Shown here one piece after another: positions 1 through 35,749 of a DNA stretch of 35,749 nt (within the stretch, counting starts at the first letter, position 1; every line of letters starts with the position of its first letter). Source of the DNA: Thermomicrobiaceae bacterium (GTDB lineage Bacteria; Chloroflexota; Chloroflexia; Thermomicrobiales; Thermomicrobiaceae); NCBI GenBank assembly GCA_014874455.1, contig JADBJL010000057.1:1-35749 (forward strand). The letters run 5' to 3'. A program made the position numbers and the translations under genes. Under the pieces are notes generated by a model. The model was given only the letters and a program-made list of their open reading frames with translations, searched no databases and was not told the DNA's origin.

Positions 1-100
1 TGCTCGGCGTATCGGTGGGCACGCCACAAGCAGGAGCGAGCAGCGTGAGCAGCAGCGCGAGAAGGGCGGGCTTCGAGTGAAAACGTCGCGAGCGCTGCAT
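1..100 (-). CDS. N-terminus of a probable lipoprotein (partial)
   Basis: Reading the minus strand from an ATG at 98-100, the first 33 codons are open to the window edge. They begin with a basic stretch (MQRSRRFHSK), continue with a hydrophobic core rich in Leu and Ala, and reach a Cys in the context LLAPACG. This is a lipoprotein signal peptide layout: n-region, h-region, then a lipobox-like site, although the -3 residue is Ala rather than the usual Leu. A GGTAGGGT purine run lies about 7 bases upstream of the ATG. The mature protein lies outside the window, so its function cannot be judged; substrate-binding lipoproteins of ABC transporters commonly start like this. Confidence 0.6.
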   Translation of the reverse strand, partial: MQRSRRFHSKPALLALLLTLLAPACGVPTDTPS

Positions 101-748
101 CGGGCGTACCCTACCGAGCGGAACGATGGCCTAATCGTCTATCTACAGGAGACTCGACAGCGAAGAGCCAGGGAGCGAAGCGACGGATCGGATGCCAGGC
201 GGGCGATTGCGCAGGCACGCGCGGCAGCTAAAATATCTTACTACCGGTGACGAGTGCGCACGCTGGCACTTCTGCCGCACCCTAATCTAGATGCCGGCCC
301 TGGCGATGGCCAGGCAAGCAACTGTCCAACCGTTGCTCATTGTGTAGTCAACCGGTGTCCATTTGCTATCCATCATAGACCGGAGGTCTCCAGAGCGAAG
401 CACGCCAGCAGAGGGTTTCAGCATCGCGGCCGCGGCGCTTGACATACCGCGGGCCGATCGCGAATCTCGTACCAGACGTCGAGGTGAGAAGTGGTGTTCG
501 GGACACGCCCGCCTCCAATGAGGCATGCCGACATCCATTGGACTCTCGAGATGTAGCGGCGCACGAGGGGGCCCTGAGCCATCGCCGGAACGCCGGCGTC
601 CACGTGCTCCGACGCCAGGACTACTGAGCGACGGCCGATTGACTGTCAGGCTCGAATCGTGAGGGAGTCCCGTGCGGGTGATCCGGCACGTGCGCTCAGC
701 GGGTATCTCACATAGCGCGCAACGTTCTGCACCAAACCAGGGGGACAG
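101..748. other. Intergenic region, no recognisable gene
   Basis: About 650 bp lie between the divergent lipoprotein and STM3941-like genes. Open frames on both strands give low-complexity or shadow-type proteins that match no family I recognise, and part of it (roughly 220-400) looks less GC-rich than its surroundings. A small perfect hairpin (CCTGGC-GATG-GCCAGG) sits at 299-314. A TTGACA occurs at 439-444, but the sequence 17 bases further on (GAATCT) is a poor -10. No tRNA cloverleaf or repeat is apparent. It could hold regulatory sequence for the flanking genes or a decayed gene. Confidence 0.5.
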
Positions 749-1402
749 GTGGCGATGAGCGAGGTGGAACGCATCGAGATTCGTTCGGCTGTGTGGAAGG
801 CCGCGCTGGCATATACGGGGGCTGCGGCGTTCGCCCTTATGGGGCTCGCTCTGGTGGTCTTTTCCGAGAGCCTGATCGAAGCAATAGTAGGGCTGATTGG
901 CTTCGTTTTCTTCGGGGTTTTCGGTGCGATTGGGTTCTACCAGCGAGTGCGCGGGCAGCACCATAGGGTGGCGGTTTCACGGGCAGGCCTCGAAGTCTAC
1001 TTTCCCGGAGTCGGGTGGCGGCGTATACCCTGGGGCGATATCGAGGAGATCACCGTGCTCGACATCGCCGGGCAAAAGTTCACCGGGGTGCGCCTCCGGA
1101 GCTACGAGGCACTGCTCGCGGGGCTGACCCCGGAGCAGTCCCGCGCGGCTGCGCGCCTGTTCGCCAGCATGAGGCTGTTTGGCCGAGCAACCGCCGTGCT
1201 GCTGGGAAACTCGAGATTGGGGCGCCTTCTGGGGGGCTCGGAACCGGTCGACGATCTGTCTGGTATGCTCGCGTTCAGCCGAGAACGGTTCGGGGCGGAG
1301 CTGCTGTTCGGGTGGGCTCAACGGGATCGCAATGCCCGCGACTTCGCCGAGTTCTTGAGAAAGTGGCAGCGTGCCGGGGAGGCCGATTCGAAGCCCCGAT
1401 AG
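749..1402 (+). CDS. STM3941-like membrane protein
   Basis: The 217-residue protein has two closely spaced hydrophobic segments (about residues 18-38 and 42-63). A soluble part follows whose start (AVSRAGLEVYFPGVGWRRIPWGDIEEI) resembles the PH-like fold of STM3941-family and bacterial PH-domain membrane proteins: a small strand-rich domain with the conserved IPW-x-DI segment. The rest is cytoplasmic and ends in a charged helix. Translation may start at GTG 749, with AGGGGG just upstream, or at ATG 755, with AGGTGG upstream; the family does not decide. The gene stands alone, with no operon partner. Its biochemical role is unknown, and the family call rests on pattern resemblance only. Confidence 0.6.
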   Translation: MAMSEVERIEIRSAVWKAALAYTGAAAFALMGLALVVFSESLIEAIVGLIGFVFFGVFGAIGFYQRVRGQHHRVAVSRAGLEVYFPGVGWRRIPWGDIEEITVLDIAGQKFTGVRLRSYEALLAGLTPEQSRAAARLFASMRLFGRATAVLLGNSRLGRLLGGSEPVDDLSGMLAFSRERFGAELLFGWAQRDRNARDFAEFLRKWQRAGEADSKPR

Positions 1403-1498
1403 CAGAGTCGTGTCCCGCACGCGCAAGCGTCGCCTGAAGATGTGACGGTGCTGAGGGCCAGGCAGCGAGCCACAGGACGCCGAGCAGCCCGGACGATC

Positions 1499-1518
1499 AG
1501 GCGAAACGCGCTTCGCCT
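1499..1518. terminator. Possible weak terminator hairpin
   Basis: A perfect 7-bp inverted repeat (AGGCGAA / TTCGCCT) with a 6-base loop lies between the convergent STM3941-like gene (ends 1402) and the SDH protease gene (ends 1610). No T-run follows on either strand. The rest of the 1403-1609 spacer shows no gene. Confidence 0.3.
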
Positions 1519-1609
1519 CGCGAGTCGGTGCGTAGCAGTGCTGAACGAAGCGCCCCCCGACCGCCGCGGTAGCGCGCGAGCGCGCCGGCTGCCTGGCCAT
1601 CCAGCCAGA

Positions 1610-2464
1610 TCAAGGGCGCCGCTCGCCACGGCCACGGTCGCGCTGGGGCGGCTCGTAGGGGAGCGGGATGTATTGCACCGATGGTCTCCGCTGTGCCGTC
1701 TGCGGGTAGAGGTCCATGAGCTGGTAGACCTCTTCCGGGATACCGGTCGTGACCGGCAGACCCAGCGCCTTTGCCTCCTCGACGGTGATCGGGTAGTCAT
1801 GCGTCCACTGCCCGCAGGTGAGCGTATCCGCCAGTGGCTCGGCCTGCTCTCGTTGCATCCCGTTGGTGGTGAGGATTTCGATCACGGTGGCTCTCACCTG
1901 CCGGAGCGCTTTCTCGCCGATGTCGGCGAAGACCAGCGTCTGGTCGTCGATCTCAGCGATCGGCTTCTCCCGGACGACCCGGAGGAGCGAGGCAACGGGG
2001 AATTGCCCGATCTGGGGATCGACCGGCCCGAGCACTGCGTTCTCGTCCATCACGATCTCGTCGGCCGCCAGCGCGATCAGCGTCCCGCCCGACATCGCGT
2101 AGTGCGGCACGAAGACGGTCACTTTGCCCTGATGGCGGACGAGTGCCTGGGCGATCTGCTCCGCCGCCAGCACCAGCCCACCAGGCGTGTGCAGGATGAG
2201 ATCGATCGGCAACTCGCCGGGCGTCAGGCGGATAGCCCGAAGCACCGCCTCGGCGTCCTCGATATCGATGTAGCGCGCTATCGGCAACCCGAGAAACGAG
2301 ATCGACTCCTGGCGGTGGATCAACGTGATCACGCGCGTGCCGCGACGGCGCTCGATCAGGTGGATCGTCCGCAGACGCTGCGCGTCCAGCAAGCGACGCT
2401 GCACGACCGGAGTGAGCGCGGAGAAAAGAAACAAGAGCCAAAACAGGAGGCCGATGAGTTCCAT
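1610..2464 (-). CDS. SDH-family (ClpP/SppA-fold) membrane serine protease
   Basis: The 284-residue protein begins with one hydrophobic anchor (residues 2-20). A ClpP/crotonase-fold domain of the serine dehydrogenase proteinase family (SDH_sah, formerly DUF114) follows. Visible landmarks are HTPGG at 92-96, the nucleophile context YAMSGGTLIAL with the likely catalytic Ser125, and DEIVMDENAVLGPVDPQIG at 135-153, which is strongly conserved in this family. It is probably a membrane-anchored protease facing the cytoplasm and involved in membrane-protein quality control. It starts at an ATG preceded by CAGGT and is divergent from pspA, a neighbourhood that fits envelope stress. The C-terminus is basic and low-complexity. 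Its true substrate is unknown. Confidence 0.85.
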   Translation of the reverse strand: MELIGLLFWLLFLFSALTPVVQRRLLDAQRLRTIHLIERRRGTRVITLIHRQESISFLGLPIARYIDIEDAEAVLRAIRLTPGELPIDLILHTPGGLVLAAEQIAQALVRHQGKVTVFVPHYAMSGGTLIALAADEIVMDENAVLGPVDPQIGQFPVASLLRVVREKPIAEIDDQTLVFADIGEKALRQVRATVIEILTTNGMQREQAEPLADTLTCGQWTHDYPITVEEAKALGLPVTTGIPEEVYQLMDLYPQTAQRRPSVQYIPLPYEPPQRDRGRGERRP

Positions 2465-2634
2465 ACCGTTGACCTGCCCCCAACGCCCGCCGACTGGTGC
2501 CCGATCGCGTCATCCCTTGCGAGCCGAGACGACAGGAACAGGCTAACAGGAGAGAAAAGGGATCGGCAAGAGCCTGTGGAGCCTTCTCAGCCAACCGGCT
2601 CGGGGCATCGCTTTCCTCGACTCCCGCTCTCCCC

Positions 2635-2640
2635 TATAAT
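2635..2640 (+). promoter_or_regulatory. pspA promoter, -10 box
   Basis: A perfect TATAAT lies 38 bases before the pspA ATG and predicts a leader of about 30 nt. The -35 region (around 2611-2617, CTTTCCT) is weak. No sigma-54 GG-N10-GC element is seen, so control differs from the PspF/sigma-54 scheme of enterobacteria. Confidence 0.6.
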
Positions 2641-2678
2641 CATCTTCGGCAGTCCGGGGCGGAAAGGAGAAAAGCGTC

Positions 2679-3419
2679 ATGGGATTGATCTCCAGGATGA
2701 CCACGCTGATCAAGGTGAAGCTGAGCCGGTTGCTGGATCGGGCCGAAGACCCTCGAGAGACGCTCGACTACGCCTATGAGCGGCAACTCCAGCTCTTGCA
2801 GGAGGTACGTCGTGGCATCGTCGATGTCACGACCTCCAAGCGCCGGCTCGAGCTGCAGCGCGCCAAGCTCCAGGAGAGCCTGGAGAAGCTGGCGCAGCAG
2901 GCGCGACAGGCAGTGGCGGCCGGCCGCGAAGACCTCGCGCGCCTGGCCCTGGAGCGCAAGGCCGTGGCCCAGCAGCAGGTCGCGACGCTCGACCAGCAGA
3001 TCGCGGGGCTGGAGCAGGAGCAGGCCAAGCTCGAGCAGGCGGAGACGAGGCTGCGGGCAAAGGTCGAGACCTTCCGCACACGCAAGGAGGTGATCAAGGC
3101 CCAGTACTCGGCCGCCGAGGCCCAGGTGCGCATCAACGAGGCCGTGACTGGCATCTCCGAGGAGATGGCCGACGTCGGACTGGCCCTCGAGCGCGCCGAA
3201 CAGAAGACCGAGCAGATGCAAGCCCGGGCCGGGGCCATCGACGAGCTACTCGCCTCGGGCGCTCTCGAGGATCTCACCGCCGGGCCACAGGACACGATCG
3301 AGCGCGAGCTGGCCCGTATCAGCGTGAGCGAGTCGATCGACGCCGAGCTGGCGGCACTGCGTCGCGAACTGGGGCAGCCTGAACAGCCCAAGCAACTCGG
3401 GGAGGGGAGCAGTTCATGA
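2679..3419 (+). CDS. pspA: PspA/IM30 family membrane-stress protein
   Basis: The 246-residue protein is predicted to be almost wholly alpha-helical coiled coil. It opens with an amphipathic helix (MGLISRMTTLIKVKLSRLLDRAEDP) followed by the family hallmark DPRETLDYAYERQ, then long Gln/Glu/Arg heptads with many LEQ and AQQ stretches up to about residue 190. The C-terminal part has ELARIS and AELAALRREL. PspA/IM30/Vipp1 proteins are bacterial ESCRT-III relatives that polymerise on damaged inner membranes and limit proton leakage. The start is fixed by GGAAAGGAG upstream of the ATG. The stop overlaps the start of pspAA (ATGA), so the two genes are translationally coupled. Length is close to the family norm. 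Confidence 0.93.
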   Translation: MGLISRMTTLIKVKLSRLLDRAEDPRETLDYAYERQLQLLQEVRRGIVDVTTSKRRLELQRAKLQESLEKLAQQARQAVAAGREDLARLALERKAVAQQQVATLDQQIAGLEQEQAKLEQAETRLRAKVETFRTRKEVIKAQYSAAEAQVRINEAVTGISEEMADVGLALERAEQKTEQMQARAGAIDELLASGALEDLTAGPQDTIERELARISVSESIDAELAALRRELGQPEQPKQLGEGSSS

Positions 3420-3694
3420 TCGTGCGGATCGCCACCGAAGGGCAGTACCGGCTGGAGAGCGCCTATCTCGACCAGCTCAACAGTGCCGACAACGCGCTGG
3501 TCGAGGCGATCGCTGCGGGCGACGAGGAGCGCTTCCGGATTCTCTTGCAGAAAATGCTCGACCTGGTACGCCAGCACGGGCAGCCGGTGCCGGCTGACGA
3601 GTTCGTCGAATCCGATATCATCCTGCCCCCGCCCGACACGACGTTCGAAGAGGCGCGCGAGCTGTTCGCTGGCGAGGGTCTGATACCCGGTTGA
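3416..3694 (+). CDS. pspAA: PspA-associated protein PspAA
   Basis: This small 92-residue acidic protein begins MIVRIATEGQYRLE and contains LNSADNALVEAI, ending with ADEFVESDIILPPPDTTFEEARELF. The pattern is that of PspAA, the partner found directly after pspA in many Chloroflexota, Actinobacteria and archaea. It has no membrane segment or signal peptide. The start codon overlaps the pspA stop in ATGA, which supports coupled expression and stoichiometric action with PspA. Its molecular role is not established; it probably modulates PspA assembly. Confidence 0.88.
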   Translation: MIVRIATEGQYRLESAYLDQLNSADNALVEAIAAGDEERFRILLQKMLDLVRQHGQPVPADEFVESDIILPPPDTTFEEARELFAGEGLIPG

Positions 3695-3754
3695 CCAAGG
3701 CCGCGGCGACTGCAACACGCGTCCACTGGAGTGGCAGGGAGCAGGCGGCTCGAG

Positions 3755-4327
3755 TCAGAAGGGGATACCCCACAGGGGATACCAGCGCTCGAGTTCCGGC
3801 TCCACTGGAAGCTCGCGCTGGAGCGCGTTCGCCAGGCGCAGCTCGAGCGCGTGGTCGCGCTGCTGGTTGCCGCGTGGAGCGAAGGGCGTGAACCGGCCGC
3901 GCTTGTACTGGTAGATCCAGTAGAATGGCTGGCCCTCCGGGGAAGTGAAGCGGAAGACCGCGGCCAGAAGTTGCTCCCCGAACCCCTCCTCGAGGAGGGT
4001 CTGCGCCAGCATGTGGACGGCCGTGATCAGATCCTCGAAGTCGGGATCGCTCAAGATGACCCAGCGGTAGCGATAATGGTCGATCTCCGTACGGTACGTG
4101 GTACCGGCTTCACGCGCGCTGACCGCCAGTAACTCGTCGAGTTCGTCGCTCGCCCGGTCGAAATACGGGGACTCGACCGGGCGGAAGACCAGGGCCGCCT
4201 CCTGCCCCGGCTGGAAGCCGAGCTGGGCCTCCATGGTGACGACAGCCGTGGAGAGTGCGATCAGCCCCTCGCTGCGGGCCGGCGGTGGCTGAGACCGCCC
4301 CAGCAAGATGTCCAGCAGGCGCTTCAC
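3755..4327 (-). CDS. pspAB: PspA-associated protein PspAB
   Basis: The 190-residue soluble protein matches PspAB, which accompanies PspA and HtpX in several phyla. Recognisable stretches are the start MKRLLDILLGRSQPP, STAVVTMEAQLGFQPGQEAALVFRPV, DDYRYRWVIL-like text (HYRYRWVILSDPDFEDLITAVHM) and the aromatic end FYWIYQYKRGRFTPFAP. No catalytic motif is evident. Its start codon overlaps the htpX stop by four bases, so it is the second gene of an htpX-pspAB operon that converges on pspA-pspAA. In other genomes all four genes may be co-directional; here the set is split into two facing units. Function is unknown beyond its association with the Psp response. Confidence 0.85.
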   Translation of the reverse strand: MKRLLDILLGRSQPPPARSEGLIALSTAVVTMEAQLGFQPGQEAALVFRPVESPYFDRASDELDELLAVSAREAGTTYRTEIDHYRYRWVILSDPDFEDLITAVHMLAQTLLEEGFGEQLLAAVFRFTSPEGQPFYWIYQYKRGRFTPFAPRGNQQRDHALELRLANALQRELPVEPELERWYPLWGIPF

Positions 4328-5238
4328 AGCCCCTCCATCTCCCGGGCCAGCTCGCGCAGTCGCTCCAGCCGCCGCTCCAGCGACGGGTGAGTCGAGAAGA
4401 GTTCCAACAGCGCACTGCCTTTGATCGCCGGGATGATAAAGAAGGCGTTCAGTTTAGAGACCTCGCGCAGGTCACGGTCGGGAATGCGCTGCATGACCCC
4501 GCTGATCTTGAGCAGCGCGGACATGAGCTGCGACGGCGCACCGGTGATCAGGGCCGCGCCGCGGTCGGCCGCGAACTCCCGATACCGCGAGAGCGCGCGG
4601 ATCAAGAAGAAGCTGATAACCGAGACCAGCAACGACGCCAGATAGACGATGATGAACGCGTTGCCGCCGTCTCGCCGGTCACGCCTGCCACCCCAGGCAC
4701 TGCCCCAGTACGCCCAGCGCAGGACGAGCTGGGCCACGACCGCGAAGAAGCTGGCGATCGTGATCACCATGACGTCGCGGTTGCGCACGTGGCTGATCTC
4801 GTGTGCCAGCACTGCCTCCACCTCGCGCGGCTCCAAGGTGTCCAGGAGCCCGGTCGTCACGGCGACCACTGCCGCACGCGGGCTGCGCCCGGTCGCGAAG
4901 GCGTTGGGAACCGGCGTGTCGACGATAGCGACCTTCGGCTTCGGCACGTCGGCCAGCGCCGCCAGCCGCTCGACCATGGCGTGGAGATCGGGGGCCTGCT
5001 GCGGATCGACGACCCGGGCACCGACGCTCAAGAGCGCGATCTTATCGGAGAAGAAGTACTGGAACCCGGCCATGATCACTGCGATGACCAGGATGGTGAT
5101 CGCGTCGTACCCCGAGGCTACCAGCACCGCCATGAAGGCCAGGTAGACGACTGCCAGCAAGCCCATGACGATAACCATCCGAGCTGCAAGGCCCGGATCG
5201 CTGCTCCACTTGATCACCCGGCGCATCGAGTACGCCAT
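4324..5238 (-). CDS. htpX: HtpX-type M48 zinc metalloprotease
   Basis: The 304-residue polytopic membrane protease has two N-terminal hydrophobic segments (about 20-45 and 47-65), the zinc site HEISH at 146-150 with the third-ligand region REFAADRGA (Glu221), and two more hydrophobic segments between them. HtpX degrades misfolded inner-membrane proteins with its active site on the cytoplasmic face. An upstream in-frame start exists at 5259, but ATG 5238 is preferred: AAGGAG lies 7 bases before it and the sequence MAYSMRRVIKW fits the family start. It is the first gene of the unit with pspAB, so membrane-protein proteolysis is tied to the Psp system. A consensus -10 box lies just upstream. Confidence 0.92.
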   Translation of the reverse strand: MAYSMRRVIKWSSDPGLAARMVIVMGLLAVVYLAFMAVLVASGYDAITILVIAVIMAGFQYFFSDKIALLSVGARVVDPQQAPDLHAMVERLAALADVPKPKVAIVDTPVPNAFATGRSPRAAVVAVTTGLLDTLEPREVEAVLAHEISHVRNRDVMVITIASFFAVVAQLVLRWAYWGSAWGGRRDRRDGGNAFIIVYLASLLVSVISFFLIRALSRYREFAADRGAALITGAPSQLMSALLKISGVMQRIPDRDLREVSKLNAFFIIPAIKGSALLELFSTHPSLERRLERLRELAREMEGL

Positions 5239-5274
5239 CGCTGAGCTCCTTAACGGCACCCACTAACCTCCGGA

Positions 5275-5280
5275 ATTATA
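5275..5280 (-). promoter_or_regulatory. htpX-pspAB promoter, -10 box
   Basis: The minus strand has a perfect TATAAT 37 bases upstream of the htpX start, giving a leader of about 30 nt. The best -35 at 17 bp spacing is CTGAAG, matching TTGACA at three positions. No second operator-like repeat is apparent in the 5281-5487 spacer shared with the divergent ABC1 gene. Confidence 0.6.
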
Positions 5281-5487
5281 CTCTCGCTGAGAAACGGCTT
5301 CAGTTACCGAGGACGTGGCGATGCCGCGCGAGCGCAGCCGGGCGAGGTCAAGGCGGTTCGGCGTCGCGAGTTCGTCGCTGACCACCAGGTTCGAACCCGA
5401 TATGAGGACAGTGGTGCAGCCGATCACTGGCCATCCAGGTGTCGGCCGCACGACGAGGCGAGCCTCTCAAGCGGGCCTGCGCTGGCA

Positions 5488-7173
5488 ATGGTAACGCCGA
5501 GGGGCTTCTTCCCGCGCGAGTTTCTCCATCACCGTCGCCGCGTGGGCGAGATCATCGCCGTGCTGTCACGGCACGGCCTGGGGTGGGTGCTCGACCAACT
5601 CGGCTTCGGTACGCACGCGGCACGCGAGCGAGGCCGCCTGCGCGGCGCCCGGCTCGATCACCGTGTGGCTGGAGCAGCCCATCTACGCATGGCTCTCGAG
5701 GAACTCGGCCCAACCTTCATCAAGATCGGCCAGATACTCTCGACACGCGAAGATCTCCTCCCGGCCGAGTACATCAGCGAGCTCGCCCGGCTGCGCGATC
5801 GCGTTCCGCCAGTGCCCTTCGACGCGATTGTCCAGGAGATCGAGCGCACGTTCGGCCGGCCGATGGCCCAGCTCTTCGCCGAGTTCGATCCCGAGCCGCT
5901 GGCGTCAGCCTCGATCGGGCAAGTGCATGCGGCCAGGCTTCATCTGGGCACGACCGTTGTCGTGAAAGTCCGGAAACCGGGCATCGCCGAGACGATCGAG
6001 GAAGACCTGGCCATCTTGGCCCAGCTCGCACGGGCAGCACAGCGGCGCGCCCCGCTGGCCGAGTTCTACGATCTGGTCGGTCTGGTCGACGAGTTCGCCT
6101 GGACGATCCGTGCCGAGCTGGACTACCGGCGCGAGGGCCGCAACGCCGACAAGCTGCGGCAGCAGTTCAGCGACAACCCCGCTATCGTCATCCCGAGTGT
6201 GATCTGGGAGCGAACGGCCGAGTCCGTGCTCACGCTCAAGCGGATCGACGGGATCCCGATCGACGACGTCGCCGCGATCGATCGCGCCGGGATCGATCGC
6301 GCTGCTCTCGCTCAGCGCGCCGCGCGGATCGTGCTCGACGCCATCCTAGTACACGGGTTCTTCCACGCTGATCCCCACCCGGGTAACTTCGCAGTGCTCC
6401 CCGATGGGCGTATCGTCGCCTATGACTTCGGCATGGTCGGCCGCCTCGACCCGGTCATCCGCGACAACCTGCTCGACGCGCTCGTCGGTGTCATTCGCCA
6501 GGAGCCCGACCGCGTGATCGACGCCTTGATCCGGCTCAACATCATCCGCCACGAGGCCGAGCGCGCAGGCCTGCGTCGCGACTTGCAGCACCTGCTCGAC
6601 CGATACTACGGTATGGCTCTCGGAGAGTACCGGCTGCAGGAGATCGCGAGCGACCTCCTCGCCATCGTGCGCCGGCGACACCTCGTGCTGCCCACTGAGT
6701 TGATGCTCGTGCTCAAGACCTTGATGATGCACGAGGGAGTTGGCCGTCATCTCGACCCAAAATTCGAGCCATTCACCGTCGCCGAGCCGTACGTCCGCCG
6801 CATCCTGCTGGAACGATACCTGCCTCAGAGCTGGTTACCGAGGCTGACCGAGACAGCGGACGACAGCATTCGGTTGATCACGGAGTTACCGCGTCGCATC
6901 GACCGGCTGCTCCGCCAGCTCGAGCACTCGGACATCGAGGTCACGATGCACATCGCCGAAGTACAGCAGATCATTCAGCGCCTCAGCGCCATGATCAACC
7001 GGCTGGTCATCGCTATCCTCGTCGCTGCCGGCCTGATCAGCCTGGGCCTGTTGCTCTCGGTCTGGCATCCCGACTGGCTGATCGGCTGGTTGGGGCCGGT
7101 GATGGGCGTCGGTGTCGCGGTACTGTTGGCGACCAGCGTTTTGCTTGCCTGGCGTGTCCTCCGCGGGCAGTGA
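5488..7173 (+). CDS. ABC1/UbiB/ADCK family kinase-like membrane protein
   Basis: The 561-residue protein belongs to the atypical kinase-like ABC1 (AarF/UbiB/ADCK) family. It shows the KxGQ segment FIKIGQILSTR (77-87), the alanine-rich nucleotide loop ASIGQVHAA (141-149), the likely ATP-binding Lys160 in VVVKVRKPG, the HADPHPGNF catalytic loop near 285 and the metal-binding YDFGMVGRL segment. Two transmembrane helices close the protein (about 505-525 and 535-557). Family members support quinone biosynthesis or lipid homeostasis; here the quinone would probably be menaquinone, so the name UbiB should not be read literally. The ATG at 5488 has no good ribosome binding site, but no better in-frame start is visible. 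It stands as a single gene and converges on the DksA-like gene. Confidence 0.9.
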   Translation: MVTPRGFFPREFLHHRRRVGEIIAVLSRHGLGWVLDQLGFGTHAARERGRLRGARLDHRVAGAAHLRMALEELGPTFIKIGQILSTREDLLPAEYISELARLRDRVPPVPFDAIVQEIERTFGRPMAQLFAEFDPEPLASASIGQVHAARLHLGTTVVVKVRKPGIAETIEEDLAILAQLARAAQRRAPLAEFYDLVGLVDEFAWTIRAELDYRREGRNADKLRQQFSDNPAIVIPSVIWERTAESVLTLKRIDGIPIDDVAAIDRAGIDRAALAQRAARIVLDAILVHGFFHADPHPGNFAVLPDGRIVAYDFGMVGRLDPVIRDNLLDALVGVIRQEPDRVIDALIRLNIIRHEAERAGLRRDLQHLLDRYYGMALGEYRLQEIASDLLAIVRRRHLVLPTELMLVLKTLMMHEGVGRHLDPKFEPFTVAEPYVRRILLERYLPQSWLPRLTETADDSIRLITELPRRIDRLLRQLEHSDIEVTMHIAEVQQIIQRLSAMINRLVIAILVAAGLISLGLLLSVWHPDWLIGWLGPVMGVGVAVLLATSVLLAWRVLRGQ

Positions 7174-7192
7174 GACGAGGAACTCCGCCCGG

Positions 7193-7588
7193 TCACGCTC
7201 GACGGCGGGATCGGGCAGCATCCAGCTTCTGCTGGTCGCGGACGCACCGCAGCGCCCAGGGGATAGCTTCCAACCGCTCGCGCTCGATCGGCTGGCCACA
7301 GTCGACACAGATCCCGTAACTACCGCTGTCGAAACGCTTGAGCGCGGTCTTCACCGCGTTCAGCTCGTCCTCGAGCGCCCGGCTAATGGTGGTATCGACT
7401 TCCGCGGCGAGCAGATCGGACGCCTCATCGGCGGGGTGGTTGGCAACCGGCCCCTCCTCGTCCTGGTACTGTGACTCGGCCTGAACGACGGAGCGGAGGT
7501 CGCTGAGCTGCCGCTCGAGCTGCGCCTGGTGCTCGAGTAAACGTTGCCGCATCACTTCGAGCCATGCGGGATCCAATGCCCTGGACAC
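7193..7588 (-). CDS. TraR/DksA-family zinc-finger transcriptional regulator
   Basis: The 131-residue protein has a long helical N-terminal half able to form the coiled coil that enters the RNA polymerase secondary channel (about residues 8-85). The family signature GSYGICVDCGQPIERERLEAIPWALRCVRDQQ follows near 89-120. In this finger C94, C97 and C115 are present, but the fourth ligand position is Asp118, so the site is Cys3-type or metal-poor. The start is GTG at 7586-7588 with GGGAGGAAAGC before it. It is the last gene of the treT-containing run, 126 bases after treT, and may be co-transcribed with it. DksA-like proteins modulate initiation during starvation. Whether this one responds to ppGpp is unknown. 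Confidence 0.88.
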   Translation of the reverse strand: MSRALDPAWLEVMRQRLLEHQAQLERQLSDLRSVVQAESQYQDEEGPVANHPADEASDLLAAEVDTTISRALEDELNAVKTALKRFDSGSYGICVDCGQPIERERLEAIPWALRCVRDQQKLDAARSRRRA

Positions 7589-7714
7589 GCTTTCCTCCCT
7601 TGCATTGCGACTCGACTCCCTGCACGGGTTCCAGGCCCCGAACCGTCACTCCGAACCGCTGTGGAAGGAACCCCCTGTCGCTTGCGCCCATCCACATGCG
7701 TCACGCCAGGAGCG

Positions 7715-8959
7715 CTAGCGACCAAGAAGTTCACAGATGAACGTCAGCTCGTCCTCGATCATTCGCGTGATCAGGAAACGGCGGCGCACGTGCTCCTTGC
7801 CTCGCCGCGCCAACCGCCGAGCCTCGTCCCGATGGTCAAGCAGGTACCGCACACGCTCGATGAAGCCCGGCTCGTCGAGCGGATCGACCAGCAGCGCGTC
7901 GGCAGCCGCTGGCACCTGCAGCGCTATCCCACCGGTGCGTCCCGCGACGATGGGCGTCTCCTTCCACAACGTCTCGCTGACCACGAGCCCGAACCCCTCC
8001 CGAATCGACTTCTGGATCGCGACATCGGCACAGTGCTGGAAAGCGTTCACCTCCACACTGCTGATTCCGGTGAGATTACTACCCACGTGGATATCAGGGT
8101 CATCACCCGCATCAGCTCGGATCTGCTCGTAGAGATACCAGCCCTCCGGGTCATCGTGAGCCATCGAGCCGAGGAGGGCAAGCTGCAGTCCCGGAACGGC
8201 CTCACGGACAGCACGGTAAATTCGCAGCACCCCCAGGGGATCCTTCCAGGGATCGAAGCGCGAGACCTGGAGAAGGAGCGGGCGACGCCGGTCGACGCCG
8301 TGCCAGGTGACGATGCGCTCGCAGACGTCGGCCGGCAGTCCGATGTTCTTGGGGCTGAGCGGATCGATCCCGGGGGGAATGATTCGAACCCGCCTGCGCC
8401 GCAATGAGGGCAGGACGAACGATTCCAAGGTGAAGATGAATGCATCGTATGGCTCCAGAAAGGGGGTGAGAAAGTCGGCGACTTCCGGGTTGGGCTCGGA
8501 GGTATCGATGTGGCACCGCCAGATCCAGCGCCCTCGCGCGTTGGCTTGGAAATGCCTAATCGCTGCTGGCTGCGGGTCGTGGACGATATAGACATCGTAG
8601 TTGCCGTCCAACCGGCCGGCGTTCGCCGCGCTATTGTGCAGGTAGATCTCCTTCGCTTCGGGCGCGAGCGTGTAGCGTCCACCTTGCAGCGCGTTATGAA
8701 TCCCCTTCGTCACCTCGAAGAAGCGCGTGTCACCGGCAATCACCTGCCAGTCCACCTGCAGGCCGAGCCCGAGGAGCAATGCCACCTCCGAACGAAGGAG
8801 TTCGGAGACGCCTCCCCCATACGGAGTGGCGTTGATGTGGACAATGCGGACACCGCGCAGTCGATCTGACAGCGCACGCAACCGGGTGATCACGTCCTCG
8901 CCGACGAGCGGCTGGTAGGAGTCCAGCGGCATCGGGGTGAGATCGACACGATGCAACAT
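7715..8959 (-). CDS. treT: Trehalose synthase TreT (glycosyltransferring, GT4)
   Basis: The 414-residue GT-B glycosyltransferase matches the TreT family (trehalose glycosyltransferring synthase, EC 2.4.1.245), which makes trehalose from NDP-glucose and glucose. The N-terminal domain carries VHINATPYGGGVSELL (40-55), typical of TreT. The C-terminal nucleotide-binding domain has QVSRFDPWKDPLG (231-243, with Arg234 and Lys239) and the retaining-enzyme E-x7-E motif EGFGLVVSE (Glu321 and Glu329). Length agrees with the archaeal and thermophilic bacterial enzymes. The gene follows pncB after 44 bases and precedes the DksA-like gene. Trehalose acts as a compatible solute or thermoprotectant. Trehalose phosphorylase-type relatives share the fold, so substrate direction is inferred. 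Confidence 0.88.
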   Translation of the reverse strand: MLHRVDLTPMPLDSYQPLVGEDVITRLRALSDRLRGVRIVHINATPYGGGVSELLRSEVALLLGLGLQVDWQVIAGDTRFFEVTKGIHNALQGGRYTLAPEAKEIYLHNSAANAGRLDGNYDVYIVHDPQPAAIRHFQANARGRWIWRCHIDTSEPNPEVADFLTPFLEPYDAFIFTLESFVLPSLRRRRVRIIPPGIDPLSPKNIGLPADVCERIVTWHGVDRRRPLLLQVSRFDPWKDPLGVLRIYRAVREAVPGLQLALLGSMAHDDPEGWYLYEQIRADAGDDPDIHVGSNLTGISSVEVNAFQHCADVAIQKSIREGFGLVVSETLWKETPIVAGRTGGIALQVPAAADALLVDPLDEPGFIERVRYLLDHRDEARRLARRGKEHVRRRFLITRMIEDELTFICELLGR

Positions 8960-9003
8960 GGGTGCGCTCCTTAACCAGCTTGCGCCGGGCCGCTAACGCC
9001 TCG

Positions 9004-10368
9004 TCAAAGCCCCTCGCGTGTCCGGATCATAGTGACGGCGTCCTGCTGGCGTGCCCGGAGTACAGGGCTGAGCTGCACCGGATAAGGCTCCACCCGATCG
9101 ATGCGTCGCAGCGCCTCCGGTAGTCGCTCCATCTCAGCGAGGTGCTCCGCACGGAGCACCGCCAGCGACGGGAGCTCCAGTACCTGCCCACCACGCATCA
9201 CCGGCTGGAGCAACGGTCGCCACTCGGGCCCCGGTGGTGCCTCGTCGCGCGCGGCGATCACATCCCCGTCGTACCGCCCGTTCTCCGCGGTATGCCGCCA
9301 GACCTGCTTCGCCCCGACGAGGGTCTGCTTGCCTGTGCTGAGCTTCAACGCCGGGTGGCCTGCGTACTCGACCAGTTTGTAGGCCATATCGACGAGTGGA
9401 GCGTCGTCGGAGGTGCCGAGCCGGGAACCGACACCGAAGCCGTCGATGGGCGCGCCGGCTCGAGTGAACTCTGCCAGCGCGTACTCGTCGAGCCCTCCAC
9501 TCGCGAAGATTTCGATTTCCGGGAACCCCGCTTCGTCCAGGATTCGCCGAACCTGGTAGCTTAGGGCGATCAGGTCGCCGCTGTCCAGGCGCACTGCGCG
9601 TACCCGCCGGCCTTCCGCCCGCAGCTCGCGCGCGACCTGGACTGCATGCTGTGCACCGCGAAGCGTGTCGTACGTATCGATGAGCAAGACCGGATCCCCC
9701 GGGTAGGTGCGCGCGAATGCCCGAAAGGCCTCGAGCTCGGAAGGGAAGGCCTCGATGAACGAGTGGGCGACCGTGCCGGTTACCGGGATCCCGTAGATTT
9801 CCCCGGCCAGGACGTTGCTCGTCGAGGCAAAGCCAGCCAGATAGGCCGCCCGCGCTGCAGCCAACCCCGCATCCAAACTGGGTGTCCGTCGCAGACCGAA
9901 GTCCACGAGGGTCTTCCCGGGCGCTGCTATCCGGCAGCGCGCCGCCTTCGTCGCGACCAGGCTCGGATAGTGAATCGCGTTGAGCACGACCGTTTCGATA
10001 AGCTGTGCCTGAAGGATCGGTGCCTCCACTTCCAGTATCGGCTCGTCTGGAAACAGCACCGTACCTTCACGCACTGCCCACACGTCGCCCGTAAACCGGA
10101 AGTCCGCCAGGCTATCGACGAACTCGCGCGGCAGTACCGGGAGCGAGCGCAAGTACGCGAGGGCGTCTGCGTCGAAACGAAGCTGCGACAGGTACCGGAG
10201 CGCTTCAGCAATGCCTGCCACGACCAGAAAACTCCGGTTCGGCGGGAGTTTCCGGACATACAGGCTGAAGACCGCCTTACCCTGCATCCCTAAGGTATGG
10301 TAGCTGGCGGCCATCGTCAGCTCGTAGAGATCCGTCGAGAGCGCGACCTCGTGCGGTGTCGGGGACAT
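9004..10368 (-). CDS. pncB: Nicotinate phosphoribosyltransferase
   Basis: This enzyme of the NAD salvage pathway (EC 6.3.4.21) condenses nicotinate with PRPP, coupled to ATP hydrolysis. The 454-residue product shows STDLYELTMA (11-20), VDFGLRRTPS (155-164), the likely phosphorylated His202 in TVAHSFIEAF, IDTYDT (230-235), RLDSGDL and the phosphate-binding end GFGVGSRLGTS. ATG 10368 is chosen because homologous sequence begins just after it. A GTG at 10410, overlapping the stop codon of the sigma-like gene, and a TTG at 10380 are in-frame alternatives, and the ribosome binding sites do not settle the matter. It lies between the sigma-like gene and treT on the same strand, hinting that NAD recycling is co-expressed with stress functions. 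Confidence 0.9.
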   Translation of the reverse strand: MSPTPHEVALSTDLYELTMAASYHTLGMQGKAVFSLYVRKLPPNRSFLVVAGIAEALRYLSQLRFDADALAYLRSLPVLPREFVDSLADFRFTGDVWAVREGTVLFPDEPILEVEAPILQAQLIETVVLNAIHYPSLVATKAARCRIAAPGKTLVDFGLRRTPSLDAGLAAARAAYLAGFASTSNVLAGEIYGIPVTGTVAHSFIEAFPSELEAFRAFARTYPGDPVLLIDTYDTLRGAQHAVQVARELRAEGRRVRAVRLDSGDLIALSYQVRRILDEAGFPEIEIFASGGLDEYALAEFTRAGAPIDGFGVGSRLGTSDDAPLVDMAYKLVEYAGHPALKLSTGKQTLVGAKQVWRHTAENGRYDGDVIAARDEAPPGPEWRPLLQPVMRGGQVLELPSLAVLRAEHLAEMERLPEALRRIDRVEPYPVQLSPVLRARQQDAVTMIRTREGL

Positions 10369-10409
10369 GCGAGCGCTCAAACCCTTCCGATCTCGTCGAG
10401 TGCCCGGCA

Positions 10410-11141
10410 CTAGGCGATCTCGGAGTACCTCAGTTCCCTCAACGCCTCGGCTAAGAACGCTCGGCTGATCTCAACGATCGAGCGTACCTGGTCGACCGGT
10501 ATCCCCTCAGCCGAAGCGATGACGACATCGTCCCAGCGGTCGATGGTTCGCATCAAGAACACTTCACGCCAGAGCTCCGGCAAGCGATCGAGCGCCTGAT
10601 CCAGGATCGATCGGGTCTCCTGCGTGAGCAGCATCTCTTCTGGCAACTCCGCGTGCGGGTCGGCGAGGATGTCGATCAGGCGCACCACTTGGTCGGGCCA
10701 GTCCTCGCCGACCAGCGCTACCGGTTCCTCGAGCGAGCGCTCGTGCTCGATCCGCCTCCGCTCGGCATCGATGGAACTCCTGATCACTCGCCGTGCGAGG
10801 CGGCGCAACCACCGGAACAAGCCCTGCTGCGGGGCATCGTTCGCATGCTGCAAGGCGCGGACGAGGACGGTATCGATGAGCTCGTCCTCGCTGAGCGTGT
10901 TGGGCGGGATCGTGCCCAGGCTGATCGACCGCGCCAGTTCCCGGCGAATGAAACGCCGAAGCGGTCGCACGTGCTCGACCAGTTGGGCCGCGAGTACCCT
11001 CCGTTGCTCGGCGAGCGTCATCCCGCCGGAAGACTCTCCCCGTTCCATCGCTTCTCGCTCGATGTGCGCATGCAGCCGATCGAGCAGTCGCTGTTTCAGC
11101 TCCCGCTCCGGGTCGGCCGCGCCGCGGTCTTCGACGGACAC
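10410..11141 (-). CDS. Sigma-70-family (ECF-like) RNA polymerase sigma factor
   Basis: The 243-residue protein has an N-terminal charged extension of about 55 residues. A sigma region-2-like block follows (about 60-130: LRRFIRREL, DELIDTVLVRALQ, GLFRWLRRLARRVIRSSIDAERRR), then a linker and a region-4-like block (about 178-238: LDQALDRLPELWREVFLMR, IPVDQVRSIVEISRAFLAEALREL). The layout is that of ECF sigma factors, but the region-2 promoter-melting segment and the region-4 recognition helix are poor matches to consensus. GTG at 11139-11141 is supported by AAGGAGG seven bases upstream. It follows an HPF-like gene by 113 bases; no obvious anti-sigma factor is adjacent. Promoter specificity is unknown, and it could be a divergent regulator rather than a true sigma factor. 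Confidence 0.75.
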   Translation of the reverse strand: MSVEDRGAADPERELKQRLLDRLHAHIEREAMERGESSGGMTLAEQRRVLAAQLVEHVRPLRRFIRRELARSISLGTIPPNTLSEDELIDTVLVRALQHANDAPQQGLFRWLRRLARRVIRSSIDAERRRIEHERSLEEPVALVGEDWPDQVVRLIDILADPHAELPEEMLLTQETRSILDQALDRLPELWREVFLMRTIDRWDDVVIASAEGIPVDQVRSIVEISRAFLAEALRELRYSEIA

Positions 11142-11254
11142 CTCAAATCCTCCTTCAGTATGCTATACGGTCGTCGCGCCTTGCTTCAGACGGGTCGCTC
11201 GCGCCTCGCACCAGTGCGCTGCCGAAGGTCGGCCGCTGCACCATCGACCAGGGT

Positions 11255-11626
11255 TCACTCGCTGCTTTCGGGCGGCACCGGCGGCTTCACCGTCCCAGGA
11301 TGCTGGCGTGCCCGGCGAATGACATCCTCATGGTGCAGCTTGGAGAAGAAGCGCTCGATCTCGTCATACAGGTCGCTGAAAGCATCCCGCAGTGCCTGTG
11401 CCGGGTTTCGCCCCTCGCCGCGGGTCACAAGATCGCGATCAGGGACACGCAAGAGCAAGCGCGCAGTATAGGTATCGCTGCGCTGGTGATGCTCCATCGT
11501 GATATCGAGCTGGGGCAGGTCGTCGGGAAGGTCAGCCAGGCGCCGCTCGAGCACGCGAATCTCGCGCTCGACGACGTGTTGAACCTTCGCCTGCTCGACG
11601 CCCAGGTCGTGATACCGGAACTGCAT
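11255..11626 (-). CDS. HPF/RaiA-type ribosome-associated hibernation factor
   Basis: The 123-residue protein fits the short HPF/RaiA (sigma-54 modulation, S30AE) fold: an opening strand MQFRYHDLGV, a long helix (EQAKVQHVVEREIRVLERRL), a strand LDITMEHH, then TYTARLLLRVPDRDLVTRGEGRNPAQALRDAFSDLYDEIERF, where the basic/Asp-Ala-Phe pattern is typical. Such proteins bind the 30S decoding centre and hold ribosomes inactive in stationary phase or stress. The start is ATG 11626 because TAGGAGGAG lies immediately before it; an open frame continues upstream but has no family resemblance. There is no long-HPF C-terminal dimerisation domain, only a Pro-rich tail. It heads the run with the sigma-like gene and is divergent from hsp20. 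Confidence 0.82.
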   Translation of the reverse strand: MQFRYHDLGVEQAKVQHVVEREIRVLERRLADLPDDLPQLDITMEHHQRSDTYTARLLLRVPDRDLVTRGEGRNPAQALRDAFSDLYDEIERFFSKLHHEDVIRRARQHPGTVKPPVPPESSE

Positions 11627-11814
11627 CGCTCCTCCTATCAACTGTGTCCAGTCGACTCCGATGACGTGTCCCAGCGACATCTCACGTGTCGTCGATTGAG
11701 CATAACATGCTGCACAGGTGCAAGCGGGGCAGGAGCAGCGGTGCCGGTTAGCGAAGATAGCGGGTACACTTGCTGCAGTGGCCCGCAAGGATTGTGTGAC
11801 GGAAGGGGGCTGCG
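11627..11814. promoter_or_regulatory. Divergent hpf-like / hsp20 control region
   Basis: The 188-base spacer must hold the promoters of both divergent genes. Candidates are TACACT at 11765-11770 for hsp20 and, on the minus strand, TATGCT near 11698-11703 for the hpf-like gene. Neither has a good -35 at normal spacing. The spacer has no CIRCE repeat (TTAGCACTC-N9-GAGTGCTAA). Promoter placement is tentative. Confidence 0.35.
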
Positions 11815-12243
11815 ATGAGCATCACTGGCTGGTCACCACTCCGTGAACTGGAGACGCTCCGTGAGCGGCTCGATCGGTTGGTCTCGGAGCTCACCGGCCG
11901 TGAAGGCGGCATGCTGGCGGTGCCGCTCGACGTGCAGGAAACGGCTGACTCGATCATTGTTCGTGCGTCCATGCCTGGCTTCAAGCCCGAGGATATCGCT
12001 GTCGAAATCAGCCGGGGCGTCCTCACCATTCGGGGCGAGAGCCGCGAAGAGCGTGAGGAGACCGGCGGCACCTGGCACCTCAAGGAGCGCCGGGTCGGCA
12101 CCGTCTATCGCGCCGTGACCTTGCCTGCGCCAGTGAAGGAAGACCAGGCGCAGGCATCGCTGGAACACGGTGTGCTGGAGATCCGCCTGCCGAAGGCCGA
12201 GCCAGCCCCGCAGCGCCGCATCCCCATTCAGGTACGCTCCTGA
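11815..12243 (+). CDS. Small heat-shock protein, Hsp20/alpha-crystallin family
   Basis: The 142-residue chaperone has a short N-terminal arm with WSPLRELETLRERLDRL, then an alpha-crystallin domain (about 35-128) opening with VPLDVQETADSIIVRASMPG. The domain includes the GVLTIRGE strand (68-75) and the conserved ASLEHGVLEIRLPK block (114-127). The C-terminal IPI motif (136-138) is the I-x-I anchor that links dimers into oligomers. GGAAGGGGG lies before the ATG. These ATP-independent holdases bind unfolding proteins under heat stress. The gene is monocistronic, with a hairpin directly downstream, and is divergent from the ribosome-hibernation gene. Confidence 0.95.
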   Translation: MSITGWSPLRELETLRERLDRLVSELTGREGGMLAVPLDVQETADSIIVRASMPGFKPEDIAVEISRGVLTIRGESREEREETGGTWHLKERRVGTVYRAVTLPAPVKEDQAQASLEHGVLEIRLPKAEPAPQRRIPIQVRS

Positions 12244-12261
12244 GTTCGACGTGCCGACCGA

Positions 12262-12291
12262 AGCCGGGGCGCGTTCCATCGCGCCCCGGCT
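12262..12291. terminator. Bidirectional GC-rich terminator hairpin
   Basis: A perfect 12-bp inverted repeat (AGCCGGGGCGCG / CGCGCCCCGGCT) with a 6-base loop lies between convergent hsp20 and nrdJ. Its right arm includes the first two positions of the nrdJ stop codon on the minus strand (TAG at 12290-12292). No T-tract follows on either side, so it may end transcription by a non-canonical route or protect 3' ends. Confidence 0.65.
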
Positions 12292-14074
12292 AGCCTGCAG
12301 CCCGCCGGTTCATCGACACCTCGACCGGGACGGTCTCCTCGCCCAGGCAACTCAAGCAGTGACCGAGCACCTGGAGAACCTGGCCGCGCGGAGAGCCCTC
12401 GCGAAAGACGGTCACGCCCTTACAGCCAAGCTGGTGTGCCAGCGTAAACGCCTGACGGACGTCATCGACCGTCGCCTCCTGGCGCAGGTTGATCGTCTTG
12501 CTCACCGCGTTCTCCACATGGCGTTGGACAGCAGCCTGAATCGCCAGGTGCTCGGCTGGCGAGATTTCGTCCGCCACCCGAAAGAGCATGCGCAGGGACT
12601 CTGGCAGGTCATCCCGGTGGCTGATGGTTCCGGTCACCTCGATGTCGCGCAGGAGTTCGGGGTCGAGTCGCCCCAAGCGCTGCAGCGCGCGGAGCAGGAG
12701 CGGATGCGGCTCGATGACCCCGATGAACTCCCCGACATGCTGGTAGGCCAGCGCATAGAGTGGTTCGATCCCGCTGGAACATCCAGCGATGATGCTGATG
12801 CTCCCGGTCGGCGCAACCGTCGTCACCGTGGCGTTCCGCCGTGGCTGCTGTCCAGCACTGGCATAGCGGCTGATCGGGAAGTTGGGGAACGGCCCTCGCT
12901 GGCTCGCCAGAGCCTGGCTCGCCGCCACCGCAGCGTGCTGGATCAGCCCCATCACCCGGTCGGCGACTTGCACAGCGGGTGGTGAGCCATAGGGGATCTC
13001 GAGGTGGAGCAGGAGATCGGCAAAGCCCATAATGCCGAGTCCCACCTTCCGGTTCGCCTTGCACATCGCCTCGATTTCCGGAGTCGGATAGCGCGATACC
13101 TCGAGCAGGTTATCGAGAAACCGGATCGCGATGCCAGCGGCTCGAACCAACTCCTCCTCGTTGAGGAATGCCCGGCCATCGTGCTCCTGGATAAACGCGG
13201 CGAGGTTCAGCGACCCCAGGCAGCAGGCCTCGTAGGGAAGCAGCGGCACCTCTCCGCAGGGATTAGTGGCCTCCAGGGGGCCGAGCGCTGGAGTCGGGTT
13301 ATCGCGCTCGATACGGTCGAAGAAGAGCAACCCCGGGTCGCCGACCGCCCAGGCGTTCTCGGCCATCTCGTCGAGCAGTGCCTTGGCGTTGATAGTCGCC
13401 TGCGCGGCACCGGTGCGCGGATTGATCAGCTCGACCTCGCGCCCCTCCGCCGCTGCGGCCATGAACGCATCGGTCACCAGCACGGAGAAATTGAAGTGAG
13501 TGAACGCCTGCGGATCTCGCTTCGCCGCGATGAACTCACGCACATCGGGGTGATCGAAGCGCAGGATGGCCATGTTGGCCCCACCGCGCACGCTCTCGGT
13601 CGCGATCACGTCGCTGGCGACATCGAAGATCCGAATGAACGACACCGGGCCCGAGGACGGGCGCTTCGTCGAGCGGACGAGGTCGCCGCGCGGCCGCAGG
13701 TGCGTGAAGTTAAACCCCGTACCGCCGCCGCTTTGCTGGATAATGGCTGCGTCGCGCAGCGCCTTGAAGATGCCGTCGAGAGAATCGGGTACCGGTAGGA
13801 CGAAACACGCGAGCAATTGCCCGAGCTCCGTTCCAGCGTTGATCAGGGTCGGGGTGTTCGGTAGGAAGCGTCGGGTGGTCATGAGCTCGTGGAACTGCTC
13901 AGCCACGGCCTGCTCATCGTGCCTGCCCGGGAAGGCGCCCTCTGCCGCGGCGATCGCCCTCGCCACACGCCAGAACAGTTCCTCCTCTGTCTCGATGACC
14001 TGTCCCTGCTCGTCCCGCCGCAGGTAGCGGGCTCGTAGGAGTTGTCGTGCTGTCTCGGACAGTTCGAGCGCCAT
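12290..14074 (-). CDS. nrdJ: Class II (adenosylcobalamin-dependent) ribonucleotide reductase
   Basis: The 594-residue enzyme makes deoxyribonucleotides using a B12-generated thiyl radical. By spacing with the known Thermotoga enzyme, the active site is Asn271, the radical Cys273 and Glu275 in NPCGE, with the redox pair Cys90 (LLACFVLP) and Cys284 (YEACCLG). The substrate loops QQSGGGTGFNF (113-123) and APTGSISIIAGCSSGIEP (421-438) are intact. No N-terminal ATP-cone is seen. The C-terminus is short: it keeps a CxxC (Cys573, Cys576) able to relay electrons but lacks the longer Cys-rich zinc-ribbon tail of many NrdJ proteins. The gene stands alone and is divergent from nth. I see no cobalamin riboswitch in the 200 bases upstream. 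Confidence 0.94.
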   Translation of the reverse strand: MALELSETARQLLRARYLRRDEQGQVIETEEELFWRVARAIAAAEGAFPGRHDEQAVAEQFHELMTTRRFLPNTPTLINAGTELGQLLACFVLPVPDSLDGIFKALRDAAIIQQSGGGTGFNFTHLRPRGDLVRSTKRPSSGPVSFIRIFDVASDVIATESVRGGANMAILRFDHPDVREFIAAKRDPQAFTHFNFSVLVTDAFMAAAAEGREVELINPRTGAAQATINAKALLDEMAENAWAVGDPGLLFFDRIERDNPTPALGPLEATNPCGEVPLLPYEACCLGSLNLAAFIQEHDGRAFLNEEELVRAAGIAIRFLDNLLEVSRYPTPEIEAMCKANRKVGLGIMGFADLLLHLEIPYGSPPAVQVADRVMGLIQHAAVAASQALASQRGPFPNFPISRYASAGQQPRRNATVTTVAPTGSISIIAGCSSGIEPLYALAYQHVGEFIGVIEPHPLLLRALQRLGRLDPELLRDIEVTGTISHRDDLPESLRMLFRVADEISPAEHLAIQAAVQRHVENAVSKTINLRQEATVDDVRQAFTLAHQLGCKGVTVFREGSPRGQVLQVLGHCLSCLGEETVPVEVSMNRRAAG

Positions 14075-14282
14075 AGTCGCCTCCGATACTCACGAACTGC
14101 GTGGACGGGGTAGCAGCCTCGCTTCTCACGAAGCATGGTACACGCGCAAGCATACCGAAACTCGGGTTCCGGCCGTGATCGCGAGAGGATCGAAGGCTTC
14201 GGCCGCGGCACCGGTATACTCTATCGAGCGACATCGGCTGACCGCTTCGCTCCGACCTGGGCCGTTCGCTGGGAGACGCTCG

Positions 14283-15080
14283 ATGAACCTGAGCAGCCCC
14301 AACGCGGTGAACGAAGCCGCCCACGCTGAACACCACAGGAAGATCGAGCAGATCCTCGCTGCGCTCGAGGCATGCTACGGCCGGCCCGTTCACCACCAGC
14401 ACGGGGACGTATTGGAAGAACTCGTCGGCACCATCCTTTCCCAGAACACCTCGGATGTCAACAGCGAACGGGCGTACCGGTCGTTGCGCCAGACGTTTCC
14501 TGACTGGCGTGGCCTCACCCGCGCAAGCGACGACGAGATCGCCGAGGCTATACGTTCGGCGGGTTTGAGCCGCCAAAAGGCACCCGCGATTCGGGCAGCG
14601 GTCGCGGCGCTTCTCGACGACGGGTACGAGGAACGAGTGCGCTGGCTTCGTGAGGCCCCGCTGGAGGAAGCACGCGCCTGGCTCCAATCGCTGCCCGGGG
14701 TGGGCCCGAAGACGGCCGCCTGCGTCCTCCTCTTCGCTCTCGGCCGCCCGGCGCTCCCCATCGATACACACGTCTACCGGGTCTCTCAACGCCTGGGGCT
14801 TCTTCCACCGGGTATCTCGGCGAGTGCCGCTCACCGCTCTTTGGAATCCCTCGTGCCTTCCGAGGACGTTTTCCGGTTTCATGTGCTCCTCATCCGCCAC
14901 GGGCGCGCTGTCTGTCGTGCTCGCCGTCCGATGTGCGAACGCTGTGTGATCACTGACCTCTGCGACTACTACAATCGAGCGCAGCGGGCAAGCCATCCGA
15001 CCCGCGAGCGGCACGGTGCTCAGCAGACGCAGCCAGCCGCTCGCCAGCCTGTCGACGCTCATCGATCATCTCAGGGATAG
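14283..15080 (+). CDS. nth: Endonuclease III (DNA glycosylase/AP lyase)
   Basis: This 265-residue HhH-GPD base-excision repair enzyme removes oxidised pyrimidines and nicks the abasic site. The helix-hairpin-helix LPGVGPKTAACVLL carries catalytic Lys143, catalytic Asp161 lies in LPIDTHVYRVSQRLG, and the [4Fe-4S] loop is complete as C211-x6-C218-x2-C221-x5-C227. ATG 14283 has GGGAG seven bases upstream; an in-frame upstream start at 14175 would add an unconserved 36-residue leader. The protein ends with a basic, Gln-rich tail of about 35 residues not typical of the family. It is divergent from nrdJ and is followed co-directionally by the metallo-hydrolase gene. Confidence 0.93.
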   Translation: MNLSSPNAVNEAAHAEHHRKIEQILAALEACYGRPVHHQHGDVLEELVGTILSQNTSDVNSERAYRSLRQTFPDWRGLTRASDDEIAEAIRSAGLSRQKAPAIRAAVAALLDDGYEERVRWLREAPLEEARAWLQSLPGVGPKTAACVLLFALGRPALPIDTHVYRVSQRLGLLPPGISASAAHRSLESLVPSEDVFRFHVLLIRHGRAVCRARRPMCERCVITDLCDYYNRAQRASHPTRERHGAQQTQPAARQPVDAHRSSQG

Positions 15081-15156
15081 TCAGCCGCCGCAGCGACCGG
15101 GCACGGTTCCGCGCGGGCTTTCGTCTCGAGACGCACCGGATGGGAAGTGGAGCGAG

Positions 15157-15939
15157 ATGGTTCGAGTCACGGTTCTCGGCGGCGCCGCTGCCTGCCCCAA
15201 CCCCGGTCAGGGCTGCTCGGCATACCTGCTCGACACAGCCGGACAGCGCATACTCCTCGATTGTGGGGCCGATACGCTTGCGACTCTGCAACAGTACGCC
15301 AGGCTCGATGCACTGGACGGCGTGCTCATCTCCCACCTGCATGCCGATCATGTGCTCGATCTGGTTCCCCTGCGTTACGGCCTCAAGTACATGCCTGGCC
15401 TGGTGCGCCGCCCATTGCCCCTCTGGATGCCACCTGGCGGACGCGTCTTCCTCGCTGGCCTCGCCTCGGCGCTCGCGAGAGGGGAGGAAGGGGCGGAGGG
15501 GTTCTTCGATGAGGTCTTCGTGATCGCCGAGTACGCTCCCGACGACCAGCTCCAACTCGGGGAGTTCCGGATCCGCTTCCAGCCGACCCACCACTATATC
15601 CCGTGCTGGGCGTTCCGCATCGAGGTAGAAGGCAGGGTGATCGTCTATCTCGCGGATACGGGGCCCGATCCCAATCTCGTCCCCTTCTCGGAGAGGGCAG
15701 ACCTGCTGATCTGCGAAGCGACGTTTCGCGAAGCACCAGTCGAGCACCGACCCGGCACCCGGGGCCATCTGACCGCACGCGAGGCCGGCGAACTGGCGGC
15801 TGCAGCCGGCGTGCGGCGGCTGGTGCTGACGCACTATTGGGCCAGCTTGCGCGTGGACGAGCTGCGCCACCAGGCAGAAGACGCATTCGGTCAACCTGTC
15901 GAGGTCGCCACCCCAGGTCTGACGCTCGTGATCGAGTGA
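15157..15939 (+). CDS. Metallo-beta-lactamase-fold hydrolase, RNase Z-like
   Basis: The 260-residue hydrolase has the dinuclear zinc motif HLHADH (His60, His62, Asp64, His65) and further ligands in PTHHY, ADTGPD and LTHYW, which is the layout of the RNase Z / arylsulfatase-type branch. The opening VTVLGGAAACPNPGQGCSAYLL matches that branch. The start is ATG 15157, with GGAAGTGGAG just before it; an open frame continues back to 15016 but overlaps the end of nth and has no family similarity. It lacks an obvious long exosite arm, so a tRNA 3'-processing role is uncertain; phosphodiesterase or other hydrolase activity is equally possible. It may be co-transcribed with nth (76-base gap). Confidence 0.85.
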   Translation: MVRVTVLGGAAACPNPGQGCSAYLLDTAGQRILLDCGADTLATLQQYARLDALDGVLISHLHADHVLDLVPLRYGLKYMPGLVRRPLPLWMPPGGRVFLAGLASALARGEEGAEGFFDEVFVIAEYAPDDQLQLGEFRIRFQPTHHYIPCWAFRIEVEGRVIVYLADTGPDPNLVPFSERADLLICEATFREAPVEHRPGTRGHLTAREAGELAAAAGVRRLVLTHYWASLRVDELRHQAEDAFGQPVEVATPGLTLVIE

Positions 15940-16031
15940 GCGCTCGGTGTTGAGCCGAGCATCCCATCGATCGTGACGAGGACGGATGCCGTGTTCGCTG
16001 CACGGGCGCTAGTAGCGGCAGGAGGCACAGG

Positions 16032-17000
16032 GTGACCAGGATCGTCGATCCCCCATTCTCGCTCGACGGCTTCCTCGTCGGCCACTGGACTCATCCGAGT
16101 GGTGAAACCGGATGCAGTGTCGTCATCGCTGAGCGGCCGGCACTCGCGGTCGCTGACGTGCGTGGCGGCGCCCCGGGCACGCGTGAAACCTGGCTACTGC
16201 AACCGGGCATGCTGGTGCAACGAGTCGACGCGGTGCTGCTGACAGGCGGTAGCGCGTTCGGTCTGGCAGCCGCCGATGGCGTGACCCGCTGGCTGAGCGA
16301 GCAGGGCCGGGGGTTCCCGACCGATATCGTACCCGTACCGATTGTCGCCGCTGCAGTGCTCTTCGATCTGAGTCGACCGGACTCTCCGCGACCGGATGCC
16401 GAGGGCGGCTACCGCGCAGCGGCGGCAGCAGTGGCCAACGGCTGGGCCGCCGGCCGTATCGGTGCCGGAGCCGGCGCTCGCGTGGGCAAGTTCGCCGGCC
16501 GCGAGCGCTCGACACCAGCGGGCCTCGGTGCCGCAAAAGTCGAGACCGCCTTCGGTTCCGTCGCCGCGCTGGTAGCGGTCAACGCGGCCGGAGACCTCGT
16601 CGATCCGGAGCATGGCCGGATCATCGCAGGCGCCAGGCACGAAGACGGAACGGGGTGGGTCGACAGCCGGATGCTGCTTCTCTCGCTCGCTTCGTCGCCG
16701 CCGCTCACGGGGACGAACACGACGATCGCTGTCGTCGCCACCGATATCCCGCTCGATCGTAACGCGCTGACGCGCATGGCTATCGCAGCCCATGACGGGC
16801 TGGCGCGGGCGATTCGCCCCGCTCACACCCTGTACGACGGCGACACGGTCTTCGTCCTCACCTCACGTGAGGATCGGGCGAGCCGCGAGCACGTCCTGGT
16901 CGCCTCGGTCGCTGCGGAGCTAGCGATGGAGCAGGCGATCGTCCGCAGTGTTCGGCCCGCTGCGTCGTTACCGGAACGCCGACCGAAGGTGATACACTGA
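16032..17000 (+). CDS. P1/DmpA-family self-processing N-terminal nucleophile hydrolase
   Basis: The 322-residue protein belongs to the P1 peptidase family (L-aminopeptidase DmpA, beta-peptidyl aminopeptidases, nylon-oligomer hydrolase NylC). It has the family blocks VDAVLLTGGSAFGLAAADGV (65-84) and GAGAGARVGKF (144-154), and the probable autocleavage site in PLTGTNTTIAVVATD (225-238), where cleavage between Asn229 and Thr230 would expose Thr230 as nucleophile, as described for NylC. DmpA itself uses Ser. No signal peptide is present. The start is GTG at 16032-16034 with AGGAGGCAC upstream. The natural substrate is unknown. It lies in a plus-strand run with the metallo-hydrolase and the isomerase. 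Confidence 0.87.
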   Translation: MTRIVDPPFSLDGFLVGHWTHPSGETGCSVVIAERPALAVADVRGGAPGTRETWLLQPGMLVQRVDAVLLTGGSAFGLAAADGVTRWLSEQGRGFPTDIVPVPIVAAAVLFDLSRPDSPRPDAEGGYRAAAAAVANGWAAGRIGAGAGARVGKFAGRERSTPAGLGAAKVETAFGSVAALVAVNAAGDLVDPEHGRIIAGARHEDGTGWVDSRMLLLSLASSPPLTGTNTTIAVVATDIPLDRNALTRMAIAAHDGLARAIRPAHTLYDGDTVFVLTSREDRASREHVLVASVAAELAMEQAIVRSVRPAASLPERRPKVIH

Positions 17001-17059
17001 GCTTCAGGAGAGTCCTCGGTAGCCGTCGTTGTGCCGCCTGGTGGCCCAGCCTGCATGGA

Positions 17060-17941
17060 GTGGTCGCGTCGATGCAGGTTCTCGTCTCGACCGGATCGCT
17101 CGCCTGGTTCCCGCTCTCCACACGGTTCGCGATGGCGCGCGCCGCAGGAGCTGATGGGGTCGAGCTACTGTTGACCCCACGTCTTGCGCGGCGAGGTTCC
17201 GGCGTCATCTGCGAGCTCGAGCGTCAGCACGGAGTTCCCGTCCGAACGGTGCACGCGATCCTGCGCATCCAGTTTCGCACTGCAGAGCAGCTCGCTGAGG
17301 ATATCGTGGAATCGGCACGCCTGGCAGCTCGGTTGCAACACTGCGCTGCCCTCGTCATCCACCCGCCTGCAGCGATCCACGCGCAGGCACGAGAGGCGCA
17401 GCACTGGTTCGAGGCTGTCGCTCGCGCCCTCGACATCGCCTCGGAGAGCGGATTTCACCTCGCGCTGGAGAATCTCTCGCGTCAAGGGCAGCGCCCGAGC
17501 GTGTTCGACCAGCTCGAATACCTGCTCCGCCTGGCCGAGGAGTGGGATCTGCGCTTCACGTTCGATACTGCGCATGCGGCCAGCTTCGGATGGGATCTGC
17601 TGGCAACGGCCAGCGCGCTCCTGCCTCGGCTGGCGAATGTCCATTTGAGCGACGCGGGCAGCCGAGATTACGCCCTCAGCCTGGCGAATTCGTTACTTCG
17701 CGATCACCAACTCCCCGGCCATGGCACCTTACCGCTCGTACCGCTGTTGCATCTCTTCGAGCGACGGCGCTATTCCGGGTACTTGACGCTGGAGCTGAGC
17801 CCACTCGCGTTCGGATTCCCACGTCCTTCGCACGTGATCGAGCAGCTTCGGGCAGCCATCGCCTTCTGTCGCAACCTCCGGCAGTCGGCTGCCGGAGAGC
17901 GGCCCCCCGGTCAGCCGCAGCGTCGGCACGAAGTAGGCTGA
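17060..17941 (+). CDS. Sugar isomerase/epimerase or AP endonuclease 2-like TIM barrel
   Basis: The 293-residue TIM-barrel protein belongs to the xylose isomerase-like/AP endonuclease family 2 superfamily. Likely metal ligands are visible in the right order: His65 (VHA), His101 (IHPP), Glu137 (LALENLS), Asp169 and His172 (FTFDTAHA), His195 (NVHLSD) and Glu245 (LTLELSP), plus the typical LPGHGTLPL turn (218-226). These features fit either sugar-phosphate isomerisation or DNA repair, and the sequence alone does not choose; proximity to nth would fit repair but is weak evidence. Translation may begin at GTG 17060 or ATG 17072. The gene ends just before a large hairpin and converges on rpsI. Confidence 0.78.
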   Translation: MVASMQVLVSTGSLAWFPLSTRFAMARAAGADGVELLLTPRLARRGSGVICELERQHGVPVRTVHAILRIQFRTAEQLAEDIVESARLAARLQHCAALVIHPPAAIHAQAREAQHWFEAVARALDIASESGFHLALENLSRQGQRPSVFDQLEYLLRLAEEWDLRFTFDTAHAASFGWDLLATASALLPRLANVHLSDAGSRDYALSLANSLLRDHQLPGHGTLPLVPLLHLFERRRYSGYLTLELSPLAFGFPRPSHVIEQLRAAIAFCRNLRQSAAGERPPGQPQRRHEVG

Positions 17942-17949
17942 GCAATACA

Positions 17950-17989
17950 GGACACGCCACACGCTGGGAAGCGCTCTCCCGGCGTGTCC
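17950..17989. terminator. Two-tier hairpin terminator at the end of the ribosomal cluster
   Basis: A perfect 9-bp inverted repeat (GGACACGCC at 17950-17958, GGCGTGTCC at 17981-17989) encloses an inner 4-bp stem (GGGA at 17966-17969, TCCC at 17977-17980) abutting the right arm. It lies between the convergent isomerase gene and rpsI and can serve both. There is no T-tract, as with the hairpin near 12276. Confidence 0.65.
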
Positions 17990-18037
17990 GCTACCACGCG
18001 AGCGAGCCCGTCAGTCAGGGTAATCGCCAGCGGTGGC

Positions 18038-18469
18038 CTACCGCTTCGTGTACTGCGGTGCCTTGCGCGCCCGCTTGAGACCGGGCTTCTTGCGCTCCTT
18101 CACACGTGGGTCTCGTGTGAGCAGTCCCGCGCGCCGCAACACGGGCTTCAACTCCTCGTTGAAGCGTACGAGCGCCCGAGCGATACCATGGCGCACCGCG
18201 CCGGCTTGGCCGGAAAGCCCACCGCCGACGACGCGAGCTCGCACCTCGAATCGATCCAGCAGGTTCGTGAGTCGAAGCGGTTCGGTGATCATGACCCGAT
18301 ACAGCTCGCGGCCGCCGAAGTACTGTTCGACCGGCCGATTGTTGATGATGATGCGGCCGCTGCCAGGGTAGAGCCGCACGCGGGCGACGGAGGTCTTACG
18401 CCTCCCGACACCATGAACGTAACGCTCTTTCGTCGGCTGGACTTGCTGTACCGCTCTCGCCTCCGCCAC
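18038..18469 (-). CDS. rpsI: 30S ribosomal protein S9
   Basis: S9 binds the 16S head, and its C-terminal tail reaches the P-site tRNA. The C-terminal signature [29 protein letters not shown] is complete, ending in the usual Lys-Arg, and the body has [22 protein letters not shown]. The start is taken as GTG 18469 (143 residues), inside an ORF that runs back into rplM; GGGAGG and AAGGA lie just upstream of that GTG. The 16-base gap after rplM fits the universal rplM-rpsI pair. It is the last gene of the ribosomal cluster and is followed by a hairpin. Confidence 0.94.
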
Positions 18470-18485
18470 AGTCCTTACGTCCTCC

Positions 18486-18953
18486 CTACGCGTCGATTTC
18501 GAGTACCTCGGGCCGCTGTGCGGCATGGGGATGATCCGGCCCTGCGTAGACCTTGAGCTTTCTAAACTGCTGCCGGCCGAGCGGGCCCTTGGGGAGCATC
18601 CGCCGGACAGCGAGCTCGATCGGCCGGGTGGGATGCTTGGCGATCAGGTCACGGAACGCGATAGCCTTCAGCCCTCCCGGATAGCCAGAATGCCGGTAGT
18701 AGATCTTGTCCACATCCTTCGTCCCGGTCACGCGCACCTTAGCAGCATTGATCACGACGACGAAGTCGCCGACATCGATGTGCGGCGTGTAGGTCGGCTT
18801 GTGCTTGCCTCGCAAGATCACCGCGATCTGCGAGGCCAGGCGCCCGAGCGTCTTACCCTCCGCGTCGACGAGGTACCACTTGCGCTCGATCTCTCCCGGC
18901 TTCGCGACGTAGGTTCGTTGAATCTTCGCTTTCTGTTTCGGAGTGACGGCCAT
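18486..18953 (-). CDS. rplM: 50S ribosomal protein L13
   Basis: The 155-residue L13, an early 50S assembly protein, shows [37 protein letters not shown] and the signature [28 protein letters not shown]. It carries an N-terminal extension of about 20 residues ([24 protein letters not shown]) relative to the E. coli protein, seen in several other phyla. GAGGGGAGA precedes the ATG. It lies 22 bases after truA and 16 before rpsI, in the common rplQ-truA-rplM-rpsI order. Confidence 0.96.
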
Positions 18954-18975
18954 CTGTCTCTCCCCTCACCCAAGT

Positions 18976-19809
18976 TTATAGCGGAGCGTGCAGTTCACGC
19001 CCGCGCTCGTCACCGAGTTCCTCACCCGGATAGGCCACCCGCCAGAGGACGAGCCCGTGCGGCGGGGCAGGGCTTGGCGCGAGACGGCGATCGCCCGCCG
19101 CGAGAAGCTCGCCGATCCAACCAGGCGACCGCTGTCCCGTTCCGACAGCCACCATGGCGCCGACGATGTTTCGCACCATGTGGGGGAGAAATGCGTCGGC
19201 CCCGATCTGGAACTCGAGGAGGCGCGTGCCTGGCTCGACGCGATCGACGGCCACCTCCAAGACCTGCCACCGGGCGTGACTGATCGTCCGAACCGTGCGC
19301 CTGCCCGTACCCGGTAGGCCAAGCCCCTTCCCCGCGAACGACCGGAAATCGTGCGTACCGAGCAACACCTGCGCCGCTGCCACCATGGCTTCGATATCCA
19401 GCGCCTGGCAGAGGTGCCACACGTACCGGCGGAGCAGGAGCGGCGGTGCCTGCCCGGCCCAGATTCGATAGCGGTACTCCCGGTATCGAGCCGAGCGTCT
19501 GGCGTGGAACCCGACCGGCGCGAGCCGAACCCGGTACACGACCACATCGTCAGGGAGAACGGCGTTGAGCGCCCGGGCCAGGTCGTCCGGCGCTCGCTGC
19601 CATGCGAGTTCACCGCTCGCCACTTGGCCCACCGCATGGACGCCGCGGTCGGTGCGCCCTGCCAGTACGAGCGCGACTGTTCGTCCGGTGAGCCCATGGA
19701 GCGCCTCTTCCAGGACGCCCTGCACGGTGCGGCGGCCGGGCTGCCGTTGCGAGCCAGCGAAGTTCGTGCCGTCGTAGCCGATCTCGAGCCGGAAGAGCCG
19801 GACATCCAT
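18976..19809 (-). CDS. truA: tRNA pseudouridine(38-40) synthase TruA
   Basis: TruA isomerises uridines 38-40 in the anticodon arm of many tRNAs (EC 5.4.99.12). The 277-residue protein has the N-terminal strand FRLEIGYDGTNFAGSQRQP, the catalytic Asp54 in AGRTDRGVHA (50-59), ARYREYRYRIW and the C-terminal core block FLPHMVRNIVGAMVAVGTG. Length is slightly above the usual 250-270 because of a charged tail. It sits between rplQ and rplM, 27 and 22 bases away, a position conserved in many Gram-positive-type alpha operons. Confidence 0.96.
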   Translation of the reverse strand: MDVRLFRLEIGYDGTNFAGSQRQPGRRTVQGVLEEALHGLTGRTVALVLAGRTDRGVHAVGQVASGELAWQRAPDDLARALNAVLPDDVVVYRVRLAPVGFHARRSARYREYRYRIWAGQAPPLLLRRYVWHLCQALDIEAMVAAAQVLLGTHDFRSFAGKGLGLPGTGRRTVRTISHARWQVLEVAVDRVEPGTRLLEFQIGADAFLPHMVRNIVGAMVAVGTGQRSPGWIGELLAAGDRRLAPSPAPPHGLVLWRVAYPGEELGDERGRELHAPL

Positions 19810-19836
19810 GCCACGGCCGCCGTCCTCACACCGTGG

Positions 19837-20190
19837 TCACGCGACGAACTCGATGACCGCCATCGGCGCGCCGTCGCCCCGGCGCGGCCCCAGCTTGTAG
19901 ATGCGGGTATAGCCGCCCGGTTGCCCCTCGAAGCGCGGCGCGATCACGTCGAACAGCTTGGCGACCGCCCGCTCGTCGGCAAGGCGCGCCAACGCCAGCC
20001 TCCGGTGGTGCTCGGTGTCATCGCGTGCCAGGGTGACCAGGCGCTCGACGATCGGTCGGATCGTCTTCGCTTTGGCTTCAGTCGTCCTGATCCGCTCGTT
20101 GAGGATCAGCGAGACCGCCAGATTTCGGAAGAGCGCCTTCCGCTGGTTCGTATTGCGATTGAACTTCCGGCCCGCCTTCCGGTGCCGCAT
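19837..20190 (-). CDS. rplQ: 50S ribosomal protein L17
   Basis: The 117-residue L17 begins with the diagnostic [28 protein letters not shown]. It continues with [22 protein letters not shown] and ends with a strand [25 protein letters not shown]. It lies at the base of the 50S near the peptide exit region. Its ATG is 3 bases after the rpoA stop, and the ribosome binding site (GAGGAGT) is inside the acidic end of rpoA, so the two are likely translationally coupled. Confidence 0.97.
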
Positions 20191-20193
20191 CGG

Positions 20194-21210
20194 TTAGGAC
20201 TCCTCTTCCTCGTCCGATACCGTCGTACTCTCCCTGCCTATCCCGCCGCTGACCTCGGCTGACTGCGGCACTCCGACGTCGGCGAACACCGGCCCTTCGG
20301 TGTAACCGGACTCGACGAGCTTTTCACGCAGTTCCTGAAGCGCGCGCGGGCCGAAGTTCCGGATCCCCAGCAACTGCTCCGGCCGCAGGGCGAGCACCTG
20401 CGAGACGCGCTCGATGCCGCGAGCACGTAGCGCGTTCAGCACGCGCTGCGATAGCCCCAGCTCCGAGAGGAGGCGGTTATCTTCGACCCGGACAACAGCG
20501 ACCTCCTCGGCCTCATCCGCCACACCTTCGCGCTCGAACTCCGCAATGATGCGCGCGTGATCGACCAGGATGCGGGCGGCCGCGCTGAGGGCATCGGCCG
20601 GGTCAATGGTTCCGTCGGTGATGATCTCCATGATCAACCGGTCGTAATCGGTCATCTGGCCGACGCGCGTGTGCTCCACCACGTAATTGACCTTGACGAT
20701 GGGGGTGTAGAGCGCGTCGATCGGGATCTCGCCGAGCGAAAAGACGCCTTGCTGCTCGGCCGGCACGTAGCCCCGTCCCCGGCCGATGACGAGATCCATC
20801 TCCAACCGCGCATCCTCGTTGTCGAGCGTCGCGATGACGTGATCCGGATTGACGACCTCGACCTCACCGGGCCAGTCGATGTCGCCGGCACGCACTACGC
20901 CCTCACCCTGGGCGAAGAGCGTCGCCCGCACCTCCCGAAAGTCGGTGACGGCGCGCAGGCGTACGCCTTTCAGGTTGAGCACGATCTCGGTCACGTCTTC
21001 CCGGACGCCCTCGATCGTCGAGAACTCGTGCCAGACATCGGCGATACGCACACGCGTGATGGCCGCGCCTGGCAGGGAGCGCAGCAAAATCCGGCGCAGG
21101 GCGTTCCCCAGGGTCGTCCCGTAGCCGGGATCGAGCGGTTCGATGACGAAGCGCCCGTAGGTGGGCGCAGCATGGGTCTGCTTGACGCGAGGTCGGGCGA
21201 ACTCCAGCAC
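20194..21210 (-). CDS. rpoA: DNA-directed RNA polymerase subunit alpha
   Basis: The 338-residue alpha subunit has the N-terminal dimerisation domain that starts RNA polymerase assembly (FVIEPLDPGYGTTLGNALRRILLRSLPGAAITRVRI). After a flexible linker (about 232-260), the C-terminal domain follows with LGLSQRVLNALRARGIERVSQVLALRPEQLLGIRNFGPRALQELREKL, which contacts UP elements and activators. It then has an unusual Ser/Glu-rich acidic tail of about 35 residues ending DEEEES. Translation begins at GTG 21208-21210 with AGGAGGG ten bases upstream. It follows rpsD as in the classical alpha operon. Confidence 0.97.
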   Translation of the reverse strand: MLEFARPRVKQTHAAPTYGRFVIEPLDPGYGTTLGNALRRILLRSLPGAAITRVRIADVWHEFSTIEGVREDVTEIVLNLKGVRLRAVTDFREVRATLFAQGEGVVRAGDIDWPGEVEVVNPDHVIATLDNEDARLEMDLVIGRGRGYVPAEQQGVFSLGEIPIDALYTPIVKVNYVVEHTRVGQMTDYDRLIMEIITDGTIDPADALSAAARILVDHARIIAEFEREGVADEAEEVAVVRVEDNRLLSELGLSQRVLNALRARGIERVSQVLALRPEQLLGIRNFGPRALQELREKLVESGYTEGPVFADVGVPQSAEVSGGIGRESTTVSDEEEES

Positions 21211-21263
21211 GCTTCACAGCCCTCCTGAGCTCGTTCACTCGCCGATCATCGGTCGGCTGCCGG

Positions 21264-21911
21264 CTAGCGGCGGCTGTAGTACTCGACGACGAGCTGCGTA
21301 TTGATCGGCGGAATCTCGATCTGATCCGGCGTCGGCAAGCTCACGACCCGGCCGCTCATCGTCTCCAGGTCGCGCGTGAGCCAGGCGGGCACCGCCTTCG
21401 ATCGGGCGGTCTCCTGCACCACCTTGAAGTACTCGCGTTCGCGACTTTCAGGCCGCACGGCGATGATGTCACCCGGTCGAACCAGGTACGACGGGATATC
21501 CGTCTTGCGACCGTTGACCAGGAAGTGCCCGTGCGTGACGAGCTGGCGAGCCTGTCGGCGCGAATCAGCGAAGCCGAGCCGGTAAACGACGTTGTCCAGC
21601 CGCCGTTCCAGGATTTGCAGCAAGTTCTCGCCAGTCAACCCCGGACGGCGCTCCGCTTCCTCGAAGTGCCCGCGGAACTGCCGCTCCAGTATTCCGTAGA
21701 CGCGCTTGAGACGCTGCTTCTCTCGAAGCTGCAACGCATACTCTGACGGGCGCCGGGTTCGCTTCTGCCCGTGCTGACCCGGTGGATAGTTCTTGTTCGG
21801 CTGCCGCTTGACGATCGGGCACTTCGGGCCGAGACACCGCTCGCCCTTCAGGTAGAGCTTCATCCCCTCTCGTCGGCACAGCCGGCACACTGGCCCGGTA
21901 TAACGTCCCAT
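21264..21911 (-). CDS. rpsD: 30S ribosomal protein S4 (zinc-binding type)
   Basis: S4 nucleates assembly of the 16S 5' domain. The 215-residue protein is the C+ form, with a probable zinc knuckle from Cys9, Cys12, Cys26 and Cys31 near the start ([20 protein letters not shown]). The S4 RNA-binding domain is present ([34 protein letters not shown]). GGGAGG lies just before the ATG. E. coli uses S4 as a translational repressor of this operon. I see no obvious pseudoknot here, so that control is not claimed. Confidence 0.96.
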
Positions 21912-21967
21912 TCAGCCTCCCTCGCCCTGTCGGGCGACTCCGTGTCCGTGGTCGAGCTGTCGAAAGC

Positions 21968-22378
21968 CTACGTGCGACGCCGCTTCGGAGGCCGGCAGCC
22001 GTTGTGGGGCACCGGCGTCACATCGGTGATCGAGAGGACTTGCAGCCCGGCCGCCTGGAGCGAGCGAATCGCCATTTCGCGCCCCGCTCCCGGCCCCTTG
22101 ACGAACACGTCCACTTGCCGCAAGCCGTGCTCCATGCCCTTGCGCGCGGCGTTCTCCGCGGCCACCTGGGCTGCATAGGGCGTACTCTTGCGAGACCCCT
22201 TAAACCCGGACGAGCCCGCACTGGCCCAGGCGATGACGTTGCCGTTCGGGTCAGTCAACGTCACGATCGTGTTGTTGAATGTCGCCTGGACGTACGCCCG
22301 CCCGCGCGGGATATTCTTGCGTTCCCTGCGGCGCAGTCGCCCTCTCGTGCGCCCGGCACCGCGTCGCCGCTCTGCCAT
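21968..22378 (-). CDS. rpsK: 30S ribosomal protein S11
   Basis: The 136-residue S11 lies on the 30S platform near the Shine-Dalgarno helix. Its hallmark segments are [69 protein letters not shown] and the C-terminal [15 protein letters not shown]. The N-terminus is a short Arg-rich extension. GGGAGGG precedes the ATG. It lies between rpsM (65 bases upstream) and rpsD (56 bases downstream). Confidence 0.97.
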
Positions 22379-22443
22379 CTGGTCAAACCCTCCCGATCTC
22401 CGCTCTCTGCATCAGACCGAACCGGCACCCCGGCCCGCCGGCC

Positions 22444-22830
22444 TCACGAACCCGCCTGGCGGCTCCGCCGCGCCCCACCGATGCGCGGCCGCGGCCCCTT
22501 GCGTGTGCGCGCATTCGTCCGGGTGCGCTGACCGCGTACGGGCAAGCCTCGACGATGACGGATACCACGGTAGCATCCGATATCGATCAACCGCTTGATG
22601 TTCATGCTGACCTCGCGACGAAGATCACCTTCGACGACCATCTCCTTCTCGATGATGTCGCGCAGGCGCTGGACTTCGTCGTCGGTCAGATCCTTCACCC
22701 GCGTGTCCGGGTTGATCCCGGTACGAGCGAGAAGCTTCTTGGCGGTCGGCAGCCCAATGCCATAAATGTAGGTCAGCGCGATCTCGACGCGCTTATCCCT
22801 CGGCAGGTCGACCCCAGCGATCCGCGCCAT
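22444..22830 (-). CDS. rpsM: 30S ribosomal protein S13
   Basis: The 128-residue S13 bridges the 30S head and the 50S. It is identified by [64 protein letters not shown] and a basic Gly/Arg tail. The ribosome binding site TAGGAG overlaps the rpmJ stop codon, indicating coupling. The gene follows rpmJ after 12 bases, the standard infA-rpmJ-rpsM-rpsK-rpsD-rpoA order. Confidence 0.97.
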
Positions 22831-22842
22831 GCCGTTCAGCTC

Positions 22843-22956
22843 CTAACCTTGTCGCTGCTTGTGCTTGGGATTCGAGCAGATCACCCGCACGACCCCACGT
22901 CTCCGGATAATCCGGCACTTATCGCAGCGCCGCTTGACCGATGCCGCCACCTTCAC
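22843..22956 (-). CDS. rpmJ: 50S ribosomal protein L36 (zinc-binding type)
   Basis: This 37-residue protein starts at GTG 22954-22956 and reads [14 protein letters not shown], then [22 protein letters not shown]. The zinc site is the C+ type: Cys11, Cys14, Cys27 and His32. L36 is the smallest 50S protein and packs in the 23S core near the peptidyl transferase region. GGAAGG lies about ten bases before the start. It sits 46 bases after infA and 12 before rpsM. Confidence 0.95.
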
Positions 22957-23002
22957 GCTGTCTCGTCCTTCCGGAACTCGTGCGCCGCGTGCCGCAAGGG
23001 TC

Positions 23003-23224
23003 TTAGCCGCGGAGCCGGTACGTGATCCGCCCCCGCGTGAGATCGTAGGGTGACAGCTCGACCCTGACCCGATCTCCTGGGAGAATCCGGATGAAGTGCA
23101 TCCGTAGCCTCCCGGAGACGTGAGCCAGCACCTCGTGACCGTTGTCCAGCTCCACGCGAAACATCGCGTTCGGCAGCGCCTCGGTCACCGTTCCCTCGAC
23201 CTCGATGACATCCTTCTTCGGCAC
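23003..23224 (-). CDS. infA: Translation initiation factor IF-1
   Basis: The 73-residue single OB-fold factor binds the 30S A-site during initiation. Nearly the whole sequence is diagnostic: [69 protein letters not shown]. It starts at ATG 23224 and is the first gene after the internal promoter at about 23275, heading the alpha-operon part of the cluster. Its neighbours map, rpmJ and rpsM are as expected. Confidence 0.97.
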
Positions 23225-23271
23225 GCGACACCTCGATCACGCGCGATTGCTCGCACGCATCACAAACATAC

Positions 23272-23280
23272 AGTATAACA
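23272..23280 (-). promoter_or_regulatory. Extended -10 promoter for infA and the alpha operon
   Basis: In the 64-base spacer between map and infA the minus strand reads TGTTATACT, a TGn-extended -10 with TATACT, placed about 48 bases before the infA ATG. TTGACG is present upstream, but the 20-base spacing is too long to be a standard -35, so recognition may rest on the extended -10. The stretch is AT-rich compared with its surroundings. Confidence 0.6.
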
Positions 23281-23288
23281 CACGAACG

Positions 23289-24044
23289 CTAGCGCGCCGT
23301 CAAGATGACCGGGCCGTCCGGGCTGATCCAGACGGTGTGCTCGTAGTGCGCCGACAGGCTGCCGTCACGCATGGAGACCGTCCAGCCATCGCTCGCCACG
23401 ACCGTTTCCGGGCGCCCAGCGCTCAGCATCGGTTCGATCGACACGGTCATGCCAGGCCGCAGTCGCATGCCGCGTCCTGCCGGGCCAGTGTTCGGCACCG
23501 TGGGCTCCTCGTGGAGCGCGAGCCCGATGCCGTGCCCAGCGTACCCCTCGATGACACTGAAACCCTGCAGGCGCGCGTATGCCTCGATGGCTGCCCCGAT
23601 GTCCCCGAGCCGTCGCCCCGGTACAGCCATCTCCAGCCCCGCGCGAAATGCGCCTTCCACTGCCGCCACCAAGCGTTGCGCGAGCTCATTCCCTCTGCCC
23701 ACGATCAGCGAGACCGCAGCATCGACGAACACGCCGCGGTACTCGACGCCGAGGTCGAGTGACAGGAGATCCCCCTCGCGAAGCACACGCTTCCCAGGGA
23801 TACCATGCAGTACCACCTCGTTCACCGACGTGCAGATGCAGGCCGGATAGCCCCGGTATCCCAGGAACGCCGGTCGACCACCCAGCTCGCGGATCCGTGC
23901 GCACGCCAGCTCGTCTAGCCCGGCGGTCGTCACGCCAGGACGGGCAGCCTGCTCGAGCTCGTCCAGCACCGTCGCGGCGATCTGGCCGGCCACGCGCATC
24001 AGCTCGACCTCCCGCGCCGACTTCAGTACGACCGGCATGGTCAC
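23289..24044 (-). CDS. map: Type I methionine aminopeptidase
   Basis: This 251-residue enzyme removes the initiator methionine from nascent proteins (EC 3.4.11.18). All five metal ligands are visible: Asp97 (LDLGVEY), Asp108 (FVDAA), His171 (GYAGHGIG), Glu204 (VSIEPM) and Glu235 (HYEHT); His80 in EVVLHGIP is the substrate-contacting histidine. No N-terminal SH3-type zinc extension is present. It begins at GTG 24042-24044 with its start overlapping the adk stop (GTGA), although ATG 24038 is possible. The adk-map-infA order is conserved in many bacteria. Confidence 0.96.
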   Translation of the reverse strand: MTMPVVLKSAREVELMRVAGQIAATVLDELEQAARPGVTTAGLDELACARIRELGGRPAFLGYRGYPACICTSVNEVVLHGIPGKRVLREGDLLSLDLGVEYRGVFVDAAVSLIVGRGNELAQRLVAAVEGAFRAGLEMAVPGRRLGDIGAAIEAYARLQGFSVIEGYAGHGIGLALHEEPTVPNTGPAGRGMRLRPGMTVSIEPMLSAGRPETVVASDGWTVSMRDGSLSAHYEHTVWISPDGPVILTAR

Positions 24045-24724
24045 GCTCCCAGGCGAGGGGCGAGTGCGGCCAGGATCGCGCGGCTCACCTCGTCGATGGG
24101 CCGATCACCGACGATGTCGATCAGGAGGCCACGCTGCCGGTAGTAGTCCAGCAGCGGCGCGGTCTGCTCTTCGTAGATGTCGAGCCGACGCGCGATCGCC
24201 TCAGGCGTGTCGTCGCTCCGCTGGATCACCGGCCCGCCGCAACGGTCACAGATCCCAGGCTGCCGAGGTGGATTGAAGGTGCGATGATAGGTCGCGCCGC
24301 ACTGCTGGCAGACCAACCGGCCGCTCAAGCGTTCGATCAGGACATCCCGTGGCACGACCAGATGAATCGCCGCGACCAGCTCGTCTCCCCGCTCCCTGAG
24401 CACCGCATCGAGCGCTTCGGCCTGCGCGCGGTTACGCGGGAAGCCATCGAGCAGCACTCCACGGTAGTCCGGGTCACAGCGATCGAGCTCCTCGAGCCGG
24501 GAGAGCAGCACCCGCACAGTCAGGTCGTCGGGTACGAGCGCGCCACGCTCGTAGTAGGAGCGCACCTCGCGGGCAAGCGCGCCCTCCGATGCCATTAAGG
24601 CGCGGAAGAGGTCGCCAGTCGCCACGTGCACCAGGCCGAGACGCGGGGCAACGAGGGCCGCCTGGGTGCCCTTGCCAGAGCCCTGAGGCCCGATGATCAG
24701 CACATGCGTGCGCTTGCTCGCCAT
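24041..24724 (-). CDS. adk: Adenylate kinase (zinc-lid form)
   Basis: This 227-residue enzyme interconverts ATP plus AMP and two ADP (EC 2.7.4.3). It has the P-loop GPQGSGKGT (12-20), the AMP-binding TGDLFR, and LLDGFPRNRAQAEAL (91-105). Its long lid binds zinc through Cys139, Cys142, Cys159 and Cys162 (CQQC ... CDRC), a form frequent in Gram-positives and thermophiles. GAGGGGG precedes the ATG, 8 bases after the secY stop. Its end overlaps map. Confidence 0.97.
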   Translation of the reverse strand: MASKRTHVLIIGPQGSGKGTQAALVAPRLGLVHVATGDLFRALMASEGALAREVRSYYERGALVPDDLTVRVLLSRLEELDRCDPDYRGVLLDGFPRNRAQAEALDAVLRERGDELVAAIHLVVPRDVLIERLSGRLVCQQCGATYHRTFNPPRQPGICDRCGGPVIQRSDDTPEAIARRLDIYEEQTAPLLDYYRQRGLLIDIVGDRPIDEVSRAILAALAPRLGA

Positions 24725-24732
24725 GTCCCCCT

Positions 24733-26031
24733 CTAGCGGATGAAGCCTTCATAGTTCCGCATGAGCAACTGGGCCTCGAGCTGTCGCATGGTGTCGATGG
24801 CCACGCCGACGACGATCAGAAGCGAGGTGGAGCTGAGGAACAAGACAGTCACACCAGTGATCTTCGCGGCGATGTACGGGAGCACGGCGACGAACCCGAG
24901 GAACAGCGCGCCTACCAGCGTGATGCGCATGAGCACGTGCGTCAGGTACTGCTCGGTGTTGCGACCGGGCCGGATACCCGGGATAAACGCGCCCTGTCGC
25001 TGCAGGGTCTCGGCGATGTTCTGCTGTTGAAACAGGATCATGGTGTAAAAGTACGTGAACGCGACGACCAGCACGAAGTAGGCAAGCTGGTACGGCGCAC
25101 TGTTCGGGTTGAAGACGGCCGCGATGCCGCCCGCGAGCTCGCGAAGCCACGGTCGCTCCGACGTGGTCAAGAAGTTCGCGATCATACCCGGCAAGACGAG
25201 GATGCTAATCGCGAAGATCAGCGGGATCATCCCCGCGGAGTTGACCTTGAGCGGGATGAACGTCGTGCCACCACCGTAGACCCGGCCGCGCCGGACACGG
25301 CGCGCATGCTGCACTGGAATCCGCCGCTGTCCCTCGTTGATCAACACGATGCCCACGATCGTCAGGAGGCCGATAGCCAGGAAGGTCACCGTGCCGATCA
25401 GGTTCTGCGTCAGCGTCCCGCCGGTCAAGAGGTTGCCGACCGAGCTCGGCAGGCTTGCAACGATACCACCGAAGATAATGATCGACACGCCGTTACCGAT
25501 CCCGTTTTCGGTGATCAGCTCGCCGAGCCAGACGAGGAACACGGTGCCAGCGGTCATGGTCATCAATAGCGCGATACTGCGCAGCGCGGTATCAGCATTG
25601 AAGAGCCCGAAATCGCGGAGCACACCTGCCTGGGTCATCAGAGCGGCCTGGCCGTACCCCTGCAACAGGGCGATGGGGACGGTCAGCCAGTGCGTGTACT
25701 GGTTGATCTTGGCCCGCCCGATGTTGCCCTCCTTGGAAAGCTCGGTCAGCCGCGGGATCACCGGCGTCAGGAGCTGCATGATGATCGAGGCGGTGATGTA
25801 CGGATAGACCCCCATCGCCACGATCGAGAAGTTTGTCAACGTGCTACCTGAGAACAGGTTGAGGATGCCCAGAAGCTGGTTCGACTCGAGCAGCCGCCGC
25901 AGGGCTTCCTGGTCGACACCCGGCACCGGGATCGTCGCGACAAAGCGAAAGATGATCAGGATGCCGAGCGTGAACAACATCTTCCGCCGCAGATCCGGGA
26001 TCTTGAAGGCGTTGATGACTGCCTGCAGCAT
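24733..26031 (-). CDS. secY: Preprotein translocase subunit SecY
   Basis: The 432-residue channel subunit of the Sec translocon is predicted to span the membrane ten times. Signature stretches are FRFVATIPVPGVD near the first helix, GVYPYITASIIMQLLTPVIP (second signature), NEGQRRIPVQHARR on the cytosolic loop and GIRPGRNTEQYL before the last helices, with the usual short C-terminal MRNYEGFIR. Its ATG overlaps the rplO stop by one base (TAATG), so translation is coupled. The rplO-secY-adk order is standard. Confidence 0.97.
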   Translation of the reverse strand: MLQAVINAFKIPDLRRKMLFTLGILIIFRFVATIPVPGVDQEALRRLLESNQLLGILNLFSGSTLTNFSIVAMGVYPYITASIIMQLLTPVIPRLTELSKEGNIGRAKINQYTHWLTVPIALLQGYGQAALMTQAGVLRDFGLFNADTALRSIALLMTMTAGTVFLVWLGELITENGIGNGVSIIIFGGIVASLPSSVGNLLTGGTLTQNLIGTVTFLAIGLLTIVGIVLINEGQRRIPVQHARRVRRGRVYGGGTTFIPLKVNSAGMIPLIFAISILVLPGMIANFLTTSERPWLRELAGGIAAVFNPNSAPYQLAYFVLVVAFTYFYTMILFQQQNIAETLQRQGAFIPGIRPGRNTEQYLTHVLMRITLVGALFLGFVAVLPYIAAKITGVTVLFLSSTSLLIVVGVAIDTMRQLEAQLLMRNYEGFIR

Positions 26032-26471
26032 TACTCGATGACCTCCGCCGTTCCGCCAGCAGCCTCGATCTTCTCGCGGGCAGTGGCGGAGAACCGATGG
26101 GCGCGAACGTGGAGCGGCCGGGTGACGTCGCCCTCGCCCAGCACTTTCACCGGCGCCTTGTCATCGCGGACGATCCGCATCTGGTACAGCACCTCGGGCG
26201 TGATCGGCCCCGCAACCTCCAGCTCATTGAGCCGACCGACATTGACGACCTCGTAGACGGTCTTGAAGATGTTCGTGAACCCGCGCCGGTAGCCCAGCCG
26301 GAGATACAGCGGGTTCTGCCCGCCTTCGAAGCCCGGCCGCACCTTGCCGCGGGCCTTCTGGCCTTTTGTGCCTCGCCCAGCCGTCTTCCCCTTGCCGGCT
26401 GCGATCCCGCGGCCGACTCGCGTCTTCGGCTTACGCGAGCCAGGTGCAGGCTTCAAGTCATGCAGTTTCAT
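26031..26471 (-). CDS. rplO: 50S ribosomal protein L15
   Basis: The 146-residue L15 is an assembly protein of the 50S core. It begins [41 protein letters not shown], which is diagnostic, and includes [20 protein letters not shown]. The ATG at 26471 is chosen because GGAAAGGT precedes it; the frame is open further upstream into rpmD without similarity. Its stop is fused with the secY start (TAATG). Confidence 0.96.
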
Positions 26472-26490
26472 GCTCGGCACCTTTCCGCGA

Positions 26491-26718
26491 TCAGCTCGAA
26501 CTGCTCGAACCTGCTGGCGTGGCTGCCGCCTCGACCTCTTCGACCCGCACAAGGTGGCGTATCTTGTTCACCATGCCACGAATGGACGGTGTGTCCGGCT
26601 TCTCGACGGTCTGGTGCAGCCGACGCAATCCGAGCGAGCGAAGCGTGTCACGTTGATCCTTTGGATATCCGATACAACTCTTCACGTACGTGATCCGGAG
26701 TCTCCGGCTACCGCTCAT
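26491..26718 (-). CDS. rpmD: 50S ribosomal protein L30
   Basis: The 75-residue L30 has [57 protein letters not shown], the whole typical protein. An extra Ala/Pro/Ser-rich tail of about 15 residues ending in five serines follows, which is unusual. The ATG overlaps the end of rpsE by 11 bases, so translation is probably coupled. The order rpsE-rpmD-rplO is as in most bacteria. Confidence 0.95.
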
Positions 26719-27265
26719 CGCCCGCTGCCCGCTTCCTCACTCGCAACCGCTCGACCGGAATCGATCGGCGACGCGCGACGTCCTCAGCCCCCTCCAACTG
26801 GCTCAACGCCAGGAGCGCAGCCTGGGTCACGTTGACGGGGTTATTGCTCCCGTGTGTCTTGGCGATCAGGTCGCGGATACCCGCTGCCTCCGCGACCGCA
26901 CGCACTCCAGCGCCGGCGATGACGCCGGTGCCCGGCGCCGCCGGCTTCAGCATCACGCGCGTCGCCTTGAACTTGACCTCCACCTCGTGTGGAATCGTCC
27001 GCCCCTCGAGGGGCACCCGGATCAATCGCTTCTTCGCGCTCTCCACTGCCTTGCGGATCGAGTCGGGCACTTCGCCCGCCTTCCCGATCCCCACGCCCAC
27101 ATGCCCCTCACCGTCGCCGACGACGACGACGCTGCTGAAGTGGAACCGTCGCCCCCCTTGGACAACCTTGGCGACTCGGTTGATCTGGACGACTCGCTCG
27201 CGCAGTTCCCCTACTTCCTCAGGCCTGACACGTTGTATCTGGCTCACGGCTAGGCTTGTGCTCAC
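26708..27265 (-). CDS. rpsE: 30S ribosomal protein S5
   Basis: The 185-residue S5 takes part in decoding fidelity and mRNA unwinding. The double-stranded-RNA-binding-like N-domain shows [53 protein letters not shown]. The C-domain has [29 protein letters not shown] and [16 protein letters not shown] short N-terminal and an Arg-rich C-terminal extension are present. GTG 27263-27265 is the start, 19 bases after rplR, with GAGGTG upstream. Confidence 0.97.
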
Positions 27266-27284
27266 CGTCGTTCACCTCGTCTCA

Positions 27285-27659
27285 CTAGAACTCGAGCCCC
27301 GCTTCGCGGGCACCCTCGGCCAGCGCTTTGACTCGGCCATGGTATTTGTACCCACCGCGGTCGAACACGACCCGGCTGATGCTCTTGGCCTTCGCGCGCT
27401 CGCCGATCACCTGCCCCACGACCCGAGCTTCGACCACTTTGGGATGCTCCGCGGGAAAACGCTCGCGCACTTCCTTCTCCAGGGTCGACGCGGCGACCAG
27501 CGTATGCCCGGCGGTATCGTCGATGATCTGGGCGTAGATGTGCTCGTTGCTGCGAAACACGTTCAACCGTGGTCGCTCCGGCGTCCCGAAGACCTTCGCG
27601 CGCACCCGCAGGTGGCGCCGCTGGCGCGGTGAGAGCTGCCGTTTGAACTGGTAGCGCAT
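27285..27659 (-). CDS. rplR: 50S ribosomal protein L18
   Basis: The 124-residue L18 binds 5S rRNA in the central protuberance. Recognisable parts are [55 protein letters not shown] and the C-terminus [26 protein letters not shown]. The ATG at 27659 has CAGGAGG upstream. The open frame extends 74 codons further into the spacer, but that part is Arg-rich shadow coding. Confidence 0.96.
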
Positions 27660-27705
27660 CGCTGTTCGAACCTCCTGAGAAGCGTCGGGATACTCGATCC
27701 TGGCC

Positions 27706-27726
27706 CGGCCGTGCCTGCACCGGCCG
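27706..27726. other. GC-rich hairpin in the rplF-rplR spacer
   Basis: CGGCCGTG-CCTG-CAC-C-GGCCG forms an 8-bp stem with one bulged base and a 4-base loop in the 100-base gap between rplF and rplR, the widest gap of the cluster. It has no T-tract. It could modulate the expression ratio, act as an RNA processing site or be incidental. Confidence 0.4.
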
Positions 27727-27759
27727 ATGCACTTTCGAGCCCCACTTCTCCCGTCTTCC

Positions 27760-28305
27760 TCACTTCTTCGCCTTACCGGTCTTGCCGGCCTTGCGCCGGA
27801 TCTGCTCGCCGAGGTATCGGATCCCCTTGCCCTTGTACGGCTCAGGCGGTCGCACCCGGCGAATCTGCGCTGCGATCTCACCGACGAGCTGCTTGTCGAT
27901 CCCCACCACCCCGATCCGCGTGGGCGACTCGAGCACGAAGCTGATGCCAGGCGGCGGATCGATCCGCACCGGGTGGGAATAGCCCACGTTCAAGACGAGC
28001 GTCTTCCCCTCCAGCGCGGCGCGGTAGCCGACGCCGTGGATCTCCAGATCCTTCCGGTATCCCTCGGTCACGCCCTGCACCATGTTGGCGATGAGCGTGC
28101 GGTAGAGACCGTGCAGTTGCTTGTGCCGTCGTTCGTCCGACGGCCGCTGCACTAAGAGCGTGCCGTCCGCGCGCGTCACCATGATCTCCGGATCGATCCG
28201 GAGTTCCAGCTCGCCCTTCGGACCCTTGACGCGAACCAGTCCCGCGTCGACGGTCACATCGACCCCGGCGGGAATCGGAATCGGCCGCTTTCCGATACGC
28301 GACAT
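27760..28305 (-). CDS. rplF: 50S ribosomal protein L6
   Basis: The 181-residue L6 lies near the sarcin-ricin loop and factor-binding site. It has two duplicated alpha/beta domains: [17 protein letters not shown] with [12 protein letters not shown] in the first, and [23 protein letters not shown] with [36 protein letters not shown] in the second. It ends with the usual Lys-rich [21 protein letters not shown] precedes the ATG. Confidence 0.97.
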
Positions 28306-28340
28306 GCCGGCTACCTCCCGTCACAGCCTCGGTCGGACGA

Positions 28341-28739
28341 TCAGAAGACGGTGCAGAGCACTTCACCGCCGATGCCACGCCGCCGGGCTTCCACGTCGCT
28401 CATGACTCCCTGCGAGGTGGAGAGGATGGCGATCCCGAGCCCGTTCTTGACGCGCGGCAACTCGTCCTTCCCCGCATAGATGCGCAAGCCAGGCTTCGAA
28501 ATGCGCTTGATCTCACGGATGGCGTGGCGTTTCTCCGGCGTATACTTCAAGCGAATCCTCAAAATCGGCCGGGGCTCGGCCGGCTCGACCGTGTAGTCCG
28601 CGATATAGCCCTCTTCCTTCAGGATACGAGCGATCTCGACCAGGATGCGCGAGGCCGGCACGGTCGTCTCGGCCTTCCGGCCCATCCCAGCGTTCCGAAT
28701 CCGCGTGAGCATGTCACCGATCGGATCAGTTATCGTCAT
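28341..28739 (-). CDS. rpsH: 30S ribosomal protein S8
   Basis: The 132-residue S8 binds the central domain of 16S rRNA. Sequence marks are [31 protein letters not shown] and the C-terminal signature [36 protein letters not shown] 28739 is preferred because MTITDPIGD is the family start; a TTG nine codons upstream (28766) is less likely. In E. coli S8 represses the spc operon at rplE; I did not find an equivalent structure. Confidence 0.96.
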
Positions 28740-28781
28740 CGTCCAGTCTGCCTCGCTCCGCTCCAATGCCTGTCCGCCGAT

Positions 28782-28967
28782 TCACCAGCTCGCCTTCTTC
28801 ACACCGGGCAGCAAGCCCTGCAAGGCGAGTTGCCGGAAGCAGATCCGGCAGACCCCGAATTTCCGGATGTACGCCCGCGGCCGACCGCAGAGCTTGCACC
28901 GGTTGTGTTGCCGCACGGCGTACTTCTGTGGCTTCATCGCCTTGACGATCTTTGACTTTTTTGCCAT
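28782..28967 (-). CDS. rpsN: 30S ribosomal protein S14, type Z (zinc-binding)
   Basis: The 61-residue short form of S14 is complete: start [20 protein letters not shown], zinc ribbon Cys24, Cys27, Cys40 and Cys43 ([22 protein letters not shown]) and the end [11 protein letters not shown]. It is part of the 30S head. The short zinc form is typical of Gram-positives, Thermus and Chloroflexota, as against the 101-residue C-minus form. AGGAGGAG precedes the ATG, 12 bases after rplE. Confidence 0.97.
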
Positions 28968-28979
28968 CGCTCCTCCTGG

Positions 28980-29552
28980 TTACCGTTCGTCTCGGAAGGG
29001 CATGCCCAGCAGCTCCAGAAGACGGCGCCCCTCCTGATCTGTGCGGGCCGTGGTGACGATGCTCACCTCCAACCCCCTCACGCGGTCGATCTTGTCGTAA
29101 TCGACTTCCGGAAAGACGAGCTGTTCCCGCAACCCCAACGAATAGTTTCCCCGCCCGTCGAAGGAGCGCGGCGATAGCCCGCGGAAGTCGCGGATCCGCG
29201 GCAGCGCGATCGAGATCAGCCGATCCAGGAAATCGTACATGCGATTGCCGCGCAGGGTCACCATCACCCCGATCGGCATGCCCTTGCGCAGCCGGAACGC
29301 AGCGATCGACTTGCGCGCCCGCGTCACCACGGGGCGCTGTCCACTGATCGACGCGAGATCGTTCATCGCCGCGTCGATCGCTCGTGGGTTGCTGACGGCC
29401 TCGCCCAAACCGATGTTGAGGACGATCTTCTCCAGCCGCGGCACCTCATAGATATGCCGGTACCCGAACTCCTCCATCAGTTTGGGCACGACCTCTTCCC
29501 GGTACAGCTTCTTGAGCCTGGGCTCGACGCGTTCCTTGACCTCTGTTCCCAT
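28980..29552 (-). CDS. rplE: 50S ribosomal protein L5
   Basis: The 190-residue L5 binds 5S rRNA and contacts P-site tRNA. Its marks are [65 protein letters not shown] and the C-terminal [27 protein letters not shown]. The N-terminus is about ten residues longer than in E. coli ([12 protein letters not shown]). It lies 15 bases after rplX and 12 before rpsN. Confidence 0.97.
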
Positions 29553-29567
29553 ACCTGCTCAGCCCCG

Positions 29568-29912
29568 TCACGAGCGTGCCCTCGCGGGCACCGGCTTCTC
29601 GATCACGGCATCGCACTTCTTACAGTAGCGCACCTTCTGGCCCGCCTCGGTGAAGCGGAAGCCGACACGTGTCGGTTTGCCGCAGTGCGGGCAGATGAGC
29701 ATCACCTTCGAGACGTGAAGAGGCGCCTCCATCTCGATGATCCCGGCTTGCCGGACACCGGGAATAGCGCGCTGGTGCTTCTTGACGATGTTGACCCCTT
29801 CGACGATGACCCGATCCTCACGCGGCAGGTTGCGCCGGACGCGCCCGCGCACGCCGCGATCCTTCCCTCGGAGGACGATCACCTCGTCTCCGGTCACGAT
29901 CTTCTCCGCCAT
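29568..29912 (-). CDS. rplX: 50S ribosomal protein L24 with zinc-ribbon motif
   Basis: The 114-residue L24, an assembly initiator near the exit tunnel, opens with the KOW motif VTGDEVIVLRGKDRGVRGRV and has VEGVNIVKKHQR. Its C-terminal half contains two CxxC pairs, Cys74/Cys77 (ICPHCGKPTRVGF) and Cys97/Cys100 (YCKKCDAVIEKP), which could bind zinc. E. coli L24 lacks them, but similar forms occur in several thermophilic and Gram-positive lineages. It follows rplN after 13 bases. Confidence 0.96.
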   Translation of the reverse strand: MAEKIVTGDEVIVLRGKDRGVRGRVRRNLPREDRVIVEGVNIVKKHQRAIPGVRQAGIIEMEAPLHVSKVMLICPHCGKPTRVGFRFTEAGQKVRYCKKCDAVIEKPVPARARS

Positions 29913-29925
29913 TGGCAGCGCCCCC

Positions 29926-30294
29926 TCACAGCACTTCCGGCGCGAGCGAGATGATGCGCATGAACTGGCGCTCGCGCAGCTCCCGGGCGACCGGCCCGAA
30001 GATCCGTGTCCCGCGCGGTGTCCCCTGCGGCGTGATCAGGACAGCCGCGTTGTCGTCGAACTTGATGTGCGACCCGTCCTCTCGCCGGTACCCTTGCGCG
30101 GTGCGCACGACCACAGCCCGGACAACATCGCCCTTCTTGACGCTAGCGTGCGGCTGTGCCGACTTCACCGAGGCGACGATCACATCGCCGACGGTCGCGT
30201 ACTTCTTCGCCGAGCCCCCCAGTACCCGGATACACATGATCTCCTTCGCGCCGGTGTTGTCGGCGACCACCAGTCGCGTGTGCGGCTGGATCAT
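29926..30294 (-). CDS. rplN: 50S ribosomal protein L14
   Basis: The 122-residue L14 lies at the subunit interface, where it contacts 16S helix 14 and is the target of RsfS silencing factors. It is identified by [61 protein letters not shown] and the C-terminal [26 protein letters not shown]. Its ATG overlaps the rpsQ stop (ATGA), giving coupled translation. Length is exactly the family norm. Confidence 0.97.
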
Positions 30295-30629
30295 GGCTTC
30301 GCCTCCTGCTCCGTTTCCTCCTCCGCAATCTCGGCGGCGACTTCCGGCGTCGCCCGCTCCAGAATCTGGCGTACGATCCAGCGCTTCGTCTTGCTGAGCG
30401 GCCGGGTCTCCTCGATCAAAACGAGGTCGCCGATCCGGCAGCGGTTGTACTCGTCGTGAGCCTTGAACTTACTCGTGCGCCGAACCGTCTTCTTGTAAAT
30501 CGGGTGACGCCGGAAATAGTCGACGGCCACCACCACGGTCTTGTCCATCTTATCCGATACCACCCGGCCGACCTTGGTCAGCCTTCGCTTGGGTCGTCCC
30601 TGGCTCGAGGCCTGCACGCTTGCTTCCAT
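30291..30629 (-). CDS. rpsQ: 30S ribosomal protein S17 with acidic tail
   Basis: The 112-residue protein contains the OB-fold core of S17: [48 protein letters not shown], then [23 protein letters not shown]. It is longer than usual (about 85), with a short N-terminal leader and a Glu/Ala-rich acidic C-terminal tail of about 20 residues ([10 protein letters not shown]). The ATG at 30629 has AGGTGG eight bases upstream; GTG codons at 30641 and 30638 are in-frame alternatives. The rpmC stop is 12 bases before. Confidence 0.95.
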
Positions 30630-30641
30630 CTGTTCCACCAC

Positions 30642-30923
30642 CTACGACTGCTGCCGCATCTGACGGGCCTTGCGCTTCTTGCGCTCTCGGCGCGTGAGCT
30701 TCGGTGGCGGCAGAAGACCCTGCGCCGCCAGTGCCTCCCGCTCACGCTCGGTCAGGATCGTGTAGATCCGCGCGATATCCTTGCGGATCTGCCGGATCCG
30801 CATCGGGTTCGTGAGTCGGCCCAGGGCTGCGTCGAAGCGGAGGTCTCGCCACTCCGAGCGCAGCTCATCGAGCTTGCGCCGGAGTTCCTCACTCGATAGG
30901 GCACGGATCTCTGCCGGCTTCAC
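30642..30923 (-). CDS. rpmC: 50S ribosomal protein L29 with basic C-terminal extension
   Basis: The 93-residue L29 lies at the exit-tunnel rim, where SRP and trigger factor dock. The core [60 protein letters not shown] is a normal two-helix L29. It is followed by about 27 extra residues, proline-rich then strongly basic ([17 protein letters not shown]). The start is GTG 30921-30923 with GGGAGG upstream. The extension is beyond the usual 60-70 residue length. Confidence 0.95.
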
Positions 30924-30940
30924 GGCTACCTCCCTCGGGC

Positions 30941-31381
30941 CTACGATTCCGTCGCGGGTACGGTCTCGGCAGCCGTCTCCCGCTTCACGATCCGGCACTT
31001 GCACGGCAGCTTGTACATGGCTCGTGTGAGTGCCTCCTCTGCGAGATCTTCTCGCACCCCGGCGAGCTCGAAGAGGATACGCCCGGGCTTGACGACTTCC
31101 ATCCAGTATTCGGGGTTGCCCTTACCGCCCCCCATCCGCGTCTCAGCCGGCTTCTTGGTGACCGGCTTGTCGGGGAAGATGCGGATCCAGACTTTCCCGC
31201 CGCGCCGCACGGCGTTAGTGATCGCGCGTCGTGCCGCCTCGATCTGCCTGGCGGTGACGTAGGCCGGCTCGAGCGCCTGGATCCCGTACTCGCCGAACAC
31301 GACGGTGTTGCCGCGAGTGGCAATCCCTCGCGTCCGGTAGCGGTGCTGCTTGCGGTGTTTGACTCGCCTCGGCATCAGCAT
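30941..31381 (-). CDS. rplP: 50S ribosomal protein L16
   Basis: The 146-residue L16, placed near the A-site tRNA elbow, is marked by [96 protein letters not shown] and the C-terminal [19 protein letters not shown] precedes ATG 31381, so the product probably starts MLMPRR. The rpsC-rplP-rpmC order is as usual, with gaps of 19 and 17 bases. Confidence 0.97.
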
Positions 31382-31400
31382 GGTCGTGTCCTATCTCTGG

Positions 31401-32084
31401 CTAGTCAGCGACGGCAACCGCTTCACCGGCCTCGGTTGCAAGGCCGGCCTTCTCCGGAATCACGTCGCCGTGGTAGATCCAGACCTTCACGCCGATCTGA
31501 CCGTAGGTCGTCGGGGCGTGAACCTGGGCGTAGTCGATGTTCGCCCGCAACGTCTGCAACGGCACGCGCCCGACCATCTCGGTCACCGCGCGCTTCATCT
31601 CGGCTCCGCCCAGGCGCCCTTTGACCTTGATCTTGACGCCCTTCGCTCCAGCCCGCATCGCCTGGGCCGCGGCGTGCTTCATCGCCCGCCGGTACGAGAC
31701 ACGCCGGGTAATCTGCTCGGCAATGCTCTCCGCGACGAGTTGCGCGTCTAACTCCGGTTTGCGCACCTCCTGGATATTGAGGTGCACCTTCTTCCCCACC
31801 TTCGCTTCCAGGAGCTGGCGCAGTCGCTCGACGTTCGCACCCTGCTTGCCGATCACGACGCCCGGCTTCGAGGTATGAATGGTCACATCGACCCGGTTGA
31901 CCGCGCGCTGGATCTCGATCTTGGAGATCCCACCTCGGGCCAGTTCCTCATGGATCAGGTTCCGGATCGCCAGGTCTTCGTGGAGCTGCTCGCGGTAGTG
32001 CCGATCTTTCTCGGCAAACCACTTCGACTTCCAGTCGTGCACGATGCCGAGCCGGAAACCGATCGGGTGAACTTTCCTGCCCAA
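31401..32084 (-). CDS. rpsC: 30S ribosomal protein S3 (TTG start)
   Basis: The 227-residue S3 lines the mRNA entry tunnel. It has the N-terminal [25 protein letters not shown], the KH domain with [27 protein letters not shown], and the C-terminal domain [49 protein letters not shown]. The only start matching the family N-terminus is TTG at 32082-32084, a single base after the rplV stop (TAG-C-TTG), with AAGGGGG inside the end of rplV. Expression is therefore likely coupled to termination of L22. Confidence 0.95.
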
Positions 32085-32085
32085 G

Positions 32086-32430
32086 CTAGGCCCCCTTCTG
32101 CATCTCGTCGAGAACGACGGTGATGTGCGTCGTGCGATGCCACTTGCGCCCGACACGCCCACGAGCTCGCGGCTGCCAGCGCTTATACCGCGGCCCGTCG
32201 TCGGCGTGAATCCGTTTGATGTACATCTGCGACGGATCCAGGTCGTAGTTGTGCTCGGCATTGGCCGCCGCAGATTTGAGCAGCTTGAGCACGATGGGGG
32301 CAGTCTTCTGCGGCAGGAAGCGCAGGATCGCCATCGCCTCAGGCACCGGCTTGCCGCGCACAGCATCGACCACGAGCCGCGCCTTACGCGGTGAGACCCG
32401 GACTTCACGGACTTTCGCCGTCACTTCCAT
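32086..32430 (-). CDS. rplV: 50S ribosomal protein L22
   Basis: The 114-residue L22 has a beta-hairpin lining the peptide exit tunnel and is a site of macrolide-resistance changes. Its marks are [64 protein letters not shown] and the hairpin [25 protein letters not shown]. The last codons of the gene hold the ribosome binding site for rpsC. GGGAGACGG lies before the ATG. Confidence 0.97.
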
Positions 32431-32461
32431 GGCTCGCTACCGTCTCCCTCGAGCTGCTCGC

Positions 32462-32746
32462 CTATCGGCGCCGCGTGGCCCGCTCGGCGTCCTTGCCGTG
32501 TCCGCGGAACGTCCGCGTCGGCGCGAACTCACCGAGCTTGTGCCCGACCATCTGCTCGGTGATGAAGATGGGAACGTGCCGCCGCCCATCGTGCACAGCC
32601 ACAGTGTGCCCGACCATTTCTGGGAAGATCGTCGAATCGCGCGCCCAGGTGCGGATGACTCGTCGCTCCCCGGTACGGTTGAGCTCATCGATCTTCTGCT
32701 TCAGTTTCGGATCGATGTACGGCCCTTTCTTCGATGACCGTCCCAC
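32462..32746 (-). CDS. rpsS: 30S ribosomal protein S19
   Basis: The 94-residue S19 of the 30S head contacts S13 and the B1a bridge region. The sequence [22 protein letters not shown], then [55 protein letters not shown], is diagnostic. The start is GTG at 32744-32746 with GAGGGAAC upstream. It lies between rplB (28 bases) and rplV (31 bases). Confidence 0.97.
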
Positions 32747-32774
32747 GTTCCCTCGCCTCCTGTCCCATCACCGG

Positions 32775-33608
32775 CTACGAGCGCCCTTCGTAGCGGCGCC
32801 GCACGATGAACTGATCCGTCCGCTTGTTGCGCCGCGTCCGGTAGCCGAGCGCGGGCTTGCCCCATGGCGTCTTCGGCGGCATACCGGTGGGCGCCTTGCC
32901 CTCGCCGCCGCCATGCGGGTGGTCGCGGGGCGTCATCGCCGAGCCGCGCACGGTCGGCCGCCAGCCCATGTGCCGCTTGCGGCCGGCTTTCCCGATGCGG
33001 ACATTGGCATGGTCAAGGTTGCCTACCTGGCCAACCGTCGCCATGCACTCGACACGCACCATCCGCACCTCACCGGACGGCAGGCGGATCTGGGCGTAGT
33101 CGTCCTGTTTGGCGAGAAGCTGCGCCGCTGCGCCGGCTGATCGGACGAGCTGCCCGCCACGACCCGGATACAGCTCGATGTTGTGGATCTGCGTGCCCAG
33201 CGGTATGTTGGCCAGGGGCAGCGCGTTGCCCACGCGTACCGGCGCCGTCGGCCCTGATTCTACCACATCACCGACTTTGAGCCCAAGCGGCGCAAGGATG
33301 TAGCGCTTCTCACCGTCGCGGTAGTGGAGCAGCGCGATGAACGCCGACCGGTTCGGGTCGTACTCGATCGCCGCTACCTTGGCCGGGATCCCGTGCTTGT
33401 CCCGCCTGAAGTCGATGCGCCGGTAGAAGCGCTTGTTGCGCCCCCCGCGGTGGCGCACCGTGATCCGGCCCTGAGCATTCCGGCCTGAGTGCTGCTTCAG
33501 CGGCTCGATCAAGCTCTTCTCGGGCTCTTTCTTCGTGATCTCCTCGTACGTGAGCACCGACATGTTGCGGCGCCCTGGCGAGGTCGGCTTGTACTTCTTG
33601 ATAGGCAT
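32775..33608 (-). CDS. rplB: 50S ribosomal protein L2
   Basis: The 277-residue L2 is essential for subunit association and peptidyl transferase activity. It has [71 protein letters not shown] in the OB-fold. The peptidyl transferase-proximal segment is [47 protein letters not shown], with the conserved HPHGGGEG histidines. Length is normal. GGAG lies before the ATG. Confidence 0.98.
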
Positions 33609-33635
33609 CGAAGCGCTCCGTCTCCAGACCCGGCA

Positions 33636-33938
33636 TCAAAGCTGGCTGAACAGCTCGATCGTGTAGCCGGGTTCCAGGGTCACGACCGCCTTCTTCCAGG
33701 AGGCTTCCCGGCCAATGATGGGTAACCGCCCGCGTCGGCGTACTCGCCGACGGGGCTTGCCGCGCACGTTCATCGTGTTGACCTTCTTCACTTTCACATT
33801 GAACGTCCGCTCGACCGCCTCCTTGATCTGGATCTTGTTGGCGTCGGGCGCCACCTCGAAGGTGTACTGGTTCATCTCCATGAGGCGGGTATTCTTCTCA
33901 GTGATCAATGGACGCCTCAGGACATCCTGGTATTCCAT
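33636..33938 (-). CDS. rplW: 50S ribosomal protein L23
   Basis: The 100-residue L23 is the main docking site for trigger factor and SRP at the exit tunnel. It shows LRRPLITEKNTRLMEMNQYTFEVAPDANKIQIKEAVERTFNVKVKKVNTMNVRGKPRRR and the C-terminal KKAVVTLEPGYTIELF. Its ATG is 2 bases after the rplD stop, and the ribosome binding site GGAGGGG lies inside the end of rplD, so the two are coupled. Confidence 0.97.
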   Translation of the reverse strand: MEYQDVLRRPLITEKNTRLMEMNQYTFEVAPDANKIQIKEAVERTFNVKVKKVNTMNVRGKPRRRVRRRGRLPIIGREASWKKAVVTLEPGYTIELFSQL

Positions 33939-33940
33939 GG

Positions 33941-34579
33941 TTACTTCCCCTCCTGTGCCCAGAGCCGGTGAATCTCATCCACCGCCTCGCGCATCAGGAT
34001 CATTCGCTCGTACTTCAGCCCATCGCGGACGTTCATGTACTGGGCCATCAGCACCTTGACATTGTCCAGATTCCCAGCCCCACGGTAGACGTTGTCACGC
34101 GGCCGATCGACGACGATCAGCGTGGAGCGCGCATCCCCCAGTGGGAGCCGGTTGAGCACCTCTTTCATCACCTTCGTGCGTGGCTCGATCTCGCCCAGTC
34201 CCTCGACCACGACGAGCTGATTATCTCGCTGCTTTGCCGACAAGACCGAGCGAATGGCGAGTCGTCGCATCTTCTTCGGCATGTCCTGGGTGTACTTGCG
34301 CGGGTGTGGCCCCCAGACGACGCCGCCACCTTTCCAATGCGGCGCCCGAATGCTCCCTTGCCGCGCACGGCCGGTGCCCTTCTGCCGCCACGGTTTGCGG
34401 CCGCCGCCGCTGACCTCGCCCCGCGTCTTCGTGTCGTGCGTTCCGGCGCGAGCGTTGGCGAGTTGCCGCAGCAGCGCCTGGTGCATCACCGGCACGTGCG
34501 GCTCGATGCCGAAGACAGAATCCGCCAGCTCGATCTGGCCGACCTGCTGGCCGTGGAGATCAAACACCGCAACTTGCAC
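33941..34579 (-). CDS. rplD: 50S ribosomal protein L4
   Basis: The 212-residue L4 has an extended loop in the exit tunnel constriction: TKTRGEVSGGGRKPWRQKGTGRARQGSIRAPHWKGGGVVWGPHPRKYTQDMPKKMRRLAIRSVLSAK. The globular part includes VVVEGLGEIEPRTKVMKEVLNRL and RDNVYRGAGNLDNVKVLMAQYMNVRDGLKYERMIL. The start is GTG 34577-34579 with GGGAGG upstream, giving VQVAVFDLHG as the family N-terminus. In E. coli L4 represses this operon; that is not demonstrable here. Confidence 0.97.
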   Translation of the reverse strand: MQVAVFDLHGQQVGQIELADSVFGIEPHVPVMHQALLRQLANARAGTHDTKTRGEVSGGGRKPWRQKGTGRARQGSIRAPHWKGGGVVWGPHPRKYTQDMPKKMRRLAIRSVLSAKQRDNQLVVVEGLGEIEPRTKVMKEVLNRLPLGDARSTLIVVDRPRDNVYRGAGNLDNVKVLMAQYMNVRDGLKYERMILMREAVDEIHRLWAQEGK

Positions 34580-34593
34580 CGCTCGCCTCCCTC

Positions 34594-35241
34594 TCACGCC
34601 TTCGCCGCGGCGCGCTTGCGCTGCTTGACCGCGTGGCGCACGATCACCAGGCCGTCGTTCGCGCCCGGCACCGCGCCCTTGACCAGCACCAGGTTGCGCG
34701 CAGGATCGACCCGCATGACCTCGAGATTCTGCACCGTCACCCGCTGCACGCCCATCCGCCCGGCCATCCGCTTGCCCTTATGCACGCGGCCAGGCGTCGT
34801 CGTCGGGCCGATCGAACCAGGGGCACGCAAGCGGTCTGACTGGCCATGTGTCTTCGGCCCACCAGCAAAGCCGTGCCGCTTGACGACACCCTGGAAGCCA
34901 CGGCCCTTCCGCCAGCCGGTCACGTCTACCAGTTGGCCTGGCGCGAAGATGCTGCAATCGAGGACCTGGCCGACGGAGTACGCCGCCGGATCGTCGACCT
35001 TGACCTCGCGCAGATACCGCGGCTGCGCTCCCGAGGCCTTGAGATGTCCTTGCATCGGCTTGTTGAGGCGCTTCTTCCGGCCGAAGCCGAGCTGGACGGC
35101 CTGATAGCCGTCGCGCTCCCGTGTCTTCACTTGGGTGACGACGCACGGCCCGACCTCTAAGACCGTTACCGGCACGGCACGCCCTGCGTCGTCGAAAATT
35201 TGGGTCATACCCAGCTTGCGGCCGAGTAGTCCTTCGATCAT
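34594..35241 (-). CDS. rplC: 50S ribosomal protein L3
   Basis: The 215-residue L3 is an early assembly protein close to the peptidyl transferase centre. It has [53 protein letters not shown] and the signature [60 protein letters not shown], including the Gln of the methylated region. ATG 35241 follows GGGGGAGAG. It lies 93 bases after rpsJ and 14 before rplD. Confidence 0.97.
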
Positions 35242-35334
35242 CAGCTCTCCCCCGTCTCGGTGGCAGCTCCAGGCACCCTTGCCCGCGCTGCTGCGCATGC
35301 GCGAGAGCGTGATCTCGCTGCGTTCAGCGCACTG

Positions 35335-35652
35335 CTACAACTTAATCTCGATGTCGACGCCAGCCGGCAACGTCAGTCGCATGAGCGCTCGAATCGTCGC
35401 GTGGCTGGGCTCGAGCACATCGATGAGCCGCTTATGCGTGCGAATCTCGAAGTGCTCCTGTGAGTCCTTGTCAATGAACGGCGAGCGGATCACCGTGAAC
35501 CGCTCGATCTTCGTCGGCAACGGAACCGGGCCCGCGACCTTCGCTCCCGTGCTCTCCGCCGTCTCCACGATCTGGCGCGCCGACTGATCGAGAATCCGGT
35601 GATCGTGCGACTTCAACCGGATTCGGATCTTTTGCGTAGGGCGTCGGGACAT
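35335..35652 (-). CDS. rpsJ: 30S ribosomal protein S10
   Basis: The 105-residue S10 of the 30S head also serves as NusE in transcription antitermination. It has [98 protein letters not shown], the complete protein. GGAGGG precedes the ATG. It follows tuf by 24 bases, so the S10 operon appears to be read from the str operon. Confidence 0.98.
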
Positions 35653-35676
35653 AACCGTGTACCCTCCTATGCGGCG

Positions 35677-35749
35677 CTACTTGAGGATCTGGGTGACGAC
35701 GCCAGCGCCCACCGTCCGGCCCCCCTCGCGGATCGCAAAGCGCGACCCC
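35677..35749 (-). CDS. tuf: C-terminus of elongation factor Tu (partial)
   Basis: Reading the minus strand from the right edge gives SRFAIREGGRTVGAGVVTQILK followed by TAG at 35677-35679, which is the extreme C-terminus of EF-Tu (domain 3). Only 24 codons are inside the window. EF-Tu delivers aminoacyl-tRNA to the A-site. Its placement directly before rpsJ shows the common fusion of the str and S10 operons. Confidence 0.95.
   Translation of the reverse strand, partial: GSRFAIREGGRTVGAGVVTQILK

Follow-up and report, generated by a model that had tools for sequence, protein, structure and literature searches.

The question raised by this locus is how much of a run of co-oriented genes beside a divergent hsp20 belongs to a single stress response. 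The original prediction held that five genes (hpf-like, sigma-like, pncB, treT, and dksA-like) form one regulon by which cells enter a protected state of dormancy. We examined this in a window (the whole stretch of DNA analyzed) of 35,749 nt from a heat-loving Thermomicrobiaceae bacterium (GCA_014874455.1, contig JADBJL010000057.1, positions 1–35,749). Our comparisons of gene neighborhoods make it somewhat probable that the core is a two-gene module of hpf-like and ECF-sigma-like genes, with a divergent hsp20, and that pncB and treT lie outside the conserved regulon.

Gene Content of the Locus

The predicted layout is confirmed by coordinates: hsp20 on the plus strand (11815–12243) diverges from five minus-strand genes that stand in the claimed order and are separated, in the direction of transcription from hpf-like to dksA-like, by gaps of 113, 41, 44, and 126 bases. 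The window gave no matches in Rfam or tRNA scans, and a promoter/terminator scan of 7000–12400 gave no signal exceeding that of shuffled sequences. The predicted product identities were recovered at better than chance level for the genes, with the exceptions that the last gene does not encode DksA proper and that the HPF-like protein is not seen by Pfam. The hsp20 product, a small heat-shock protein, matches PF00011 at 74 bits (cut-off 20.8). The pncB gene (10368–9004, minus strand, read from ATG) encodes nicotinate phosphoribosyltransferase (NF006696, 623 bits, cut-off 503), and treT (8959–7715, minus strand) a TreT-type trehalose synthase of the glycosyltransferase kind, with 166.6 bits for the TreT N-terminal domain PF21269 (cut-off 27) and 398 bits for the Thermococcales model NF041139, below its cut-off of 775. 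The DksA/TraR-superfamily gene (7588–7193, minus strand) matches PF01258 at 43.9 bits (cut-off 24.9), and its best model is YteA (TIGR02890, 101.6 bits, below the cut-off of 134.4). Models for DksA proper were rejected (NF033459, 52.1 vs. 105 bits; TIGR02420, 41.8 vs. 115.5; NF008045, 21.8 vs. 289). In this YteA-like protein CxxC...CxxD replaces the four-cysteine finger; the fourth cysteine is Asp in 8/9 aligned species (the window and seven others) and Cys in G005, and an HPADxA(S/T)D motif is present in 9/9.

A profile search, the predicted fold, and bridging relatives identify the HPF-like gene (11626–11255, minus strand, 123 aa from ATG). Its product has no PF02482 match at E up to 1, and an alternative longer reading frame from TTG (11788–11255) is likewise without a Pfam match. 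A profile of the window HPF-like family (A1) has the HPF structure 9t0z as its top match (E 2.2e-4). The AlphaFold model has the element order b-a-b-b-b-a, the HPF/YfiA fold, with a mean pLDDT of 76, although 2/5 models reach only about 50. All 20 Foldseek matches of this model with E < 0.001 are HPF/YfiA/RaiA or hibernating-ribosome entries, and a VIA superposition on RaiA (8rd8_D) gave Z 13.5 and an rmsd of 1.5 over 96 residues. Relatives span the PF02482 gathering score of 23.7 bits: L086 (38.3) and the fusion protein L085 (24.0) lie above it; L095 (22.1), the fusion L084 (20.7), and L081 (17.4) lie below it; and a third fusion, L083, has no match. We therefore predict an S30AE fold for the window protein and make no claim to strict Pfam membership. 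The protein is a short form in which PF16321, the C-terminal domain of long HPFs, is absent. A canonical long HPF (L087; PF16321, 93.1 bits) is encoded elsewhere in the genome, and hhalign of the window HPF family against this protein as a single sequence gave 0.5%.

The sigma-like gene (11141–10410, minus strand, 243 aa) encodes a divergent ECF-type protein that matches the sigma70-ECF superfamily model TIGR02937 at 50.0 bits (cut-off 42.9). By Pfam models it is degenerate, with region 4 at 23.2 bits (below 25.7) and region 2 undetected. The top Foldseek ranks of its predicted structure are sigma factors, mostly ECF; full-length superposition is poor, and predicted region 4 superposes on the DNA-binding region 4 of Escherichia coli sigmaE (2h27_D) with an rmsd of 1.7 over 61 columns. 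The usual ECF consensus in region 2.2 includes QE, and a by-eye alignment of this stretch finds it in none of the 15 aligned proteins. A second copy of the sigma family lies on another contig of the same genome (C100). Around the other sigma-family loci examined, this copy included, BLAST with the window HPF as query gave no match in flanks of about 1.5 kb or longer, a search that distant HPF homologs could escape. Two label changes are needed to account for the HPF-linked rows of the sigma tree, which may still be compatible with a single origin of the linkage.

Gene Order Within the Family

The order hsp20/hpf/sigma/pncB occurs at 12 loci in three genera of the family, the window included, and the full gene order is found in the window and seven further genomes of genera g1 and g6. 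Local conservation of this kind has to be set against the surrounding sequence. When stretches were fetched from five relatives, 44 window ORFs had a match in one or more of them, and 38 of these lie at 7193–35652, where they follow the same order by coordinates (37 in G011, 36 in G005, 37 in G001, 38 in G003, and 34 in G008, for which three of the four missing ORFs are at or past the end of the fetched stretch). This collinear region of about 28 kb covers nearly all of 7.2–35.7 kb and includes ribosomal-protein, rpoA, and secY genes at 18–30 kb. Adjacency inside the family does not exceed the background, and family gene order means little because nearly everything in this interval is collinear in the same genomes.

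The expectation that gene order would be conserved across relatives is thus borne out in three genera, but against background collinearity and with pncB and treT apart in sister genera. These two genes were on separate contigs in 7/7 genomes of other family genera in which both were found (in G004, for example, pncB is on one of two contigs and treT on the other), a count in which three genomes (G004, G009, and G012) have pncB matches of only 39% identity that may represent another subfamily, and in which draft assemblies leave adjacency at contig ends possible. The cluster of G005 lacks treT and retains pncB and the dksA-like gene. One possibility is that all five minus-strand genes nonetheless form one dormancy stress operon, as their shared strand, their short gaps, the full order in the window and the seven g1/g6 genomes, and the absence of terminator-like sites between genes (a weak test) would suggest. 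In addition, in G021, which belongs to another family, an HPF-like gene has a YteA-like gene about 0.7 kb away, on the opposite strand with a small ORF between. However, the collinearity of the same genomes over about 28 kb, the loss of treT in G005, and the separation of pncB and treT in sister genera make this whole-cluster operon quite unlikely. We set the five-gene regulon aside on these grounds, since pncB and treT lie on different contigs in sister genera and collinearity is family-wide; each of the two genes is probably a neighbor outside the module. Gene order within a single family is little proof, and beyond the hpf–sigma pair most of the proposed regulon dissolves under checks of collinearity and sister genera.

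An hpf–Sigma Association Beyond Local Synteny

A different picture emerges for the hpf-like and sigma-like genes when neighborhoods are compared across Chloroflexota. The two are associated in 14 of 61 genomes searched, the window genome included, 12 in the window order and two reversed. The reversed cases (G015 and G017, genus g4) have sigma before HPF, and the stretches examined contain nothing that matches pncB, treT, or dksA; an hsp20-like match lies 3.7 kb from the pair in G015, and RtcB and archease genes adjoin it in G017. A contig scan with two short peptide patterns found 11 loci. The association is patchy: the remaining three g4 genomes have no HPF-like match and a sigma match that is absent or marginal; G004, G009, and G012 keep the HPF-like gene without any sigma match; and G021 and G025 have both matches on different contigs. 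Absences in these phylum searches are soft because only some candidates per genome (11 or 7) were scored.

Hsp20 adjoins hpf in 12/12 window-type loci, the window's own included. The intergenic region between them (11627–11814, 188 bases) carries a −10-like hexamer on each strand, TATGCT on the hpf side and TACACT on the hsp20 side. Compared among related species, these promoter-like hexamers appear as TAT[CG]CT near the hpf start in 10/10 species (58–89 nt, counted from the hexamer through the ATG) and as TA[TC][AG]CT near the hsp20 start in 9/10. Elements common to the two upstream regions look like housekeeping −10 boxes.

An HPF–Sigma Fusion in Another Class

In three genomes of another Chloroflexota class (G133, G196, and G297; estimated contamination 5–9%), an HPF-like domain is fused to a sigma region-2-like domain. 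The N-terminal half aligns with the window HPF family at an hhalign probability of 98%, with PF02482 above its cut-off in one fusion, below it in one, and without a match in one. The C-terminal half of every fusion matches between two and five sigma models, with best E values of 3e-4 to 4e-3 and no score anywhere near the curated cut-offs, and its hhalign match to the sigma alignment is weak (25%, E 7.7e-4). Two fusions are complete (G196 and G297), and both have region 2 and lack region 4; that of G133 runs off its contig. The fusion profile matches 33 genomes through the C-terminal half only, and two frames checked among them are ECF sigmas (TIGR02937, 78.2 and 64.3 bits). In G297, two genes stand directly upstream of the fusion, one from the same sigma family with region 4 only and the other baeRF10; the region-4-only gene, baeRF10, a 92-aa ORF, and the fusion have ends that overlap by 4–8 bases as called. 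This region 4 shares 62% identity with a full-length sigma of G133 that is itself 36% identical to the window sigma over 190 residues. The gene for the G133 sigma precedes baeRF10 and two hsp20 genes, which supports the presence of hsp20 in the same kind of neighborhood elsewhere. Such a fusion is undescribed in open-licence PMC literature among the matches listed, and a plasmid-collection search with L084 gave zero matches.

The fusion bears on the alternative that the pair is background synteny beside a conserved ribosomal-protein region and that its adjacency is meaningless. The collinearity of 7193–35652 in relatives, the ribosomal-protein, rpoA, and secY genes nearby, HPF-like genes without sigma in genus g2, and sigma copies without HPF all fit this explanation. 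However, local synteny fails to explain the reversed g4 pairing, which stands without pncB, treT, or dksA in the stretch, and the fusions in three genomes of another class, so we regard it as unlikely. On these neighborhood comparisons, an association of hpf-like and sigma-like genes beyond local synteny is supported. The claim of association in the original prediction therefore survives for these two genes and for hsp20 and lacks support for pncB and treT; the YteA-like gene may or may not belong.

A Candidate Hibernation Module

Under the two-gene reading, the HPF-like protein would enter the decoding region of the 30S subunit during stress or slow growth and leave ribosomes idle, and the sigma-like protein made alongside would redirect or hold RNA polymerase. 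The hsp20 gene would be transcribed from its own promoter, facing away, and pncB and treT, which follow the pair in only some members of the family, may receive read-through transcription. Binding to the ribosome and to the polymerase, stress induction, and joint expression are what we infer for this module. No anti-sigma gene was recognized among the scanned neighbors, so control may be exerted at the level of synthesis or by the HPF-like partner.

The sigma-like protein could instead be a mimic that parks RNA polymerase without recognizing promoters, with the HPF-like protein as its ribosome-side counterpart. A region 2 too divergent for Pfam, the missing QE in 15/15 proteins, the two complete fusions with region 2 and no region 4, and the joint resting of transcription and translation machinery in E. 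coli (PMC6904343) are consistent with such a mimic. However, the TIGR02937 score exceeds its cut-off and the predicted fold of region 4 resembles that of the DNA-binding region 4 of E. coli sigmaE, and we consider the mimic very unlikely. Finally, the pair, and above all the G133/G196/G297 fusion, might be a physical coupling device with its HPF half in the decoding site and its sigma region-2 half on the clamp of RNA polymerase. Ribosome and polymerase would then rest or wake as one unit. In the window, such coupling would need two interacting proteins instead of a fusion, and we regard the idea as a long shot. Ribosome hibernation is usually studied separately from sigma-factor switching; with a pair found in two orders, and a fusion in another class, purified proteins could be used to test for a direct molecular connection of resting ribosomes to RNA polymerase.

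Comparison with Known Systems

The window protein resembles the HPF/YfiA/RaiA (S30AE) hibernation factors in predicted fold and order of elements and differs from them in falling below Pfam detection and in lacking the C-terminal domain of the genome's other HPF. The adjacency of hibernation-factor and sigma-factor genes recalls the rpoN-hpf neighborhood of Proteobacteria, the source of the name "sigma-54 modulation protein." The factor there is sigma-54, whereas here it is an ECF-type relative of sigma-70 that is fused to HPF at the domain level in relatives. The Rsd/RMF system of E. coli also coordinates the hibernation of transcription and translation, but it uses other proteins, and the coordination comes from shared regulators and not from paired or fused genes (PMC6904343). 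HPF genes adjoin release-factor paralogs in G297 and G265, as in the baeRF-1/HPF gene neighborhoods described by Burroughs and Aravind 2019 (PMC6514570), in whose main text, so far as excerpted, no HPF–sigma link was found.

The closest parallel is with Balon, whose genes share operons with RaiA, Hsp20, alternative sigma70 factors, and RtcB in the excerpted account of Helena-Bueno et al. 2024 (PMC10901736). We infer that baeRF10 corresponds to Balon. The window differs in that its HPF-like gene is short and divergent and that no baeRF10/Balon gene was recognized among the ten proteins scanned at 4324–15080 (the only PF18854, or baeRF10, match of the genome is on contig C54). It shares with these operons a hibernation-factor gene near Hsp20 and a sigma70-type factor, with RtcB added in G017. 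By analogy, the module of hibernation factor and sigma-like protein is best read as a variant of the published RaiA/Balon/sigma70/Hsp20 stress operons.

Gene identities and a predicted HPF-type fold

The six genes lie where the original prediction placed them. On the plus strand, hsp20 (11815–12243) diverges across 188 bases from an hpf-like gene (11626–11255), which is followed on the minus strand by an ECF-sigma-like gene (11141–10410), pncB (10368–9004), treT (8959–7715), and a dksA-like gene (7588–7193), with gaps of 113, 41, 44, and 126 bases. The window is a complete contig of 35,749 bases in an assembly of 3.37 Mb and 114 contigs. Curated cut-offs are passed by the PncB, TreT-type glycosyltransferase, HSP20, and ECF-sigma superfamily calls. 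The product named DksA-like does belong to the DksA/TraR superfamily, but it is closer to the YteA model and falls under the YteA cut-off too; Asp replaces its fourth zinc-finger cysteine in 8/9 aligned species, with Cys in G005, a relative. Beside the cluster, positions 1610–5259 encode a ClpP-like SDH-type protease, PspA/IM30, PspAB, and HtpX, an envelope-stress-like set.

The hpf-like assignment has no match to PF02482 (the S30AE/HPF family) behind it, either for the long ORF or for its 123-aa form, but profile and predicted structure all point to an HPF-type protein. A profile built from 12 relatives has an HPF structure as its top match (E = 2.2e-4), with designed proteins ranking closely after and further HPF/YfiA entries starting at E = 0.017. 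The predicted model has the element order b-a-b-b-b-a, all 20 Foldseek matches with E < 0.001 are HPF/YfiA/RaiA or hibernating-ribosome entries, and the nearest structure by VIA-align is RaiA complexed with Balon (Z 13.5).

Adjacency within the family reflects general collinearity

The sigma-like protein is matched in 24/61 genomes, and hsp20, hpf, sigma, and pncB stand in identical order in 12 of these 24 (own genome included in both counts). treT and dksA come next in the window and 7 other genomes; the G002 stretch stops inside treT, those of G018 and G019 do not extend that far, and in G005 treT is missing and pncB adjoins dksA. This shared order is nothing special within the family, because 34–38 of 38 block ORFs are equally collinear. 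Among the 38 window ORFs at 7193–35652 matched in at least one relative (a choice biased toward conserved genes, since only ORFs with a match enter the set), 38 are in order in G003, 37 in both G001 and G011, and 36 in G005, while G008 has 34/38, three of its four absentees lying at or past the end of the fetched stretch. The block contains S9, L13, L17, RpoA, S4, SecY, and L24 (among seven proteins scanned), and the cluster is its edge; 0/6 matched ORFs left of the cluster occur in the fetched 60 kb of two Thermomicrobium genomes.

A survey of 19 further genomes, drawn from the family and the order, found pncB (E 1e-20) in 15/19 and treT (E 1e-40) in 8/19. Both are present in 7 genomes, all from other genera of the family, and lie on separate contigs in 7/7, including G004, which has two contigs only, one carrying pncB and the other treT; in three of these seven the pncB match is only 39% identical. 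No further cluster gene appears in the 24 fetched flanks of up to 1.5 kb, and ubiB adjoins one pncB, that of G007. pncB and treT are thus a local arrangement. The case against membership is less clear for the YteA-like gene. Among 178 loci, one has a YteA-like match without pncB (L147:1459-2919, in G021 of another family); there an HPF-like ORF on the minus strand, whose start (MTVRYHDYG) resembles that of the window family, lies ~0.7 kb from the plus-strand YteA/DksA-like gene, with a 111-aa ORF between.

Block-wide collinearity and the separation of pncB and treT in other genera argue against the five-gene dormancy regulon of the original prediction; what stands of that interpretation is a hibernation-factor/sigma pair with hsp20.

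An HPF–sigma pair in another genus

In genus g4, G015 and G017 have the sigma-like gene followed by the HPF-like gene, opposite to the window order, and the stretches compared hold no pncB, treT, or dksA. RtcB and archease follow the pair in G017, and an hsp20-like match lies 3.7 kb from it in G015. In the remaining three g4 genomes the HPF-like protein is unmatched (0/3), and so is the sigma-like protein save for a marginal hit in G013. The g4 sigma copies cluster with other copies, not with the window type (tree support 82/86); the "HPF-linked" label takes two changes on the sigma tree, and a single origin is also compatible. Against a link, G004, G009, and G012 have HPF-like genes without a sigma match, G021 and G025 carry both on separate contigs, and many sigma copies have no detectable HPF neighbor.

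Other settings were also seen. The window's genome has a second sigma-family copy (L040:6001-6798) on contig C100, where BLAST gave no HPF-like hit in the 13 kb compared. In G004 the HPF-like gene precedes small genes, one encoding a DUF2171 protein, with no sigma match (L081:6311-7825), and similar small genes lie beside it in G009 and G012. In G265 (L095:1231-5665), a row of genes comprises Usp, baeRF10, a B12-type ribonucleotide reductase, and an HPF-like gene whose PF02482 score of 22.1 bits is under the cut-off; nrdJ is near hpf in the window as well.

HPF–sigma fusions in another class

The HPF-like profile matched 13 of 400 Chloroflexota genomes. Three of the distant ones, all from another Chloroflexota class, encode fusions with an HPF-like N-terminal half and a sigma region 2-like C-terminal half: L083:3716-4414 (G196) and L085:6444-7121 (G297) are complete and without region 4, while L084:5854-6513 (G133) runs off its contig, leaving its end uncovered. 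Across the junction, the G196 and G297 fusions are 51% and 52% identical to that of G133. The N-terminal half matches the window HPF-like family at 98% probability; PF02482 is above cut-off in L085, below it in L084, and unmatched in L083. The C-terminal half matches two to five sigma models per protein (best E 3e-4 to 4e-3; Pfam region 2 in L083, E 0.009). Taken alone in the phylum search, it has matching frames in 33 genomes, either other ones or those of the window family (our count); two such frames were inspected, and both are ECF sigmas. Full-length fusions occur in 3/29 genomes of that class, the same 3/400 of the phylum sample. The literature searched yielded no description of an HPF–sigma fusion, and of these findings it is the fused protein that would be new to specialists.

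Upstream of the G297 fusion (L085:6444-8920) lie a region 4-only sigma gene, baeRF10, and a 92-aa ORF without family match, the ends of these genes and the fusion overlapping by 4–8 bases as called; an AhpC/TSA gene lies further along. By eye, no region 2 was found in three frames of that strand over 0.7 kb upstream of the region 4 fragment. This region 4 is 62% identical to a full-length sigma of G133, which is followed by a baeRF10 gene and two hsp20 genes (L150:383-3417) and is itself 36% identical to the window sigma over 190 residues.

Regulation and comparison with Balon operons

Near the start, the hpf strand carries TAT[CG]CT in 10/10 species and the hsp20 strand TA[TC][AG]CT in 9/10; in Thermomicrobium the hpf element is TCGGCA-17-TATCCT (5/5 sequences). 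Judged by these motifs, both elements resemble housekeeping promoters; they do not argue that the sigma-like protein is autoregulatory, although it may be. Most likely, stress would raise the HPF-like and sigma-like proteins together; the former is predicted to idle ribosomes, and the latter would change or hold RNA polymerase.

In published work, RaiA, Hsp20, alternative sigma70 factors, and RtcB are encoded in the same operons as Balon (PMC10901736), and baeRF genes lie near HPF genes (PMC6514570); we infer that baeRF10 is of the Balon kind. Compared with the Balon operons described in PMC10901736, the hsp20/hpf-like/sigma-like set of the window is a variant in which the HPF-like protein is divergent, and the genome's only baeRF10 match and its canonical long HPF are encoded elsewhere rather than in the set.
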